From: Bacteroidota bacterium
Lineage (GTDB): Bacteria > Bacteroidota > Bacteroidia > Palsa-965
DNA: 64,000 bases
Direction of reading: 5' to 3'
Assembly: GCA_020402865.1 (NCBI GenBank)
Contig: JADBYT010000001.1
Span: forward strand, 62,001-126,000
Shown here: positions 1 to 64,000 of the stretch, in pieces
Layout of the letters: every line of letters begins with the position of its first letter
Numbering within the stretch: position 1 is the stretch's first letter
Notes under the pieces: generated by a model
Told to the model about the DNA's origin: nothing
The model's database searches: none
Seen by the model: the letters and a program-made list of their open reading frames with translations, nothing else
Made by a program: the position numbers and the translations under genes

Positions 1-476
1 ATAAGTATATCGCCAAGCAGCAACCGGATAATGAAAATGGAGGTATCTATTTTCGGTTCATCAACCAGCAACGTCCCCAGCAGAGCAATCAGAAAAGTGG
101 CTCCGAGGTAAATGAGCAAACCCCGAAGCGTGCGGAAATACATGCTGCAGATTACAATAATGCCCAGCAGCGTAAGCGTATTGTCGGCATCAAACGAACG
201 GTCAACACAAACCCAAACCGAGAAGCCTATCAGCATGCTCATTGCCAGAAAAGCAAATAGACGCAGCATTCCCCGGCTTATCTGCGGATAAAACGACAAC
301 GAAAACAACAGCAGTGCACCAATAAAAATAAAACAGCGCAATACGGCTTCTTCTCCAAACGGAACAAATACGTTATTTATCAGCCCGTCAACCATAATGC
401 CTCCGGCAAGTGCCAGAAATAATATGCGTTCGGCAAATGTGTTTCGGGTAAAAATGAGTTTAAGGAACCCTTTCAT
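1..476 (-). CDS. Multi-pass membrane protein, N-terminal part (cut by window edge)
   Basis: An open reading frame starts with ATG at 476 and runs off the left edge, giving about 158 residues. They form five or so hydrophobic segments separated by short basic or polar loops (for example RCFIFIGALLLFSLSF and LTLLGIIVICSMYF). Nothing catalytic is visible in this part. It lies downstream of, and on the same strand as, a LytTR response regulator, so it may be the membrane sensor part of a histidine kinase. That is inference from context only; the cytoplasmic part lies outside the window. Confidence 0.6.
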   Translation of the reverse strand, partial: MKGFLKLIFTRNTFAERILFLALAGGIMVDGLINNVFVPFGEEAVLRCFIFIGALLLFSLSFYPQISRGMLRLFAFLAMSMLIGFSVWVCVDRSFDADNTLTLLGIIVICSMYFRTLRGLLIYLGATFLIALLGTLLVDEPKIDTSIFIIRLLLGDIL

Positions 477-625
477 TTCAAGACCAATTTAACAAGAACT
501 TCCGGGGATTTCCCCCGTGGTCTTTGTTTATCCGAAATTTGATTGTTTTCGGGTAGTCTGTTTAAACGAAAACTTCGGCTGGCAGGTTTGCTTTACTTGT
601 TAATTAATTTAATAATATCAGCAAA

Positions 626-655
626 TAAAAAAATGGGGCGACCGAAGCCGCCCCT
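626..655 (-). terminator. Rho-independent terminator of the 683-946 gene
   Basis: GGGGCG at 635-640 pairs with CGCCCC at 649-654. On the minus strand the hairpin is followed by a seven-T run (complement of 627-633). It lies 28 bases past the stop codon of the small minus-strand gene and supports that gene being transcribed. Confidence 0.75.
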
Positions 656-682
656 GTCCGGAAGCACAAAACAGCATAACCC

Positions 683-946
683 CTACACATTTGTTTGCAC
701 TTCCGTATCCTTCATTCCTCCCTGTTCCTCCACGAGAAGATTATACATTTCAGCAATTTTTGAATCCGTACAGGTATCAAACCTGAACGTTTCATAGATC
801 GGGTGAAACTGTTTTATCAGCATCACCTGCATATCACGCCGCTGATTGCTCAGCTCTTTGTGATAAAGTGACTCGGTGGATCCCATACTAACTTTGTGCA
901 GTTTCAGATTCATTTTCTTCGCTGACCGAGTAGGGGAGCCGATCAT
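683..946 (-). CDS. Small hypothetical protein (87 aa)
   Basis: Not recognised. The 87-residue product is polar and charged, with no signal peptide or membrane segment, and looks like a small soluble mostly helical protein. An internal ATG (residue 12) could also be the start. Two features favour a real gene: a rho-independent terminator follows at 626-655, and a Bacteroidota-like -7 box (CATATTTG on the minus strand, 955-962, one mismatch to TAnnTTTG) sits just before the first ATG. The opposite-strand frame over the same DNA lacks such signals. Confidence 0.45.
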   Translation of the reverse strand: MIGSPTRSAKKMNLKLHKVSMGSTESLYHKELSNQRRDMQVMLIKQFHPIYETFRFDTCTDSKIAEMYNLLVEEQGGMKDTEVQTNV

Positions 947-1051
947 TTACATTGCAAATATGAGAGCATATTTGATATAAAATTCAGAAAACCGACATGT
1001 TTTTATCATTTTCCGACCAACGGAAGATTTTGCCGGATGAATGAAAGCGGG

Positions 1052-1744
1052 TTAGAGCATATTGAGTCGTTTAAACAAATCTTCTTTGTGCGAGCGGCTC
1101 ACAGGCAACGATTTTCCACCTACGTTTACCGAGTTTTCTTCAATTTCCTGAATCTTATCGAGGCGCACAATGTATGAACGGTGAATGCGGGCGAAATCAC
1201 GCTGCGGCAAACGGCTTTCTATTGATTTCATGGTAGAAAGTATCGTATGCCTGCCGTCTTTGGTATTAATCTGTACATAGTCAGCCAGGGCTTCTACCCA
1301 AATAATTTCATTCATGGGCAGGCGCAAAAAGCGGGTGCCTTCTTTTTTGATAAACAGCGCTTCTTCTTCACCGTCCTGCTGTGTTTTGAGATTGTCCTGA
1401 ATATTTTGTGCCCTCATTGCCGCTTTCAGAAAGCGTGTGTAGTCAATAGGTTTAAGCAGAAAGTCGGTAACATCGTAGTCAAACGCTTCAGCGGCGTATT
1501 CTTTTTTACCGGTAATCAGAATGATCTGAGGAATCTCTTTAAACGTGCGCAAAAAATCCATTCCGCTCATTTCCGGCATTTCCACATCAAGGAATATCAG
1601 GTCGATTTTCTGTTTTCTGATCAAGGTAAGTGCCTCAGGAACAGAGGTGCAACTTCCTGAAAGTGTCAGAAAGTCGGTTCGACTGATACATTGCTCAACT
1701 ACTTTGCGGGCAATTTCATCGTCATCAACAATAAGACAGTTCAT
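1052..1744 (-). CDS. LytTR-family two-component response regulator
   Basis: DNA-binding response regulator of the LytR/AlgR class. Residues 1-115 are a receiver domain with the acidic pocket VDDDE (residues 6-10), the phosphoacceptor Asp53 in FLDVEMPEMSG, and the conserved Lys in LLKPIDY. Residues 130-230 are a LytTR DNA-binding domain (FARIHRSYIV, VNVGGKSLPVSRSHKEDL). The start at 1744 gives MNCLIVDDDE at the normal distance from the receiver; a longer frame adds 13 residues that do not fit the family. Such regulators usually work with a LytS-like or 7TM histidine kinase; the truncated membrane protein at the left edge could be that partner. Confidence 0.9.
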   Translation of the reverse strand: MNCLIVDDDEIARKVVEQCISRTDFLTLSGSCTSVPEALTLIRKQKIDLIFLDVEMPEMSGMDFLRTFKEIPQIILITGKKEYAAEAFDYDVTDFLLKPIDYTRFLKAAMRAQNIQDNLKTQQDGEEEALFIKKEGTRFLRLPMNEIIWVEALADYVQINTKDGRHTILSTMKSIESRLPQRDFARIHRSYIVRLDKIQEIEENSVNVGGKSLPVSRSHKEDLFKRLNML

Positions 1745-1826
1745 GGGTTTTCGATTGTAATGCAATATAGTGAAATGCCACAAACGAAAAATGTGTTTAA
1801 CGATTGCTTATCTGAAGAAATACGAA

Positions 1827-2738
1827 TTAATCAGTGTTAAAACCGGCAGCGAAGCGGTATAGCTGAAAGGTGCCGTTTTCGAGCTGGCGGCTTATTTCGG
1901 CGGTAAGTTCCGGTCTGGATACATTACGCATCCGGTTTCGTTGTATAAGTTTCCAGGCTTTTTCGGCAAAGAGCAGGGCGCGGCGCGGATTGGAAACCGG
2001 GCGGTTGCTATGCGCGGTTATTTTTTCGAGTAATTCGTCGATGCCTTCGTTTCGGGCGGCTACGGTTTTAATTACCGGCACTGCCCAGTCTGATGCCGGT
2101 CGCTGGTGCAGCAGCTGGTGCAGGTTGCCGGCAAACGTGTGTGCGCCGGTGCGGTCGGCCTTGTTCACCACAAAAATATCGGCAATTTCCATAATGCCCG
2201 ATTTGATGGCCTGCACATCGTCGCCCGCTTCGGGCACCAGCACCACCACCGTGGTATCGGCCAGGCCGGCAATTTCTACTTCCGACTGGCCCACGCCCAC
2301 GGTTTCTACAATAACCAGGTCAAAACCGGCCGAGCGCACCACATCGGTAATTTCGAGTGTGGCTGCTGAAAGTCCTCCCAGCGATCCGCGTGTAGCCAGC
2401 GAACGGATATATACATTAGGGTTGGTAAAATGCTCGGCCATGCGCAAACGGTCGCCCAGCAGCGAGCCGAAATTGAACGGCGAAGTTGGATCAACCGCAA
2501 TTACGGCCACTGTTTTGCCCTGCGCGGAGAGCCGGGAAATAAGCGCATTGATGAGCGTACTTTTACCTGCTCCCGGCGGCCCCGTAATACCCGCTACCGG
2601 CGAAAGCCTTGTAAGATCAAGCGAGGCAAGCAGTTCGGCAGCGCCGTCAAGATTATTTTCCACCAGCGTTATGGCACGCGCAAGTGCACGGCGGTCACCG
2701 TTACGGAGTGCGGAAAGAAGCTGCTGCGGATTGGTCAT
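1827..2738 (-). CDS. meaB: MeaB/ArgK-type GTPase, methylmalonyl-CoA mutase chaperone
   Basis: G3E-family GTPase that protects and reloads adenosylcobalamin-dependent methylmalonyl-CoA mutase. Visible motifs are a Walker A GITGPPGAGKSTLINAL, the switch region DPTSPFNFGSLLGDR, VETVGVGQSEVEIAGLADTT, and NKADRTGA for guanine recognition. The start at 2738 (MTNPQQLLSAL) gives 303 residues, the normal family length; the longer frame would run antisense through the neighbouring glycosyltransferase. A TACCTTTG -7 box ends only 6 bases before the start, so the mRNA may be leaderless. A stand-alone B12-binding mutase subunit is encoded 50 kb away at 52775, consistent with a methylmalonyl-CoA pathway. 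Confidence 0.93.
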   Translation of the reverse strand: MTNPQQLLSALRNGDRRALARAITLVENNLDGAAELLASLDLTRLSPVAGITGPPGAGKSTLINALISRLSAQGKTVAVIAVDPTSPFNFGSLLGDRLRMAEHFTNPNVYIRSLATRGSLGGLSAATLEITDVVRSAGFDLVIVETVGVGQSEVEIAGLADTTVVVLVPEAGDDVQAIKSGIMEIADIFVVNKADRTGAHTFAGNLHQLLHQRPASDWAVPVIKTVAARNEGIDELLEKITAHSNRPVSNPRRALLFAEKAWKLIQRNRMRNVSRPELTAEISRQLENGTFQLYRFAAGFNTD

Positions 2739-2744
2739 TTGCAA

Positions 2745-2752
2745 CAAAGGTA
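2745..2752 (-). promoter_or_regulatory. TAnnTTTG -7 box for meaB
   Basis: TACCTTTG on the minus strand exactly matches the Bacteroidota -7 consensus. Its last base is 6 nt from the meaB start codon. Confidence 0.6.
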
Positions 2753-2772
2753 AACAGCTTCTCCGGCTTTTG

Positions 2773-2780
2773 TACTTTTG
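2773..2780 (+). promoter_or_regulatory. TAnnTTTG -7 box for the GT2 gene
   Basis: TACTTTTG matches the consensus and ends 6 nt before the ATG at 2787. It is back-to-back with the meaB box. Confidence 0.6.
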
Positions 2781-2786
2781 TGCTCT

Positions 2787-3548
2787 ATGCCCGAGCCGGT
2801 TAAACTTTCGGTGGTCATCATCACCTTCAACGAAGAACGCAATATCGACCGCTGCCTGCATGCCGTAAAACGCATTGCCGACGATATTGTGGTGCTCGAC
2901 AGTTTCTCTGCCGACCGCACGGAGGAAATTTGCATAAGCCACGGCGCTCGCTTCATCCAGCATGCGTTCGACGGGCATATCGAACAAAAAAACCGTGCCA
3001 TCACCCACGCGCTATATCCGCACATCCTCTCACTCGATGCCGACGAGGCGCCCGATGAAACCCTGCTTCGCGCCATTGCAGCCGTAAAACAAAACTGGCA
3101 GCACACCGGCTATTCCATGAACCGCCTCACCAACTACTGCGGGCAATGGATAAAACACTGCGGCTGGTACCCCGATACCAAACTCCGGCTCTGGGACAGC
3201 CGCCACGGAAGCTGGGGCGGTGTCAATCCGCACGATAAATACGAGCTTGCCCCCGGCAGCACACAGGCACATTTGCCCGGCAATATTCTGCATTACAGCT
3301 ACTACACCGTAGAAGAGCATTACCGCCAGGCCGATAAATTTTCGACCATTGCGGCCAAAGCGCTGCATGCACAGGGCAAACGCAGTTCGCTGCTGCTGGC
3401 CATGCTTAAAACCGCAGCCAAGTTTCTGCGCAACTACCTCATCAAACTCGGCTTCCTCGACGGACGTTACGGTTTTGTAATTTGCCGCATCAGTGCATGG
3501 GAAACCTGGCAGAAATACACCAAGCTCAGCAAGCTGCACCGCCAATGA
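2787..3548 (+). CDS. Glycosyltransferase family 2 (WaaE/KdtX-like)
   Basis: GT-A fold glycosyltransferase probably adding a sugar to lipooligosaccharide core or another surface glycan at the cytoplasmic face of the inner membrane. Seen: LSVVIITFNEERNIDRCL at the N-terminus, DDIVVLDSFSADRTEEIC (nucleotide binding), a DADEAPDE motif holding the metal-binding DxD, and KLRLWDS with HPHDKYEL-like context (GGVNPHDKYEL) typical of the WaaE/KdtX subgroup. The 253-residue length is usual. The ATG at 2787 is chosen over an upstream TTG because the promoter box overlaps the TTG. The stop overlaps the next start (ATGA), so translation is probably coupled to the GT87-like gene. Confidence 0.88.
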   Translation: MPEPVKLSVVIITFNEERNIDRCLHAVKRIADDIVVLDSFSADRTEEICISHGARFIQHAFDGHIEQKNRAITHALYPHILSLDADEAPDETLLRAIAAVKQNWQHTGYSMNRLTNYCGQWIKHCGWYPDTKLRLWDSRHGSWGGVNPHDKYELAPGSTQAHLPGNILHYSYYTVEEHYRQADKFSTIAAKALHAQGKRSSLLLAMLKTAAKFLRNYLIKLGFLDGRYGFVICRISAWETWQKYTKLSKLHRQ

Positions 3549-4714
3549 AAGAGAAACTATTCAGCTATCGCTCGCCGCTGCTCAAACCGCGCAACCAGTT
3601 TATTCTGCTGCTTGTGGTGGTTGTTGCTGTTTCGCTTCACCGGCTGCTGCTGTTTCCCGAAAGTTCGTTCAACAACTTTTTCATTTTCCGTGCCTCATTC
3701 ACCAACCTCTGTAAAGGGGTTGATTTATATGTGCTGCATCCCGAGCAGTATTTCGATTTGTACAAATACAGTCCGTCGTTTGCGGCGCTCATGGGTGTGT
3801 TTCATTTGCTGCCTGCAGCTCTGGGCGCCACGCTTTGGAATCTGCTCAATGCACTGCTGCCGTGGTGGGGCATTCGCCGGCTTGCCATCAGTGAGCAGTG
3901 GAAAGCGTTTCTGCTTTGCTTTGTGCTTATCGAACTGGTTACTTCAGTCATCAATGCGCAAAGCAATGGCATAATGACCGGCCTGCTGCTGCTGGCGTTC
4001 AGCAGTTTTGAGCGTAAGCAGGTGGTGTGGGCGGCTTTATTTCTGGTACTCGGTTTTTACATCAAACTTTTTGCGGCTGTGGGCGGGTTGCTGTTTGTGT
4101 TTTATCCGCAACGCATAAAGTTTTTACTCAGCGGCGCAGTTTGGCTGCTGGCTGTTGCCGCATTGCCGCTGCTTTTCACCTCACCCGAACTGCTGCTTAC
4201 GCAATACAAAAGCTGGCTTCAGCTTCTTGGCAATGATCCCGCACACGAACTCAACTTTTCGCTCATGACCCTGTGCGAACGCTGGTTTGGTTTACACGCC
4301 GCCGATGTATGGTTTTTAATTCCCGGTTCAGTGTTACTCATGCTTCCGTTGCTGCGCAGGCAGTTTTGGAACAATGTAAATTATCGCATGCTTTATCTGG
4401 CCGCCGTTTTAGTCTGGACTGTAATTTTCAACCATAAAGCCGAGTCGCCCACTTACATCATTGCCATTACCGGAATAGCACTCTGGGCGGTGAGCGAAGC
4501 ACCCGGTCTGAAACGCGCTTTTCTATTGTGGCTTGCATTTGTTGGCATTCAGCTTGTTCCCACCGATTTATTTCCGCATGCCTGGCGAACTGAGTTTTTT
4601 GTACCGTATGCGGTAAAAGCATTTCCGGCGGTGGTGATGTTTGGGGTAATGATGTGGAAGTTGTTAGTGGGGAAGTATTTTTCGGAGCAGAGGTTTGGTG
4701 TATATTTACGTTGA
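3545..4714 (+). CDS. GT87-like polytopic glycosyltransferase (DUF2029)
   Basis: A 389-residue integral membrane protein with about ten hydrophobic helices. It resembles GT-C glycosyltransferases of family 87, which use polyprenyl-phosphate-linked sugars on the periplasmic side. Supporting features are an early loop with DLYVLHPEQYFDLYKYSPSF (the YxYPP-like motif of the family), the HKAESPTYIIAITG segment near the end, and alternating aromatic helices. The start at 3545 overlaps the stop of the GT2 gene by four bases; earlier in-frame codons would lie inside that gene. Substrate cannot be told from sequence. Confidence 0.8.
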   Translation: MKEKLFSYRSPLLKPRNQFILLLVVVVAVSLHRLLLFPESSFNNFFIFRASFTNLCKGVDLYVLHPEQYFDLYKYSPSFAALMGVFHLLPAALGATLWNLLNALLPWWGIRRLAISEQWKAFLLCFVLIELVTSVINAQSNGIMTGLLLLAFSSFERKQVVWAALFLVLGFYIKLFAAVGGLLFVFYPQRIKFLLSGAVWLLAVAALPLLFTSPELLLTQYKSWLQLLGNDPAHELNFSLMTLCERWFGLHAADVWFLIPGSVLLMLPLLRRQFWNNVNYRMLYLAAVLVWTVIFNHKAESPTYIIAITGIALWAVSEAPGLKRAFLLWLAFVGIQLVPTDLFPHAWRTEFFVPYAVKAFPAVVMFGVMMWKLLVGKYFSEQRFGVYLR

Positions 4715-4784
4715 ATTAATCGCATCGTAAATCAATTTTTGCAGAATAAATGCGAAAATAAATTTACTAATGGATTAATATGTA

Positions 4785-4792
4785 TATGTTTG
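4785..4792 (+). promoter_or_regulatory. TAnnTTTG -7 box of the candidate small RNA
   Basis: TATGTTTG matches the -7 consensus. A start 5-6 nt downstream would fall at about 4797, the first paired base of the structured element that follows. Confidence 0.5.
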
Positions 4793-4796
4793 AATT

Positions 4797-4860
4797 GACA
4801 GTCGGGAGATCTGCCCTTAGCGGATCGTTAGAACTAGGTTTCTACCTGCCTGTCTTTTTT
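4797..4860 (+). ncRNA. Candidate 60-nt small RNA: three-way junction plus U-tract
   Basis: The segment folds by hand into a compact three-way junction. The outer helix 4797-4806 pairs with 4845-4854 (ten positions, one mismatch, one G-U). Hairpin 1 is 4810-4814 with 4820-4824, loop CCTTA. Hairpin 2 is 4829-4833 (TAGAA) with 4840-4844 (TTCTA), directly abutting the outer helix. Six T residues follow at 4855-4860, as in a rho-independent terminator. A -7 box lies at the right distance upstream. It resembles no RNA family I can name. The alternative is an elaborate terminator of the GT87 gene, though that would not explain the promoter box. Confidence 0.45.
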
Positions 4861-4911
4861 ATTTTTATTCCCCTGTGTACAGCCGCTTTTTTTCAATCAT
4901 TAAAAGTCGTA

Positions 4912-4953
4912 TTGACTCAGAGGGAGGAATACCTCACGGTATGTATGAGTTAA
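4912..4953. other. Second hairpin element between GT87 and O-antigen ligase genes
   Basis: TTGACTCA (4912-4919) pairs with TGAGTTAA (4946-4953), and an inner hairpin joins ATACC (4929-4933) to GGTAT (4938-4942). No clear T-run follows on either strand. It lies just past the stop of the minus-strand ligase gene and may stabilise the 3' end of that mRNA. Confidence 0.35.
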
Positions 4954-4966
4954 TCTAGTTTCCCGA

Positions 4967-6562
4967 TCACTTCATCACATCCCTGTTACTTCCCGAAGGC
5001 ATGGCAAACAGCACCAGCGCATTGAAGTAAGCAAAAAACGTAACGCCCTGCTGTGTTTCCAGCGTATCATCGTTGAGGAAAGAAGTTACGGCGATGATAA
5101 AGAATGCCAGGCTGATGTAGTTTTTCCATCGTCCCATGCGGCTCATGGGGTAGGTGAGGGAGAAAATGAAATAGAGCAGGGCCGGAATGCCCAGCGTGAG
5201 TGCAAAGGAAAGAAACTGGTTGTGCGGGTGCATCCACTGAAACGATTCGCTGAGTGGGGTGCCGTTTTTTGCGTAGAAACTACGCATTGTTTTTTCGCTG
5301 CTGCCGGTGCCGTGACCCAGCACCGGAGCTTCGGCAATGCAGGCCATTGCGGTTTGTGCAAGTTCAAAACGCATGGTCACTGATTTTCCGCTTGGATCGC
5401 CGCCGCTGCCATATACATGCAGTTCCCAGAATACCTGATACATGCGTTTGCGCAGCTGGCTCATTTCGGGCCACGATGCATTGCAAAGGCCTTGTTCAAT
5501 TTGTGTAATGTCTCCTGTAGTAAGCTGTGCTACCCCGTCGGCATCTTTGCGCAAACCTTTAGAGGTCATGTAACGCAGCAGTACGTAAACGACGGGCACC
5601 CCGCCGGGCGTTTTACCACTGGTGAGCGAAATGCGGCTGCGGCTGTTCCAGGCCGAATCGAGTTCGGGCCAGCAAATCCAGAATTTTACGCGGCGGCCGT
5701 TTTCAATCATCGGATCGCGGGCATCGTGTGTGTATGGGTTCCCGCGCGGTGTTTTCAGTTGCAGGCGGCTGTCTGCGCTTTGCTGCGTGCTGTTTGGGGT
5801 AAATATTTTCCACGCGGCCATCGTTTCCATACCGGCATAGGCAATGGCAGCGGCAAATAAAATGCTCACGGCAAATACCGCCTTGCGCTGGCGGCGAAGT
5901 AACAAAAACACAAGTACCAGCAGAAAACCGCCCAACGCCAGCACCACCAGCCCCGTGAGCGATTGCATATACACCAGAAACAGCGTGAGCGCAGTAATGC
6001 CCGCAAGCGCACCGGCCTTATGCCACGCCGGCCCCTGCCTGAACAGCACACGACCCAGCCAGAAAATAGCAAGATCGGCCATGAGCGAAAGTCGTATGAG
6101 CGACACAAACCGTGACGCCTTGCGCAAATCGTTTATCTCGCGCTGCCACCAGCCGGCAGCTACCAGAAAAGTAGAGGCCGCGCTCACAAACACCGCTGCC
6201 AGAAAAATGCCGATTACCCAGCTCAGCTCCCTGCGCGTAAGCTGCGGCGTAGTGCCAATAATAAACGGAAACAACAGCAGCGGCAGTTTCACCCGCACAT
6301 CGCGCCAGCCAGCCCCGGCATCATTCGTCCACAACAGACCGATGAGATGCAGCACAAACACACCCATGAGTACAGCCACTGCCGGCCGCGATTTAAAACG
6401 CCGCCATTTGGCCGCAAAATCACCTTCCCAAAGCCAGTTGATGCCGATCCAGAAAACGGAAACGCTGATCATGAATTTCGACAGCGGAAGCCCCGCAGCC
6501 GTAAGCGACAGCCCGAATACGTATAAGAAACGATGCCACGAAGCCGGTAAGCTTATTCTCAT
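4967..6562 (-). CDS. O-antigen ligase/polymerase family membrane protein (Wzy_C)
   Basis: A 531-residue inner-membrane protein with about 11-12 hydrophobic segments. The WaaL/Wzy signature is a large periplasmic loop followed by APVLGHGTGSS and WMHPHNQFLSFALTLGIPA near residues 420-465. Family members transfer or polymerise undecaprenyl-linked O-polysaccharide on the periplasmic side of the inner membrane. An insert of roughly 140 residues between about 255 and 400 is polar and extends that loop beyond the common length. The gene is monocistronic on the minus strand. A weak -7 box (TACATTCG, 6583-6590) precedes it. Confidence 0.85.
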   Translation of the reverse strand: MRISLPASWHRFLYVFGLSLTAAGLPLSKFMISVSVFWIGINWLWEGDFAAKWRRFKSRPAVAVLMGVFVLHLIGLLWTNDAGAGWRDVRVKLPLLLFPFIIGTTPQLTRRELSWVIGIFLAAVFVSAASTFLVAAGWWQREINDLRKASRFVSLIRLSLMADLAIFWLGRVLFRQGPAWHKAGALAGITALTLFLVYMQSLTGLVVLALGGFLLVLVFLLLRRQRKAVFAVSILFAAAIAYAGMETMAAWKIFTPNSTQQSADSRLQLKTPRGNPYTHDARDPMIENGRRVKFWICWPELDSAWNSRSRISLTSGKTPGGVPVVYVLLRYMTSKGLRKDADGVAQLTTGDITQIEQGLCNASWPEMSQLRKRMYQVFWELHVYGSGGDPSGKSVTMRFELAQTAMACIAEAPVLGHGTGSSEKTMRSFYAKNGTPLSESFQWMHPHNQFLSFALTLGIPALLYFIFSLTYPMSRMGRWKNYISLAFFIIAVTSFLNDDTLETQQGVTFFAYFNALVLFAMPSGSNRDVMK

Positions 6563-6662
6563 GCGCAGGTTGAGGTAGTGTGCGAATGTAGCTAAAGTTT
6601 ACTGCGAAAGGGCGTAACGAAAAAGTGGTTATTTCATTGTGCAGACGGTGAAAAAAAGACCA

Positions 6663-8402
6663 TTAATCGTCTTTTTTCTCCATATCGGTGCGCTGCTGCG
6701 GCTTGGGCAACTTTTTCACCACGGTAAGTATATCGGTGTAGGCCTTTTTATCGGCCAGAATCTGCATGGCTTTGTTCAGATCGGGATCATCTTTGAGTGA
6801 GGAAGCGATACGGCCTTTTTCATAATAGTAGCGCGAACTGATCTCGGCTTCGAGCAACACGGTAATTTCAGTGCGGAATTCTTCGAAATCGTCTTTTTTG
6901 TTTTCTCCGGCTTTCGTTTTCAATGCCTGAAACTCCGCACTCATTCCGTTGAAATTGCCGCTTTTCTCGGCACTTTTACGGAATTGCTCAAGGCTTTTTT
7001 CTTCGGGAGTAAGGTAGCTGTAATCACGTTTCTTCACCCAGGCCACAAACTTGGCATATTCGTCGGCCGAAAACCGAAAGGCTTCATTCCCTTCAAGATT
7101 GCTATGTGCCAGTGCATATTCAGTGGCGTAGTCGAAAATCAGCCCTTTGGCCAGCAACGTATCGGTAAGTACACTGTATTTACGGGCAGGCACTTCCATG
7201 TCAGGTATCACCCCCAGTCCGTCCCATACCGTACGGCCGTTGCGGGTTTTGAATTCGGTAATGAGCGAGTCGGGTACGCGCACCACGCTTCCGTCGGCAT
7301 TGCGGTGTGAGTAATCAAGCGCCTGCACGCAGCGACCACTTGGGGTGTAGTATTTGGCAATGGTGAGTTTGAAAAATGCCCCGTAGGCCACAGGCACGGT
7401 ATTTTGCACCAGTCCTTTGCCATACGAACGCTGCCCCACAATTACGGCCCGATCCAGGTCCTGCAAAGCGCCCGCTACAATTTCCGATGCCGATGCAGAG
7501 CCTCCGTCGGTAAGCACGGCCAGCGGAATCTGCGTATCAACCGGCGTAAGCTCTGTGCGGTAGGTCTGATCCTGTTCGGCAATGCGTCCGCGCATTTTCA
7601 ATACCAGATTGCCCTTGTCCACAAACAAATTCACAATAGCCACTGCCTGATTCACAAGTCCGCCGGGGTTTCCGCGCAGGTCAAGCACCAGTGTGGTAAT
7701 GTTTTTTTGTTTCAGATCGAGCAGCGCCTCGCGTACTTCGCTGGCAGCCGTTTCGCCGAATTCATTGAGTTTAATATAGCCCGTGTTGTTGGCCAGCACG
7801 GTGGAGTAAGCCACGGTTTTTGGCTTAATCTCCTCACGCGAAAACGTAAAATCAAGCGGCGATGAAGCACCCGGTCGTTTTACTTTCAGCGAAATTGAGG
7901 TATTGGGTACACCGCGAAGCTGTTTCATTACTACTTCGCCGTTTTTGCCCGTAGTGCTCAGTCCGTTTACTTCCACAATTACATCGCCGGGCTTAATGCC
8001 GGCCTTCATGGCGGCAAAACCTTCATACACTTCGGTAACCACATTGCTGCCGCTCATTTTGCGAATGGTGGCGCCAATGCCGCCATACTGTCCGGTGCTC
8101 TGGTAGCGGTAATCTTCAATGTCTTCTTCCGAATAGTAAACCGTGTAAGGGTCGAGCGAGCGTAACATGGCATCGATTCCGGTTTTCATCAGTTCGCCCG
8201 GACGCGGTTCATCCACATAGCTGCTGTTGAGGCGCTGGTAAATGGAACTGAAGATTTCGAGGTTTTTGCTCACCTCGAATAATTTATCGTCGCTGCCGGC
8301 GGCAGAAAAACCGAGTATTCCGGCTCCGGCCAGCAAGGCTGGCACAAGAGTTATGCGCATTGCGCGGCTTACATTACGGGCAGAAAAAAGTGTACGCATC
8401 AT
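6663..8402 (-). CDS. S41 family C-terminal processing peptidase with PDZ domain
   Basis: Periplasmic serine protease of the Tsp/CtpA group that trims the C-termini of envelope proteins. Order: hydrophobic N-terminal anchor or signal (residues 14-35), an N-terminal helical region with YVDEPRPGELMKTGIDAML, a PDZ domain (about 95-175, GGIGATIRKM and GIKPGDVIVEVNG), and the S41 catalytic core with the serine in DGGSASASEIVAGAL and the lysine in QRSYGKGLVQ. A C-terminal extension (about 430-579) is charged and helical, as in Bacteroidota homologues. It follows yidD by 15 bases and is probably co-transcribed with rnpA and yidD. A second ATG one codon in is possible. Confidence 0.93.
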   Translation of the reverse strand: MMRTLFSARNVSRAMRITLVPALLAGAGILGFSAAGSDDKLFEVSKNLEIFSSIYQRLNSSYVDEPRPGELMKTGIDAMLRSLDPYTVYYSEEDIEDYRYQSTGQYGGIGATIRKMSGSNVVTEVYEGFAAMKAGIKPGDVIVEVNGLSTTGKNGEVVMKQLRGVPNTSISLKVKRPGASSPLDFTFSREEIKPKTVAYSTVLANNTGYIKLNEFGETAASEVREALLDLKQKNITTLVLDLRGNPGGLVNQAVAIVNLFVDKGNLVLKMRGRIAEQDQTYRTELTPVDTQIPLAVLTDGGSASASEIVAGALQDLDRAVIVGQRSYGKGLVQNTVPVAYGAFFKLTIAKYYTPSGRCVQALDYSHRNADGSVVRVPDSLITEFKTRNGRTVWDGLGVIPDMEVPARKYSVLTDTLLAKGLIFDYATEYALAHSNLEGNEAFRFSADEYAKFVAWVKKRDYSYLTPEEKSLEQFRKSAEKSGNFNGMSAEFQALKTKAGENKKDDFEEFRTEITVLLEAEISSRYYYEKGRIASSLKDDPDLNKAMQILADKKAYTDILTVVKKLPKPQQRTDMEKKDD

Positions 8403-8417
8403 AGCAGAACAGATAAA

Positions 8418-8675
8418 TCAGGGAACAGGATCATGACCATGCCCGCCCCAGGGGTGGCAGCGGCCAATGCGTTTGAGGGTTAGCCAGCCGCCGCGCAGCG
8501 GGCCATGTTTGCGTATAGCTTCTATACCATACTGCGAACACGAAGGCGTATAACGGCACGAAGGCGCGAGATACGGCGAAATGGCATACTGGTAAAAACG
8601 GATCAGCCCGATAAACAAGCCGCCGAAAATACGGCGCAGTATGTTAGGCTGAATATGTTCACCGGGTGCCTGCAT
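8418..8675 (-). CDS. yidD: YidD membrane protein insertion efficiency factor
   Basis: Small amphipathic protein that assists YidC-dependent membrane insertion. The family signature is complete: [30 protein letters not shown], quoted here in parts as [13 protein letters not shown] and [10 protein letters not shown], then [19 protein letters not shown]. The 85-residue length is normal. It overlaps the end of rnpA by 17 bases, the usual rnpA-yidD order. Confidence 0.96.
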
Positions 8676-9063
8676 CGGATAGCTGCTCGCTCAAACGACG
8701 TAAAGTTAGGATTATTTTATCCTGTATCTCGCCTGAGGTAAGTGCTTCGCGATGCGTGTAAATAAGCATTACCTGAATTTTTTGCCCCGAAGCCTCAAGC
8801 TGTTCATACAACGCATGTTTGTTTAAACGGTAAGCTTCGCGGAGTTGCCGGCGGATGCGGTTGCGCATTACGGCTCGCTTAAACGAACGCTTGGGCACGG
8901 CAAACAAAATGCGCACGGGCATTTCCTGCACATCCGTTTCGCGCCACACTACCCTGAACGGAAATACCCTGAATGCAGCGCCATGCTTCACCAGCGTGTC
9001 AATCGTGGTGAGGCCGCAAAGCCGTTCGGCTTTGCTGAATGTATTGCGGCGGGTTGTGTGCAT
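8659..9063 (-). CDS. rnpA: Ribonuclease P protein component
   Basis: Protein subunit of RNase P, which matures tRNA 5' ends. The RNP motif is clear in [20 protein letters not shown] (about residues 70-90), preceded by FAVPKRSF. The N-terminal TFSKAERL matches the family. The ATG at 9063 ([15 protein letters not shown]) is preferred because a frame starting at 9084 would begin inside the terminator hairpin of hemD. The rnpA-yidD-protease order downstream of hemD is common in Bacteroidota; dnaA and rpmH are not here. Confidence 0.95.
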
Positions 9064-9068
9064 TGGTA

Positions 9069-9102
9069 AAAAACAATCCGGCACATTGCTGCTGCCGGAT
9101 TG
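9069..9102 (-). terminator. Rho-independent terminator of hemD
   Basis: CAATCCGGCA (9074-9083) pairs perfectly with TGCCGGATTG (9093-9102). On the minus strand six T residues follow. The T-run ends about 5 bases before the rnpA start codon. Confidence 0.8.
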
Positions 9103-9131
9103 CGTAAAGGTCGTGAAAATGCGGGTTGATG

Positions 9132-9911
9132 TTACTTTTTATTCACCTGCTTCACATACTCTTCCAGCGCCATGGTCATAGACGGTGTGCCCGGACGCGG
9201 GGCGTGAATATCAAGGCGCAGTCCGGCTTCTTCCACCGCTTTGGCAGTGGCCGGGCCAAAAGCCGCAATGCGGGTTTTGTTTTGCTTGAATTTCGGAAAG
9301 TTCTTGAAGAGTGAGGTAATACCAGACGGACTGAAAAACACCAGAATATCGTAATATACATCAGCCAGATCACTCAGGTCGCTGCATACGGTGCGGAATA
9401 AAATGGCTTTAGAATAGGTGATGTTGTGTTTATCAAGCACTTCGGGCACCTCTTCCTTATGCACATCCGAACAGGGATAAAGAAACTTGTCTTCCTTATG
9501 TTTGCGGATAATCTCAATCAGATCACTGAAGGTTGCTTTACCATGAAAGATTTTACGTTTCCGGTACTGCACATATTTCTGAAGGTAATAGGCTGTTGAT
9601 TCCGATATACAGAAATACTTCATTGTATCGGGCACGGTAAAGCGCATTTCCTGACAGATACGGAAGAAATGGTCAACCGCATTGCGGCTGGTGAGAATGA
9701 CCGCCGTATGCTCCTGAAGATTGATCCGCTGCTGGCGAAACTCCTGTGCCGGAACTCCTTCCACGTGAATAAATTCACGGAAATCAATTTTCAGCCCATA
9801 CTTCTTGATCAGATCAGCGTAGGGCGATTTGTCAGTCTCAGGTTTCGGCTGGGTAACAAGAATGCTCTTGACCCGTAGTTCGCCGTTATTGTTATTCTTT
9901 GGTGCTGCCAC
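9132..9911 (-). CDS. hemD: Uroporphyrinogen-III synthase
   Basis: Cyclises hydroxymethylbilane to uroporphyrinogen III, the branch point for heme and siroheme. Sequence identity in this family is low. Support comes from the two-lobed Rossmann-like pattern (KSILVTQPKPE at the start, AVILTSRNAVDHFF, FLYPCSDVHKEEVPEVL, LVFFSPSGITSLFKNF, RIAAFGPATAKAVEEAGL) and the 259-residue length. It lies 26 bases after a DUF4271 gene, the typical Bacteroidota arrangement. Its product feeds the siroheme enzymes at 17155 and 17919. Confidence 0.9.
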   Translation of the reverse strand: MAAPKNNNNGELRVKSILVTQPKPETDKSPYADLIKKYGLKIDFREFIHVEGVPAQEFRQQRINLQEHTAVILTSRNAVDHFFRICQEMRFTVPDTMKYFCISESTAYYLQKYVQYRKRKIFHGKATFSDLIEIIRKHKEDKFLYPCSDVHKEEVPEVLDKHNITYSKAILFRTVCSDLSDLADVYYDILVFFSPSGITSLFKNFPKFKQNKTRIAAFGPATAKAVEEAGLRLDIHAPRPGTPSMTMALEEYVKQVNKK

Positions 9912-9937
9912 TTGCTCGCTCTTAAGGGGATCCGCCG

Positions 9938-10663
9938 CTATACGGCAAATTGTTTCAGGATAACGAAAAAGGGTAAAATTTCAAGGGTGCAAAGATAAAG
10001 AAATATATATACAAGAGAAAATCCTGATGTGGAAAGACCTATCAGAATGCCTCTGAAGAGTCTGTAAACCAAAATAATACCCCACAGGCCCAACCCGGTA
10101 AATACAAGCCATTCCGGGGGAATTTCGTGCGCAAAGGCCAGTAGTACAGTAACAGGGAAGAGAAGAAGTCCTAACGTTTTGTTAAATAACAGTATGTTAT
10201 AAATGTATTCCAGCGCGGCTTCTTTTTTATCGAATACAAATCCCATAAACCGGGTTGCGACCGATTTAATCAGGTAGAGCAGCACAAAAGCCAGAGCAAG
10301 TGCACCATATTGCAGCATCCCTTCCTGCGGAAGACTGAAATAGCCGATTGTTTGCCACACAAAAAGCGGTGTAACCAGTAAAAAGTTGATAATGAGTAAT
10401 AAAGAAGCCCTGCCGGTAAGTGCATTTTCCTCGCGGTAAAGCATGCTTACCGAAGAAGCTCTGAAAAATCCCCCTGCCAGTTGTGTCAGCCGCCGCCCGT
10501 CAAACACCCGCAGCACAACCAATGCTGCAAATGCTGCAAACAGAAAAAGCGACACCCACGAACTCCCGCCCGGGTTGGCTACCGGATCGGGATGAAAACT
10601 GCGCGAAGTACCCCAGTCGGCAGCTAAAGCCTGAAGCAATAATCCGGTGTGGTGTGCTGGCAT
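9938..10663 (-). CDS. DUF4271 domain membrane protein
   Basis: A 241-residue protein with about seven hydrophobic helices (LFLFAAFAALVVL, LLLIINFLLVTPLFVW, ALALAFVLLYLI and others) matching the uncharacterised DUF4271 family found next to hemD in Bacteroidota. The ATG at 10663 is preferred; the six codons before it start from TTG and overlap the promoter. The function is unknown; pairing with hemD hints at a link to tetrapyrrole metabolism but this is only context. Confidence 0.82.
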   Translation of the reverse strand: MPAHHTGLLLQALAADWGTSRSFHPDPVANPGGSSWVSLFLFAAFAALVVLRVFDGRRLTQLAGGFFRASSVSMLYREENALTGRASLLLIINFLLVTPLFVWQTIGYFSLPQEGMLQYGALALAFVLLYLIKSVATRFMGFVFDKKEAALEYIYNILLFNKTLGLLLFPVTVLLAFAHEIPPEWLVFTGLGLWGIILVYRLFRGILIGLSTSGFSLVYIFLYLCTLEILPFFVILKQFAV

Positions 10664-10678
10664 AATGGTGTGATCAGG

Positions 10679-10686
10679 CAAAAATA
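10679..10686 (-). promoter_or_regulatory. TAnnTTTG -7 box for the DUF4271-hemD operon
   Basis: TATTTTTG on the minus strand, 15 nt before the ATG at 10663 and immediately after the yceI terminator. Confidence 0.55.
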
Positions 10687-10688
10687 CG

Positions 10689-10721
10689 AAAGCCCCGGCT
10701 GTTTACACTGGCCGGGACTTT
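10689..10721 (-). terminator. Rho-independent terminator of the yceI-like gene
   Basis: AAAG+CCCGGC (10689-10699) pairs with GCCGGG+CTTT (10711-10721). The single mismatch on the plus strand is a G-U pair on the minus strand, so the structure favours minus-strand RNA. A T-rich stretch follows. Confidence 0.65.
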
Positions 10722-10743
10722 CCAAATTGGTATCCGTTACGGA

Positions 10744-11295
10744 TTATTTTTTGTTGGCAGCCACCATGTCGGCATGTACGGTTACTTCCACACTTTCGGC
10801 AATTTTGGCGCCTACCGCTGAAGGAACTGCCACATTGTGATCTTTCAATGCCAGCATAAATTTACAGTCAACTGTAATTTTGCCGCCTTTTACTACCACC
10901 GTGGCCGGGATCGTGCGCACTTTATCTACACCATGCACACCAAGCGTGCCGGTAATGGTTACGTTGTAGGTGCCGTCTTTTTTGTAATCCACCTTTTCGT
11001 TGATTTTGCCTTTGAATGAAGCTTTGGGGAACTTATCGCTCTCCATATAGTTTTCATTAAAGTGCTCCTCCATGAGTTCGTTCGGAAAATCAAATCCTTT
11101 GATGTTGATGCTCACAATTACATCGTTGGTATTTGTATTGAGCAGCATGGTGGCTGTGGTATCCGTGGCGCTGATGTCTTCAAGCGCAGTGTGTGAATAA
11201 AATTTTACTGAACGTGAAGCAGCTTTGTAAATCTGAGCAGATGCGCTGGCCGCAAAAGCCACAACAACGAACAGGAGAAGACCTAATTTTTTCAT
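10744..11295 (-). CDS. YceI family secreted protein
   Basis: Lipocalin-like beta-barrel that binds isoprenoid or other lipid ligands. The start at 11295 gives a textbook signal peptide (MKKLGLLLFVVVAFAASASA, then QIYKAAS); the upstream codons of the longer frame do not fit. Family features are the SVKFYSHTALEDISATD opening, VSINIKGFDFPNELMEEHFNENYM, FPKASFKGKI and GTLGVHGVDKVR. The mature length of about 163 residues is normal. It is probably periplasmic. A promoter (CTTG-N19-TATATTTG) lies about 105 bases upstream. Confidence 0.88.
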   Translation of the reverse strand: MKKLGLLLFVVVAFAASASAQIYKAASRSVKFYSHTALEDISATDTTATMLLNTNTNDVIVSINIKGFDFPNELMEEHFNENYMESDKFPKASFKGKINEKVDYKKDGTYNVTITGTLGVHGVDKVRTIPATVVVKGGKITVDCKFMLALKDHNVAVPSAVGAKIAESVEVTVHADMVAANKK

Positions 11296-11404
11296 GATCG
11301 GTTTGAGTATGATGGTTTGTTTTGTAGGCATTTTGACAAGTTGCGTGCCAAACTGCCTTATTTTTCGATTAAAAACAGGTGATACACCAAATTGTTTGTA
11401 GCAA

Positions 11405-11435
11405 CAAATATACCAAAGCTGCTGAGTTTTTCAAG
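11405..11435 (-). promoter_or_regulatory. Bacteroidota promoter for the yceI-like gene
   Basis: On the minus strand CTTG (11432-11435) is followed after 19 nt by TATATTTG (11405-11412), giving a 5' leader of about 100 nt. Confidence 0.5.
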
Positions 11436-11535
11436 CGAGAAGCCCCTGCAGTCCTTATTTGTACAAGATGGCCCCTGCATTTTCAGGTAATCGCCGCACA
11501 AAATGCTGTTTTTATGGTTGGCCCGGCTATTTGCT

Positions 11536-11543
11536 TATTTTTG
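11536..11543 (+). promoter_or_regulatory. TAnnTTTG -7 box for the acyl-CoA dehydrogenase gene
   Basis: TATTTTTG, 27 nt before the ATG at 11571. Confidence 0.55.
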
Positions 11544-11570
11544 CAGCGCTTTTCAAAATAAAACACCAAC

Positions 11571-12749
11571 ATGGCCACCGACAACTATCAGGCTCCAGAT
11601 TACTACCTGCTCGACGAGCTTCTGACCGACGAACATAAACTCATCCGCGATACCGCCCGTGCCTGGGTGAAAAAAGAAATATCGCCCATTATCGAAGACT
11701 ATGCGCAGCGCGCGGAGTTTCCTAAACAGATCCTTAAGGGTTTAGGCGAAATAGGCGCTTTCGGCCCTTACATCCCGGCTGAATACGGTGGCCCCGGTCT
11801 CGACCAGATTTCATACGGCCTGATTATGCAGGAGCTTGAGCGCGGCGATTCGGGCGTGCGTTCTACCGCTTCTGTGCAAAGCTCACTCGTAATGTATCCG
11901 ATCTACACATTCGGTACCGAGGAGCAGAAACGCAAATACCTGCCCAAACTGGCCACCGGTGAACTCATGGGCTGTTTCGGCCTCACCGAACCCGATTACG
12001 GTTCAAACCCGGCCGGTATGATTACCAATATTAAAGACGCCGGCGATCACTACATCCTCAACGGTGCTAAAATGTGGATTTCAAACGCACCTTTTGCCGA
12101 TATTGCTGTGGTTTGGGCCAAAGACGACAACGGTGATATCCGTGGCCTTGTGGTGGAGCGCGGCATGGAAGGCTTCACCACCCCCGAAACACACGGCAAA
12201 TGGTCGCTGCGCGCAAGTGCTACCGGCGAGCTTGTGTTCGACAATGTGAAAGTGCCTAAAGAAAATATTTTCCCCAATGTAAAAGGCCTCAAAGGTCCGC
12301 TCAGCTGCCTCAACTCGGCCCGCTACGGTATTGCCTGGGGCGCACTGGGTGCTGCAATGGATTGCTATGATACGGCCCTGCGTTATTCAAAAGAGCGTAT
12401 CCAGTTTGGCAAACCCATTGGCGCATTCCAGCTCCAGCAGAAAAAACTGGCTGAGATGCTTACCGAAATCACCAAAGGACAGCTGCTCGTGTGGCGTCTG
12501 GGCGTGCTTAAAAACGAAAACCGCGCCAACCCGGCTCAGATTTCAATGGCCAAACGCAATAACGTACATACCGCCCTTGTATGTGCCCGCGAAGCACGTC
12601 AGATGCTCGGCGGAATGGGCATTACCGGCGAGTACCCCATTATGCGCCACATGATGAACCTCGAGTCGGTAGTTACTTATGAAGGTACACATGATATTCA
12701 CCTGCTCATTACAGGTATGGATGTAACCGGTTTCAACGCATTTAACTAA
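11571..12749 (+). CDS. Glutaryl-CoA dehydrogenase-like acyl-CoA dehydrogenase
   Basis: FAD flavoprotein expected to oxidise and decarboxylate glutaryl-CoA to crotonyl-CoA in lysine and tryptophan breakdown. The acyl-CoA dehydrogenase fold is complete: N-terminal helical domain, FAD-binding CFGLTEPDYGSNPAGM (about 132-147) and WISNAP, and the C-terminal domain with QMLGGMGITGEYPIMRHM. The base glutamate lies in SVVTYEGTHDIH (about residue 374), and the glutaryl-CoA-specific NSARYGIAWGALGA segment is present. The 392-residue length is normal. Other short-chain acyl-CoA substrates are possible. It is monocistronic, with a strong terminator. Confidence 0.9.
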   Translation: MATDNYQAPDYYLLDELLTDEHKLIRDTARAWVKKEISPIIEDYAQRAEFPKQILKGLGEIGAFGPYIPAEYGGPGLDQISYGLIMQELERGDSGVRSTASVQSSLVMYPIYTFGTEEQKRKYLPKLATGELMGCFGLTEPDYGSNPAGMITNIKDAGDHYILNGAKMWISNAPFADIAVVWAKDDNGDIRGLVVERGMEGFTTPETHGKWSLRASATGELVFDNVKVPKENIFPNVKGLKGPLSCLNSARYGIAWGALGAAMDCYDTALRYSKERIQFGKPIGAFQLQQKKLAEMLTEITKGQLLVWRLGVLKNENRANPAQISMAKRNNVHTALVCAREARQMLGGMGITGEYPIMRHMMNLESVVTYEGTHDIHLLITGMDVTGFNAFN

Positions 12750-12775
12750 GTAAAGCCGGAACTTCAAGCTTTCGC

Positions 12776-12812
12776 AGCGGCGGATCAGACACACTGATCC
12801 GCCGCTTTTTTT
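12776..12812 (+). terminator. Rho-independent terminator
   Basis: Perfect 13-bp stem (12776-12788 with 12794-12806), loop ACACA, then T7. It ends the glutaryl-CoA dehydrogenase transcript. Confidence 0.9.
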
Positions 12813-12972
12813 GGCAATATGCGGGCCGCTGCTTACGTTTTTAAATACAGAAAACCGGAAAAGGCACGGCGTTTGCTTTATGTCTTGTTAACTTTTCCGG
12901 TGTAACCTTTTCCCCCGGATGGAGTTATAACATAAAACGAACCGAACAGGTATTACCAATCTCCCACACACC

Positions 12973-13860
12973 ATGGTAAAAACCTTCCTTACGCTCGCAA
13001 TGCCGCTCATGCTTCTGGCGCCTGCACTGAATGCGCAGGAGTTTATGAACGGCGGATTTGAAAAAAACGGAGGCCGGTGTCTCATCAACACCACGCCGGC
13101 CGTGTTTAATGCAAACGTGCAGCACACGCGTGCCTTTGGCGCATTCCGCAAACCCGATATTGCCAGTGCCGACTGCGGCTTTGGCGCTGCGCACAGCGGA
13201 AACTGGTTTGTGGGCCTTGCTTCAAACATTCAGGGCGACATCCGTTCCGAAGCCATCAGCATGGAGCTGAACAGCCCCTTGCAAAAAGGCCAGCAGTATG
13301 CACTCAATTTCTGGGTGCGCACACGCACTGCCTCGCCCAACCTTACACTCAGCGTATCGGGTACCGACTCTGTTTTCGGTACTTCGTTTTACACCGTGTC
13401 GGCACAATCTATTGGTGCGTCGTGGACAGAAATAAGCATCCGTTTTACCGCACCGGTAAACGGCCGCTTTATCGGTATCCGCGCTTCGCATCCGGAGCTT
13501 AACGCCGGGGTTTGGCTTGATGATTTCAGCATCCGCAGCGTGTTTCAGGCCGATGCAGTAGTGCTTACGCCAGCACCCAAAGCCACTGTAGCTGTACCTA
13601 AAAAAGCCGAACCCGCCGGCATCGAAATTTTTCCCAACCCAAGCGAAGGCATGTTCCGCATTTCGCTCGACAGTACACAGGTAATTAGCATGACGGTTTA
13701 CAACATGCTGGGCACGCCGGTACAGCAGCATGTCATCGATCAGTCGCACCCGCTGCCCGATCGTATTGACCTTACCGATCAGGTGCCGGGCTTTTACTTC
13801 ATCGAACTGCTTACACCTTCCGGAAAAATAACCCGGCGTGTGGTGGTACAGCGCGGTTAA
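12973..13860 (+). CDS. T9SS-secreted protein with jelly-roll-like domain and type A sorting tail
   Basis: Secreted protein of 295 residues. Residues 1-21 are a signal peptide (MVKTFLTLAMPLMLLAPALNA, then QEFMNGGFEKNG). Residues 22-195 look like a carbohydrate-binding or discoidin-like beta-sandwich, opening FMNGGFEKNGGR and ending GVWLDDFSI. A Pro/Ala-rich linker (about 198-215) leads to a T9SS type A sorting domain (IEIFPNPSEGMFRISL, then VPGFYFIELLTPSGK). It should be exported by Sec, cross the outer membrane by T9SS, and be attached or released at the surface. The ligand is unknown. It lies alone between two terminators. Confidence 0.85.
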   Translation: MVKTFLTLAMPLMLLAPALNAQEFMNGGFEKNGGRCLINTTPAVFNANVQHTRAFGAFRKPDIASADCGFGAAHSGNWFVGLASNIQGDIRSEAISMELNSPLQKGQQYALNFWVRTRTASPNLTLSVSGTDSVFGTSFYTVSAQSIGASWTEISIRFTAPVNGRFIGIRASHPELNAGVWLDDFSIRSVFQADAVVLTPAPKATVAVPKKAEPAGIEIFPNPSEGMFRISLDSTQVISMTVYNMLGTPVQQHVIDQSHPLPDRIDLTDQVPGFYFIELLTPSGKITRRVVVQRG

Positions 13861-13871
13861 TTTCTTTACGC

Positions 13872-13906
13872 GGCAAGGTGTTGTTTGTCAGCATCTTGCC
13901 TTTTTT
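13872..13906 (+). terminator. Rho-independent terminator
   Basis: GGCAAGGTG (13872-13880) pairs with CATCTTGCC (13892-13900) with one G-U; T6 follows. It ends the T9SS cargo gene and isolates the downstream attenuator. Confidence 0.8.
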
Positions 13907-13961
13907 GTCGACATAAATCCTATAAAACCGATAGGAAAAATAGAAAAAACTTGCCCGAAAG

Positions 13962-13994
13962 TTTGGAAATGACATTTATTCAGCTCTACATTTG
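13962..13994 (+). promoter_or_regulatory. Promoter of the sulfite-reduction operon
   Basis: TTTG (13962-13965), 21 nt spacer, then TACATTTG (13987-13994): a full match to the Bacteroidota housekeeping promoter. Transcription should start at about 13999-14000, just before the leader-peptide ATG at 14002. Confidence 0.75.
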
Positions 13995-14001
13995 CACCCG
14001 A

Positions 14002-14061
14002 ATGAAACATAAACACATGCCCGCTTTTTGTTCAACCTGCTGTATGCGAAGCAGGCAATAG
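14002..14061 (+). CDS. Cysteine-codon leader peptide (19 aa) of the sulfite operon
   Basis: ATG at 14002 opens a 19-codon frame, MKHKHMPAFCSTCCMRSRQ, ending with TAG at 14059-14061. Three of five consecutive-region codons (14029, 14038, 14041) are Cys. It begins a few bases after the predicted transcription start and is followed by a mutually exclusive antiterminator/terminator pair. This is the layout of a ribosome-mediated attenuator sensing charged tRNA-Cys. The peptide itself is probably of no use after translation. The frame is too short for gene finders, so it would be missed by routine annotation. Confidence 0.75.
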   Translation: MKHKHMPAFCSTCCMRSRQ

Positions 14062-14108
14062 CGGATTGTGTTCGTATTCAACCAATACAGTTACCCTTCC
14101 GCATTGCC
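14054..14108 (+). promoter_or_regulatory. Antiterminator helix of the cysteine attenuator
   Basis: Bases 14054-14064 pair with 14099-14108: ten Watson-Crick pairs with a single bulged A at 14060. The 5' strand overlaps the last leader codons and the stop codon, and the 3' strand takes bases needed by the terminator loop and stem. A ribosome finishing the leader would cover the 5' strand; one stalled at the Cys codons would leave it free. Confidence 0.7.
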
Positions 14109-14124
14109 GCGAGAAGGGTTTTTT
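14093..14124 (+). terminator. Attenuator terminator upstream of the sulfite operon
   Basis: ACCCTTC (14093-14099) pairs with GAAGGGT (14113-14119), extended by CGC/GCG (14100-14102 with 14109-14111) past one bulged A, and followed by T6. It lies 26 nt before the first operon gene, so it must be bypassed for expression. Confidence 0.8.
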
Positions 14125-14149
14125 ATTTAATAATAGTATAGAAACAACA

Positions 14150-15022
14150 ATGGAAAAACATCTATTAAGCGAATCAGGGCCGGAAGTTTCAGCGGCTATA
14201 TATGGCTTCTGGCGCTGGGAGCAGGAATTGCAGGATACGGATTTACTTACTTCCGTTGTGGAAGAGTGCCAGCAACTGGGAATCACTTCATTTGATCTGA
14301 ATAATCCAAACGGGACAGAACAGGTGGAGAAGAGTTTTGGTAAGCTGATCAAAACCGGTGCAGTGCAGCGTGAAGATGTTGTTATTGCAGCTCGCGCGGG
14401 ATGGCAGAAAAACAAACACAGCGGTAAACTATACGCCGATCTGAGTCAGGAATCGATCCGCAGCACGGTTGACCAGTTGCTCAAAAACCTGGGAACGGAT
14501 TATGTAGATGTATTGTTGCTGCATGATTTTGATCCCTTGTTCAATGCTGAAGAAACGGCATCCGTACTTACCGATCTGGTATTGAAAAGAAAAATTCATT
14601 ACATCGGTTTATCAAATTTCAATGTGTTTCAGCATAAACTGCTTTCTGCTCATTTGAGTATTCCGGTAGTCACAAATCATATCGAGCTGAGTGTACTTCA
14701 AACGGATGCCATACGCGATGGTCGTCTTGATCTGATCCGTGAGCAGTACAGCAAACCGCTTGCACTTGCGCCGCTGGCCGGGGGACGGATTTTAACAGGT
14801 ACCGATGCGCGTACTACAGCAATCCGCTCATTGCTTGCCGAAATTGCAGAACGTTATTCGGCCAATGTAGAGCAGGTGGCTGTGGCATGGCTTTACAAGC
14901 TGCAGGCCCTGCCAATTATCGGTAGTCTTGATCTGCAACGCATTCGCAATGCGGCAAGTGCTCATACTATTACACTGAGCAATGAAGACTGGCATCTCAT
15001 TTATGAATTTGTAAAATCCTGA
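14150..15022 (+). CDS. Aldo/keto reductase-like protein with degraded active site
   Basis: TIM-barrel protein of 290 residues matching the aldo/keto reductase superfamily (YdhF-like group): LGITSFDLNNPNG, LKNLGTDYVDVLLLHDFDPL, KRKIHYIGLSNFN, VEQVAVAWLYKLQALPIIGS. It is the first gene after the attenuator and precedes sulfite reductase by 7 bases. The usual DTAxxYG motif reads DLNNPNG here, so the catalytic Tyr appears lost, and the usual ATK reads AAR, so the catalytic Lys appears lost too; the His in LLLHD is kept. It may therefore not be a classical NADPH reductase. The start at 14150 is chosen because the longer frame crosses the terminator. Confidence 0.8.
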   Translation: MEKHLLSESGPEVSAAIYGFWRWEQELQDTDLLTSVVEECQQLGITSFDLNNPNGTEQVEKSFGKLIKTGAVQREDVVIAARAGWQKNKHSGKLYADLSQESIRSTVDQLLKNLGTDYVDVLLLHDFDPLFNAEETASVLTDLVLKRKIHYIGLSNFNVFQHKLLSAHLSIPVVTNHIELSVLQTDAIRDGRLDLIREQYSKPLALAPLAGGRILTGTDARTTAIRSLLAEIAERYSANVEQVAVAWLYKLQALPIIGSLDLQRIRNAASAHTITLSNEDWHLIYEFVKS

Positions 15023-15029
15023 TTTACCC

Positions 15030-17162
15030 ATGCAGAGTTTTCGTACTGAATTCGAACTCATCAGCCACGGCACTAAAGTGCTTGTTGAAAAAGACATTGT
15101 TGATCTTGCTAAAAAAATCCAGGCTTTCCGTGAAGGGCTTATTGATCCTGAAAAATTCAGAAGTCTGCGCCTTGCACGCGGGGTTTACGGTCAACGGCAG
15201 CAAGGTGTGCAAATGGTGAGGATAAAAATTCCGTTTGGAAAAATTTCATCCGCACAGTTACGTAAAATAGCAGCTCTCAGCGAACAATACTCAAACGGCA
15301 ATCTGCATTTTACAACCCGTCAGGATATTCAGCTTCATCACATCAGTCTGGAGCACACGCCGGAAATCTGGGCAAAGCTTGAACAGGATGAAATTACATT
15401 GCGTGAAGCCTGCGGAAATACTGTACGCAACATTACTTCGCCGGCCGAATCGGGTGTATGGCCTGGTGAAGCCTTTGATGTAAGCGCCTATGCCGATGCC
15501 GTATTCCGCTACTTTCTGCGTAAACCGTTTGCGCAGGAGATGGGACGTAAAATAAAAATTGCATTCTCCAACAGTGAAGCCGATGCCGCATTAACATGGA
15601 TACATGATATTGGCTTTATTGCCACGTACAATGAATCCGGCGAACGCGGCTTCCGTGTGCTTGCAGGTGGCGGACTGGGGGCACAGCCCTTCACGGCAAA
15701 GTTGCTGCATACTTTTTTACCGGCATCCAGACTAATTCCCTTCATCGAATCGGTGCTGCGCATTTTCGACCGTTACGGCGAGCGGCACAGCCGGCATAAG
15801 GCACGCATAAAATACCTTATTCATCAGCTTGGTGTGGACGCATTTCTGCAGTTGCTTGACGAAATAACGCCGGCACTTACCGTGCAGGATTACCACATTG
15901 CATATGATGAATTTGAAAAGCCTTATGTGCGAGAGGCTTCTCCGGCTGCTGTACCTGCAACTCCGCCCGAAGGCTTTTCCGCGTGGATGCGCTCGAATGT
16001 GTTTGAACAGAAGCAGCAAGGATATTACGGTGTATATGTGCGTGTGCCGCTTGGAAATATACATGCCGGAACTGCACGCAAACTTGCAGACTGTATTGAC
16101 AAATACTCGCGCAGTGACGATGCCCGTATTACGATTAATCAGGGGCTGCTGCTGCGTTATGTAACCTTGCCCGAGCTGCCGGCGCTTTACACTGATCTGC
16201 TGGCGGCTGGTCTTGCAAAGCCGGGGTTTGGTTCAGCGGCAGACGTTACTGCATGCCCGGGAACCGATACCTGTAATCTGGCTATTTCAAACAGCACACA
16301 CGTGGCGCTGGCTCTTGGCGAAGTGATTGAAGACGATTTCCCGCATCTGCTTTTCGACAGGCAGCTGGATATTAAAATAAGTGGTTGTATGAATTCATGC
16401 GGGCAGCATGGGCTGGCGGCGATCGGATTTCATGGCAGTTCGTTTAAATCGGGCAATGCGGTGGTGCCTGCGTTGCAGGTGCTTGGCGGCGGCGGAAGTA
16501 CAGGTAACGGCACAGGTCGTCTTGCCGAGAAAATTATAAAAATTCCTTCCCGCCGGGCGCCCGATGCATTACGCAAACTGCTTAATGATTTTGAATCGGA
16601 AAAGCAGCCGGGCGAAACATTCACCGCGTATTTTCATCGCAAAGGGAAGGAGTATTTTTATCAGTTGCTGAAACCGCTGGCAGATCTGAGTAACCTGGAT
16701 GATGAAGCATTCAGGGATTGGGGAGCAGATGAAAAATTCCAGACTGCAATTGGTGTGGGTGAGTGTGCGGGAGTAATGATTGATCTTGTGCAAACGCTCT
16801 TTTTTGAAGCAGATGAGAAAGTGTTATCAGCCCGCGAAGCATTGGCTGAAAGCCGCTTTGCCGACAGTATTTATTTCAGCTACTCAGCGCTTATCCATAC
16901 CGCTAAAGCCTTGCTGCTGAAAAACGGGCATCATGTAAATACCCATCATGCACTTATCGGCGATTTTGAAAAACAATTTATCGAAACCGGAAAAATAAGC
17001 GGACAGGGCAGTTTCAGTGCATTTATCCTTCAGCTTAATTCGCAGCCCGCCTCACCCGGATTTGCTGCCCGCTACCTTGAGCAGGCAGCCGGGTGGATTG
17101 ATTTGCTGAAAACACATGCTGCTGCCGAAAGATCAACGCAAAAAGCCTCCGGACATGAATAA
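15030..17162 (+). CDS. Siroheme sulfite/nitrite reductase with C-terminal HEPN-like extension
   Basis: Ferredoxin-dependent six-electron reductase, here most likely reducing sulfite to sulfide given the operon. Two pseudo-symmetric halves are visible (GNLHFTTRQDIQLHHI near 90-105, DARITINQGLLLRYV near 365-380). The siroheme-Fe4S4 cysteines are in TACPGTDTC (about residues 409 and 415) and SGCMNSCGQHG (about 453 and 457). After the core, a linker with RDWGADEKFQTAIGVGECAG (about 563-582) joins a helical domain of about 110 residues (590-700) resembling HEPN domains (SIYFSYSALIHTAKALLL, NTHHALIGDFEKQFI). Total 710 residues against about 500-570 for the plain enzyme. Nitrite cannot be excluded as substrate. 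Confidence 0.88.
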   Translation: MQSFRTEFELISHGTKVLVEKDIVDLAKKIQAFREGLIDPEKFRSLRLARGVYGQRQQGVQMVRIKIPFGKISSAQLRKIAALSEQYSNGNLHFTTRQDIQLHHISLEHTPEIWAKLEQDEITLREACGNTVRNITSPAESGVWPGEAFDVSAYADAVFRYFLRKPFAQEMGRKIKIAFSNSEADAALTWIHDIGFIATYNESGERGFRVLAGGGLGAQPFTAKLLHTFLPASRLIPFIESVLRIFDRYGERHSRHKARIKYLIHQLGVDAFLQLLDEITPALTVQDYHIAYDEFEKPYVREASPAAVPATPPEGFSAWMRSNVFEQKQQGYYGVYVRVPLGNIHAGTARKLADCIDKYSRSDDARITINQGLLLRYVTLPELPALYTDLLAAGLAKPGFGSAADVTACPGTDTCNLAISNSTHVALALGEVIEDDFPHLLFDRQLDIKISGCMNSCGQHGLAAIGFHGSSFKSGNAVVPALQVLGGGGSTGNGTGRLAEKIIKIPSRRAPDALRKLLNDFESEKQPGETFTAYFHRKGKEYFYQLLKPLADLSNLDDEAFRDWGADEKFQTAIGVGECAGVMIDLVQTLFFEADEKVLSAREALAESRFADSIYFSYSALIHTAKALLLKNGHHVNTHHALIGDFEKQFIETGKISGQGSFSAFILQLNSQPASPGFAARYLEQAAGWIDLLKTHAAAERSTQKASGHE

Positions 17163-17922
17163 AACACCACGGTTAACGGTATTGGGCGCTGGTCCGGGAA
17201 ATGCAGAACTCATTACGCTTAAAGCACTGCGTGTAATTCAAACAGCCGATGTGTTAATGTATGATGCATTGGTGAGTGATGAATTGCTTGAGTTTGTTCC
17301 GGCGCATTGTATCAGGCTGTTTGTGGGGAAACGCAAGGCACGCCATACCTATTCGCAACAGGAAATAAATCGGATGATTGTTTCGTATGCGCATCGCTGC
17401 GGGCATGTTATACGGCTTAAAGGAGGTGATCCGTTTGTGTTTGGACGCGGAGCCGAAGAGCTTGAATATGCTGCAGCGCATGGATTGCACACAGCCTATG
17501 TGCCGGGGTTGAGCAGTGCGGTGGCGGTTCCAGGTACCTGCGGCATTCCGGTTACCTTACGCGGTGTGAGCGAAAGTTTCTGGGTAATTACCGCCACCAC
17601 CGGAAATGCGGCTCTGTCGGCCGATCTGACATTGGCAGCAAGATCAACAGCTACCGTGGTGGTACTCATGGGGCTTGGAAAAGCGGCCGAAATAAGTTCT
17701 GTTTACAGGCAGGCCGGTGCCGGCGACACTCCTGCAGCCGTTATCAGCCACGGAACATTGCAGCAGCAAAATGTGAGTACCGGTGTGGTGGGTAATCTTA
17801 CCACACTGGCCGAAACGCATGATTCGCCGGCAGTGATTGTAATTGGTGAAGTGGTGAAACATAAACTTTCGCTCGCTACGGAGCAAACACTGCTGCACGA
17901 ACTAACCCGTTTTGCCTCATGA
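17155..17922 (+). CDS. cobA: Uroporphyrinogen-III C-methyltransferase (SUMT)
   Basis: Uses two SAM to make precorrin-2, the first committed step to siroheme for the preceding reductase. Motifs: LGAGPGNAELITLKAL at the N-terminus, YDALVSDELLEF, IRLKGGDPFVFGRGAEE, and YVPGLSSAVAVPGTCGIPVTLRG. The 255-residue length fits the stand-alone enzyme. ATG at 17155 overlaps the end of sulfite reductase by 8 bases; an earlier in-frame codon would add 13 residues with no family match. Confidence 0.94.
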   Translation: MNKTPRLTVLGAGPGNAELITLKALRVIQTADVLMYDALVSDELLEFVPAHCIRLFVGKRKARHTYSQQEINRMIVSYAHRCGHVIRLKGGDPFVFGRGAEELEYAAAHGLHTAYVPGLSSAVAVPGTCGIPVTLRGVSESFWVITATTGNAALSADLTLAARSTATVVVLMGLGKAAEISSVYRQAGAGDTPAAVISHGTLQQQNVSTGVVGNLTTLAETHDSPAVIVIGEVVKHKLSLATEQTLLHELTRFAS

Positions 17923-18524
17923 GCAGCATTGAAGCCGGCAATCCGCTTTTTCCTGTCTTTCTCAAGCTCGAACAATTGCACGTGCTGCTGGTTGGAGGCG
18001 GATTTGTAGCCTGCGAAAAACTTACTGCATTGTTGCAGAATTCGCCCCGTGCACAGGTTACGGTAGTAGCCATTTCGGTATTGCCTGAATTTCGTCTTAT
18101 TGCTCAGGGTTTTGATGCGGTAGTGATTATCGAACGGGCTTTTGAAGCGACTGATCTGGAAGGAAAAGATCTCGTAATTCTTGCTACGGGCAGCATACAA
18201 ACCAGTGCACAAATACGCACGCAGGCCAGGCAACACGGCCTGCTTGTAAATACAGCTGATACTCCTGATCTCTGTGATTTTTATCTCGGATCAGTAGTGA
18301 GAAAAGGTGCAGTGAAAATTGCCATTTCCACAAACGGGAAATCACCCACAGTGGCTAAACGTCTCCGCGAAATTTTTGAAGAGGCATTCCCCGAAGAAAT
18401 CAACGAATCACTTAATCACCTGCAAACCATACGCAGTTATTTGAAAGGCGACTTCGCCGATAAGGTGAAACAACTCAACCAATTCACCCGATTACTTTCC
18501 TCACAAAAGAAAAAAAGTTCATGA
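17919..18524 (+). CDS. Precorrin-2 dehydrogenase / sirohydrochlorin ferrochelatase (Met8/SirC type)
   Basis: Completes siroheme: NAD-dependent oxidation of precorrin-2 to sirohydrochlorin, with or without iron insertion. The NAD-binding motif is HVLLVGGGFVACEKL; the family segment NTADTPDLCDFYLGSVVRKG and AISTNGKSPTVAKRLR follow. At 201 residues it is the short Met8/SirC form, not full CysG. Whether it also has chelatase activity cannot be told. It overlaps cobA by 4 bases and the next gene by 4 bases. Confidence 0.9.
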   Translation: MSSIEAGNPLFPVFLKLEQLHVLLVGGGFVACEKLTALLQNSPRAQVTVVAISVLPEFRLIAQGFDAVVIIERAFEATDLEGKDLVILATGSIQTSAQIRTQARQHGLLVNTADTPDLCDFYLGSVVRKGAVKIAISTNGKSPTVAKRLREIFEEAFPEEINESLNHLQTIRSYLKGDFADKVKQLNQFTRLLSSQKKKSS

Positions 18525-19531
18525 TTACCACAGACCTTATCATCATCGGGGCCGGCCCGGTAGGCTTGTTTGCTGTATTTGAAGCCGGACTGCTGAAAAT
18601 GCGATGTCACCTCATCGATTACCTTCCCCAGCCCGGCGGGCAACTTTCCGAAATTTATCCCCGGAAACCAATTTATGATATTCCGGGTTTTCCAACTGTG
18701 CTGGCGCAGGAATTAATTGACAATCTGCTGCAACAGGCTGCCCCGTTTAAACCCGCTTTTACACTTGGTGAACGTGTGGAAACAATTCAGAAAATTGATG
18801 AATGTAATTTTCAGGTTACAACAAATTTAGGCACAATTGTTTCGGGAAAGGCCGTGGTAATTGCGGGCGGACTGGGTTGTTTTGAACCGCGAAAGCCTGA
18901 AGTGAAAGGCCTTGATGCATTTGAGAACGGTAAAGGCATACATTATTTTGTGCGTGAACCGGAATATTTCAGAAACAGGAAAGTTGTAATTGCTGGTGGT
19001 GGCGACAGTGCACTCGACTGGACACTGCAGCTGGCTTCTGTATGCAGTTCGCTTACGTTGGTGCATCGCAGCGATCAGTTCAGAGGTGCGCCCGACAGTG
19101 CGGAGCGCGTAAAAGCATTGGCCGAATCAGGTTTAATCAATCTTCTTTTGCATACATCCGTTGAAAATGTAAACGGACTCGGCCGGTTAAGTACGGTGAG
19201 TGTGAAAAATCTCAATACACAGGCCATACATGATATTGAAGCCGATGAACTGATTATTCTCTTTGGTCTCAGCCCCAAACTGGGGCCCGCCTCACACTGG
19301 GGGCTTGATATTGAGAAGCAGGCCGTGGTGGTCAATCCGGAAGACTATTCTACTTCTGTAAAAGGGATTTATGCGATTGGTGATATCAACACGTACAAAA
19401 ATAAACTCAAGCTCATTCTTTGCGGATTTCATGAAGCAGCCATGATGAGCCATAGCGCCTATAAATACATCAATCCCGGTGTGCATTACACCATGAAGTA
19501 CACCACAGTGAATGGTGTAAATACATTTTAA
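18521..19531 (+). CDS. Thioredoxin-reductase-like ferredoxin-NADP+ reductase
   Basis: FAD flavoprotein passing electrons from NADPH to ferredoxin. Seen: FAD-binding IIIGAGPVGLFAVFEAG at the N-terminus, LPQPGGQLSEIYPRKPIYDIPGFP, NADPH-binding VVIAGGGDSALDWTLQL (about 150-165), and the C-terminal KGIYAIGDINTYKNKLKLIL. There is no CxxC redox pair, which separates it from thioredoxin reductase and matches the Bacillus/Chlorobium FNR type. It lies between siroheme synthesis and a ferredoxin gene and would supply electrons to the sulfite reductase. Confidence 0.93.
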   Translation: MITTDLIIIGAGPVGLFAVFEAGLLKMRCHLIDYLPQPGGQLSEIYPRKPIYDIPGFPTVLAQELIDNLLQQAAPFKPAFTLGERVETIQKIDECNFQVTTNLGTIVSGKAVVIAGGLGCFEPRKPEVKGLDAFENGKGIHYFVREPEYFRNRKVVIAGGGDSALDWTLQLASVCSSLTLVHRSDQFRGAPDSAERVKALAESGLINLLLHTSVENVNGLGRLSTVSVKNLNTQAIHDIEADELIILFGLSPKLGPASHWGLDIEKQAVVVNPEDYSTSVKGIYAIGDINTYKNKLKLILCGFHEAAMMSHSAYKYINPGVHYTMKYTTVNGVNTF

Positions 19532-19534
19532 CGT

Positions 19535-19849
19535 ATGAATGATATTGCTGTTGAAATAGAAACCGGGGGTGAATTGCAGCGCGTTGATGTGCCGGATAAT
19601 ATCGCGCTTAGTCTGATGGAGTTGCTCAAAGGCATGGAGATAAAAGGAATAGAAGGAACCTGTGGCGGCATGGCCTTGTGTGCCACCTGCCATGTACGCA
19701 TCCTTTCAGCGGAGCCCCCGCTGCCCCCGGCCGGCGATGAGGAACTGAATATGCTGGATACGCTGCCTGTTGTGTACACCAATTCACGGCTGGCCTGTCA
19801 GATCAGGCTTGCACCGGGGCAGCAGCAGATCAGGCTCTGTGTACCGTGA
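19535..19849 (+). CDS. 2Fe-2S ferredoxin (adrenodoxin-like)
   Basis: Small soluble electron carrier of 104 residues. The cluster ligands are in GTCGGMALCATCHV (three Cys) and the fourth in SRLACQIRL, with an acidic PAGDEELNMLD segment between them. It starts 3 bases after the FNR stop and closes the operon, giving a self-contained NADPH-FNR-ferredoxin-sulfite reductase chain. Confidence 0.94.
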   Translation: MNDIAVEIETGGELQRVDVPDNIALSLMELLKGMEIKGIEGTCGGMALCATCHVRILSAEPPLPPAGDEELNMLDTLPVVYTNSRLACQIRLAPGQQQIRLCVP

Positions 19850-19871
19850 TGCGCTGATAATGAGTTGTTTG

Positions 19872-19903
19872 AAAAGGCTGCCGGGAAACACCGGCAGCCT
19901 TTT
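19872..19903 (+). terminator. Terminator of the sulfite-reduction operon
   Basis: Perfect 13-bp stem (19872-19884 with 19891-19903), loop GAAACA, T4 at the 3' end. Confidence 0.85.
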
Positions 19904-20015
19904 ATGCGTGGCGAAGATTTTTTCTGCATCTTCCCGTTACTTTTCCATTCCCAAAACCCTATGCTGATGAAAGCAGCCCGCAATGGTTCTGTTTCCTACC
20001 GCAAAAGGCATCACC

Positions 20016-20588
20016 ATGAACCTCGCTTCAAGTTATCACCAAACCCGCGAACAGATTGAGGCTGAAGCAGCCGAAATCAACGCCGCGCGCGACAATCCGG
20101 CCCGTTTTGCGCCGCTCTACAACAGATACTACGCCCGCATACTGGCGTTTGTGTATCAGCGTACCGAAACGAAAGACGATGCGTACGATGTGACCCAGCA
20201 GGTTTTTATTACTGCGCTGGAAAACCTCGGCAAATACAAATCGCAGGGAGTGCCGTTTTCGGCCTGGTTGTTTCGTATTGCGCTCAACGAACTGAGCCGC
20301 CAGTACCGCCGTGCCAAAGTGCGGCAGGCCGTAAATATTGACGATGCACAGGTGGCCGATGTACTGCACGAACTGGGTGAAGAGAACACTGCCCAGACGG
20401 ATGCCCGGCTGATGCAGACCATTTCAAAGCTTGCACCCGATGAGGTGAGCCTGCTTGAAATGCGTTTCTTCGAACAACGTGCGTTTAAAGAAATTGGTGA
20501 TATTCTCGAAGTTAACGAGGCAGCGGCTAAAGCCCGGGTGTACCGGCTGCTTGAACGAATGAAAACTATTTATTCTGCTTTAGTCTGA
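20016..20588 (+). CDS. ECF-type RNA polymerase sigma factor
   Basis: Sigma-70 family, extracytoplasmic-function size (190 residues). Region 2 reads FAPLYNRYYARILAFVYQRT, DAYDVTQQVFITALENL and PFSAWLFRIALNELSR; region 4 reads VSLLEMRFFEQRAFKEIGDI and EAAAKARVYRLLERMK. An upstream ATG at 19983 would add 11 residues; 20016 (MNLASSYHQTREQ) was chosen because family members begin shortly before region 2. The next gene starts 6 bases after the stop and is likely its regulator. Confidence 0.9.
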   Translation: MNLASSYHQTREQIEAEAAEINAARDNPARFAPLYNRYYARILAFVYQRTETKDDAYDVTQQVFITALENLGKYKSQGVPFSAWLFRIALNELSRQYRRAKVRQAVNIDDAQVADVLHELGEENTAQTDARLMQTISKLAPDEVSLLEMRFFEQRAFKEIGDILEVNEAAAKARVYRLLERMKTIYSALV

Positions 20589-20594
20589 AGTAGC

Positions 20595-22166
20595 ATGGAA
20601 ACGAACAAAAACATTAACCGCAACCGGGAACCGCTCACGCCCCAGGACATTGAACAGGGTCGCAATTTCGACCAGTTCATGCAGGCGTACAACGCGCAGA
20701 AACTGCCGTTCTGGAAAAAGCCCGGCTTTTATATCGGCTCGGTGGTAATCGGTACTGTAATTGCCGTAGGTATTTATATGGCAGTTTCGCCCGAAGAAAA
20801 GCCCGCTGCTGCACGAACAGCATTTGTGCAGCCTCCGCTGCCCGGCATTGATGTGCGCGATACGGCATACACCGTAAATGCCGGCGAAGGCGATACACTG
20901 CTGTACAACACAGGGTCGCTGATTATTATTCCGCAAAATGCTTTTCTGGCTGAAGATGGAAAGCCGGTGAGCGGCAAGGTGGAAATACGCTACCGCGAGT
21001 TTCATGATCCGGCGTCGATATTTATTGCGGGCATTCCCATGACGTATGATTCGGCGGGTGTGCAGTATCATTTCGAGTCGGCCGGTATGCTTGAAATCAC
21101 AGCCTGGCAAAACGGGAAGCCACTCAAAGCCAATCCGGCGCAGCCCATTGAAGTGGCGCTGGCCTCGCAAACGGCGGAGAATAAGTTTAACGTGTATTAT
21201 CTCGATACCACCGCCCGAAACTGGAGCTTCATTAAGCGTGATACGGCTTACGTAATTGCCGCCGAACCTGCGGATACTACCGCGCCAAAAGCCAAAGCCG
21301 CCGGCCCGCAGCCCCTGCGCCCGCAACTGGCCGATGCCAAACGCCCGAGCTTCAGCATTGACTTTGATCCGCTCGAATTCCCGGAGCTGAATGCCTACAA
21401 AGGCCTGCGTTTTGAAGTGGATGAAAACCGCACACCCTACAACCGTGCCGACCGCAAAATACAATGGGACGATGCCCGCATTGCCCGCAACAGCGATGGC
21501 CGTTCGCTTACCGTAACGTTCACCAAAGACACGGTTGAGCGTGCATACATCACTTACGTGGTGGTGGACAGCCGCAACTATGCCGAGGCGATGAAGGCCT
21601 ACGAAAACCGCTTTGCCGCCTACGAAGCTGCGCTGGGCAGGAAAACAGCCGATGCCAACGCCAAACAGCAAAAGATGGATGCCAATGTGGACAAGGCCGA
21701 TAAAAAACGCCTCAGTGCCAATGCCCTTGCCTTGCGGCTGGCCGCGCTGAGAAGCCGTGCCAATGTGGGCAGCAAACAGGAAAACCAGACCATGCGTTTG
21801 TTTGTGATTCAGGATTTCGGTATCTGGAATTCCGACTGCCCCTCGAACCTGCCTGCTGCAGAGCCGCTGGCGCTCAAACTCCGCGACAGCCGCAACAAAC
21901 AGGAAATAACCGGTGTAAAAGCATTTCTGGTAGAAAAGGGACGCAATGCAATTTTCACCTACAGCCCCGAGGCACTCAACGCTTTCCAGTGTAACCCTGA
22001 TGCGGATAACCTGCTCTGGTGCATCACTCCCGACGGCCATCTGGCTACCGCTAATGCCGATGCGCTGAGCAGCATTGCCGGCAAAAAGAAAGCCGAACTC
22101 ACACTCACCGTACACGAAGGCGCCCTGGCTTCGAACGAACAAACCAAGTCGATTCTGGGCCTGTAA
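20595..22166 (+). CDS. Single-pass membrane protein downstream of the ECF sigma factor (possible anti-sigma)
   Basis: A 523-residue protein with a cytoplasmic N-terminus (about 1-44), one membrane segment (GFYIGSVVIGTVIAVGIYMA) and a long periplasmic part. The periplasmic region starts with a conserved Bacteroidota beta-domain (SLIIIPQNAFLAEDGKPVSG, VEIRYREFHDPASIFIAGIP, ESAGMLEI), then a charged Ala/Lys-rich helical stretch at about 330-395. No zinc-binding ASD motif (HxxxCxxC) is seen. Its place behind the sigma gene and its topology suggest signal sensing and anti-sigma function; this is inference. Confidence 0.7.
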   Translation: METNKNINRNREPLTPQDIEQGRNFDQFMQAYNAQKLPFWKKPGFYIGSVVIGTVIAVGIYMAVSPEEKPAAARTAFVQPPLPGIDVRDTAYTVNAGEGDTLLYNTGSLIIIPQNAFLAEDGKPVSGKVEIRYREFHDPASIFIAGIPMTYDSAGVQYHFESAGMLEITAWQNGKPLKANPAQPIEVALASQTAENKFNVYYLDTTARNWSFIKRDTAYVIAAEPADTTAPKAKAAGPQPLRPQLADAKRPSFSIDFDPLEFPELNAYKGLRFEVDENRTPYNRADRKIQWDDARIARNSDGRSLTVTFTKDTVERAYITYVVVDSRNYAEAMKAYENRFAAYEAALGRKTADANAKQQKMDANVDKADKKRLSANALALRLAALRSRANVGSKQENQTMRLFVIQDFGIWNSDCPSNLPAAEPLALKLRDSRNKQEITGVKAFLVEKGRNAIFTYSPEALNAFQCNPDADNLLWCITPDGHLATANADALSSIAGKKKAELTLTVHEGALASNEQTKSILGL

Positions 22167-22181
22167 ATAAAACATCACTTC

Positions 22182-22217
22182 CGGCAAAGTCTGTACTTTT
22201 AGGTACGGACTTTGCCG
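22182..22217 (+). terminator. Terminator-like hairpin after the sigma operon
   Basis: A 15-position stem (22182-22196 with 22203-22217, one G-U), loop TTTTAG. The T-run is short (TTT), so termination may be partial. Confidence 0.6.
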
Positions 22218-22242
22218 TTTCACTTCATCAACCTCGCAAAAG

Positions 22243-22944
22243 ATGAAACTCCGACACCTGTTTGCCCTGCTGCTTACCACCTTGTGCCTGCGCACTGCCG
22301 CCCAAACCGATACGTTTGTGGTAAAAGGTACACCTACCGTAATTACCGTAACACCCGAACGCTCCTTCCTCTATCTCAACGAGGACAATATCATGCGCAT
22401 TACCTACAAGGGAAAACACAAACTGGGTAAGGTTGAATTTAAAGGCGGAACCGTTACGTTGCGTGATTCTTTATTTATAATTAATGCAACTACCGGAGTT
22501 GAAGGGGTACTGGTGGTGTATGAAAAACTGAAAAACGGAAGTGAGCGTGTAGCCTGGTCAAAAACATATAAGTTGTTTGGTCGTGAAATTCCCGAACCGG
22601 ATTTGTGCGGTATCAGAAATGATTCATTTATTGATAAGTTTACGGTGATTGCCGCAGGGCGAATTTATGCACGTCAGCGTGCAAGCCGCGACAGGTATGA
22701 AGTCACTTCGTTTACATTGTATCTGCGTAATCCGAAAACAAAAAAACTGGATACGCTGAAAGCCGAAGGCAGTATGCTTACTCCGCGCATGAAGCAGAAG
22801 ATTGATTCGTTGAATGTGTCGGGCAACGGAGGTGTGCTGATGTTTGATGATATTAAAGCCAAAGGTCCGAACGGGAAGGTGATTGAGTTGCCGCCGTTGC
22901 GGGTTTTTCTGGTGGAGGAGAAGAAGATGCGGATCGGGTTGTAA
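22243..22944 (+). CDS. Secreted protein resembling the C-terminal domain of GldM
   Basis: A 233-residue protein with a signal peptide (MKLRHLFALLLTTLCLRTAA, then QTDTF). The mature part resembles repeated beta-domains from the periplasmic end of the T9SS motor protein GldM: FLYLNEDNIMRITYKG, a Gly-containing strand pattern, and a YKLFGREIPEPDL junction like the IPDP boundary in GldM. The N-terminal membrane helix of GldM is absent. It could be a stand-alone GldM-like accessory protein; similarity is modest. Confidence 0.55.
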   Translation: MKLRHLFALLLTTLCLRTAAQTDTFVVKGTPTVITVTPERSFLYLNEDNIMRITYKGKHKLGKVEFKGGTVTLRDSLFIINATTGVEGVLVVYEKLKNGSERVAWSKTYKLFGREIPEPDLCGIRNDSFIDKFTVIAAGRIYARQRASRDRYEVTSFTLYLRNPKTKKLDTLKAEGSMLTPRMKQKIDSLNVSGNGGVLMFDDIKAKGPNGKVIELPPLRVFLVEEKKMRIGL

Positions 22945-23010
22945 TACCTGATCTCGTTAAATGATGTTAAGTCCGGCGGCCTGGCCTGTTTTCTACTGCG
23001 CAATACGTTG

Positions 23011-23018
23011 TACTTTTG
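23011..23018 (+). promoter_or_regulatory. TAnnTTTG -7 box for the two-component operon
   Basis: TACTTTTG, 25 nt before the ATG at 23044. Confidence 0.5.
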
Positions 23019-23043
23019 AGGGTTATTGAATAGCAACGGGTAA

Positions 23044-24525
23044 ATGCGTATCGTTTCTCCAAAATTAATTGCGTTTCTGGCGGGTGCCGCCCTTATCGGT
23101 CTTTGCGTGATTCAGTATTACTGGATCAGCGGGGCGGTGGAACAGCGGCGTGAGCATTTTGAGCAGGATGTGCGCGAGGCGATGATGAATGTAACCCGCC
23201 GCTACGCCCGCGCGGAAGCGCGTGAACGGATGCGCAACCAGCTTTCGGTGCCGCGTTTGCCGCAGGGATTCAACTCGCGGCAGAATTATTTCATTGATAC
23301 AGCCGCAAGTGATACCTCGAAAATAAGTATAAGCCGTCAGAAACTTCAGCGCGGGCTTGATGCGCTATCAAAACGCACGGATCTGATGCAGCGCCCGGCC
23401 GGCGAGTTATTCTCGCTCTACAACCAGATGATTCAGATGAATATTTTTGGCGATGCAGAGCTTAATCCCGATACGGCACTCATCGACTCGCTGCTTAGCT
23501 ATGAGTTTAAAAACAGGGGCATCAATACACGCTATGTGTGGACGGTTTTTTCGGCCGGCAGTATGCCTATGTTTGGCAATGGCGATGATCCGCAGCAAAG
23601 TCTGCGCGATAGTCTGATTACCTCCCGTCACCGCGTAAGTCTTCGTCCCGACAATATTTTCTCGCAGCCGCACATGCTGGCGGTTTACTTCCCGTTCCAA
23701 AACGGCTATATCCTCAAATCGCTCTGGCTCATGCTGGTGCTTTCGGTGTTGTTTGTGCTGTTTATTCTGTTGCTTTTTTATTACAGCATATCCACCATTT
23801 ACCGGCAAAAACAACTTTCCGAAATCAAAAACGATTTCATCAGCAACATGACGCATGAGCTGAAAACACCTATTTCCACGATCTCGCTGGCCTGTGAAGT
23901 ACTGGCCGACAGTTCGGTGGAAAAAACGCAGGACAGGCTCAACCGCTATGTGTCGATGATTAAAGAAGAAAACAAACGCCTTGGCGGATTAGTGGAAAAT
24001 GTATTGCAGTCGGCACTGCTCGACAAAGGCAATTTCCGCCTTAAAACCGAGCCGGTTGATTTTCACGCACTCCTGCGCAATGCCGTAAACAGTGTGCGCA
24101 TTCAGGTTGAAAACAAATCGGGCGAAATTACCATGAGCCTTGATGCCGAACGATTTGATATTGAATGCGACCGCACACATACGCAGAATCTTATTTTCAA
24201 CCTGCTCGACAACGCCATAAAATATACACCCGGCCAGCCGCTCATTCGTGTATCCACCGTAAACACGGCCACCGGTATCCAGCTTTGTGTAGAAGATAAC
24301 GGCATTGGCATAAGCCGCGAAAATCAGAAAAAGATTTTCGATAAATTGTACCGCGTACCCACCGGAAACGTTCACGATGTGAAAGGCTTTGGTTTAGGGC
24401 TCAGCTATGTGAAAGCCATTGCCCTCAAACACGGCGGCGATGTGTTTGTGCAAAGCGAACCCGGACGCGGCAGTCAGTTTTACGTTAACCTGCCTTTTTA
24501 CGCACCTGCAACAACAAGCGAATGA
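23044..24525 (+). CDS. Membrane sensor histidine kinase
   Basis: A 493-residue HPK1-type kinase. First membrane helix at about 8-29 (LIAFLAGAALIGLCVIQYYW), periplasmic sensor of about 200 residues, second helix at about 225-247 (SLWLMLVLSVLFVLFILLLF). HisKA domain with the phosphoacceptor His271 in SNMTHELKTPISTIS. HATPase_c with N box FNLLDNAIKYTPGQP, G1 VEDNGIGIS and G2 GFGLGLSYVKAIALKHGG. The stop overlaps the response regulator start by 4 bases, so both are made together. The signal is unknown. Confidence 0.93.
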   Translation: MRIVSPKLIAFLAGAALIGLCVIQYYWISGAVEQRREHFEQDVREAMMNVTRRYARAEARERMRNQLSVPRLPQGFNSRQNYFIDTAASDTSKISISRQKLQRGLDALSKRTDLMQRPAGELFSLYNQMIQMNIFGDAELNPDTALIDSLLSYEFKNRGINTRYVWTVFSAGSMPMFGNGDDPQQSLRDSLITSRHRVSLRPDNIFSQPHMLAVYFPFQNGYILKSLWLMLVLSVLFVLFILLLFYYSISTIYRQKQLSEIKNDFISNMTHELKTPISTISLACEVLADSSVEKTQDRLNRYVSMIKEENKRLGGLVENVLQSALLDKGNFRLKTEPVDFHALLRNAVNSVRIQVENKSGEITMSLDAERFDIECDRTHTQNLIFNLLDNAIKYTPGQPLIRVSTVNTATGIQLCVEDNGIGISRENQKKIFDKLYRVPTGNVHDVKGFGLGLSYVKAIALKHGGDVFVQSEPGRGSQFYVNLPFYAPATTSE

Positions 24526-25229
24526 CCACAACAGCCGAACCCAAAACACGCATCCTGCTGGCCGAAGACGACCCCAACCTGGGCAATCTCCTGCAGGAAT
24601 ATCTCGACGCCAAAGGCTACGAAACTGTGCTTGCCATTAACGGTAAAGAAGGTTTCGAACAGTTCCGTAAGCACAGTTTCGATCTTTGTTTGCTGGATGT
24701 AATGATGCCTGTAAAAGACGGTTACACGCTGGCTAAGGAAATACGTGCGCTCAATCAGGAGGTGCCCATCGTATTCCTCACGGCAAAGTCGATGAAGGAA
24801 GATACTATTGAAGGCTTTAACGTAGGTGCCGACGATTACATCACCAAACCGTTCAGCATGGAGGAACTGCTGCTGCGGCTGAAAGCCATTTTGCGACGAA
24901 CCAAAACACCGGCCGCACACCAAACCGATCAAACTACGTTCACCATTGGCGATTACAGTTTCGATCACACCCGCCAGCTGCTGGAGTTTGGCAATAAACC
25001 CCAGAAACTCACTTCAAAAGAAGCCGACCTGCTTCGCCTGCTGGCTATCTACAAAAACGATGTGCTCGACCGCTCCCTTGCACTGAATACCATTTGGGGC
25101 GACGACAGTTATTTCAATTCGCGCAGTATGGATGTATATATTGCCAAGCTGCGCAAATACCTTAAAGATGATCCTACAGTTGAAATCATGAATATTCACG
25201 GTAAAGGATTCCGGCTTATTGCGAAATAA
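24522..25229 (+). CDS. OmpR/PhoB-family response regulator
   Basis: Partner of the kinase above. Receiver domain with acidic pair in LLAEDDPNLG, phosphoacceptor Asp near residue 60 in LCLLDVMMPVKDGY, and Lys in DDYITKPFSMEELL. C-terminal winged helix of the Trans_reg_C type (KLTSKEADLLRLLAIYKNDV, SMDVYIAKLRKYLKDDP, NIHGKGFRLIAK). 235 residues, normal length. Confidence 0.94.
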   Translation: MTTTAEPKTRILLAEDDPNLGNLLQEYLDAKGYETVLAINGKEGFEQFRKHSFDLCLLDVMMPVKDGYTLAKEIRALNQEVPIVFLTAKSMKEDTIEGFNVGADDYITKPFSMEELLLRLKAILRRTKTPAAHQTDQTTFTIGDYSFDHTRQLLEFGNKPQKLTSKEADLLRLLAIYKNDVLDRSLALNTIWGDDSYFNSRSMDVYIAKLRKYLKDDPTVEIMNIHGKGFRLIAK

Positions 25230-25253
25230 TTTTAGCAAAACAGATAAAGCAAA

Positions 25254-25283
25254 GAAGACCTGCGGACGTATCCGCAGGTCTTC
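25254..25283. terminator. Bidirectional terminator between convergent genes
   Basis: Perfect 13-bp stem (25254-25266 with 25271-25283), loop CGTA. T-rich sequence lies on the minus-strand side, so it mainly serves the DUF3078 gene, and possibly also the response regulator. Confidence 0.7.
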
Positions 25284-25306
25284 CTGCATATTCAGAGGGG
25301 CGAAAA

Positions 25307-26206
25307 TTAGAATTTAGCAGAGAAGCCGATGCCAAGCACCTGACGGAACTGCAGACGCGGTCCTGATTCATTGGCGCCAATTACTCCGTCGTTGTTAAAA
25401 TCTCCTTTGATGTTGATATCGTTATCGTAAATGGCCTGCATGTTTACACTGGCTGAAATGTACTTATTCACCTTCATGGTGAGCAACACTTCAGCGTTTA
25501 CGTCGATGTTTTGCGGACGGTCGAGGTAGTTGCTGAAAAGCTCAAGACGTGCCATCAGGTTTACGTTTTGAATAATGTCGGCACGATACTGCGCACGCAT
25601 GTAACCGCCAAATTCGTTGCGGAGTGTTTCGTTCGGCTTTACACCAAACGCACCGATAGACGAAAGTGCGCTGTCGTTTACAATAGTTACACGGCCGGTG
25701 AACGGCGAAATGAAAAGCGTAAACTTCGTGTTCGGCTTGTAGTCCATACCAATAGCCAGCAGTCCGTAAGCCGGAGCAAGGAAGTCGGAAATTTTCACCT
25801 TGTTTGTGTCGTTGATGTAATTAAAACCATCCACAAACTGTGTTTTGAAGTTGAACAGCGCCGAGTAGTACCATTTATCGCTGAATGCGCGTTTGCCGTA
25901 TTTCGAGGTGAAGTCGAATTTGTCGTCGGTTTTACGGATCTGCGCTGCACGGCCCTGTTGCAGCAAACCGTAAGACATTTCAAGCGTATTGTCCCAGGTA
26001 CTGGTGCCTTTTTTATAATTGGCAAAAAGGTTAAGCAGGCCTTGTGCAGAAATAGAATTCACACCACCGGCAGCCCAGTTGGTGAAAGATGCCTGCGTAA
26101 AGTTTAAACCAAACACACCGCCGCGTGTCCAGTATTTTACCGTATCGGTTTGTGCATTTACTGCCAAACCCGAAAACAGCATGAGGGCAAGTAAAAAACG
26201 TTTCAT
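25307..26206 (-). CDS. DUF3078 outer-membrane protein
   Basis: A 299-residue Bacteroidota-specific protein of unknown role. Signal peptide MKRFLLALMLFSGLAVNA, then QTDTVKYWTRGG. The mature protein has many alternating amphipathic strands and ends in a terminal Phe-type strand (QFRQVLGIGFSAKF), as expected of an outer-membrane barrel. The family mark GGVFGLNFTQASFTNWAAGG is present. The start at 26206 is set by the signal peptide; the longer frame runs into the hairpin downstream of mscL. Confidence 0.85.
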   Translation of the reverse strand: MKRFLLALMLFSGLAVNAQTDTVKYWTRGGVFGLNFTQASFTNWAAGGVNSISAQGLLNLFANYKKGTSTWDNTLEMSYGLLQQGRAAQIRKTDDKFDFTSKYGKRAFSDKWYYSALFNFKTQFVDGFNYINDTNKVKISDFLAPAYGLLAIGMDYKPNTKFTLFISPFTGRVTIVNDSALSSIGAFGVKPNETLRNEFGGYMRAQYRADIIQNVNLMARLELFSNYLDRPQNIDVNAEVLLTMKVNKYISASVNMQAIYDNDINIKGDFNNDGVIGANESGPRLQFRQVLGIGFSAKF

Positions 26207-26243
26207 TGGATGAAGATGGAATTGGTGTTGTGGCAAAATATAA

Positions 26244-26284
26244 ATGCCACAACTACTTTCAGCAGGAGAAAGCAGCTGTGGCAT
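26244..26284 (-). terminator. Hairpin terminator of mscL
   Basis: A 17-position inverted repeat (26244-26260 with 26268-26284). Two mismatches on the plus strand become G-U pairs on the minus strand, giving an unbroken stem in the mscL RNA. ATTTATATTTT follows on that strand. Confidence 0.65.
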
Positions 26285-26294
26285 GGATAGTAAA

Positions 26295-26678
26295 TTATCG
26301 CCCCTGTTTGAGCAGGTCGCGGATTTCGGTAAGAAGTACTTCTTCTTTGGTAGGTGCGGGAGGTGCTGCGGGAGCTTCTTCTTTTTTCTTCATTGCTGCG
26401 TTCATTCCTTTGATGATAAGGAACAAAACAAATGCAATCACAAGAAATGAAATGACAGCAGAAATGAATTTACCCAGCAATACACCACCGGGTGCCCATG
26501 TTTCAATGCTGCTTGCACCTGCAGCTTCAAGTGCCGGTTTGAGCATTAAAGGAGTAATAATATCGGCTACCAGCGAATTAACGATAGCGCCGAAGGCACC
26601 GCCAATGATTACACCGACTGCGAGATCGACTACGTTACCTCGCATAATAAATCCTTTGAACTCACTTACGAATCCCAT
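26295..26678 (-). CDS. mscL: Large-conductance mechanosensitive channel
   Basis: Pentameric inner-membrane channel that opens under high membrane tension during osmotic downshock. Family signature [20 protein letters not shown] in TM1, the ITPLMLKP turn, and TM2 [20 protein letters not shown] Pro/Ala-rich linker leads to the C-terminal helix bundle ([14 protein letters not shown]). 127 residues, normal. Monocistronic with its own promoter and terminator. Confidence 0.96.
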
Positions 26679-26717
26679 TGATTGTGTTTTTAGTTAAGGT
26701 GGACTGGTTTATTGGGG

Positions 26718-26747
26718 CAAATGTACTGCAAACTTCAATAAATCAAA
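26718..26747 (-). promoter_or_regulatory. Bacteroidota promoter for mscL
   Basis: On the minus strand TTTG (26744-26747), 18 nt, then TACATTTG (26718-26725). It lies 40 nt before the mscL start. Confidence 0.6.
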
Positions 26748-27023
26748 ATTTACTTACTTGTTGCCACATCTATACCGGGGCAACAACTTTAGTTGTAGAA
26801 CCGGCCCCGTTTCAGGCTGGTTACATTTTATACTATTAATGGTAATGTGAGCTTAATGTGCTTTACGCTGCCGGACTTTTGTTGTTGCCTGAAATAATGT
26901 GGTGCGGGAAATCATACTGTGGCACCATGAAAACATGTATTTGTAATGCCCGGTAACAGTCAGCATCATCGCCACGGATAAAGAAAAATCTGATAACTTC
27001 GAACCAAAATAATTTGCTTGCTC
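26748..27023. other. Intergenic stretch with one nested hairpin, no gene seen
   Basis: The gap between mscL and the DUF853 gene holds no credible coding frame. A nested hairpin lies at 26776-26809: CGGGGC (26776-26781) with GCCCCG (26804-26809), and inside it AACAACT/AGTTGT. No T-run follows. I see nothing else. Confidence 0.4.
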
Positions 27024-28604
27024 ATGGCTGATCCCAAACTTTACATAGAGAAGATAAAAGCCTCTTACACGGCTCCCGGCGAACATATTTATCTGGGCGC
27101 AGGTGTGCTTGAAAATACAATCCATGCAGAGGCTTCGGTAAGTATTCCGCTACGTATGATGAACCGTCATGGACTGGTTGCGGGTGCAACGGGAACAGGA
27201 AAAACACGTACGCTGCAGGTGTTGGTAGAGGCGCTTTCTGATGCCGGCGTGCCCAGCTTCCTGCTCGATGTAAAGGGCGATCTTTCGGGCATTGCCACGG
27301 AGGGACAGCTCAACCCTAAAATTGAAGAGCGTGTTAAGGCGCTTGGAAAAACATTTTCCCCCACCGGATTCCCGGTCGAAATTTATTCGCTTTCCGGAAA
27401 AACGGGTGCGCAGATGCGTGCCACGGTTACGGAGTTTGGTCCCGTTCTGCTTTCCAAAATCTTCGACCTGAACGATACGCAGACGGGCGTAATGAGTGTG
27501 CTGTTTAAGTATGCCGACGATAATAAACTTCCGCTGCTTAATCTCGAAGATTTGAAAAAGCTGCTCAACTACCTGAGCGAAGGTGAGGGCGCTGCCGAAA
27601 TAAAAGAAAGCTACGGCAAAATCTCTACCGCCACTTCAGGCACAATCCTGCGCAAAATTGTGGCGCTCGAACAGCAGGGTGTGGCGCATATTTTCGGAGA
27701 AACTTCGTTCGATATCGACGATCTGTTTGAGCGTGTCGATGGTAAAGGTGTAATCAGCCTGCTCAACATTCAGGATGTGCAGGATAAGCCTGTGCTTTAC
27801 TCTACCTTCCTGCTCAGTTTGCTGGTGGAAATATATCAGACACTACCCGAAGCCGGCGACCTCGACAAGCCCAAACTCGTATTCTTTTTCGATGAAGCAC
27901 ACCTGCTCTTCAAAGATTCATCGAAAGCATTCCTCGAACAGATTGAGCAGATCATCCGTCTCATCCGCTCAAAAGGCGTAGGCGTGTTCTTCTGCTCGCA
28001 GTCGCCGCTTGATGTGCCTGATAGTGTGCTTGGCCAGCTTGGTACACGTGTGCAGCATGCCTTGCGCGCATTTACGCCCAATGATGCCGACAACCTCAAG
28101 AAAACGGCCCGCACCTATCCCAAATCCGAATTCTACGAAATAGACCGCGTGCTCACCTCGCTCGGTATTGGTCAGGCGCTGGTAACCACACTCAGCGAAA
28201 AAGGCATTCCCACCGAGGCCACCGCCGTGCATCTTTTTCCCCCGCGCTCGGTTATGGGCCCGCTCACACCCGAAGCACATCAGCAACTGCTCAACGGCTC
28301 CGAACTTTACAAAAAATACAAAGACGCCGTTGATCCCGAAAGCGCCTACGAAATACTCACGCAGCGTGTAAACGCACGCATGGAAGAAGCCGAAAAGGAA
28401 GCTGCCGAAAAAGCAGCGCAGGAAACCGAACGCAAAGAAGCCGCCGAAAACAAGCCCCGCCGCAACGAAAAATCAACACTCGAAAAAGTAGTGAGCAGCC
28501 CCGTTACACAGCAGTTCGGTAAATCGCTTGTGCGCGGATTAATGGGCATGCTGTTTGGCAGCAGTTCTTCAGGAAGGCGGAAAAAGAAAGGGTTGTTTTC
28601 GTAA
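27024..28604 (+). CDS. DUF853 / YjgR-like HerA-type ATPase
   Basis: A 526-residue P-loop ATPase of the HerA/FtsK superfamily. Walker A in VAGATGTGKTRTLQVL (about residues 52-67), Walker B in KLVFFFDEAHLLF (about 290), a sensor-like SKGVGVFFCSQSPLDVPD and an arginine-finger-type GTRVQHALRAFTPND. The C-terminal tail (about 450-526) is an Ala/Glu/Lys-rich helix followed by a basic end. Members are cytosolic; their function is not settled (DNA translocation or repair has been suggested). The ATG at 27024 is preferred to a TTG at 27018. Confidence 0.87.
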   Translation: MADPKLYIEKIKASYTAPGEHIYLGAGVLENTIHAEASVSIPLRMMNRHGLVAGATGTGKTRTLQVLVEALSDAGVPSFLLDVKGDLSGIATEGQLNPKIEERVKALGKTFSPTGFPVEIYSLSGKTGAQMRATVTEFGPVLLSKIFDLNDTQTGVMSVLFKYADDNKLPLLNLEDLKKLLNYLSEGEGAAEIKESYGKISTATSGTILRKIVALEQQGVAHIFGETSFDIDDLFERVDGKGVISLLNIQDVQDKPVLYSTFLLSLLVEIYQTLPEAGDLDKPKLVFFFDEAHLLFKDSSKAFLEQIEQIIRLIRSKGVGVFFCSQSPLDVPDSVLGQLGTRVQHALRAFTPNDADNLKKTARTYPKSEFYEIDRVLTSLGIGQALVTTLSEKGIPTEATAVHLFPPRSVMGPLTPEAHQQLLNGSELYKKYKDAVDPESAYEILTQRVNARMEEAEKEAAEKAAQETERKEAAENKPRRNEKSTLEKVVSSPVTQQFGKSLVRGLMGMLFGSSSSGRRKKKGLFS

Positions 28605-28677
28605 GAGCGTTTGATGAAGGTAAACACCTCTTTCTTTTTGATTCTTATCGAATCAAAAACATTGCAGAATGCCCTCC

Positions 28678-28974
28678 TTATATTCTTGAAAGTTTTGAAT
28701 TCGGATGTTTTCGGTTATGAAAAACGCCAACTACTGCTATAAACTTTTTATCGTTTAGTAGTTTATAAACTATTGAGTAAGGGAAACGATCCATCCAGAT
28801 AATTCTTGCTTTAGTTGAATAAGCATGACCAATAGCCGGATTCTTTTCGATTCTGTCTAATGAAATTTTCAATTCATTAAGAAAACTATCTTTTAGATCT
28901 ATAGAAATTGACCGATACCATTCTGCAGCCAAATGTATGTCGTCAACAGCCTTTTCCCGAATTATTAACTTCAT
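28678..28974 (-). CDS. RelE/ParE-family toxin
   Basis: A 98-residue basic protein of the ParE/RelE superfamily: AVDDIHLAAEWYRS, FLNELKISLDRIEKNPAIGH, and RFPYSIVYKLLNDKKFIAVVGVFHNRKHP at the end (quoted in part as FPYSIVYKLL and VVGVFHNRKHP). It lies just downstream of, and overlaps by 4 bases, a small acidic gene, which is the standard type II toxin-antitoxin layout. Whether it poisons gyrase (ParE) or cleaves mRNA (RelE) cannot be told. Confidence 0.85.
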   Translation of the reverse strand: MKLIIREKAVDDIHLAAEWYRSISIDLKDSFLNELKISLDRIEKNPAIGHAYSTKARIIWMDRFPYSIVYKLLNDKKFIAVVGVFHNRKHPNSKLSRI

Positions 28975-29213
28975 TTCTTAAGCCGGGCGTCAATTATTTT
29001 GAAAGCCTCCTCCACGGAGTAATTCTTGCCATTACCTGCTTCAAGATCCGTAAGTCGTTGCTCTATTTCTTTTTGTTGTTCTTCGTCTAATGAATAAGAA
29101 GAAGCATTATTGTGAACCGATTCTTCAAGATAGCGATGTACAACTTTTAGGGCATTTTCGTCTGCTTCTTCAAGCAGATGCTGAATTTGAAGTTTTAAGG
29201 TATTGTGGTTCAT
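28971..29213 (-). CDS. Antitoxin partner of the RelE/ParE toxin
   Basis: An 80-residue acidic, mostly helical protein (MNHNTLKLQIQHLLEEADEN, EEQQKEIEQRLTDLEAGNGK, VEEAFKIIDARLKK). The C-terminal part resembles addiction-module antitoxins, whose tail wraps the toxin. A start three codons upstream (29222) is also possible. Antitoxin first, 4-base overlap, toxin second. Confidence 0.75.
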   Translation of the reverse strand: MNHNTLKLQIQHLLEEADENALKVVHRYLEESVHNNASSYSLDEEQQKEIEQRLTDLEAGNGKNYSVEEAFKIIDARLKK

Positions 29214-29364
29214 GACAAGCAATTATTTACAAATAAAGGTAAGTATAATAAATACTAAAACTGAGGAAACTACAGGATATTGATAAATTGCTATCAAAAA
29301 TCATTCCAATATCTCCAAAAATCCAATTATCTTGGTATCCGTATTGCAACAGTCTTAAGTCTTT

Positions 29365-30885
29365 ATGTTAAAGCAGTCATTACAACAAAAGCTTTTGCAA
29401 AAGCTTTCGCCGCAACAGATTCAGTTAATGAAACTGCTGCAGTTGCCCACCGTTGCGCTTGAGCAGCGTATTAAGGAAGAACTTGAAATTAATCCGGCAC
29501 TCGAAGAAGGTTCGCAGAGCGACGAAGACGAGAAGGAAGATATTGCCGATGATGATGACGGCCTGTTTGAAGAACAGGAAGAGCAGGATCGCAACGATGA
29601 CGGCGATCAGGATAACGACAATTCATCAGACGATATTGAAGACCGCAGCAGCGATGATTCATTTGAGCTGGATGATTACATGGACGAGGACGAAGGTTAT
29701 TCGTACCGCGAACAGGTAAATAACAGCAGTGCCGATGATGAACGTCGTGAGTCGCCGCTTTCGCTGGGGCCGGGCTTTCAGGAATTGCTGCTTTCACAGC
29801 TCGGTTTGCAGCCGCTCGATGATCATCATTACCGCATTGGTGCTTATCTGATTGGTAATATTGATGATGATGGTTACCTGCGGCGCGAACTCGAAGCCGT
29901 GGTCGATGATCTGGCCTTTTCGCTCAACATCACTACCACCGAAGAGGAACTTGTTGAACTTCTCGAAATCATTCAGACATTCGATCCGCCCGGCGTGGGC
30001 GCACGCGATTTGCAGGAGTGCCTCCTGCTGCAGCTCAAACGCAAAATGCCCAAAACAGCCGAAGTCGTGCTGGCCATGCGCGTGGTGAGCGAGCACATGG
30101 AGGAGTTTTCGAAAAAACATTACGATAAAATTGCCCGCAAACTTGGTGTGGACGATGATTCGCTCAAACGCGTAATCCGCGAAGTCACACACCTCAACCC
30201 ACGTCCCGGCAATACCGCCGGCGACTCGCAGCGTTTTGTGCAGGACGTAGTGCCCGATTTTACCATCTACAACAACGATGGTAAACTCGAACTCGGCCTC
30301 AACGACCGCAACATGCCTGAGCTCCGCGTGAGCGGCATGTATCAGAGCATGCTGGCCGAATATGCGCGCAGTAAAGACAAGAGCAGCAAAGAGGCCGTTA
30401 CCTTTATCAAACAGAAAATTGATTCGGCCAAATGGTTTATGGATGCCCTGCGCCAGCGCCAGCAAACACTGCTGTTTACCATGCAGGCCATTCTCGATTA
30501 TCAATACGATTATTTCCTCGAAGGCGATGAAACCCTGCTCAAGCCAATGATTCTGAAAGACATTGCCGACAAAGTGGGGCTCGATATTTCTACCGTATCG
30601 CGTGTGGCAAACAGTAAGTATGTCCAAACGCAGTACGGCACATTCCTGCTCAAAAGCTTTTTCTCTGAATCGCTCTCCACCGACAGCGGCGAAGAAGTCT
30701 CTACACGCGAGGTAAAGAAAATTCTCTCCGACTGCATCGGCGCCGAAAACAAACGCCGCCCGCTTACCGACGATGCACTGGCCAAAATTCTCAAAGACAA
30801 AGGTTACAACATTGCACGCCGCACCGTAGCCAAATACCGCGAACAGCTTGAGATTCCGGTAGCACGTTTGCGTAAAGAACTTTAG
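29365..30885 (+). CDS. rpoN: RNA polymerase sigma-54 factor
   Basis: Alternative sigma factor needing AAA+ activators. Region I (residues 1-47) is Gln/Leu-rich: SLQQKLLQKLSPQQIQLMKL. Region II (about 48-130) is very acidic, dominated by Asp and Glu. The core-binding and HTH parts follow, with DISTVSRVANSKYVQT, and the RpoN box reads ARRTVAKYREQ close to the C-terminus. 506 residues. The start at 29365 gives the expected region I. Confidence 0.96.
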   Translation: MLKQSLQQKLLQKLSPQQIQLMKLLQLPTVALEQRIKEELEINPALEEGSQSDEDEKEDIADDDDGLFEEQEEQDRNDDGDQDNDNSSDDIEDRSSDDSFELDDYMDEDEGYSYREQVNNSSADDERRESPLSLGPGFQELLLSQLGLQPLDDHHYRIGAYLIGNIDDDGYLRRELEAVVDDLAFSLNITTTEEELVELLEIIQTFDPPGVGARDLQECLLLQLKRKMPKTAEVVLAMRVVSEHMEEFSKKHYDKIARKLGVDDDSLKRVIREVTHLNPRPGNTAGDSQRFVQDVVPDFTIYNNDGKLELGLNDRNMPELRVSGMYQSMLAEYARSKDKSSKEAVTFIKQKIDSAKWFMDALRQRQQTLLFTMQAILDYQYDYFLEGDETLLKPMILKDIADKVGLDISTVSRVANSKYVQTQYGTFLLKSFFSESLSTDSGEEVSTREVKKILSDCIGAENKRRPLTDDALAKILKDKGYNIARRTVAKYREQLEIPVARLRKEL

Positions 30886-30895
30886 TCCGTTGCAC

Positions 30896-31516
30896 ATGGC
30901 AAACGTTGCTGCACGCGCACTTTCCTGGCTGTTTCATCCGCTTTTTATGTGCGTGTATGCGGCGTTGATTTACTATTTCATGCTGCCGCAGGTGCTTGCG
31001 TTCAGCAATCAGGGGCAGTGGGTGGTTATTGCGTTGCTGGTGCTTACCACCGTGCTGCTTCCGGCTGCTTCGGTTTTTGTACTGGTGCGCTTGGGGCGTG
31101 TGCGCAGCATGCAAATGGAAGAACAGCAGCAGCGCAACTGGCCGCTGTTGCAGGCTGCACTCATTTACGGCATGTGCTACTACATGATGAAAGACAAAAG
31201 CATACCCCCGTTCATTGTGCTTTTTGTAATGGGTGCGCTGCTCAACATGATTCTTGCATTGCTCGTAAACCTGCGCTGGAAAATCAGTTTGCACAGCCTT
31301 GGTGCAGCCGGACTTGCCGGTGGCATTGCCGCATTGTTTTTGCGCAGCGGCGATGGCCCCGTGTGGGTGGCCGCTTTGCTTTTTGTGCTTGCGGGTGCTG
31401 TGGGCACGGCACGCTTGCAGCTGCGCGCGCACACGCCTGCACAGGTGGCAGCGGGGTTAGTTGCAGGCTTTGTGCTGCAGTTTGGTGTGGTGTTTTTATT
31501 GTGGACAGAAGCGTAA
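30896..31516 (+). CDS. PAP2-like polytopic membrane protein
   Basis: A 206-residue protein with about six hydrophobic helices. The C-terminal RAHTPAQVAAGLVAGF resembles the last motif of PAP2 phosphatases (R/H...Q..G...G), but the KxxxxxxRP and PSGH motifs are not seen, so catalytic activity is doubtful. It starts 10 bases after rpoN and is probably co-transcribed. ATG at 30896 is preferred to a TTG at 30890. Confidence 0.6.
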   Translation: MANVAARALSWLFHPLFMCVYAALIYYFMLPQVLAFSNQGQWVVIALLVLTTVLLPAASVFVLVRLGRVRSMQMEEQQQRNWPLLQAALIYGMCYYMMKDKSIPPFIVLFVMGALLNMILALLVNLRWKISLHSLGAAGLAGGIAALFLRSGDGPVWVAALLFVLAGAVGTARLQLRAHTPAQVAAGLVAGFVLQFGVVFLLWTEA

Positions 31517-31569
31517 TACACACGCTGCACCGCACACAGCCCAAATGATTCCTCCTTATCTTTACCACC

Positions 31570-32598
31570 ATGCCACCACGCCTTCCTATTGCCGAATTTC
31601 TTGAGCTGGCTGCATCGCGCCCGGTGGTGGATGTGCGCTCGCCCGGCGAGTTTGTGAAAGGGCATATTCCCGGCGCAGTAAATATTCCGCTTTTTACCGA
31701 TCAGGAACGCGCAGCCGTTGGTACGTGCTACAAACAGCACGGGCAACAGGAGGCCATTGATCTTGGGCTTGAATACGTGGGCCCCAAAATGGCCGGCTTT
31801 GTAAAAACGGCACGCCGGCTTTCTGGCCAAAACGGCCTTCTGGTACATTGCTGGCGCGGAGGCATGCGCAGCCAGAGCATGGCCTGGCTTTTCGAAACAG
31901 CAGGCATTCCGTGCTCCACGCTCACCGGTGGCTACAAAGCGTTTCGCAATCATGCGCTGGCGGCGTTTATGCTGCCCTGTAACCTGCGCGTAGTGGGTGG
32001 CGAAACAGGCAGCGGCAAAACCGAAATTCTTCACCACATCGGTAAAAGCGGTCAGCAAATTCTCGACCTCGAAGAAATTGCTTCGCACCGCGGCTCATCG
32101 TTTGGCGCACTGGGAATGAATGTGCAGCCAACCGTAGAACAGTTTGAAAACATGCTCTACATGGCACTGCGCACGCTCGATTTGCAAAAGCCGGTGTGGA
32201 TTGAAGATGAATCGCGCAGCATCGGCCGCGTGTATGTACCGCCGGCGTTCTGGGCGCAAATGCAGCAGGCTCACGTGTATCGCATAGTATTGCCTGTGGA
32301 ATTGCGTGTGCAGCGTTTGCTGCGCGAGTATGGAACCTTTCCCGTGCAGCATCTTCGCGAAGCCGTACAACGCATCAGCAAACGTCTCGGTAATCTCGAT
32401 ACACGCCACGCGCTCGAAGCATTGGATAATGGCGAACTCGAAACCGTGGTGCGCCTCACGCTGCGCTATTACGATAAAGCATACAACTATCCTTATCAGC
32501 AAAAACCGCCTGCCCAGGTTACACACATCGAAACCAGCGAAGACAATCCGGCGGCCAATGCCAATCGCATACTTACTCATTTTTCAAAGCATGACTGA
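31570..32598 (+). CDS. mnmH: tRNA 2-selenouridine synthase
   Basis: Replaces sulfur by selenium in 2-thiouridine at wobble position 34 of certain tRNAs, using selenophosphate. Rhodanese domain at about 8-125 ([20 protein letters not shown]) with catalytic Cys in [17 protein letters not shown]-loop follows ([14 protein letters not shown], about 140) and the SelU-specific [10 protein letters not shown]. 342 residues, typical. It overlaps selD by 8 bases, so the selenium donor and its user are made together. Confidence 0.94.
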
Positions 32599-33634
32599 TA
32601 CAACCATTCGCCTCACACAATACAGCCACGGTGCTGGCTGCGGCTGCAAAATAGCACCGGCCGTGCTCGACGGTATTCTCAAACTCAGCAGCATCAGCGG
32701 TATCGAAAACGATCCGCGCCTGCTGGTCGGACACGATAAAAAAGACGATGCAGCTGTGTATGATCTCGGCAATGGTAAAGCGGTAATCAGCACCACCGAT
32801 TTTTTTATGCCCATCGTTGATGATGCGTTCGACTTCGGCCGCATTGCTTCGGTCAATGCCATAAGCGATGTATATGCCATGGGCGGAAAACCGCTTATGG
32901 CCATTGCCATTCTGGGCTGGCCCATAAACAAAGTACCGGCCGAACTGGCCGGACGCGTACTCGAAGGTGCCCGCACCGTTTGCCGCGAAGCAGGTATTCC
33001 GCTGGCTGGCGGCCACAGCATCGACAACGAAGAACCGCTGTTTGGGCTTGCCGTTACCGGCGAAGTAACCCTTGCAAACCTGCGTCAGAACTCCACCGCC
33101 AAAGCAGGCGATGTATTGTTTTTGACCAAACCGCTCGGCGTAGGCATTCTCACCACGGCACAGAAAAAAGGACTCGTGCAGCCTGCGCATTTTCAAAATG
33201 CAGTAAACGCCATGCTCACGCTCAACAGTGCAGGTGCAGTATTTGGTAACCTCGCTTATGTACACGCCATGACCGATGTAACCGGCTTTGGTTTGCTGGG
33301 CCATCTCGGCGAAATGGCCGATGGCAGCGGACTCAGCGCCGAAGTAAATTACCACGCACTGCCGCTGCTGCCCGAAATCGGACACTACATCGCCCAAAAT
33401 TGTATTCCCGGCGGCACAAAACGAAACTGGGACAGCTACGGCGCAGGTATCGAAGGTGTAACCGACGAGAATCGTCCGGTACTCTGCGATCCGCAAACAA
33501 GCGGTGGCCTGCTGGTGGCAGTGGATGAAAATTTTGCAGAAGAATTTATCCGCGAAGCAAAAAAACTCAATCTTGATCTTAACCCTGTGGGCAAATTTAC
33601 CGGGAGAAAAGATTACCGTATAAAAGTAAATTGA
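32591..33634 (+). CDS. selD: Selenide, water dikinase
   Basis: Makes selenophosphate from selenide and ATP. The N-terminal glycine-rich loop [13 protein letters not shown] carries Cys at the site that is Cys or selenocysteine in the family. PurM/AIR synthase-like core: [38 protein letters not shown], and [13 protein letters not shown]. 347 residues from the ATG at 32591; the open frame upstream lies inside mnmH. Only mnmH is seen nearby; no selA/selB/selC is in the window. Confidence 0.95.
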
Positions 33635-33769
33635 GGAGCGAAACAATTGCGCATTAAATAACCGGTAGTTCCGGCTTTACGCTGCAAGTGCTCGGAAGTT
33701 TCCTGCACAAACCGCATGCTGCATCCTGTGCGCTTTCCTCCCGCAATTTCTGCGGGAGCAATCCGGGCT
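33634..33769 (+). repeat. Dispersed intergenic repeat, copy A
   Basis: About 136 bp starting at the selD stop codon. It shares three blocks with copy B (49182-49320, opposite strand) at near-constant spacing: AGGAGCGAA (33634-33642), a 16-nt block (33674-33689), and an identical 24-nt block (33740-33763) holding the hairpin CTCCCGCA/TGCGGGAG. No coding frame is conserved between the copies. Confidence 0.75.
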
Positions 33770-33813
33770 ATATAATCAATCCGCCTGCATTTCAAAATAC
33801 CTCAGCGTGTAAA

Positions 33814-34467
33814 TTATTCTCCGGGTACTTCACACACCGTATCACCCGCAATCACAAACACACGGTCATTCTCCTCCGGCGTAATTATTTCTTTCCCCGT
33901 AAACTCACCAAACGCAGGCAATACAAGCTGATGCGGCTGAAGGAGAAAACACGGAAGTGACACACGCTGGCGTGCCTTTCCACGCAACAAATAACCGGGG
34001 TGTACATGTCCTGCAATACGGAAGTAACCGCGTTTATCAGTTTCATTTTCCGGGTGATGACGGTAAACAAACGGAGGAGAATAAAATTCATCACCGCATA
34101 ATTCAGTACCCGAAACCGGGTTGTTGCGCAGCAAGTGTAAATCGTGGTTACCTGTAATGAGGTGAACGGGAATGTGCATTTCGTTCATCCATTGCGTAAA
34201 CATTTCCCACTCGGTGTTGATGTGGCTGTGAAAGAAATCGCCCAATACGGCAATGCTTTCTGCATCATACATCTCAGCCAGTGTTTGCAGGCGCTGCAGC
34301 GTTTGTGTATGCGCCGCATGCGGCACGGCAATACCTGCTTTGCGGAAGTGTGTGGCTTTCCCCAAATGGAGATCGGCCACCAGAAGTTGTTTTAGCGAAG
34401 GCCTGTACACCGCTCTCTCCGGCAACAGCAACAATTCTTCGCCGGCTGCAAAAATCGACACACTCAT
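33814..34467 (-). CDS. pdeM: Ligase-associated metallophosphoesterase PdeM
   Basis: Calcineurin-like phosphoesterase, 217 residues: LLVADLHLGKATHFRKAG, AVLGDFFHSH, LITGNHDLHLL and IAGHVHPGYLLRGKARQR supply the di-metal ligands. Members travel with the helicase, ligase and exonuclease found upstream here and are thought to process DNA ends in damage response. Its start overlaps the helicase stop by 4 bases; it is the last gene of the cassette. Confidence 0.92.
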   Translation of the reverse strand: MSVSIFAAGEELLLLPERAVYRPSLKQLLVADLHLGKATHFRKAGIAVPHAAHTQTLQRLQTLAEMYDAESIAVLGDFFHSHINTEWEMFTQWMNEMHIPVHLITGNHDLHLLRNNPVSGTELCGDEFYSPPFVYRHHPENETDKRGYFRIAGHVHPGYLLRGKARQRVSLPCFLLQPHQLVLPAFGEFTGKEIITPEENDRVFVIAGDTVCEVPGE

Positions 34468-36914
34468 CGCGTGGCCTCCTTTTCAAGCTGTTTAATCATG
34501 CGCTGTACACGGTCTTCCAGTTTTTCCGTGCTCAGCTTCTCACGTATGCGTTCAACCATAATCGGAAATGCAAATGGCGATGGTTGCGTGGTGTAATTAA
34601 CCACAAGCTCCTGATGTTCGAGGCGGTTTAACAGTTTGCGTAAACGTACTTCGTCGAGCTGTTCAAGAAGCACTTCTTCATACGCCTGCCTGAGCAGTAA
34701 ATGATCGGGCTCGTGTTCACGAAACACCTCGAAAAACAGTTTCGACGAAGCCTGCAGGTGCCGCGTTTTCTTTTCATTGCCCGGATAGCCGCTGAATGTG
34801 AGTCCGGCAATTTGGGCAATACCTCTGAACCGGCGGCTGGCCATTTCCGATGCATTAAGGCCATGCTGTATATGCTCAATCAGGTTTTCGGACGAGAACA
34901 GCTCGCGGTTGATGTGTTTTTTCCAGTCCAGTTCGCTATCGGTGAGCAGTTCAAAACCATAATCGTTCATGGCAATTGAAAAGGTAAGCGGCTGTATGCG
35001 GCTCAGTCGCCAGGCCACCAGCGCGGCAAGGCCTTCGTTTACCTGCCGCCCGTCGAACGTATAAAAGAAAAGATGTTGTCCCTCCCGCGATACGCATACT
35101 TCTATTAAAAACTGATTTTGCGACGGAAGCAGCGAGAGTTCATTCTGCCGCTGGAATAAAGGCAGCAGCATTTTCAGTTCCTCATCTTCTGCTATACCCC
35201 GGTGTATCTGCGTCATTTTTTCACGCATCAGTTCCGAAAGCTGCGATGAGAGCGGCATGCGGCCGCCCATATATTGCGGCACAAGTGCTTTTTTAGCTTT
35301 TGATGCACGCACCAGTACTTTCATGTCTTTTATCATTACAAGCTCAAGCGTACGGCCCGAAAAGTAAAATGTATCGCCGGGTTTGAGCTGTGCAATAAAA
35401 TATTCTTCCACCGAACCAATGTAGCCGCCGCTGATAAATTTCACCGTAAGCATGCCACTGCTCAGAATTGTACCAATGCTGAACCGATGCCGCCGCGCAA
35501 TACGCTGATCAGCTACGTAGTAATTGCCATCATCGCCGCGCACCACTTTTGCATATTCGCTGTAGGCTTTCAGCGAAGGGCCGCCGCTTATGATGAATTC
35601 CATTACACGGTTCCACTCATCGTCGGTCATTTCGGCAAATGCATGTGTGGTGCGCACTTCGGCAAGAATCGAAGAAGCATTAAAACCGCTGCCCACGGCC
35701 AGCGTAACAAGGTATTGCGCCAGTACATCCCACGCACGCAATACGGGCACACGTGCTTCGATGCGCCCGCTTTGTGCAGCCGTGCGCAGCGCCGATGCTT
35801 CCATCAGTTCAAGTGCATGCGCGGGCAAAAACCAGATTTTACTTTCAGCGCCCGGCTGATGCCCGCTGCGGCCTGCCCGCTGTAAAAAGCGCGCCACTCC
35901 TTTAGGCCCGCCAATCTGTATCACCGTATCTACCGGCCTGAAATCCACACCCAGATCAAGGCTGGATGTACACACCACGGCTTTGAGAATGCCTGCGTGC
36001 AGGGCATCTTCCACCCAGTTGCGTATTTCGGTACTCAATGAACCGTGATGCAAGGCCAGCTGTCCGGCCAGTTGCGGCGCCACTTCCAGCAATTGCTGGT
36101 ACCAGATTTCGGCCTGCGCACGCGTGTTGGTGAAAATGAGCGTGGTGCGCGAAGCCTCAATAACCGGTACCGCCTTTTGAAGCAGTTTTACGCCAAGATG
36201 CCCGGCCCAGGGGAAGTTGTCAATCTTGTCGGGAAGAATAGTAGTTACGGTTATCTTTTTCTGCTCACCGGCCTTTATCATTGCATGCCGGCTGCTGTCT
36301 TTTCCCAGCAAAACCGTTCTGGCTTCTTCCATATTCCCAATTGTGGCCGAAATTCCCCAGATGCGTATTTCCGGCCGCAATGCTTTCAGCCGCGACAAAG
36401 CAAGTTCTACCTGCGTGCCGCGTTTGTTGCCCAGCAGTTCATGCCATTCATCCACCACCACCGTTTCAAGCTGCTCAAACAGTTTTTCGTAGCCTTTTTG
36501 CGAAAGCAGAATATGCAGGCTTTCCGGTGTAATCACCAATCCCTGCGGCAATGCCTTTTTCTGCTTTTGCTTTTCGGCTGCCGAAGTATCGCCGGTGCGA
36601 ATGGCCACCTGCCAGGGCAAATTGATTTCATCGCAGGCGGTTTGCATGGCTGTGCGTACATCACGGGCAAGCGAGCGTACAGGTGTAATCCACAAACAGC
36701 GCAGACCTGTGGCCTTTTTCTCACGCCGTTGTGCCGCTTCGCAAATTACCGGAAGCCACACTGCATACGTTTTCCCGCTGCCGGTTGGTGCATTCAGCAG
36801 GCCGCTTTGTCCGGCTGTATATGCCTCAAACACTTCACGCTGAAACGGAAATATTTTCCATTTCCGGCGTTTGAACCAGCCTTCGAAAATTTGTATGGCT
36901 GTTACCGCTTTCAT
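34464..36914 (-). CDS. Ligase-associated DEXH-box helicase (Lhr-like)
   Basis: Superfamily 2 helicase of 816 residues. Motif I APTGSGKTYAVWLP (about 40-53), Ia TPVRSLARD, II VVVDEWHELLG, III WGISATIGN, motif IV-VI region with LIFTNTRAQAEIW, SSLDLGVDFRPVD and FLQRAGRSGHQPG. A C-terminal Lhr-core winged-helix and beta region follows. It is the family linked to ATP-dependent ligase cassettes. It overlaps the ligase gene and pdeM by 4 bases each. Confidence 0.93.
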   Translation of the reverse strand: MKAVTAIQIFEGWFKRRKWKIFPFQREVFEAYTAGQSGLLNAPTGSGKTYAVWLPVICEAAQRREKKATGLRCLWITPVRSLARDVRTAMQTACDEINLPWQVAIRTGDTSAAEKQKQKKALPQGLVITPESLHILLSQKGYEKLFEQLETVVVDEWHELLGNKRGTQVELALSRLKALRPEIRIWGISATIGNMEEARTVLLGKDSSRHAMIKAGEQKKITVTTILPDKIDNFPWAGHLGVKLLQKAVPVIEASRTTLIFTNTRAQAEIWYQQLLEVAPQLAGQLALHHGSLSTEIRNWVEDALHAGILKAVVCTSSLDLGVDFRPVDTVIQIGGPKGVARFLQRAGRSGHQPGAESKIWFLPAHALELMEASALRTAAQSGRIEARVPVLRAWDVLAQYLVTLAVGSGFNASSILAEVRTTHAFAEMTDDEWNRVMEFIISGGPSLKAYSEYAKVVRGDDGNYYVADQRIARRHRFSIGTILSSGMLTVKFISGGYIGSVEEYFIAQLKPGDTFYFSGRTLELVMIKDMKVLVRASKAKKALVPQYMGGRMPLSSQLSELMREKMTQIHRGIAEDEELKMLLPLFQRQNELSLLPSQNQFLIEVCVSREGQHLFFYTFDGRQVNEGLAALVAWRLSRIQPLTFSIAMNDYGFELLTDSELDWKKHINRELFSSENLIEHIQHGLNASEMASRRFRGIAQIAGLTFSGYPGNEKKTRHLQASSKLFFEVFREHEPDHLLLRQAYEEVLLEQLDEVRLRKLLNRLEHQELVVNYTTQPSPFAFPIMVERIREKLSTEKLEDRVQRMIKQLEKEATR

Positions 36915-38521
36915 TCGCCTGTGGGTTTATCGGCATACAGTTTCAACAGCGTGCGCAGCGTTTCAATACTATCGGCATCCTGCACGGCTTTGTCTTTTCG
37001 CCAGCGGCTGATACGCGGAAAACGAAGCGCCACACCCGAGCGGTGACGTGGTGAAGGGTTAATGCCTTCGAACGCCAGCTCAAATACCAGCTCTGCTTTC
37101 ACACTTCGTACCGGACCAAATTTGTCAACCGTGTTGCGTTTTACAAAAGCATCCACTTCTTTTATTTCTTCGTCAGTAAGTCCTGAGTAGGCTTTCGCAA
37201 AAGGCACCAGTGTATCACCGTCGCGCACGGCAAATGTATAATCGGTATAAAGATTAGCCCGCCGTCCGTGACCGCGCTGTGCATAAATCAGCACCGCATC
37301 AACCGTAAACGGATCTACTTTCCATTTCCACCAGCTTCCGCGTTTGCGGCCTGTTTCGTAAACAGAATCAAGTCGTTTCAGCATCAGGCCTTCGCTGAAC
37401 TGGTTGCGTGCATCATTGCGTAATACCGTTAATTCTTCCCAACTGTTAAATACTAATTGCGGTGATAATTTGAATACCGATTCGATGCCAGCTCGTTGTG
37501 CAAGTTGTTGCAGCAGCGTTCTTCTTTCCGAAAGAGGCTGCTGTCTGAGGTCGTAGCCTTCAACCTCCAGCAAATCATAGGCAAGAAAAACAATAGGAGC
37601 TTCTTTCAGAATTTTAGCGGTAATGTTTTTCCGGCCGTTCCGCTGCTGCATTACATGAAAGGGCAGGGGACGGTTGTCTTTCCACGGAATAATTTCGCCG
37701 TCGGCCACAGTGCCGTCGGGAAGTAATTCAAGCAGGGCTTTGAATTCCGGAAACATATCGGTAACCAGTTCTTCCCCGCGCGACCAAACAAACAATTCAT
37801 TGCCGCGCCGCACAATTTGTCCGCGAATACCGTCCCATTTCCATTCGGCCTGCCAGGCTTGTGGAGCGCCCAATTCATCGAAAGGCACATCAAGCGCATA
37901 GGCAAGGCAAAACGGATAAGGCTGGGAGAGCCGGTCGGTATTGGAATCGTTGAGCAGAAGATTTTCAAACGTAGTTGTTTCCGGCTGCCAGTTACCCATG
38001 AGGCGGTGCGTAATTGCAGCCTCGCTCATTTGCAGCACACGTGCCAGTGCACGTACAACCAGTTGCTGCGCCACGCCAATGCGAAATCCGCCGGTGATGA
38101 GTTTATTGAAAACAAATTTTTCGTAGTAATCAAACTCGCGCCAGCAGCGGGTAATGAATTGTTTTTTGGTTTCATCGTCGGCGCTGCGCAGGCTGATGAG
38201 TTGCTGCATAAATTCCTCGAGGCCGATGTGTCCGGCCTCTGTGGTTTGCGGAATGAGCAGGGCTATCGTTTCGGCCATATCGCCGGCCACGTGGTAGCTT
38301 TCTTCGAAGAGCCACTGGTCGATACCGGCAGTTTCGGCAGCCCAGAGCCGCAGCAGCGAAGATTTAACAAGGCTTTTGGGTTTTCGGCCCGAGAGTAAAG
38401 CCACGGCACGAAGGCAATCTGCATGCGGAGCTTTGCCAAAGTAGGCTGCCAGCGCATCGGTTTTTTCGCTGGTTTTGTTGGTTTGGTCAAGGGCTTCGAT
38501 GAGTACGGCAAACTGTTTCAT
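36911..38521 (-). CDS. ATP-dependent DNA ligase, cassette-associated
   Basis: 536-residue ligase. N-terminal helical DNA-binding domain (about 1-200), nucleotidyltransferase domain with adenylated Lys at about 228 in AEWKWDGIRGQIV, VADGEIIPW, and SEGLMLKRLDSVYETGRKRG, then an OB domain. It would seal nicks in repair beside the NAD-dependent LigA presumed elsewhere. The start at 38521 gives MKQFAVLIEALDQT; the longer frame lies inside the exonuclease gene. It overlaps both neighbours by 4 bases. Confidence 0.94.
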   Translation of the reverse strand: MKQFAVLIEALDQTNKTSEKTDALAAYFGKAPHADCLRAVALLSGRKPKSLVKSSLLRLWAAETAGIDQWLFEESYHVAGDMAETIALLIPQTTEAGHIGLEEFMQQLISLRSADDETKKQFITRCWREFDYYEKFVFNKLITGGFRIGVAQQLVVRALARVLQMSEAAITHRLMGNWQPETTTFENLLLNDSNTDRLSQPYPFCLAYALDVPFDELGAPQAWQAEWKWDGIRGQIVRRGNELFVWSRGEELVTDMFPEFKALLELLPDGTVADGEIIPWKDNRPLPFHVMQQRNGRKNITAKILKEAPIVFLAYDLLEVEGYDLRQQPLSERRTLLQQLAQRAGIESVFKLSPQLVFNSWEELTVLRNDARNQFSEGLMLKRLDSVYETGRKRGSWWKWKVDPFTVDAVLIYAQRGHGRRANLYTDYTFAVRDGDTLVPFAKAYSGLTDEEIKEVDAFVKRNTVDKFGPVRSVKAELVFELAFEGINPSPRHRSGVALRFPRISRWRKDKAVQDADSIETLRTLLKLYADKPTGE

Positions 38522-39552
38522 TCGGGTTTCGTATCCGTGGTTACAGTTTCGGCCGCATCTGTTTCGGCCAGTTCGCCGGCGTATTCGGTTTTGGCTTCTT
38601 CGGCTTTGAGTCCTTTGCCTTGCAGCCAGCGCGCAAATACCGAGGTATAGCCGTGCGTGACAATTACGCGTTCGCACTGGCAGGCTTCTACTGCGGTGTT
38701 AAGCTGCGCCCAGTCGGCATGGTCGCTCAGCACGAAGCCTCTGTCGTAGGCCATGCGCCGGCGTGCGCCACGCAGCCCCATCCAGCCCGATGCGCCTGCG
38801 GTTGAGCAGGGCAGCAGTCTGTTCAGCCAGGCCTCATTGCCGCCCGAAGGCGGAGCAATAACCAGCGCGCCGCGAAGCTCAGCTTTACTTACCGAGGCCG
38901 TGAGTTGTCTGGGTGTACGCAAAGCAAGCCCGCCTTCACGCAGGGCTTCGTTCATACTGTGCACCGCACCATGTACGTAAATCGGACCAATGCTTTCGTC
39001 CACAGCCTGCATGATACGCTGGGCTTTGCCTAAGGCATAACCATAAATCAAAGCTGTTTTCCCATCGGCGGCACATTGCTGCCACCAGGCATTTATTTCG
39101 CGCACAATTTCGGCTTGCGGTTTCCAATGATAAAGTGGCAAACCAAAAGTTGATTCGCTGATAAACGTGTGGCAGCGCACCGGCTCAAACGGCGTGCTGA
39201 TTCCGTCGGCACCAAGCTTGTAGTCGCCCGAAGCCACCCACACTTCGCCTTTGTATTCCACCCGTATCTGTGATGAGCCGGGAATATGGCCTGCCGGATG
39301 AAACGAAACTGTAACACCATTGATATGATGCGTTTCGTAGTATTCTGTGGCCTGCACCGAAATTCCGCTTCCCAGCCGCTGCTTCATTACCGGCACTGAA
39401 ATATGATGGGCCAGATAATTTTTCATTCCCCAGCGTGAATGATCGGAATGTGCATGTGTGATAAGTGCATGCTCAACCGGCCGCCAGGGGTCGATGTAAA
39501 AACGGCCCGGCGCACAATAAATACCCAATGAGGTAAATTCAAGCAATCGCAT
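38518..39552 (-). CDS. Ligase-associated DNA exonuclease (MBL/beta-CASP-like)
   Basis: Metallo-beta-lactamase fold nuclease of 344 residues: THAHSDHSRWGM supplies the HxHxDH ligands, FHPAGHIPGSSQIRVE and VASGDYKLGAD the next ones, and LSDHADW plus VTHGY the C-terminal ones, as in SNM1/mRNA 3' processing-type enzymes. First gene of the four-gene minus-strand cassette. A promoter box (TACATTTG) lies 52 nt upstream. Confidence 0.93.
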   Translation of the reverse strand: MRLLEFTSLGIYCAPGRFYIDPWRPVEHALITHAHSDHSRWGMKNYLAHHISVPVMKQRLGSGISVQATEYYETHHINGVTVSFHPAGHIPGSSQIRVEYKGEVWVASGDYKLGADGISTPFEPVRCHTFISESTFGLPLYHWKPQAEIVREINAWWQQCAADGKTALIYGYALGKAQRIMQAVDESIGPIYVHGAVHSMNEALREGGLALRTPRQLTASVSKAELRGALVIAPPSGGNEAWLNRLLPCSTAGASGWMGLRGARRRMAYDRGFVLSDHADWAQLNTAVEACQCERVIVTHGYTSVFARWLQGKGLKAEEAKTEYAGELAETDAAETVTTDTKPE

Positions 39553-39604
39553 ACACCAGCATTCAACATGTTGAGCCCGCTTTTGTTTTTAGCTGCTCAA
39601 AAAA

Positions 39605-39612
39605 CAAATGTA
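39605..39612 (-). promoter_or_regulatory. TAnnTTTG -7 box of the ligase-associated cassette
   Basis: TACATTTG on the minus strand; transcription would start near 39599, 47 nt before the exonuclease ATG. Confidence 0.55.
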
Positions 39613-39949
39613 AGCGGACCCGATGGTGGATCGAATTATTTTCCTGAATCAGATCAATTTGGGTGCAAAATGCGAAAATGACTACTGGTTTTCGCGATTA
39701 TCAAAAGGTATTTGAGACAATTATCCTGTCTGGTCTGTTTTCGTCGAACAAATCCTGAAATTGGTGGTGTTTTTAAGGTGGTTGGTCGTGCTTAAAAATA
39801 AATATGTCAAACAAATGAAAATCAGTGATTTTGAAGCTAGCTAAAGGCACTTAAAATCTTTTATTTTTAAGTGGGCAAAGTGCATCTGTTTTCGATTTGT
39901 ATCGTATAAAGCCCAGATAAAACTCCAAACCCGGATTTGCTTAACGATT
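39613..39949. other. AT-rich intergenic region upstream of the SprB-repeat gene
   Basis: No coding frame is seen. CTTAAAAATAAA (39791-39802) is an exact inverted copy of 39860-39871, and the latter arm can also pair with CACTTAAAA (39848-39856), giving two exclusive hairpins. A near-consensus -7 box TCGATTTG lies at 39892-39899. These may regulate the giant adhesin gene; nothing more can be said. Confidence 0.4.
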
Positions 39950-42900
39950 GTGAAGTATAAATTTACCTTACCCCTGCTGATTTTACTGCTTGCCACGGCC
40001 TTACCGCTGCGGGCTGAATTTTTTTATTGGACAGGTGATGACGGCAATTGGAACGATGTGACGAAATGGCGTGTTGGTAATGGGAACGAAGAAATGTATC
40101 GTGCAGCCACTCGTTTGCCTTCCGATACGGATGATGTATTTATTCTTCCCCATTCCGGCCGTGAAGTAACTATTGAAATTACGGGGGATGTGTTTTGCCG
40201 CCAATTGAATTTAGACTTCGAGGCTCCTCCTTATCCCGGAGCCAATCATACAATTCATTTAACGGGTAATGGCACCATTCATCTTAACTGGCTTATCGGC
40301 AGTGCAAAACTACGTGATGAATTTGCGGGGACTTGGCGATTTGAGAAAAGTGCTTTTTTCGGCCCGTCAAATATTGTTCTTGCCGGTAAAGTAATTTTCG
40401 ATTGCAGCAGTCTGGTTATCCGAACGGATTTGTATGCTGCGGGAGGAGTTGAGTTCATACACACAACGGTGTCTGAAATTCCGGAGCAAGCAGGCTTTAA
40501 AATTGTTTCGCCCAAGATCAGCCAATCGGCCCGCACCGTGTTGCCTGCCAGCGTGCAACTGATTACCACCGGTCCGGTTCTTTCACCCCAAAATCATACC
40601 GTTACCACTACAGTAGTTCCAAACGCCTGTAACGGGCAGTGTCTTGCCACGGCAACGGCCAACGTTACCGGTGGTTCGGGAAATTTCTCTTACTTGTGGA
40701 CGCCCGGTAACCAAACCACGGCAACGGCCACCGGTTTGTGTGCGGGCACATATCTTGTTGTTGTTACTGATCTTATCTTGGGCGATCAGGTACCGGCCTT
40801 TGCCATTGTAACTGATCCGCCGCCGTTAGTAATATTCTTTTCAAACACGGCGCCGCTTTGCAACGGACAATGCAACGGTTCCAGTTCAGCCACGGTAGCG
40901 GGCGGCACGCCCGGCTTTACATACAACTGGCTGCCGGGGAACCAGAACACACCTTCCATTTCCAACCAGTGTGCCGGCACGTACACGCTTACCGTTACCG
41001 ATAATAACGGCTGCCAGATTACCCAGCTTTCCATTATTACGCAGCCTGCAGCACTCAATCCTAATGGCGTGCGCACCAATGTAACCTGCAATAACCTATG
41101 CAATGGCACAGCCACGGTAGCTCCTGCTGGCGGCACACTGCCTTACAGCTATTTATGGTCGCCGGGCGGACAAACAACACCAGCTATATCGGGGCTTTGT
41201 CCGGGCTCATATACCTGTGTGGTTACAGATGGTAATAATTGCACAAGCTCGTATGTGGCTGTAGTTACGCAACCGCAGCCGCTTCAGGCCGGTGCCACAC
41301 ACACCAATACATCCTGCTTTGGTGTGTGCGACGGTACAGCCACGGCTAACGTAACCGGCGGCACGGGGCCATATTCCTATCAGTGGCTGCCTGGCGGACA
41401 AACCACACCCGGCATAACCAACCTTTGTGCAGGCACCTACACCGTAAACATTACTGATGCCAACGGTTGCACGGCACAACAGCAGGTTACCATTACTGAG
41501 CCGCTTCAAATTGTATCCACACCCACAGCTGTAAACATTACCTGTTTTGGTTTGTGCAATGGCACTGCTTCGGCTAATGCGTCAGGTGGCTCACCGTCAT
41601 ATACCTATTCGTGGGCCCCCGCCGGGGGTAACGGACCGGTGGCAAGCGGATTGTGCCCCGGTTCATACACGGTAACTGTTACCGACCAGAATGGCTGCTT
41701 TACCACTGGCTCGGTAACCATTACACAACCTCAGCTGCTTGTGGCGCAGGCTACATCAACCAATGTAACCTGCAACAGCCTGTGCAACGGCACTGCCACT
41801 GCCGGTCAAACCGGCGGCACACCACCTTATTCCTATCTCTGGCAGCCGGGAAATATAACCACGCCTACAATTTCCAATCTCTGTCCCGGAAATTATACCC
41901 TCACTGTAACAGATGCCAATTCATGCACCGGAACCACCACGGTAGTGATTACCCAGCCGCAGCCGATTTCGGCTAACGTTACTGCGGTAAATGTAAACTG
42001 CAATACACTGTGTAATGGTTCCGCTTCATCCAACCCTACCGGCGGCACAGGGCCCTATACCTATCTCTGGCAACCAGGCGGGCAAACCACATCTTCTATT
42101 TCCAACCTTTGTGCAGGGGCCTACACGTTAACAGTTACGGATGCGCAGGGTTGCATACGTACTCAAACCGTGAGCATTACCCAACCTAATCCGCTTACGA
42201 TCTCGGTAAATACCACACAACTTCTTTGCAATAGTAACTGTAATGCAACCGCAGCGGTTACGGTTTCTGGCGGTACGCCGGGATATACCTATCTCTGGGC
42301 GCCAGGCGGACAAACCACACCTTCAGTGTCTAACCTTTGTGCAGGATCTTACACGGTAACTGTAACAGATGCGAATAACTGTGTGGCCAACAATATTGTA
42401 ATTATTTCACAACCGCCACCCTACCAGATCAGTGCTTCGGTAAATAATGTGCTTTGTTTCGGACAGTGCAATGGTTCGGCGGCATTGAATGTGTCTGGTT
42501 CAACAGGTCCTTACACTTATCTCTGGGCGCCGGGCGGACAAACCACATCAGCTGTTACTGGTTTATGTGCCGGGTCTTATAGTGTTACGGTTACTGATGC
42601 CAATGGCTGTGACAGCACGATTGTAGTAGTTGTCAATCAGCCGCTGCCTATTTCGCCAAACGTAACACGTACAAATGCAAGCTGCTCGGGTGTTTGCGAT
42701 GGCACGGCAACAGCTAATCCGGGCGGAGGGACTTTCCCCTATACCTATCTCTGGCAGCCAGGGGCATTTACCACATCTTCAATAAGCGGCCTATGTGCCG
42801 GTTCGTATTCGCTTACGGTAACGGACGCAAACGGGTGTTCAACCAATGCTACGGTAACCATTACGCAACCTCAGCCTTTGCTTGCCACCGTTTCTGCCAC

Positions 42901-45900
42901 TACAGCGAGTTGTGGTTTGTGTGATGGTTCGGCTACGGTAAACGTAACCGGCGGTACACAACCATACAGCTACAGCTGGTCGCCCACGGGCGGCACAAAC
43001 CCAACGGCCACTAACTTATGCCGTGGCAACTACACCTGTACAATTACCGATGCAAACGGTTGTGTAACCACGGTATCTGTTACGGTTAATCAGCTGGTGA
43101 ATATTGTGGTGAGCAGTGTAGGAAATACTCCCAGCTGCTACAACGTGTGCGATGGTATTGCCAGTGCCAATGCCAACGGCGGTGTAGGTCCTTATACCTA
43201 TGTATGGTCGCCGGGTAATGTGGTTTCGCAAAACGTTACCGGACTTTGTGCCGGAACCTACACTGTAACAGCTACCGACTTTAACGGGTGTTTCAATTCC
43301 TCAACAATCACGTTTACCAATCCGCCTCAGTTGCAGGCACAGGTTACATTTGCCAATGCCACCTGCTTTAATGCGTGCGATGGTACGGCTTCGGTTACTG
43401 TAAATGGTGGCACGGGATCGTACAGCTATCTCTGGCAGCCGGGCGGGCAAACTACATCTTCGGTGTCGGGTTTATGTGCCGGTTCATACAGCGTAACGGT
43501 AACTGATGGTAATGGCTGTGATACCACAATGCTGATAAACGTTTCCCAGCAGCCGGCAATTACGGCATCACCATCCGTAACACCGGCCAACTGTACGCTT
43601 TGTGATGGAGCCATCAGTACTTCGGCTTCGGGCGGCTCACCGGGTTATACTTATTTGTGGGCACCGGGCGGACAAACCACTTCGGGCATTTCAAACCTTT
43701 GTCCCGGCATTTACACCGTAACCATTACCGATGCGCAGGGCTGTTCGCAACAGGAAATTATTCCGGTAAGTAATACCAGCGGGCCTTCTGTTACTGCTAC
43801 AACCACTTCTGTAACCTGTAATGCGGCCTGTAATGGTACTGCCACAGCTGCTGTGTCGGGCGGCATACCTCCTTTTACCTACGACTGGTTTCCGGGCAGC
43901 CCTTCGGGCGACGGTACACCCAACGTAACCGGACTTTGCGCGGGTACTTACACCGTACAGGTAACTGATGGTTTGGGTTGTATTACCTTTTTACCTGTTG
44001 TCATTACACAACCTGCTGCGCTTACTGCACCGCCCATAATTACCAATGTATCATGCAATGGTTTGTGCGATGGTTCAATTTCAGTGGCTGCCGCCGGAGG
44101 CACATCGCCTTACACTTTTGCGTGGAGCACGGGCGGCATTACATCTGCTATAAATGGGTTGTGCGCAGGAACATATACGCTTACACTTACTGACGCCAAT
44201 GGTTGTACGCAGGTGCTTACCTATGTAATTACGCAGCCTGCGGTACTTGCTTCAGGTGTAAGCGGCACTGATGTAGTGTGCTACGGTCAGTGTAACGGTA
44301 CGGCCAGTGCAAACGTAAGCGGCGGTACAGGCCCGTATTCTTATTTGTGGTCGAACGGACAAATTGTTTCCGCTATCGGGAATTTGTGCCCGGCCACTTA
44401 TTCGGTAACCATTACCGATGCCAACGGATGTACGGTAACCGGCAATGCACTTATCAACGAACCCGATTCATTGATAAGTACGATTACGGTTACGGATGAA
44501 CTTTGTCCGGGTCAGTGCAACGGTTCTGCTGCGGCAACGCCAACGGGTGGTGTGGCGGGCTACACTTTCCTCTGGGCACCGGGCGGACAAACCACTTCAG
44601 CAGTGAGCGGACTTTGTGCCGGTGCGTACAGTCTCACTACTTCCGATGCCAATGGTTGTGCAGTGGTGCAGTCGGTTACAATCTCATCGCCGCCATCTCT
44701 TGTGCTGAGCACCACAGGTAGCACAGTGCCCTGCTTTGGCGATTGCAACGGCACAGTAAACGTAAATGCAAGCGGCGGAACTCCTTCTTACAGTTACAAC
44801 TGGATGCCTGGCAACCTCACAACGCCCGCTGCTTCTAACCTTTGTGCCGGTACATACACCGTTACCATCACTGATATCAATGGCTGCCAGTCTAACGCCA
44901 CGGCTGTTGTGGCACAGCCCGCATTGCTTCAGGCCAATACTTCGTTTGTAAGTCCGTCGTGCAATGGTTCGTGCAACGGTTCGGCCACAGCTTCACCCAT
45001 TGGTGGCAGTGGCAGCTATACCTATCTCTGGGCGCCGGGCGGACAAACCACACCAACCATAACTGGACTTTGTGCCGGTACTTACACCGTTACCGTACGC
45101 GATGCCAATGGTTGTCAGGATGTGCAAACCGTAAACGTGTTGCCGGTTGGGCCCATTGTGCTTGCTGTGGCCAGTGCGCCCGCATCGTGCGGACTTTGCA
45201 ACGGAACAATTTCAATTTCGCCTTCAGGTGGTAACTCACCATACTCGTATGCATGGTCGGGCGGATTGCCAGCGGTGGCTTCGCAAACCAACCTCTGTGC
45301 TGGCATTTACTCTGTTGTAGTTACTGATGCTGCCGGCTGTACACAAAGTTTCACCTTAACGCTCAACAACTCCAACGGCCCCACCGGCGAAACTGTTTCC
45401 ACCAGCGATGTAAGCTGCCCCGGAAGCTGCGATGGCAGTGCCACAGTGGTGCCCATTGGCGGCACATCGCCTTACACCTATCTCTGGAATCCCGGCGGAC
45501 AAACTGTAAACTCACTCACGGGGATGTGTGCAGGCAATTACTTCCTGCAGGTTACGGATGCCAATGGCTGCATTCGTTTCTCGCCCGTTACCATTAATTC
45601 GCCTCAACCCATTGCAGCCAATCCATTTGTGGTAAACACTACCTGCACCGGAATTTGCGACGGAGCCATTACACTCAACACAACTGGCGGAAATGGCGGT
45701 TTCAGCTATTCTTGGGCACCTAACGGGCAAACCACTTCTGCCATTTCAAGCATTTGTGCAGGTACATACACCGTGACCATTACCGATGCCAACGGCTGTC
45801 AGGAAGTAGAGGCTATTGCCGTGAGTCCGTATAATGTGCTGGTGGCGGCCATAAGCAGCACACCACCGCAATGTTTTAACGATTGCAATGCTTCTTCGAG

Positions 45901-48190
45901 TGTGAATGTAACAGTGGGTACTGCGCCGTTTACGTATCAATGGACAGATCCGCTGGGACAATCATCGCAAACGGCAACCGGCTTGTGTGCGGGTACATAC
46001 AGTGTTACTGTGATTGATGATGATGGCTGCAATACGGTGTTACCTGTTACTATTTCCAATCCTCCGGCCATTCAGCTTAATCCGCTGGTGGTGCAGCCTT
46101 CGTGCGGAGTTTGCAACGGAAGTGTGAGTGCTGCTCCCACAGGAGGTAATGCACCTTATACGTATTTATGGAGTAACGGCGCAACTACATCAAGCATATC
46201 AGGTTTGTGTCCGGGTGTGTATTCGGTACAGGTTACCGATGCTGCCGGTTGCAGCGATGTATTTACACTCAACATCAGCAACAGCAGCGGGCCAACGGCT
46301 TCCAATGGTGTAGTTACTGATGCGTCGTGCGCCAATACCTGCGACGGATCAATTGCTGTTGCGCCTTCCGGTGGGCTTGCACCTTACAGCTATTTCTGGA
46401 TACCGGGTGCGCAAACCACATCTTCGGTAAATAATCTTTGCGCAGGAATTTATGCGGTTGAAATTACCGATGCGGCAGGTTGTGTGTTTATTGATTCATT
46501 TACCGTATCCTCACCCAATCCCATTGTCCTTAATCCAATTATTACCAATACCGACTGCGGTTTCTGCAACGGCAATATCAACCTGAATGTATCGGGCGGC
46601 AATGGTCCGCTTACATTCAGCTGGGCACCCGGCGGACAAACCACACCCATTGTCAACGGTCTTTGCGCCGGGCTTTACACGGTTACCGTAACAGACAGCA
46701 CAGGCTGCACTGAAGTACGTGTAATTCCGGTAAGCAATTTCAACGCACAGGTTACAATTACCACAAGCAGCACCGGCATTTCCTGCTTCGGCGATTGCAA
46801 TGCCACTGCGCAGGCCACAGCTGCCGGGCCCAATGGTCCGTTTACGTATTTGTGGAGCAACGCAAGTACAAGCAGTTCGTTAACCGGACTTTGTGCAGGT
46901 ACTTATCTGGTACAGGCTACTGATGCAACGGGTTGCGTAAGCACTGCACAGGTGAATATTGCCAATGTGCCGCAACTTGTGGTTTCGCAGCCGGTATCAA
47001 CTGATGCGTTGTGTGCGGGTGTGTGCAATGGCACCATTACGGCCATTGCCTCGGGCGGAACATTGCCTTACACGTATGTGTGGAGCAACAGCCAGATAAG
47101 TGCCACTGCCACTGGTCTTTGCGCAGGTACTTATTCGGTAGTGATTACTGATGCAAATGGTTGCACGTTATCGCTTTCCGACTCGGTGGCTGAGCCGCCT
47201 TCGTTGCTGGCGGCTTTGCCGGTGGTGGTTGATGCCAGCTGTAATACCACGCCCGATGGTGCGGTAAATATCACTATAAGCGGGGGTAATACACCTTATA
47301 CGTATTCATGGAACGGCCCCGGCGGATTTACCTCCACCAGCGAAGATTTAACCGGTGTGCTGCCCGGCACCTACACCGTAACGGCTACGGATGCCAATGG
47401 CTGCACACTTTCTGATACCGTAGTGGTAAACGCAACTATTGTGGTGCTTGCTGTGGCCGAAAGTGATACAACCTTGTGTTTCCCCGGCATTGCCACACTT
47501 ACAGCTACAGGCAGCAGTAACGCTACAGCTTATACCTGGTTTGAACTGCCCGGTATGACAGTGGCTGGCAATGATGATAGTTTGTTTGTGAACAATACGC
47601 CGGGCTCATACACCTATGTGTTGCTTGCTGCCAACGGAGCCTGCACGCATACAGATACCGTAATGGTAAATGTGATTGCCCCGCCGCTTGCCAATGCAGG
47701 TCCCGATATTTCCATTGCCACCGGCGGAAGTGCTACAATTGGCGGATCGCCGGCCGGGCCGCCTTCGGCTACATTTGTGTGGTCGCCGGCGGCTGATCTT
47801 ACAAACGCCAATGCCGCCAATCCGGTAGCAGATCCGAATGCCACAACAACTTATGTACTTGTGGTCACAGACACCAACGGTTGCACCGCCAGCGATACAA
47901 TGGAGCTGATTGTGCTTCCGGCCATTTCATTCCCCAACGGTTTCACACCCAACGGCGATGGTATAAATGATGTGTGGCAGATTGACAACATTACACCGTT
48001 TGAAAACTGCGAAGTAGAAGTATATAACCGCTGGGGCGAACTGCTGTTCCGCTCGGTAGGTTACAACACACCGTGGGATGGCCGCTACAACGGCGAGGCA
48101 CTTCCGGTGGGCACCTACTATTACGTAATTGATCTCAACGATCCGTTGTTCCCCGAACCTTATACGGGTCCGGTAACCATTATGCGATAA
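39950..48190 (+). CDS. Giant SprB-repeat surface adhesin with T9SS type B sorting domain
   Basis: A 2746-residue cell-surface protein. Residues 1-22 are a signal peptide (ending LPLRA); 23 to about 200 form an N-terminal beta-rich domain; about 205-2500 hold 30 SprB-type repeats of about 75-84 residues. A typical repeat has C-x3-C near its start, then GGT-P-Y-YLW-PGGQTT, LCAGTYTVTVTD, and NGC, i.e. four Cys. The last repeat lacks the Cys. An Ig-like region precedes the type B gliding-associated tail (FPNGFTPNGDGINDVW, VYNRWGELLF, GTYYYVI). SprB is the mobile adhesin of gliding motility; here the role is likely adhesion or gliding. The start codon is GTG at 39950. The porP/sprF partner follows by 4 bases. 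Confidence 0.92.
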   Translation: MKYKFTLPLLILLLATALPLRAEFFYWTGDDGNWNDVTKWRVGNGNEEMYRAATRLPSDTDDVFILPHSGREVTIEITGDVFCRQLNLDFEAPPYPGANHTIHLTGNGTIHLNWLIGSAKLRDEFAGTWRFEKSAFFGPSNIVLAGKVIFDCSSLVIRTDLYAAGGVEFIHTTVSEIPEQAGFKIVSPKISQSARTVLPASVQLITTGPVLSPQNHTVTTTVVPNACNGQCLATATANVTGGSGNFSYLWTPGNQTTATATGLCAGTYLVVVTDLILGDQVPAFAIVTDPPPLVIFFSNTAPLCNGQCNGSSSATVAGGTPGFTYNWLPGNQNTPSISNQCAGTYTLTVTDNNGCQITQLSIITQPAALNPNGVRTNVTCNNLCNGTATVAPAGGTLPYSYLWSPGGQTTPAISGLCPGSYTCVVTDGNNCTSSYVAVVTQPQPLQAGATHTNTSCFGVCDGTATANVTGGTGPYSYQWLPGGQTTPGITNLCAGTYTVNITDANGCTAQQQVTITEPLQIVSTPTAVNITCFGLCNGTASANASGGSPSYTYSWAPAGGNGPVASGLCPGSYTVTVTDQNGCFTTGSVTITQPQLLVAQATSTNVTCNSLCNGTATAGQTGGTPPYSYLWQPGNITTPTISNLCPGNYTLTVTDANSCTGTTTVVITQPQPISANVTAVNVNCNTLCNGSASSNPTGGTGPYTYLWQPGGQTTSSISNLCAGAYTLTVTDAQGCIRTQTVSITQPNPLTISVNTTQLLCNSNCNATAAVTVSGGTPGYTYLWAPGGQTTPSVSNLCAGSYTVTVTDANNCVANNIVIISQPPPYQISASVNNVLCFGQCNGSAALNVSGSTGPYTYLWAPGGQTTSAVTGLCAGSYSVTVTDANGCDSTIVVVVNQPLPISPNVTRTNASCSGVCDGTATANPGGGTFPYTYLWQPGAFTTSSISGLCAGSYSLTVTDANGCSTNATVTITQPQPLLATVSATTASCGLCDGSATVNVTGGTQPYSYSWSPTGGTNPTATNLCRGNYTCTITDANGCVTTVSVTVNQLVNIVVSSVGNTPSCYNVCDGIASANANGGVGPYTYVWSPGNVVSQNVTGLCAGTYTVTATDFNGCFNSSTITFTNPPQLQAQVTFANATCFNACDGTASVTVNGGTGSYSYLWQPGGQTTSSVSGLCAGSYSVTVTDGNGCDTTMLINVSQQPAITASPSVTPANCTLCDGAISTSASGGSPGYTYLWAPGGQTTSGISNLCPGIYTVTITDAQGCSQQEIIPVSNTSGPSVTATTTSVTCNAACNGTATAAVSGGIPPFTYDWFPGSPSGDGTPNVTGLCAGTYTVQVTDGLGCITFLPVVITQPAALTAPPIITNVSCNGLCDGSISVAAAGGTSPYTFAWSTGGITSAINGLCAGTYTLTLTDANGCTQVLTYVITQPAVLASGVSGTDVVCYGQCNGTASANVSGGTGPYSYLWSNGQIVSAIGNLCPATYSVTITDANGCTVTGNALINEPDSLISTITVTDELCPGQCNGSAAATPTGGVAGYTFLWAPGGQTTSAVSGLCAGAYSLTTSDANGCAVVQSVTISSPPSLVLSTTGSTVPCFGDCNGTVNVNASGGTPSYSYNWMPGNLTTPAASNLCAGTYTVTITDINGCQSNATAVVAQPALLQANTSFVSPSCNGSCNGSATASPIGGSGSYTYLWAPGGQTTPTITGLCAGTYTVTVRDANGCQDVQTVNVLPVGPIVLAVASAPASCGLCNGTISISPSGGNSPYSYAWSGGLPAVASQTNLCAGIYSVVVTDAAGCTQSFTLTLNNSNGPTGETVSTSDVSCPGSCDGSATVVPIGGTSPYTYLWNPGGQTVNSLTGMCAGNYFLQVTDANGCIRFSPVTINSPQPIAANPFVVNTTCTGICDGAITLNTTGGNGGFSYSWAPNGQTTSAISSICAGTYTVTITDANGCQEVEAIAVSPYNVLVAAISSTPPQCFNDCNASSSVNVTVGTAPFTYQWTDPLGQSSQTATGLCAGTYSVTVIDDDGCNTVLPVTISNPPAIQLNPLVVQPSCGVCNGSVSAAPTGGNAPYTYLWSNGATTSSISGLCPGVYSVQVTDAAGCSDVFTLNISNSSGPTASNGVVTDASCANTCDGSIAVAPSGGLAPYSYFWIPGAQTTSSVNNLCAGIYAVEITDAAGCVFIDSFTVSSPNPIVLNPIITNTDCGFCNGNINLNVSGGNGPLTFSWAPGGQTTPIVNGLCAGLYTVTVTDSTGCTEVRVIPVSNFNAQVTITTSSTGISCFGDCNATAQATAAGPNGPFTYLWSNASTSSSLTGLCAGTYLVQATDATGCVSTAQVNIANVPQLVVSQPVSTDALCAGVCNGTITAIASGGTLPYTYVWSNSQISATATGLCAGTYSVVITDANGCTLSLSDSVAEPPSLLAALPVVVDASCNTTPDGAVNITISGGNTPYTYSWNGPGGFTSTSEDLTGVLPGTYTVTATDANGCTLSDTVVVNATIVVLAVAESDTTLCFPGIATLTATGSSNATAYTWFELPGMTVAGNDDSLFVNNTPGSYTYVLLAANGACTHTDTVMVNVIAPPLANAGPDISIATGGSATIGGSPAGPPSATFVWSPAADLTNANAANPVADPNATTTYVLVVTDTNGCTASDTMELIVLPAISFPNGFTPNGDGINDVWQIDNITPFENCEVEVYNRWGELLFRSVGYNTPWDGRYNGEALPVGTYYYVIDLNDPLFPEPYTGPVTIMR

Positions 48191-48194
48191 GGCC

Positions 48195-49106
48195 ATGAAA
48201 AAAACTACGCTGCATATCTTTTCTGCTTTGCTGCTGTTTGCTTCGCCGCTGGCCGCGCAGCAGTTGCCGCATTACAGCCAGTATGTACTCAATGAGTATG
48301 TGCTTAATCCGGCTGCGGGCGGACGAAATCCTTATTTCACCGGCCTTTCCTCCAACCGCTACCAATGGGGTGGTATTACTGATGCGCCACGCACGTACAT
48401 ACTCAGTTTAAACGGTCCGCTCAAATACCGCAACATGGGTGTGGGCGGCCAATTGTTTACCGATAATGTAGGCCCCACACGCCGTACCGGTTTTTATCTT
48501 TCGTATTCCTACCACGCACCGCTTACGCAAAAACTCAAACTCTCGTTTGGCTTGCAGGCCGGCATTCTGCAGTTTATGATCGACGGGCATAAAATTCAGC
48601 TTCACGATCCCGGCGACAATGTGCTCATCAACGGCCTGCAAACAGTGCTCACACCCGATTTCAGCGGCGGCATCATGCTGCACAATGATAAATTCTGGGT
48701 GGGTGCTTCGGCCATGCAGCTGCAGCAAAACAAACTGAAGTTTTTCGACTATATGTCGAATACGACCAGCGTAATGAGCAGGCATTATTTTGCTATGGCC
48801 GGCTACCGCCAACGTGTGGGTGATGATTTTGTGGTGGAACCATCGGTGCTGGTGAAGTATGTGGCGCCGGTGCCTGTACAGTTTGATGCCGGTGTGCGGG
48901 TGATTTACAAGCGGAAAGTTTGGCTGGGTGCAGCGTATCGTCACCTTGATGCGGTTACAGCCAACTTCGGTTTCTGGTACCGTGAAAATCTGATGCTGAG
49001 TTATGCGTATGATTTTACAACAACTAATTTGCGTAATTACAGCACCGGTACGCACGAGCTTATGATCGGGATCCGGTTTAACCGGAAGGGGATGGGGAAG
49101 GAGTGA
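48195..49106 (+). CDS. PorP/SprF family T9SS outer-membrane protein
   Basis: 303 residues: signal peptide (MKKTTLHIFSALLLFASPLA, AQQ), then LPHYSQYVLNEYVLNPAAGG, the family mark, and a beta-barrel with many amphipathic strands (YHAPLTQKLKLSFGLQAGI, YRHLDAVTANFGFWYRENL). SprF proteins are needed for export or surface anchoring of their SprB-like partner with type B tails, and are encoded just downstream of it, as here. The gap is 4 bases. Confidence 0.93.
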   Translation: MKKTTLHIFSALLLFASPLAAQQLPHYSQYVLNEYVLNPAAGGRNPYFTGLSSNRYQWGGITDAPRTYILSLNGPLKYRNMGVGGQLFTDNVGPTRRTGFYLSYSYHAPLTQKLKLSFGLQAGILQFMIDGHKIQLHDPGDNVLINGLQTVLTPDFSGGIMLHNDKFWVGASAMQLQQNKLKFFDYMSNTTSVMSRHYFAMAGYRQRVGDDFVVEPSVLVKYVAPVPVQFDAGVRVIYKRKVWLGAAYRHLDAVTANFGFWYRENLMLSYAYDFTTTNLRNYSTGTHELMIGIRFNRKGMGKE

Positions 49107-49181
49107 GGTTGCGTGGTGAGGGTGTTGATTTCGGGTAGTATTTGAATCTGATTTTTTGAAACACCAAGCGGTATTTATTCC

Positions 49182-49320
49182 AGCCGCGATTGCTCCCGCA
49201 GAAATTGCGGGGGAAAAGCCCGGACCTGAGTGCATGCAATTTTTTTTGTGAAGTTTGGGGAGGACTTGCAGCGTAAAGCGCGTACAGGTGGTGTGATATT
49301 GAGCCATTTTGTTCGCTCCT
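49182..49320 (-). repeat. Dispersed intergenic repeat, copy B
   Basis: Minus-strand counterpart of 33634-33769. Blocks: AGGAGCGAA (complement of 49312-49320), the 16-nt block (49264-49279) and the 24-nt hairpin block (49188-49211, identical over all 24 bases). Block spacings differ from copy A by only 1-2 bases. It sits between convergent genes. Confidence 0.75.
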
Positions 49321-49449
49321 GAACTATTGATTTGTGGAATGAGGTGATTGTGGGGAGCAACTTGATTTCTGTAACGGTGTGAGGTGTTGCATTGTGTGCT
49401 GATGGCTCAGGCTAGTTATTTGGAACATTGTAAGCAGCATCTTTGGTTG

Positions 49450-49570
49450 AACAAGTCTGGAGACTTGTTTAAGTTCAGCAGAAAGTTTGTCGCCTTTGGC
49501 GACTAAAACTTTCCGCAGCGTTGGTTCAGCAGGAAGTTTGTTGCCTTTGGCGGCTGAAACCTTCCGCAGC
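49450..49570 (+). repeat. Cluster of three hairpins including a 51-bp tandem repeat
   Basis: Hairpin 1: AACAAGTCT (49450-49458) with AGACTTGTT (49461-49469). Then two units of 51-bp period, starting TTCAGCA at 49474 and 49525 and ending CCGCAGC at 49519 and 49570. Each has an inner stem around CCTTTGG (GTCGCC/GGCGAC; GTTGCC/GGCGGC) and an outer stem (AAAGTTT/AAACTTT; GGAAGTTT with AAACCTTCC, one bulge). The rest of 49107-49595 holds copy B of the dispersed repeat and no gene. Confidence 0.65.
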
Positions 49571-49595
49571 ATTGTGGCTTTGCCGTAAGGTCAAA

Positions 49596-50588
49596 TCACA
49601 TCCGTACCGTTTCGCCTACATCGGGCGCAAGCAGGCGGCCATTCAAACGTCCTTCTTTTTCATGTGCCTGCATTATGCGCAGCGGCTCGCCGAGGGGTTC
49701 GTCGGAGAGGTCGTAGGTGCCGAAGTGCATGGGGATGAAATGCTGTGCGCCGAGGTCGTGGAAGCCTTGCAGGGCTTCGTTGGGGCCGATGTGGGCGCTT
49801 TGCATCATGTATTGCGGCTTGTAGGCGCCTACGGGGATGAAGGCGTGTGAGATGTTTGGAAACAGTGTGCCTGTTTCGCGGAAGTGTGCGGCCATGGCGG
49901 TGTCGCCGGCGAAATATACGGTACGCGCTTGGGTGCGAATGATGAAACTGCCCCAGAGCGTGCGGTTTGTATCGTTGAGCCAGCGCCGGTTCCAGTGCTT
50001 GGCCGGCATGAAAATTACTTCGGGGCCATTGCCGCCGATTGCAGGATACTGCTGATACCACGCGGCTTCCACAATGTGTTTTGCGCCCAGCTTTTGCAGC
50101 AGCTTCGCGGTATGCATGGGCACATAATACACCGCCTGCGGGTTTGCGGCAATGATGCGTTTCATGCTGTTTTCGTCGAGATGATCGCGGTGCGCGTGCG
50201 AGAGGAGCACGGCATCGAGCCCGGTAATGCTTTCGGGCGCAAAAGGCGATGGTACCAAACGCTTTAGTCCGGTGGAGCTGAGCAAACACGGATCCGTAAG
50301 CATGAGTTTGCCATGCACGCGCAGCAGAAACGCCGAGTGCCCCAGCCAGTTAAAGGCGTCATGCGGCTCGGTAAAAATGCGGCGGTCGCTGCGTACAGCG
50401 AGCCTGAATGTATCCGTCTTTTTCTCGGCGCGCTGCGGATTGGCCGAAAACATCCATTTCATTACCGTTTTAAACCCAACCGGCATTTCGTTTTCCATGC
50501 CGGTGTAGCGTCCGTTAATCATCCGGTTGCCACGCACATCGTGGCGTACGAAAGGAAGATCGGGGTTGTGGTGCCAGGTTTCGGCCAT
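49596..50588 (-). CDS. MBL-fold metal-dependent hydrolase (UlaG/NAPE-PLD-like)
   Basis: 330 residues. Metallo-beta-lactamase motifs: LLSHAHRDHLDENSM (HxHxDH), FMPAKHWNRRW, VYFAGDTAMAAHF and FIPMHFGTYDL. The long N-terminal part with DAFNWLGHSAFLLRVHGKLM matches the NAPE-PLD-like group of lipid or lactone hydrolases. Last gene of a TetR-led minus-strand operon; 2 bases separate it from the membrane protein gene. Substrate unknown. Confidence 0.86.
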   Translation of the reverse strand: MAETWHHNPDLPFVRHDVRGNRMINGRYTGMENEMPVGFKTVMKWMFSANPQRAEKKTDTFRLAVRSDRRIFTEPHDAFNWLGHSAFLLRVHGKLMLTDPCLLSSTGLKRLVPSPFAPESITGLDAVLLSHAHRDHLDENSMKRIIAANPQAVYYVPMHTAKLLQKLGAKHIVEAAWYQQYPAIGGNGPEVIFMPAKHWNRRWLNDTNRTLWGSFIIRTQARTVYFAGDTAMAAHFRETGTLFPNISHAFIPVGAYKPQYMMQSAHIGPNEALQGFHDLGAQHFIPMHFGTYDLSDEPLGEPLRIMQAHEKEGRLNGRLLAPDVGETVRM

Positions 50589-50590
50589 GA

Positions 50591-51085
50591 TCAGGTAGTA
50601 ATGAGTTGCTGTATGTTGTGCTGATAGCGCTCGCCGCGCCGTTCGGCAAAGATATCAAGAGTGAGCATGAGTGTGCCCTGCATGAGCAACCCAAGCGCCA
50701 GCCCCTGCCAGAAATTTGCTGCACGAAATACAAGCAGAGCCACGCCGCTCAGCACAAACGCAATTTCAACCCATTTGTAAATTGTGAAATTACGCATCAC
50801 CACAATCATACGTGCTGTTTCGGCTGTTGCAAATCCTGCCGCATCGGTTGCGAATTGTGCATCAAGCGCAGCCACCTGCTGCCCGGTGCGGAAAAACACG
50901 GTTGCGCCTACCACCATCTGTATCAGGCCCACCAGCAAAACCGGTATGGCCATTCCGGCATAAAACTTTTCTTTCGATACAAAGAATGCCCAGCAGGCAA
51001 AGGCCAGCGCAAACACACCGGCAGCCAGAAACAAAAGTGCCTCTGCTTTCTCGGCACGGAAATAATTGTGCATTGATTCTGTCAT
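50591..51085 (-). CDS. Hypothetical four-helix membrane protein
   Basis: 164 residues with about four hydrophobic helices (ALLFLAAGVFALAFACWAFF, AIPVLLVGLIQMVVGATVFF, WVEIAFVLSGVALLVF, GLALGLLMQGTLMLTL) and a soluble loop between helices 2 and 3. I do not recognise the family. The ATG at 51085 (MTESMHNYFRAEKAE) is preferred to a longer frame that would overlap the SDR gene. It lies between the SDR and MBL genes in one operon. Confidence 0.65.
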   Translation of the reverse strand: MTESMHNYFRAEKAEALLFLAAGVFALAFACWAFFVSKEKFYAGMAIPVLLVGLIQMVVGATVFFRTGQQVAALDAQFATDAAGFATAETARMIVVMRNFTIYKWVEIAFVLSGVALLVFRAANFWQGLALGLLMQGTLMLTLDIFAERRGERYQHNIQQLITT

Positions 51086-51101
51086 CACATCCGGTATTGA
51101 A

Positions 51102-51929
51102 TTAACCTTTAAATCCTTTTTCCACAATAGCACGCACCAGGCTTCTGTACCAGCTCAGCGGTACGGTGCGGCGTAAAATAAGTATGGCTTTGGCCTGCAT
51201 GCCTGCCGGATAGCGGAGTTTAAAGCTGGATGAGGAAGCCGCTTTGAAAATTGTTTTCGCCACTACTTCGGGGCCCGGTGCGTTTGCGCCTGCGGCCTGT
51301 GAGTTTTTAAACGTTATCGCCTGGTAGTTGTCGTAAGCGGTTAATCCTTCTTTCGAAAACAAGTCCTGCGAACGGTCGTAGAAATCGGTTTTGATGGCGC
51401 CGGGCTCTACGTTTTTTACTTTAATATTAAACGGCCGCAGTTCAAACGCCAGTGCTTCGGCCCAGCCTTCAACCGCCCATTTGGTGCCGTGATATACACT
51501 GTAAATGGGAAAGGTAATAATGCCGCCCATTGAGGTTACGTTCACAATCGTGCCGTTCTTCTTTGCGCGGAAGTGGGGCAAAATGGCGCGTGTTACATTC
51601 ATTACACCAAACACATTGGTATCAAACTGCCGCTGAATCTGCTGCGGTGTGGCCGCTTCGAAAATACCGATGGCACCGTAGCCGGCATTATTCACCAGTA
51701 CATCAATACCGCCAAAATCGGTAATGGTGGCCTTGATGGCCTGTGTAATACTGTTTTCGTCAGTTACATCAAGCGCGTAGAGTTTTACATTGGGCAGCTG
51801 CTGCAGTTCGGTTTCTTTTGCAGGTGTGCGCATGGTGGCGGCTACGTTCCAGCCGCGATCGCTGAAATACTTTACTGTAGCGCGGCCTATGCCTGATGAA
51901 GTGCCGGTAATAAGAACGGTTTTTTTCAT
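51102..51929 (-). CDS. Short-chain dehydrogenase/reductase
   Basis: NAD(P)-dependent oxidoreductase of 275 residues. Cofactor motif LITGTSSGIGRATV, LDVTDENS, VNNAGYGAIG, catalytic Ser in NVTSMGGIITFPIYSVYHGTKWA with the usual YxxxK reading YHGTK. This is the classical SDR family; the substrate is unknown. The TetR-type operator at 51943-51960 lies 14 bases upstream of its start, in the gap after the tetR gene, so it is probably under TetR control. Confidence 0.9.
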   Translation of the reverse strand: MKKTVLITGTSSGIGRATVKYFSDRGWNVAATMRTPAKETELQQLPNVKLYALDVTDENSITQAIKATITDFGGIDVLVNNAGYGAIGIFEAATPQQIQRQFDTNVFGVMNVTRAILPHFRAKKNGTIVNVTSMGGIITFPIYSVYHGTKWAVEGWAEALAFELRPFNIKVKNVEPGAIKTDFYDRSQDLFSKEGLTAYDNYQAITFKNSQAAGANAPGPEVVAKTIFKAASSSSFKLRYPAGMQAKAILILRRTVPLSWYRSLVRAIVEKGFKG

Positions 51930-51942
51930 GGTGTTGGTTTTT

Positions 51943-51960
51943 GCCGAACGAACATTCGGT
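51943..51960. promoter_or_regulatory. TetR operator-like palindrome, site 1 (SDR operon)
   Basis: CCGAA (51944-51948) and TTCGG (51955-51959) form an inverted repeat with 6-nt centre. It matches sites 2 and 3 at the half site TTCGGT. It lies between the tetR stop and the SDR start. Confidence 0.6.
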
Positions 51961-51974
51961 TCACATTTAAATTT

Positions 51975-52556
51975 TTAATCAATTTTTACCCCGTCCCAAG
52001 TAGTTTGAACTGCTTGTTTAAGGCGGGTCGGGTTCATTTTATACTGACCGCTGAGGTGAAGTTTTACGCAGGTGGTAATGTTGCCGTAAATCAGCCCCAC
52101 CAGCAATTCAGGATCCATATTACGCAGGATGCCGTGTTTTACACCTTGAGCAATGAATGCCACTACGGGGGCGTAGAAATGTTCATTTTCCTCGCGGGTG
52201 TGGGTGGCGATATAGGGCGAATTGGCGTACTGTTCGAGAAACAGAAATCCGTCGGGATTGCTTACGAAATGCTTGTAAAGATTCATCCAGAAACGGAAAA
52301 ACCGTTCGCGGTAATTGTCGCCCGGTTTATCGCCTTTGAGCAGGGCGCGGCCCATGTGTTCTTTTTGCTGTGCATACAACGCGGCAATAATTGCTTCCTT
52401 ACTTACAAAGTGATGATAGATTGTGCCTGTGCCCACGCCGGCTTCTTTGGCCACCTGCGACATGGGCGCATTGTGAAAGCCGTTGTTGCGGATGAGGCGC
52501 AGCGTGGCATTAAGTATGGCCAGTTTTTTTTCGGTATCGGAAGTAATGCGTGTCAT
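51975..52556 (-). CDS. TetR/AcrR family transcriptional repressor
   Basis: 193 residues. N-terminal HTH: KLAILNATLRLIRNNGFHNA, MSQVAKEAGVGTGTIYHHFV (the recognition helix), SKEAIIAALYAQQ. The C-terminal ligand-binding part is variable and helical. ATG at 52556 (MTRITSDTEKK) is preferred; 12 extra codons upstream would overlap its own operator. It heads the operon tetR-SDR-membrane protein-MBL and a palindrome overlaps its predicted transcription start, so it probably represses itself. Confidence 0.92.
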   Translation of the reverse strand: MTRITSDTEKKLAILNATLRLIRNNGFHNAPMSQVAKEAGVGTGTIYHHFVSKEAIIAALYAQQKEHMGRALLKGDKPGDNYRERFFRFWMNLYKHFVSNPDGFLFLEQYANSPYIATHTREENEHFYAPVVAFIAQGVKHGILRNMDPELLVGLIYGNITTCVKLHLSGQYKMNPTRLKQAVQTTWDGVKID

Positions 52557-52569
52557 CTGAAATACAAAA

Positions 52570-52587
52570 ACAGAACAGTTATTCGGT
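52570..52587. promoter_or_regulatory. TetR operator-like palindrome, site 2 (tetR promoter)
   Basis: Imperfect inverted repeat GAAC....ATTCGGT. It covers the predicted start of tetR transcription (about 52584), just downstream of the -7 box at 52590-52597. Confidence 0.55.
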
Positions 52588-52589
52588 CG

Positions 52590-52622
52590 CAAAAATAGCC
52601 CGGTTTATTTTATAAGAGCAAA
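52590..52622 (-). promoter_or_regulatory. Bacteroidota promoter of tetR
   Basis: On the minus strand TTTG (52619-52622), 21 nt, TATTTTTG (52590-52597). A full consensus match. Confidence 0.65.
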
Positions 52623-52671
52623 AATATTTGCTCGTTTATTGGCTAAATATTTGATATACAGAAAAATAAAA

Positions 52672-52689
52672 ACAGAATGATTGTTCGGT
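52672..52689. promoter_or_regulatory. TetR operator-like palindrome, site 3
   Basis: Matches site 2 at 13 of 18 positions and site 1 at the TTCGGT half. It lies between tetR and the divergent B12-binding gene, about 75 bases upstream of that gene's -7 box. Confidence 0.45.
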
Positions 52690-52763
52690 TTTGTAGCATG
52701 TGGGATAATTAGTGAAGAAAGAAGTGAGAAATGCCGGAAATTACGGGCAGCAAAACATTTTGC

Positions 52764-52771
52764 TAAATTTG
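52764..52771 (+). promoter_or_regulatory. TAnnTTTG -7 box for the B12-binding gene
   Basis: TAAATTTG, ending 3 nt before ATG 52775; the transcript would be leaderless or nearly so. Confidence 0.5.
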
Positions 52772-52774
52772 CGC

Positions 52775-53185
52775 ATGATGAATCGACCCATACGCGTGCT
52801 TGTAGCTAAGGTAGGGCTCGACGGCCATGACCGGGGAGCTAAGGTAATTGCGTCGTTCCTGCGCGATGCGGGGATGGAAGTAATTTACACCGGGTTGCGG
52901 CAAACACCCGAAATGGTGGTGAATGCGGCGTTGCAGGAAGATGTGGATGCCATTGGGGTGAGCATTCTTTCGGGTGCGCACATGACGGTTTTCCCGAAAA
53001 TACAGACGTTAATGAAGGAGAAGGGGCTTAATGATGTGCTGCTTACCGGCGGCGGCATTATTCCCGATGCCGATATGAAAAAGCTGAATGAAATGGGTGT
53101 GGGCCGTTTGTTTCCGCCCGGCACCGATACCAAAACCATAGTGGATTATATTACCGGCTACGTGCAGGAGCACCGCCGTTTCTGA
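52775..53185 (+). CDS. Methylmalonyl-CoA mutase small subunit (B12-binding domain protein)
   Basis: 136 residues forming one cobalamin-binding Rossmann domain: [20 protein letters not shown] holds the DxHxxG motif with the Co-binding His; [13 protein letters not shown] and [13 protein letters not shown] are the next loops; [19 protein letters not shown] closes it. This is the C-terminal domain of methylmalonyl-CoA (or isobutyryl-CoA) mutase as a separate chain, as in archaeal and some bacterial two-subunit enzymes. A large catalytic subunit must be elsewhere. Start ATG at 52775 or 52778. Confidence 0.9.
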
Positions 53186-53226
53186 TTTTCCGCGAAAGCG
53201 GCACGATTTTTCCATAGCTTACTGGC

Positions 53227-53925
53227 ATGATCAGCCGCATATCCCTTTTGTTTTCCGTTTTTCTGCCGGTGCTGTTTGCCTCTTGCGACGGCGACGTGCG
53301 TTTTACTACCGAGCAGCCGCAGGGCGTGGCGGCTCTGCCCGAGGTTCCGGCCGTGCTGCGTGGCGTGTGGGCCAGCGGCTCCGATACCCTTACCATTGCC
53401 CCCCGCCGGCTGAGCTTGGCCCGTAGTTCGCGCCGCACTGTGCCGCTGGCCGATACAAGCCGCATGGGAATTAGCCGCAATACAGCCGGCAAATACGTGT
53501 TCCGCGCCGGCGACTTCCGCTCAGTTGAGCGCGTAAGCGGTGATTCCATGATCATTGTTTCGCGCACGGTAAACCATTACCAGCTTGGCCGCGATACCAC
53601 CCTTAAAGCCTGGAACGCAAGCTGGTGGCTCAGTACACGCGCCGATTCGGCCACCTGGAAAGTCATGCAGATTTCGGTACGCAAGAAACAACTCATAATT
53701 GCCGTGCCCAGCCTCAACCGCGAAGAAAAACGAGCCATTGCCCAGCGTATGGCTAATTCGGGGCGTGATACGGATAATTCTGGCACTTTTTCGCAAATCA
53801 CCCCCTTTAGCCGCAATAAACCCGACGATAACTATTTTATTGTGGCGGCCACCCCGGCACAGCTTAAACAACTTCAGCAAAAGGGACTTTTCAGGCCCGT
53901 GGCTACTTTTGTGAAAATAAAATAA
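53227..53925 (+). CDS. Hypothetical lipoprotein
   Basis: 232 residues. A signal peptide ends in a lipobox (LLFSVFLPVLFASC, then DGDV), so it should be a lipid-anchored envelope protein. The mature part is basic and beta-rich (VLRGVWASGSDTLTIAPRRL, GKYVFRAGDFRSVERV) with a C-terminal helical segment (ATPAQLKQLQQKGLF). I do not recognise the family. It lies 41 bases after the B12-binding gene on the same strand. Confidence 0.7.
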   Translation: MISRISLLFSVFLPVLFASCDGDVRFTTEQPQGVAALPEVPAVLRGVWASGSDTLTIAPRRLSLARSSRRTVPLADTSRMGISRNTAGKYVFRAGDFRSVERVSGDSMIIVSRTVNHYQLGRDTTLKAWNASWWLSTRADSATWKVMQISVRKKQLIIAVPSLNREEKRAIAQRMANSGRDTDNSGTFSQITPFSRNKPDDNYFIVAATPAQLKQLQQKGLFRPVATFVKIK

Positions 53926-54070
53926 GGGGCTGCCCGAAATTTTTTTACTGCATTTACACCGATTTAGACGTAAGTTCAAATCAGGGCAAATGACTTGCTT
54001 TCAGATCGGTGCATAAAAGACCGCTTCTGACTTTAAGGTATAATCCGTAACTTAAAAATAACGCGATTGC

Positions 54071-54102
54071 TTGCAGATGTGAATTAAATCTCTATATATT
54101 TG
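54071..54102 (+). promoter_or_regulatory. Promoter of the homoserine dehydrogenase leader
   Basis: TTG (54071-54073), 21 nt, then TATATTTG (54095-54102). Start expected near 54108, about 64 nt before the leader-peptide ATG. The rest of 53926-54171 shows no gene. Confidence 0.6.
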
Positions 54103-54171
54103 CTATGAATTTAGAAACACAGTTACGTCTGTCAGGCAAAACAGCGTAATCAAAATATCCAAGATTTCAAC

Positions 54172-54270
54172 ATGAGACCTGTTGTGTCCGCAGCCCGAAT
54201 TACTTACATGTGCGCCAGCATGTGTATGTGTCGTTGCATCCGCATCGAACCGGGAACACCTGCGTCATAA
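54172..54270 (+). CDS. Met/Cys-rich leader peptide of hom (32 aa)
   Basis: A 32-codon frame from ATG 54172 to TAA 54268-54270. Codons 13-22 read MCASMCMCRC: three Met and four Cys in ten. It lies between a good promoter and a strong terminator (54298-54330) and upstream of homoserine dehydrogenase. This is the expected form of a leader peptide that senses methionine/cysteine supply by ribosome stalling. Such a density of Met and Cys by chance is very unlikely. It is too short for gene finders. Confidence 0.7.
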   Translation: MRPVVSAARITYMCASMCMCRCIRIEPGTPAS

Positions 54271-54310
54271 CTAAGTTGATTGTTGGTGTGTTGAGCGAAG
54301 CCCTCCCGGT
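54249..54310 (+). promoter_or_regulatory. Candidate antiterminator of the hom attenuator
   Basis: ACCGGGA (54249-54255, leader codons 26-28) pairs exactly with TCCCGGT (54304-54310), the 5' arm of the terminator. ACACC (54256-54260) can also pair with GGTGT (54285-54289), stacking on the first helix. The pairing excludes the terminator. Confidence 0.55.
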
Positions 54311-54330
54311 AAAACCGGAGGGCTTTTTTT
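54298..54330 (+). terminator. Attenuator terminator upstream of hom
   Basis: Twelve-pair stem with one bulged C (54298-54310 with 54314-54325), loop AAA, then T7 (54324-54330). No complete gene lies between the promoter and this terminator except the leader peptide. Confidence 0.85.
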
Positions 54331-54391
54331 ATTTCATACCACTTCATTCCGATCTGATTTTTAAACCCAAGCCAACAAACAGAATATACAG

Positions 54392-54472
54392 ATGAGACCC
54401 GATTTGCGATCAGCCATTCACTCAAACCACCAGCTACCCGCCTGCCGAATGCGCGGATGTTGTAAAACGTAA
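54392..54472 (+). CDS. Possible second leader peptide upstream of hom (26 aa)
   Basis: A 26-codon frame from ATG 54392 to TAA 54470-54472, ending ACRMRGCCKT (three Cys, one Met). Like the first leader it begins MRP, and its end resembles the Cys/Met/Arg end of the sulfite-operon leader (CCMRSRQ). No T-run terminator follows; instead CCCGGCGG (54534-54541) pairs with CCGCCGGG (54580-54587) 14 bases before the hom start. It could control translation, or be a chance frame. Confidence 0.4.
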   Translation: MRPDLRSAIHSNHQLPACRMRGCCKT

Positions 54473-54601
54473 TTCCATTGCTTGGGCCGAAGCTCAAAGG
54501 CCGGCAATTCGTTCATAATTGTTCAACACACCACCCGGCGGCGGCCGGCGTGAAAATCAAATCAGAAACAAAGGCTGCACCGCCGGGCAGTTACCGATTT
54601 T

Positions 54602-55819
54602 ATGAGTAACGAAAAACTCTCAGTAGCCCTTTTCGGGTTCGGATGCGTGGGGCAGGGGCTCTACGATGTGTTAAACCATTCAGAAGTATTTCAGGCTGAT
54701 ATTGCCCGTATTTGTGTGAAGGATCCGGCAAAGGAACGCCGGGTAAACAGTTCGCTGATTACCTTTAATAAAGAAGATATTCTGGGCCGCAACGATATTG
54801 ACGTGGTGGTGGAAATGATTACCGATACCGATGAGGCCTACCGCATAGTAAGCAGGGCTTTAAGTAATGGTGTAAATGTGGTAAGTGCCAGCAAAAAAAT
54901 GCTTGCTACCTATTTCAGCGAACTGCATCGTTTGCAGGAGGCGCATGGTACGGCGCTCATATACGAAGGATCGGCCGGAGGAAGTATTCCTATTATCCGC
55001 ACACTCGAAGAGTATTACGATAATGAATTGCTGAGCAGCATACGCGGCATCCTCAACGGCACCACCAACTACATCCTCACGCGAATGGAACTTGAAGGCC
55101 GCGATTATGCGGATGTGCTCCGTGATGCCCAGCAAAGCGGTTTTGCCGAAGCGGATCCCTGGTCGGATGTGGCCGGATACGATACAATGTATAAAACACT
55201 GCTGCTGAGTATTCATGCCTTTGGTATTGTGCTTAAGCCCGAACAGATTCTTAATCTGGGCATCCAGCACATCAGCTTTGCCGATATCCGCTACGCCCGT
55301 GAAAAAGGGCTGCGCATACGTCTCATTGGCTATGCCGCAAAAGCAGGCGATAAATTCAGAGTTTACGTATTGCCGCATTTTGTAAAAGCCGATGATGAAC
55401 TGTATAAAGTGCAATACGAATACAACGGCATTGAGGTAGAAGGCGCATACTCGTGCAAACAAACATTTACCGGTAAAGGCGCCGGAAGCCATCCCACCGG
55501 AAGCGCAGTACTGTCTGATATTTCGGCACTTACCTATAATTATAAGTATGCCTATAAAAAGCTCAACAAACTTCGACGGCTCAAAGAAGAACAGGGGCAA
55601 ACCGGGAACGATGAAACGTTACTCGACAAAGACTTTACCCTCAAACTCTACATTCGCTATCAGTCGAAAGACGAACTCGCAGGGCTTGATATACGCCGCG
55701 TGGAAGAAGAGTATAAGTCGGCCGATGTAAATTTCATTATTGCTGAAGTGGGTTTTCAATCGCTTTATACTTTGCGTGATAACAAGGCTCAAAAACTCTT
55801 TATCTGTGTGCTGGCGTAG
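54602..55819 (+). CDS. hom: Homoserine dehydrogenase
   Basis: Reduces aspartate semialdehyde to homoserine, precursor of methionine, threonine and isoleucine. NAD(P) motif ALFGFGCVGQGLYDVL; VVSASKKMLA; catalytic domain GSAGGSIPIIRTLEEYY, IRGILNGTTNYILTRME and FAEADPWSDVAGYDTMYKTL with the conserved Asp and Lys. 405 residues, monofunctional; no aspartokinase is fused. C-terminal residues from about 310 look like an extra regulatory or ACT-like part. The Met/Cys leader upstream suggests its main use here is methionine synthesis. Confidence 0.9.
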   Translation: MSNEKLSVALFGFGCVGQGLYDVLNHSEVFQADIARICVKDPAKERRVNSSLITFNKEDILGRNDIDVVVEMITDTDEAYRIVSRALSNGVNVVSASKKMLATYFSELHRLQEAHGTALIYEGSAGGSIPIIRTLEEYYDNELLSSIRGILNGTTNYILTRMELEGRDYADVLRDAQQSGFAEADPWSDVAGYDTMYKTLLLSIHAFGIVLKPEQILNLGIQHISFADIRYAREKGLRIRLIGYAAKAGDKFRVYVLPHFVKADDELYKVQYEYNGIEVEGAYSCKQTFTGKGAGSHPTGSAVLSDISALTYNYKYAYKKLNKLRRLKEEQGQTGNDETLLDKDFTLKLYIRYQSKDELAGLDIRRVEEEYKSADVNFIIAEVGFQSLYTLRDNKAQKLFICVLA

Positions 55820-55950
55820 GTCGGTTGGATAAGATGTTTCAACAGGTGTTTTGGGGCGTTGGTCTATTATCCGAAACTTCTGGGTGCGTATCATCGTTTT
55901 CTACCATATCTTGCATAGAAAACGCGTTTGTTTTTCCATCCCATGTCGGG

Positions 55951-55982
55951 GAAAACAATTGCGTGAAAACAATTGCATGAAA
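55951..55982 (+). repeat. Short direct repeat upstream of the PAS-LuxR gene
   Basis: GAAAACAATTGC occurs twice in tandem (55951-55962 and 55965-55976), followed by GTGAAA/ATGAAA. An inverted GCAATTG lies nearby (56003-56009). The pair ends 46 bases before the regulator start and could be its binding site. Confidence 0.4.
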
Positions 55983-56028
55983 CCGTGTTTATGTAATCAT
56001 GTGCAATTGAAAACAGAAATACAGACCC

Positions 56029-56781
56029 ATGAAAACCCAACCTGATTTCGATGTACTGACATCGCGCCTGGCTGATGCCAGCGGTGCACTCGGTGAGCTG
56101 AAAGCTGCTTCTGACGCGCTCGAAAACCTGACCCGTGAATTGCGTGACAACCAGCGTTTGCTGGAGCAGATTTTAACGCATATTCCGGCACTGGTAATGA
56201 TGATTGATCCGGCAAACCGAAGCCTGAAGTGGGCAAACCCGCAAATGGAATCATTGCTTGGCTGGACGGCTGAGGAAGCGATTGAACGTGGCGGTGCATT
56301 TTTTGATGCCGTGCTCGAAAGCGAGGAACAAAACCGTATTGCTGATGCAGCCAATGCACTTGCCGATGAAAATCAGCATGTGTTTCAGCAGATTTGCCGC
56401 ATGACCAACCGTTTTGGCGATACACTCCGGTTCAACAGCCGTTTCAGTGTGTTTGAACGTCATGCCAACGGTATGCCCAAACTGCTGCTTTGCGTGGCGC
56501 TTGATATTACGCAGCAAACCGAAACGGAAAACGAACTCAAGGCGCTGCTGCGCAACATGAGTTCGCCCGAAGACGATGCCCGCGTGCGCAGCATCACCCG
56601 CCGCGAACTGGAAGTGCTTCAGCTCATTGCCCAGCAATACAGCACCAAGCAAATTGCCGATGCACTGCACATCAGCATTCCCACCGTGGAAACACACCGC
56701 CGCAATCTGCTGCGCAAAATCAACGTGAAAAACACAGCCGGTCTTATCCGCTTTGCAGTGGAACAGCGGCTCATCGGTTAA
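56029..56781 (+). CDS. PAS domain LuxR-family transcriptional regulator
   Basis: 250 residues. An N-terminal coiled-coil (about 10-45) leads to a PAS domain at about 45-165 (ILTHIPALVMMIDPANRSLKW, MESLLGWTAEEAI, LLLCVALDITQQ). A LuxR-type HTH follows at about 183-245 (SITRRELEVLQLIAQQYSTK, QIADALHISIPTVETHRRNL). No kinase domain or receiver; the PAS may bind a small molecule or cofactor directly. It is monocistronic with a strong terminator. Overlapping frames on the other strand look like shadows. Confidence 0.9.
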   Translation: MKTQPDFDVLTSRLADASGALGELKAASDALENLTRELRDNQRLLEQILTHIPALVMMIDPANRSLKWANPQMESLLGWTAEEAIERGGAFFDAVLESEEQNRIADAANALADENQHVFQQICRMTNRFGDTLRFNSRFSVFERHANGMPKLLLCVALDITQQTETENELKALLRNMSSPEDDARVRSITRRELEVLQLIAQQYSTKQIADALHISIPTVETHRRNLLRKINVKNTAGLIRFAVEQRLIG

Positions 56782-56796
56782 CTTACCCCGATTGCT

Positions 56797-56830
56797 AAAC
56801 GCCCCGGCAGCATTGCAGCCGGGGCGTTTT
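56797..56830 (+). terminator. Rho-independent terminator
   Basis: 12-bp stem (56797-56808 with 56818-56829), GC-rich, loop of 9, T4 then CTTTTT. It ends the PAS-LuxR gene. Confidence 0.85.
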
Positions 56831-56863
56831 CTTTTTGCGGCCTGACCGTTTCGCCGGCTGGTT

Positions 56864-57025
56864 TTGTACACCAACAACCAGCTGCACGAAATTTACCTTA
56901 CGGTGAAAGAAGTAGCGGTAAAAGCAGACAGCAAAGGCAAGGAAACGGAAGCTGAAAAAGACGAGGTAAAAGAAGTGATGATTCCACGTCAGCTGTATGA
57001 TTTACTGGTATCCCGGTTCGGGTAA
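56864..57025 (+). CDS. Possible small ORF (53 aa), TTG start, uncertain
   Basis: Between the terminator at 56830 and the polyprenyl synthetase gene an open frame from TTG 56864 to TAA 57025 encodes 53 residues. They are lysine- and glutamate-rich with an amphipathic look (YTNNQLHEIYLTVKEVAVKA, VMIPRQLYDLLVSRFG). No ATG is in frame at the start. It may be a real small gene, the broken 3' end of a longer one, or chance. The rest of this 302-bp gap shows only the downstream promoter. Confidence 0.3.
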   Translation: MYTNNQLHEIYLTVKEVAVKADSKGKETEAEKDEVKEVMIPRQLYDLLVSRFG

Positions 57026-57065
57026 AGGCCGCATTAAAGCGTGGCGGTGCGTGCGAAACAATGCG

Positions 57066-57073
57066 TACATTTG
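57066..57073 (+). promoter_or_regulatory. TAnnTTTG -7 box for the polyprenyl synthetase gene
   Basis: TACATTTG, 10 nt before ATG 57084. Confidence 0.55.
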
Positions 57074-57083
57074 CCCTTAGTTT

Positions 57084-58067
57084 ATGCCGAATATCAACGA
57101 CATCAAATCGCCGGTTGCTGCCGAAATGGAAATTTTCGAGCAGAAGTTCCGGCAGTCGATGAAAAGTTCGGTGCCGCTGCTCGATAAGATTACCCAGTAC
57201 ATCGTAAAACGCAAGGGCAAACAAATCAGACCCATGTTTGTGTTTCTGGCGGCCAAGCTTTGCGGAGAGATCAACGACTCTACGTATCGTGCAGCGGCGC
57301 TTATTGAACTGCTGCACACGGCCACACTGGTACATGATGATGTAGTGGATGACTCGAACATGCGGCGCGGCTTTTTCTCTGTAAACGCACTCTGGAAAAA
57401 CAAAATAGCCGTGCTCGTGGGCGATTATCTCCTCTCGCGCGGCTTGTTGCTTTCCATTGATCACAACGACTTCAGACTGCTGCACATTGTATCCAACGCC
57501 GTGCGTGAAATGAGCGAGGGCGAACTGCTGCAGATTGAAAAGGCACGCCGCCTGGATATTGCCGAGCCGGTTTACTTCGAAATCATTCGCCAGAAAACAG
57601 CTTCACTCATTGCCTCCTGTTGCGCCTGCGGAGCTGCCAGTGTAACCGACAACGAGGCCGTGCAGAAACAAATGCAGGAGTTTGGTGAGCTCACCGGCAT
57701 TGCTTTCCAGATTAAAGACGATTTGTTTGACTATGGCGATCCCGCCGAACAAGGGCAGATTGGAAAACCCACCGGCATCGACATTAAAGAGAAAAAAATG
57801 ACCCTGCCGCTCATTTTTGCACTCCACAATGCCACCGCACCTGAGCGCCGCCGCATTATCAACATCATAAAAAACCACAACGAAGATCCCCGCAAAGTGG
57901 AAGACGTAGTGGCCTTTGTACACAAAAGCGGCGGCATACAATACGCTACCGAAAAAATGTACGATTACCGCCGCCGCGCACTCGATATTCTCAACACTTT
58001 CCCCGACGGCCCTGCCCGCAAGGCCCTCAACGACCTGCTCATCTTTACCACTGAGCGCCGTAAGTAA
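57084..58067 (+). CDS. Polyprenyl diphosphate synthase (IspB-like)
   Basis: Trans-prenyl chain elongation enzyme making the side chain of menaquinone. First Asp-rich motif LVHDDVVDDSNMRRG (about 85-100), second FQIKDDLFDYGD (about 212-223), and KRKGKQIRPMFVFLAAKL for IPP binding. 327 residues, fitting octaprenyl or heptaprenyl synthases. The residues before the first Asp motif (LIELLHTATLVHDD) suggest long chain length, but the exact length cannot be fixed. Confidence 0.93.
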   Translation: MPNINDIKSPVAAEMEIFEQKFRQSMKSSVPLLDKITQYIVKRKGKQIRPMFVFLAAKLCGEINDSTYRAAALIELLHTATLVHDDVVDDSNMRRGFFSVNALWKNKIAVLVGDYLLSRGLLLSIDHNDFRLLHIVSNAVREMSEGELLQIEKARRLDIAEPVYFEIIRQKTASLIASCCACGAASVTDNEAVQKQMQEFGELTGIAFQIKDDLFDYGDPAEQGQIGKPTGIDIKEKKMTLPLIFALHNATAPERRRIINIIKNHNEDPRKVEDVVAFVHKSGGIQYATEKMYDYRRRALDILNTFPDGPARKALNDLLIFTTERRK

Positions 58068-58131
58068 CCGCCACTTATCAATACGCTTCCGCCGCGCGCA
58101 AACATACCCGCATCAATCACTGCACATTGCG

Positions 58132-58139
58132 TATTTTTG
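58132..58139 (+). promoter_or_regulatory. TAnnTTTG -7 box for the MORN lipoprotein gene
   Basis: TATTTTTG, 19 nt before ATG 58159. Confidence 0.5.
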
Positions 58140-58158
58140 AATCCGATACTTTTTCCCA

Positions 58159-58638
58159 ATGAAATACGCTGCACACACCTTTATCGCTTTTACCTGCCTC
58201 CTGCTGGCCGCCTGCTCCGGCAAACCGGCCCCAATAACAAACGCCGATACAACTACCCAACCCGGACAGACCCGCGGTTTGAGCGTTAGCCCCGTTTCGG
58301 CTCCCGTTACAAAAAAAGTATCCGACTCCATTTTCAACGGCGATTATATTGAACGCTACGAAAGCGGCATCATCTTTAAACGCGGCTACATTCAGGGCGG
58401 GCAGGCACAAGGTACCTGGCTCACCTTCCATCCGAACGGAAAACTTTACAGCCAGGGAGAATATAAAAACGGCCTCCGTCAGGGATATGCCGTGAGCTAC
58501 GACGAAAACGGAAGTATGACATCAGAAGGATATTACAAAGACGGGAAACATGTAGGGAAATGGGTATATAACCTGAATGGTGTGAAGAAAGAGATTGATT
58601 ACGGTGGCGAAATTCCGGCCGAATACCTCAAGAAGTAA
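58159..58638 (+). CDS. MORN-repeat lipoprotein
   Basis: 159 residues. Signal peptide with lipobox (FIAFTCLLLAAC, SGKP) followed by a low-complexity Thr/Pro linker. From about 65 on there are three or four MORN-type antitoxin-like repeats (GTWLTFHPNGKLYSQGEYKN, GLRQGYAVSYDENGSM, GKHVGKWVYNLNG). Such proteins are lipid-anchored, of unknown function, and frequent in Bacteroidota. Confidence 0.82.
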   Translation: MKYAAHTFIAFTCLLLAACSGKPAPITNADTTTQPGQTRGLSVSPVSAPVTKKVSDSIFNGDYIERYESGIIFKRGYIQGGQAQGTWLTFHPNGKLYSQGEYKNGLRQGYAVSYDENGSMTSEGYYKDGKHVGKWVYNLNGVKKEIDYGGEIPAEYLKK

Positions 58639-58701
58639 CCCTTGTTCAATTTCCATGTTTTCTATCAAATCAAGCGGCGAGGCTAACGCTAACGTTGCAG
58701 C

Positions 58702-59124
58702 ATGATAACCCTGGATTCAGTACAAATGGAAACGCTTACTTCTACATCACACCTCCGTTTTGATCCCGAAAAGCGCATTATGTACGTCACTGCACGTGCC
58801 GGTGCCATGTTTGACGTAGAGCAGGTAAAGGAGAATAAGTCTGCCGCACTCAGCATTGCTGATCAGCAATTGTTTTCATTATTGTTTATTACTGAAGGCG
58901 AAATTACGGCTACTCCGCAGGCCCGTCAGCTTCAGGCTTCGGCTGAGTTCTGTGAAGGCCTTTATGCGGTGGGACTGATGAGTTCATCGCATGCCATGAA
59001 AATTCTGGCCAATTTTTACTTGCGCATCAATCGCCCCGAAATTCCCACACGCTTTTTCACACGGCTCGAATCAGCCGAAGATTGGCTTGCCTCGTTTGCG
59101 CTTTCGCGGGTTAATACTTTATAA
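58702..59124 (+). CDS. STAS/SEC14-like (DUF7793-type) protein, paralogue 1
   Basis: 140 residues, soluble. Shares with the protein at 62787 the segment AMKILANFYLRINRPEIPTRFF (in parts: AMKIL, NFYLRINRP, PTRFF) and a final xxAEDWLxxF. The pattern resembles the STAS/SEC14-like DUF7793 family of Bacteroidota, whose role is unknown. Its 3' end overlaps the end of the convergent T9SS gene by 14 bases. Confidence 0.65.
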   Translation: MITLDSVQMETLTSTSHLRFDPEKRIMYVTARAGAMFDVEQVKENKSAALSIADQQLFSLLFITEGEITATPQARQLQASAEFCEGLYAVGLMSSSHAMKILANFYLRINRPEIPTRFFTRLESAEDWLASFALSRVNTL

Positions 59125-62100
59125 TTTTTCCGGTTTGTGCAGGCTCGCCTTCTCCGGTGATACGCCAGAGATAAGCGCCGTTGCTTAATTCAGCTCCGTA
59201 CACAAAAATACGGTCGCTGAGCGTAGTCTCTCGTCGTATCAACGCACCGCGCACATCATACAGTTCAAACGTAAACGGTTTGTTGTTCCGGTTATCGAAA
59301 AGAATCATTGTTTCCTGATGAAACGGATTGGGAAATGCAGTGGCCTGTCCGGCAAATAAATTGCAGCAGATTGTTTTCTTTTCGATGCGGAAACCGTAGA
59401 GCGGATAATTGCTGTTTTGCGCAATCGTATCGGTGGCGTAGCTGCTGTAAGGTTTTGCTACGCGCAGGCTTATGCTTACCTCGGTTTCGAGCAGGGTGTG
59501 GCCGGGCTGCAGCAGCGGAATGGTAGTCCAGATGGCATCCCTGAATACTTCGCGTCGTTCTGTAGCCGCTGCACTTGAAGACATGATGCGGTAAATGGCA
59601 CGGCATTCATCATACATTGGTACATCCGAAAGTTCGTTGCGCAAATCGGGCGTCATGAAATTGGCCGGGTAACGTGCATCGCCGTTGTGGCCGAATACAT
59701 AGATGTAATGCATGCCGCCGAAAAGTAAACTGTTAAGTGACGTTGTTACACGCGACGATGGATTCCACAACATATCGGTGCCGTTTTCGATGGCGAGTGC
59801 GGAGTTTTCGCCGAAAGCAATATTGAGCCGTTCGCCGGTTTCGGTATTTATCGCATAGCCCGGAAACCAGCTCATGCCCTGTGCGCCAATATAATCAGCT
59901 GCTTCGGGGTTTGTCGGATCAGACAACGCTCCTTCGGCCACGGTGCGCCCGTCTTTATCTACCGAAGCATGGTCACGCAAAAGATGTGTGCCGCGTTGCC
60001 CTTGATTGAGGCTTTGTGCCACACCGGTTTCAAACACCACACAACGCGACCACTTGCTGCGGTCGGGCGTAATTACCACATCCACACCGGCCACATCGGT
60101 AAGCGGCCCGAAGGGACTGACCAATGCCTGCCAGGTCCATGACACACCAAACTCGCGACACAGGTTGGTTGATGTACTTGGCTGTGCAGATGCCGATAAT
60201 CTGTATGGCGACCAGGTGCCGCCCAGTATCTGCTCAAAATCTTCAGACGGATCGAGGTAGGTGCCAAGGAGGTTGGCATCTTTCAGCAGTGATGCGCACG
60301 GTGTATTGATTCCCGGATTGCGCGAGCCGCTGAGAATCCAGTCGAAAGTGCCCGGAAAATCATCATCGTCAGCCACGCCCCCCAGCCATTGCTTTTGCGG
60401 ATCGCCCCATTGCACAAACGCCGAAAGCATGCCGTTGCGCACCGGATTCAGTGTTGATCCCGGCGCTTCCACCTGCTGCATTTCCACACTCAGTCCCCAT
60501 TGCGGAATCACCTGCCGGTATCCGCTGCCAAGCGTGCTGTCTGAATAAACTGTATCAGCAGCGCCCACACGCCACATTTTCCAGCCCGAATCAAAACCGG
60601 TTGAGTCAAACGCAATGCGATATTCGCCATCGGTAAGATGATCGTAGTTTTCATACCTCACCAGTACCGGCCCGTGCATGCCTTCGTATTTCGGATAAAG
60701 TGCACGATGATCGGGCGAGGTGAGAATTTCATTTACCGTTTCCTTCTTCAGCCGCAATTCCTGCCAGCCGCAACCCTGTCCTTCAATGCGCACCAGTTCG
60801 GGGCCGCAACCGGGTTGTTCGTTCATAACCACGGCTATGGTTCGGCAGGATGTGAATGTGCCGCAGACGGTGTTTACCTCAAGGCAAATTTCGTAGGTGC
60901 CGTTTTGCGTAAACTGATGCGAAGGGAATTGCTGTGAGGAAGAAGTATTGTCGCCAAAATTCCATTGCCACGACAAGGCCGTGCCCGATGCTGAAAACCA
61001 GTAGAATCCGGGTGCCGACTGGTGTACAAAAATTTCGGGGGCAACCTGCTGTGTGCAGGGAATGGAAAAGCAGCGGTCGAAAAGTGCCTGTGCCGAATCG
61101 CTGGCAACCTGAAGCCGGGGAATTGCATCGAAATTATTGCCGTTTGTGTCGCGCGCCCAGCAAACAGCTTCGGTAATAATTTCCACCTCGCCCGGTTCAA
61201 GCGTAAACGGCCCCATGGTAACCAGCATTCGCCGGTCGGAGGGTGTATTACTCTCGGTTACGTCAGACCATGCAGGCTGAGGCACATTGCCGGTGCCAAA
61301 ACCAAACGGATCAGAATTGTCGGGAAACATAAACATGCAGGGGACAGTACCCATAATGCCGCTCCCGCCATACGTTTGCTGGCTGCCGTCGAGCCATTTT
61401 CCCTGCATATAGTTATAGTGCGCCTGTGCCGAAACAGGGTTTCCTGCAATTGTGAAATCACTATTATAGAACTTATACATCGCCATCGGGATGCGTTCGC
61501 CGGATTCATCCGTAATAAAATCGCGGTCGTTGTCAATCCCGTCGCCCGGCTCGGCTTGCGGTCCCTGCAAAAAGTCGATGCCAATTGCGGGCGGGTGTGC
61601 GCCATAAGTTCCCGGGTTAGGTGATGGGCTTCCGCCATCGTTGGTAGTTCCGTTGTAAATATATCCCAGTCCCCGCATCACATCGCAGCCACTGTAGTCG
61701 TCTGAAAAAAGTCCGATATCCACATCATCAAACCGGCCAAACCAAGTGTTGTGATAACGTGTATTACTGCGGTTAATCAGGGTATATCGGTAAAATGTGG
61801 CATCGTTGTTTACATTGTTGGTGCGAAACGCAAACGCAATTTGTTGTATTTCGATGCCCATTGCATTGCCACCGCTCATCTGGTGGGTATTGCCTTTGTC
61901 GTTAAACACCCACCACAGGCATTGATCGCCCTGAAGGTGATAATCGCAGTTGTTGGGTATGCCTGAAAGAGCAAAGGCCGGATAATCGCCCGCGTTCGGG
62001 TTGTACAGGCCGTCGCCGTCCACATCTTCAAACGGAGCCAGCCGTTGAGCCTGTCCGGGTCTTCCGTTGCCCGGCCAGGTGCGTATGTTTTCGGGAATTA

Positions 62101-62530
62101 CATAACCCGGCAAATTGCGGCAGGCAATAAACTGTTCAACCTCTGCGCGGTTCAGCTTCCATATTTTATCAAATGCAGCGCAGGTTGAATCGGCAATTGC
62201 TGCTGTGGCCGTATCGAGTGGTCCGGGCCAGAAATCCATGCCGCTTTGCCGGTAATGCCCGGCTGCTAAATGAAGGAGTCCGTTATCATCAAGCCCCCCT
62301 ATTAATAAAGAACTTGCAAAATTACTGTGTAAACTGCCACCCTTTGGTACTTCATAACCGGCATTTTGCAAATCCCACCACATATCGCCGCCGTTTAATA
62401 TCCGGGCGCGCACATTATTAATATCAAGATCAACCTGGGCTGTAGCCTCATAACATGATGCGGCAAGCTGCGCATGTGCTGAGGTTGCCGATACAGTGCA
62501 AAGAAAGAGTAAAATGTAAACGTGTTTCAT
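59111..62530 (-). CDS. Large T9SS-secreted protein with PKD domain and type A sorting tail
   Basis: 1139 residues. Signal peptide at 1-20 (MKHVYILLFLCTVSATSAHA, then QLAAS). A long N-terminal region (about 25-490) has dense Trp/Asp motifs (DVDGDGLYNPNAGDYPAF, DGIDNDRDFITDESGE) reminiscent of calcium-binding thrombospondin type 3-like loops. A PKD-like domain lies at about 500-585 (SWQWNFGDNTSSSQQFPSHQ). A second beta-rich region follows, and a T9SS type A tail closes it (TAFPNPFHQETMILFDNRNN, YDVRGALIRRE, SNGAYLWRITG). ATG at 62530 gives the signal peptide; six earlier codons are unnecessary. Substrate or ligand unknown. Confidence 0.85.
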   Translation of the reverse strand: MKHVYILLFLCTVSATSAHAQLAASCYEATAQVDLDINNVRARILNGGDMWWDLQNAGYEVPKGGSLHSNFASSLLIGGLDDNGLLHLAAGHYRQSGMDFWPGPLDTATAAIADSTCAAFDKIWKLNRAEVEQFIACRNLPGYVIPENIRTWPGNGRPGQAQRLAPFEDVDGDGLYNPNAGDYPAFALSGIPNNCDYHLQGDQCLWWVFNDKGNTHQMSGGNAMGIEIQQIAFAFRTNNVNNDATFYRYTLINRSNTRYHNTWFGRFDDVDIGLFSDDYSGCDVMRGLGYIYNGTTNDGGSPSPNPGTYGAHPPAIGIDFLQGPQAEPGDGIDNDRDFITDESGERIPMAMYKFYNSDFTIAGNPVSAQAHYNYMQGKWLDGSQQTYGGSGIMGTVPCMFMFPDNSDPFGFGTGNVPQPAWSDVTESNTPSDRRMLVTMGPFTLEPGEVEIITEAVCWARDTNGNNFDAIPRLQVASDSAQALFDRCFSIPCTQQVAPEIFVHQSAPGFYWFSASGTALSWQWNFGDNTSSSQQFPSHQFTQNGTYEICLEVNTVCGTFTSCRTIAVVMNEQPGCGPELVRIEGQGCGWQELRLKKETVNEILTSPDHRALYPKYEGMHGPVLVRYENYDHLTDGEYRIAFDSTGFDSGWKMWRVGAADTVYSDSTLGSGYRQVIPQWGLSVEMQQVEAPGSTLNPVRNGMLSAFVQWGDPQKQWLGGVADDDDFPGTFDWILSGSRNPGINTPCASLLKDANLLGTYLDPSEDFEQILGGTWSPYRLSASAQPSTSTNLCREFGVSWTWQALVSPFGPLTDVAGVDVVITPDRSKWSRCVVFETGVAQSLNQGQRGTHLLRDHASVDKDGRTVAEGALSDPTNPEAADYIGAQGMSWFPGYAINTETGERLNIAFGENSALAIENGTDMLWNPSSRVTTSLNSLLFGGMHYIYVFGHNGDARYPANFMTPDLRNELSDVPMYDECRAIYRIMSSSAAATERREVFRDAIWTTIPLLQPGHTLLETEVSISLRVAKPYSSYATDTIAQNSNYPLYGFRIEKKTICCNLFAGQATAFPNPFHQETMILFDNRNNKPFTFELYDVRGALIRRETTLSDRIFVYGAELSNGAYLWRITGEGEPAQTGKIIKY

Positions 62531-62786
62531 GCAGAGGAAAGTTGTCAAATAAAAATAATATTTTATCCGGGAAAGGATGCAGTTAAATCATAAGTGCTTC
62601 TCGCTTTTTGGTAACTGGTTGATTTTAAATCGCAGCTGTTTTTTTTAATGTGGGAACATGGAAACAAGTACGACATTCGACAAATTCTGTAAATCGTATC
62701 GACGAACTCCGATATATATCAGGCAGAAATTGCTTGGAAGAAATGAATAATCGATACTACCTTTATTTGCCCATAAAATCAATGCT

Positions 62787-63227
62787 GTGCTCTATCATTA
62801 CGCCAATAACAGTCCGGTAAAAACAGCTACGGCCACCGTAAGCTACAATCCTCAAAACAGGATTGTGCAAATGACTGCGCATCCCGGAGCCACGTTTGAT
62901 GCCGAGCACGCAATAGACAATCGCACGGCGGCACTTGAGCTGGCCGGCTGGGAACGTTGCGGGCTCATTTTCGAAGCAGAGGGCGATATTGTTACCACGC
63001 CTGAAATGCGGCAGGTGTCTGCTTCTGCAGAATACAATTCGCACTTTATTGCCGTGGCATTGGTGAGCCCGAGTGTGGCGATGAAAATTCTCGGCAACTT
63101 CTACATGCGCATTAATCGTCCCGTGGTGCCAACCCGTTTTTTCAGCCAGCACGACCCGGCCGAAGCCTGGTTGCTTCAGCAGATAACCACCGATAAAATT
63201 CGGTTGGAAAAACAGGAGTCCCGCTGA
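62787..63227 (+). CDS. STAS/SEC14-like (DUF7793-type) protein, paralogue 2
   Basis: 146 residues from a GTG start at 62787; no in-frame ATG precedes residue 29. Aligns along its length with the protein at 58702: TATATVSYNPQNRIVQMTAH, ATFDAEHAIDNRTAALELA, MKILGNFYMRINRPVVPTRF and AEAWLLQ. A duplicated pair with the T9SS gene between them on the other strand. The function is unknown. The 256-bp gap upstream shows nothing else. Confidence 0.65.
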   Translation: MLYHYANNSPVKTATATVSYNPQNRIVQMTAHPGATFDAEHAIDNRTAALELAGWERCGLIFEAEGDIVTTPEMRQVSASAEYNSHFIAVALVSPSVAMKILGNFYMRINRPVVPTRFFSQHDPAEAWLLQQITTDKIRLEKQESR

Positions 63228-63294
63228 CTTTTTGTTTCCTGATCTCAATTGTGGAAATTTAGCCGCCATGCGTTATCTGTAAAAACAGGTTGTA

Positions 63295-63828
63295 ATGCGT
63301 GTGTATCTTCTTTTTCTGTTGAGTGTTTCATCCTGCTATATCCAGCATCCGCTTTCACACTCAGTTAGTGTAAAATCAGAAACAGGCTTTGTGGATTCTG
63401 CCGCTACTCTTTGTGTGAAATTATGCAGTGATGAGGAGTTGATTTTCTGGCATGTGGCGCTGACAGATACCGCCGGCAACGAACTTGCGTTGAAACGACC
63501 TGAACAAAACCTGTTTTCGGAAACAGATACGGTTGCTCTTCCGTTTGCTAAGGATTTCGTAGTATTCGATAGTTTGCCCGACAGTATTCCTTTACGGGTT
63601 TCGTTCAGGAGTTACGGTTATTACCGGTTTGATACGCTTATACACCCTTTAACTGGCCGGGGATTGAAAATAACGGTACGCCCTGTCGTAAATCCCGACG
63701 AGCAAAGTGGCTGCACGTTTGAACCCTTGGATGTGTTCGGGCTAAATCATTTGATACATGGCCCGATGGCACCTCTGAATCGTGAATTTCCATTATATGA
63801 GCTAAATAAACGCCCGCTTCCCCGTTAG
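63295..63828 (+). CDS. Hypothetical lipoprotein
   Basis: 177 residues. A short signal peptide with a lipobox-like LLSVSSC (residues 8-14) suggests a lipid anchor. The mature part is beta-rich (LIFWHVALTDTAGNELALK, LPFAKDFVVFDSLPDSIPLR). I do not recognise the family. It may be co-transcribed with the upstream STAS/SEC14-like gene, 67 bases away. Confidence 0.55.
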   Translation: MRVYLLFLLSVSSCYIQHPLSHSVSVKSETGFVDSAATLCVKLCSDEELIFWHVALTDTAGNELALKRPEQNLFSETDTVALPFAKDFVVFDSLPDSIPLRVSFRSYGYYRFDTLIHPLTGRGLKITVRPVVNPDEQSGCTFEPLDVFGLNHLIHGPMAPLNREFPLYELNKRPLPR

Positions 63829-63855
63829 CTGCAATACAGCCTTGCTGATATTTTA

Positions 63856-63863
63856 TATATTTG
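63856..63863 (+). promoter_or_regulatory. TAnnTTTG -7 box for the right-edge gene
   Basis: TATATTTG, 58 nt before ATG 63922. Confidence 0.45.
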
Positions 63864-63921
63864 AACTGAGCGACCACTGATTCACCCTGTCACTTATCCC
63901 AAACCGAGTGACACCAGTTAC

Positions 63922-64000
63922 ATGAAAAAAGTATTCCTGCTGCTGCAGCTGTTTGCTGCATGCATTGTATTTGCACAGGCCCCTGTAATAATTACACCCT
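63922..64000 (+). CDS. Secreted protein, N-terminal signal peptide (cut by window edge)
   Basis: ATG at 63922 opens a frame continuing past the right edge: a typical signal peptide MKKVFLLLQLFAACIVFA, then QAPVIITP. Only 26 residues are available. The start of the mature part (QAPVIITP) is common in Bacteroidota T9SS cargo or repeat-containing surface proteins, but the product cannot be identified. Confidence 0.55.
   Translation, partial: MKKVFLLLQLFAACIVFAQAPVIITP

What the first reader, a model, noticed from the sequence alone, without database searches (positions are those of the whole stretch)
13962..14152. Complete cysteine-codon attenuator in front of the sulfite-reduction operon
Seen: a consensus promoter; a 19-codon frame MKHKHMPAFCSTCCMRSRQ with Cys codons at 14029, 14038 and 14041; an antiterminator helix (14054-14064 with 14099-14108, ten pairs, one bulged A) overlapping its stop codon; and a competing terminator (14093-14124) with T6 just before the first gene. 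The geometry fits classical attenuation: a ribosome at the stop codon hides 14054-14064 and allows termination, while a ribosome stalled at the Cys codons frees it. Leader-peptide attenuation is well known in Proteobacteria (trp, his) and Cys leaders are known in actinobacteria. A fully formed Cys-tRNA attenuator on siroheme sulfite reductase in Bacteroidota is, as far as I know, little described.
Basis: partly seen in the sequence, partly recalled or inferred. Interest (0 to 1): 0.9.

Follow-up and report, generated by a model that had tools for sequence, protein, structure and literature searches.

The report
Cysteine leader-peptide attenuator on sulfite reductase
Just before its sulfite-reduction genes, this Bacteroidota genome carries a short reading frame rich in cysteine codons that very probably lets the ribosome sense cysteine shortage and switch the genes on by preventing early transcription stop; the same device sits before this gene in most relatives examined, and I found it in no RNA-family library.

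Summary
In the window: a Bacteroidota promoter (TTTG-N21-TACATTTG), a 19-codon frame MKHKHMPAFCSTCCMRSRQ starting about 3 nt after the predicted transcription start, a 10-bp antiterminator overlapping its stop codon, and a terminator with T6. Downstream lie an aldo/keto reductase, siroheme sulfite reductase (SiR) and the siroheme and electron-transfer genes.

At least 59 of 99 homologous SiR loci carry the same arrangement. A promoter + Cys frame + terminator search finds 47 of 99 SiR upstream regions against 3 hits in 2,161 kb of background from the same loci. Antiterminator pairing is specific to each locus (permutation z = -6.8, 0/20,000), so the two arms covary. Rfam has no match.

New points: Met codons are also enriched beside the Cys codons (25% against 6%; 2.3% in His leaders of related genomes), so the sensor may read both sulfur amino acids. 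Several relatives carry two such attenuators in series. A second Cys/Met leader lies in this window at 54172, before homoserine dehydrogenase. The genome also has a His leader and a weaker Trp leader.

Mechanism is inferred, not measured. Novelty: new variant of classical ribosome-mediated attenuation.

The parts
13918..13936 (.). Inverted repeat TCCTAT-N7-ATAGGA upstream of the promoter, candidate protein-binding site (possibly Rrf2-type); tentative
   Evidence: Read directly. CTAT-N0-10-ATAG occurs upstream of 8 of 59 leader loci (2.3 expected by shuffling) and 11 of 40 leaderless SiR loci (3.2 expected); in several near relatives a similar palindrome lies about 65-72 nt before the -7 box. 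Rrf2 genes lie next to SiR in L032, L034, L056, L091.
13962..13994 (+). Bacteroidota sigma-A promoter: TTTG (13962-13965), 21-nt spacer, TACATTTG (13987-13994); predicted start about 13999
   Evidence: Sequence; consensus from PMC7366714 and PMC9723704.
14002..14061 (+). Leader-peptide frame MKHKHMPAFCSTCCMRSRQ*, Cys codons 14029, 14038, 14041; Met codon directly after Cys-Cys
   Evidence: Translation; homologous Cys-rich leaders in at least 59 of 99 SiR loci.
14012..14071 (+). Hairpin of the leader itself (inner CCUGCU/AGCAGG around the Cys codons), would hide the antiterminator arm when no ribosome translates; not supported as a conserved helix
   Evidence: Minimum-free-energy fold -21.6 kcal/mol, z = -2.4; cross-locus test not significant.
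14054..14108 (+). Antiterminator: 14054-14064 with 14099-14108, ten pairs, A14060 bulged; 5' arm overlaps the stop codon
   Evidence: Pairs verified; fold z = -4.8; own antiterminator energy of this locus better than any foreign arm; class-wide permutation z = -6.8.
14093..14124 (+). Intrinsic terminator hairpin 14093-14119 with T6
   Evidence: homologous terminators at the same place in the relatives.
14150..15022 (+). First operon gene, aldo/keto reductase (PF00248)
   Evidence: Pfam.
15030..17162 (+). Siroheme sulfite reductase (NIR_SIR, NIR_SIR_ferr) with C-terminal HEPN domain
   Evidence: Pfam.
17158..19849 (+). Rest of operon: uroporphyrinogen methyltransferase (TP_methylase), siroheme synthase dehydrogenase, pyridine-nucleotide reductase, 2Fe-2S ferredoxin
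   Evidence: Pfam, frames.
54172..54327 (+). Second leader of the same kind in the window: MRPVVSAARITYMCASMCMCRCIRIEPGTPAS* (54172-54270), antiterminator ACCGGGA/TCCCGGT, terminator 54298-54327, upstream of homoserine dehydrogenase (54602-55819)
   Evidence: orthologous place in three congeners holds Cys leaders followed by SiR and later homoserine dehydrogenase.

Best explanation
This is a classical ribosome-mediated transcription attenuator that senses charged cysteinyl-tRNA. RNA polymerase starts at about 13999 and a ribosome begins the leader frame almost at the 5' end. With enough Cys-tRNA the ribosome quickly reaches the stop codon at 14059-14061 and covers roughly up to 14072, hiding 14054-14064; the terminator 14093-14119 then forms and transcription ends at about 14124. 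When Cys-tRNA is short the ribosome stalls at 14029, 14038 or 14041, its leading edge lies at or before about 14055, 14054-14064 pairs with 14099-14108, the terminator cannot form and the sulfite-reduction operon is transcribed. With no translation the leader folds on itself (14012-14071) and termination is the default. Shown: the anatomy, its conservation and the covariation of the antiterminator arms. Inferred: translation of the leader, stalling, and the response to cysteine. Met codons next to the Cys codons may add a methionine input.
For: Anatomy and energies. Leaders with Cys frame and terminator at at least 59 of 99 SiR loci; promoter + Cys frame + terminator at 47 of 99 SiR loci against 3 in 2,161 kb of background. 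Own antiterminator pairing -12.7 against -10.3 kcal/mol for permuted partners, z = -6.8, 0/20,000; controls with reversed arms or with the Cys region not significant. Cys is 13.5% of leader residues against 2.3% in 21 His leaders of this and related genomes. 50 of 60 leaders contain Cys-Cys. Same genome: His leader MQALVHIHHHHATATRVAVH before hisG with an antiterminator reached by 1 of 200 shuffles, and Trp leader MKMNLSINKHWWHTSEYSNV with terminator before trpE. Rfam finds no riboswitch or T-box here.
Against: No RNA, ribosome or expression data. The antiterminator pairs with the upper terminator stem and loop, so ACCCTT could in principle still meet AAGGGT. Full-length folding slightly favours the terminator (-23.8 against -20.7 kcal/mol), so the switch must be kinetic. 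The 1:2 protector hairpin is not supported across loci. Some relatives lack the leader (Cytophagales, L033) or carry one without Cys (L085). The sulfate-activation operon Rrf2-cysH-cysD-cysN of this genome has no such leader. The Trp leader's antiterminator in this genome is no better than shuffles.
Confidence: 0.9

Rival explanations
1. The attenuator is bivalent: stalling at either Cys or Met codons relieves termination, so the operon answers to shortage of both sulfur amino acids, as the E. coli thr leader answers to Thr and Ile (own knowledge).
For: Non-start Met is 11.6% of leader residues against 2.3% in His leaders of this and related genomes (p = 7e-10); 25% within three codons of a Cys against 6% elsewhere; in-frame ATG 15.3% against 1.0-1.6% out of frame; 56 of 60 leaders have Met within three codons of Cys. 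The 54172 leader precedes homoserine dehydrogenase, a methionine-precursor gene.
Against: Met codons can also serve as alternative starts, and stalling on Met codons in these bacteria is untested. The leaders are homologous, so residue counts are not independent. In this leader only M15 directly adjoins the Cys pair.
Confidence: 0.4
2. A metabolite-binding riboswitch (for example SAM) or T-box with an incidental Cys-rich frame.
For: Long structured leader with terminator before sulfur genes.
Against: No Rfam family at any useful score; sequence diverges widely while the Cys frame and the 2:3 complementarity persist.
Confidence: 0.03
3. The Cys/Met-rich nascent peptide senses something other than tRNA charging (copper, zinc, redox state or antibiotic-type ribosome arrest).
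For: Cys/Met clusters such as MMCCMMC resemble metal-binding sequences.
Against: The downstream genes are sulfite reduction in the loci collected (they were chosen by SiR); peptide sequences vary strongly in length and order apart from Cys and Met content; amino-acid-specific His leaders with the same layout occur in the same group of genomes.
Confidence: 0.05
4. The terminator is simply constitutive and the operon is controlled at initiation by an Rrf2-type (CymR/IscR-like) protein at the upstream palindrome.
For: Palindrome near the promoter here and in relatives; Rrf2 genes beside SiR in relatives; the only strong Rrf2 hit of this genome is next to cysH/cysD.
Against: Does not explain the conserved Cys codons or the covarying antiterminator. 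The two layers can coexist.
Confidence: 0.04

Closest known systems
Classical trp/his leader-peptide transcription attenuation of Proteobacteria
   Same: Short frame with regulatory codons, stop codon within the antiterminator arm, mutually exclusive antiterminator and intrinsic terminator just before the first gene.
   Different: Senses Cys (perhaps Cys plus Met), Bacteroidota promoter and near-leaderless start, conserved protector hairpin not supported.
Polycysteine leaderless short ORFs of mycobacteria (Canestrari et al. 2020, known here from its citation in PMC13236596; candidates also in PMC4633059 and PMC1262725)
   Same: Cys-codon runs in a leaderless or nearly leaderless uORF before sulfur genes.
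   Different: The mycobacterial upstream regions lack conserved terminator hairpins (PMC1262725) and are cited as translational attenuation (PMC13236596); here there is an intrinsic terminator and a covarying antiterminator, hence transcriptional control. Independent origin is likely (inference).
Amino-acid leader attenuators predicted in Flavobacterium psychrophilum (PMC9723704)
   Same: Same phylum and promoter type; leader-peptide attenuation inferred before amino-acid operons; structured 5' elements include one before hisG.
   Different: No cysteine or sulfite-reductase attenuator is mentioned in the main text.
Lopatovskaya et al. 2010 and Lyubetsky et al. 2014 comparative surveys of attenuation (titles seen in PMC4833913; papers not held)
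   Same: Comparative prediction of attenuation, the second about genes tied to sulfur metabolism, judging by titles.
   Different: Content could not be read; a Bacteroidota Cys attenuator may already be listed there.

Membership tests
Ribosome-mediated (leader-peptide) transcription attenuator | Short frame with codons of the operon's end product | tested here: met
   Three Cys codons in 19; Cys 13.5% across 60 leaders.
Ribosome-mediated (leader-peptide) transcription attenuator | Intrinsic terminator between leader frame and first gene | tested here: met
   14093-14124; relatives.
Ribosome-mediated (leader-peptide) transcription attenuator | Alternative antiterminator helix that a ribosome at the stop codon would mask, kept by covariation | tested here: met
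   Pairs verified; locus-specific pairing z = -6.8.
Ribosome-mediated (leader-peptide) transcription attenuator | 1:2 protector or pause hairpin | tested here: inconclusive
   Present in the window fold but not above permuted pairing across loci.
Ribosome-mediated (leader-peptide) transcription attenuator | Leader is translated and read-through rises when the amino acid is short | not testable with these tools
   Needs Ribo-seq, Term-seq or reporters.
Mycobacterial polycysteine attenuator | Leaderless or nearly leaderless Cys-rich sORF upstream of sulfur genes | tested here: met
   Predicted 5' UTR 3 nt here, median 6 nt across leaders.
Mycobacterial polycysteine attenuator | Control without an intrinsic terminator (translational or Rho-type) | tested here: not met
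   Clear intrinsic terminator.
Known Rfam riboswitch, T-box or leader family | Covariance-model match | tested here: not met
   No relevant match at gathering score or at E <= 10 for the element; none in nine relatives.

The most novel reading that the evidence does not exclude
A previously uncatalogued Bacteroidota attenuator family that reads both cysteine and methionine codons, is used singly or as two attenuators in series on one transcript, and can stay in place when the sulfite-reductase genes behind it are lost, leaving homoserine dehydrogenase as the controlled gene.
Probability: 0.35. Interest if true: 0.75.

Novelty: new variant of a known kind. Interest (0 to 1): 0.6.

Why it matters
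It supplies an RNA-level cysteine sensor for sulfur assimilation in a large phylum where such control has hardly been described, with a concrete switch that can be tested in culturable genera (Pedobacter, Mucilaginibacter, Chitinophaga). The Met enrichment makes a two-amino-acid sensor directly testable, and the tandem copies offer a natural test of serial attenuation by leader peptides. It also shows that a sizeable regulatory class is absent from Rfam, probably because the sequences diverge while codon content and complementarity persist.

Tried and rejected
Rfam at relaxed threshold: only chance hits. A strict DNA pattern (ATGTGYTGY ... GCCCTTCCG ... AAGGGCTTTTT) over 395 genomes found nothing, because sequence is not conserved at that level. 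Conserved 1:2 hairpin: not supported. Cys leaders before the own genome's Rrf2-cysH-cysD-cysN, cysK-like and metX-like genes: none found. A Leu leader before the leuA-like gene: none convincing. A SAM riboswitch before the metX-like and cysK-like loci: no Rfam hit. Transfer of the window's SiR from a distant clade: the tree puts it near its own family with weak support (0.83), so not claimed. A five-sequence DNA alignment and a Mucilaginibacter alignment were too gappy or mixed in register for pair counting; the cross-locus permutation test was used instead. The promoter palindrome as a single shared motif: only partly supported. My first automatic search missed the window's own leader because its terminator loop limit was 12 nt; widened to 16.

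Full report
What is there. The region 13962-14152 was read directly. A Bacteroidota sigma-A promoter (TTTG 13962-13965, 21-nt spacer, TACATTTG 13987-13994) predicts a start at about 13999, using the -12 to -5 placement of TAnnTTTG reported for Flavobacterium psychrophilum (PMC9723704) and the TTTG/TAnnTTTG consensus of Bacteroides (PMC7366714). The first ATG is at 14002, so the leader mRNA is almost leaderless. The frame encodes MKHKHMPAFCSTCCMRSRQ with stop TAG 14059-14061. All ten antiterminator pairs (14054-14064 with 14099-14108, A14060 bulged) and the terminator pairs were printed and are Watson-Crick. The antiterminator segment folds at z = -4.8 and the whole leader at z = -3.5 against dinucleotide shuffles. 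No TAnnTTTG promoter lies between the leader and the first gene.

What it controls. Pfam names the operon genes as aldo/keto reductase, siroheme sulfite reductase with a C-terminal HEPN domain, tetrapyrrole methylase (CobA-type), siroheme-synthase dehydrogenase, pyridine-nucleotide reductase and 2Fe-2S ferredoxin. The product, sulfide, goes to cysteine and on to methionine (established knowledge of the pathway).

Conservation. SiR homologues were collected from genomes of relatives and from 80 contigs. Upstream of most of them lies a short frame rich in Cys codons followed by a terminator, for example ...MYCCMRSDRPWL* in Mucilaginibacter...MCLYMCCMYP* in Pedobacter...MCMCCWEHSTD* in Chitinophaga, and ...MCCCMRRCC* or ...MMCCWMRCC* in MAGs whose operon begins, as here, with the aldo/keto reductase. 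A search for TAnnTTTG + ATG frame with at least two Cys + terminator finds 47 of 99 SiR upstream regions and only 3 hits in 2,161 kb of other sequence from the same loci; with relaxed promoter and loop rules at least 59 of 99 loci qualify, after dropping spurious hits at L055 and L060. On a SiR tree the leader is present almost throughout the window's clade, in Chitinophaga and in most of the Mucilaginibacter/Pedobacter clade, and absent in Cytophagales.

The switch. If the antiterminator is real, each locus's post-Cys segment should pair better with its own terminator arm than with another locus's. It does: -12.7 kcal/mol own, -10.3 permuted, z = -6.8, 0 of 20,000 permutations as good (z = -6.7 after dereplication to 52). 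Reversed arms and the Cys-codon segment as partner show nothing. For the window no foreign arm is better. The upstream 1:2 hairpin is visible in the window but is not supported across loci. With a footprint edge about 16 nt beyond the first base of the P-site codon (own knowledge), a ribosome with the stop codon in its A site covers to about 14072 and masks the whole arm; one waiting at 14041 covers to about 14054, and one at 14029 or 14038 leaves the arm free. Folding of the nascent RNA to 14108 gives the antiterminator; the complete RNA slightly favours the terminator, as expected of a kinetic switch.

Internal controls. The same genome has MQALVHIHHHHATATRVAVH plus terminator before hisG, with an antiterminator reached by 1 of 200 shuffles, and MKMNLSINKHWWHTSEYSNV plus terminator before trpE, whose antiterminator is no better than shuffles. 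His leaders of the same layout were found at 21 of 30 hisG loci of this and related genomes. The phylum therefore very probably uses this kind of control; one transcriptome study says so for amino-acid operons without naming cysteine in its main text (PMC9723704).

Extensions found. (a) Met codons: 11.6% of non-start leader residues, 25% within three codons of a Cys against 6% elsewhere, against 2.3% in His leaders; the excess is in frame only. A Cys-plus-Met sensor is plausible but the leaders are homologous, so the counts are not independent. (b) Tandem attenuators: L003, L010, L016 and L036 were read in full and show leader-terminator-leader-terminator in series; in L010 no TTTG-type promoter element separates the two. 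Other loci (L004, L020, L058) look similar from the automatic lists. (c) A second leader in this window at 54172-54270 with antiterminator ACCGGGA/TCCCGGT and terminator precedes homoserine dehydrogenase. In three congeners the same place holds SiR, cobA and other genes of the pathway, then homoserine dehydrogenase (71-73% identical to the window's); Cys leaders stand before SiR there, in tandem in two of them. The window's organism thus appears to have lost SiR from that place, keeping the leader, and has its SiR operon at 14-20 kb. This history is inferred from gene order, not from a tree.

Comparison and novelty. Working principle: classical ribosome-mediated transcription attenuation. Cys leaders are known in actinobacteria, but without conserved terminators in mycobacteria (PMC1262725) and cited as translational there (PMC13236596, citing Canestrari 2020). 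In nine searches of the held literature I found no Cys attenuator in Bacteroidota, though two relevant surveys (Lopatovskaya 2010, Lyubetsky 2014) are not held. Rfam has no model. I file it as a new variant of a known kind. Shown: anatomy, conservation, covariation. Inferred: translation, stalling, response to cysteine, any Met input.

Noticed in passing
window 54172-54327 (+): Second Cys/Met leader MRPVVSAARITYMCASMCMCRCIRIEPGTPAS with terminator, before homoserine dehydrogenase; at the place where congeners have leaders and SiR.
   Followed up: partly
window 54392-54466 (+): A third frame ending in Cys codons, MRPDLRSAIHSNHQLPACRMRGCC, between that leader and homoserine dehydrogenase; no clear terminator with a T run follows, possibly a decayed leader.
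   Followed up: no
L003:405-710, L010 and L016 upstream of SiR, L036:940-1270: Two Cys attenuators in series on what looks like one transcript.
   Followed up: partly
L117 about 1212, L118 about 1251 (own genome): His leader before hisG and Trp leader before trpE with terminators; His leaders are common in relatives.
   Followed up: partly
window 13918-13936 and relatives: Palindrome TCCTAT-N7-ATAGGA upstream of the promoter, similar ones in several relatives about 65-72 nt before the -7 box, and Rrf2 genes beside SiR in L032, L034, L056, L091: a possible second, protein-based layer of control.
   Followed up: partly
L085:1561-1695: A Mucilaginibacter leader whose frame (MKKEDITYYKIYIYGLMQSDRS) has no Cys codons while the terminator is kept.
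   Followed up: no
window 4799-4852 (+): Rfam match to DUF3800-VI RNA, 44.5 bits.
   Followed up: no
window about 16791-16997 (+): Sulfite reductase carries a C-terminal HEPN domain (residues 588-656), function here unclear.
   Followed up: no
L116:13424-13510 (+): Flavo-1 RNA match on the contig stretch that carries the own genome's sulfate-activation genes.
   Followed up: no
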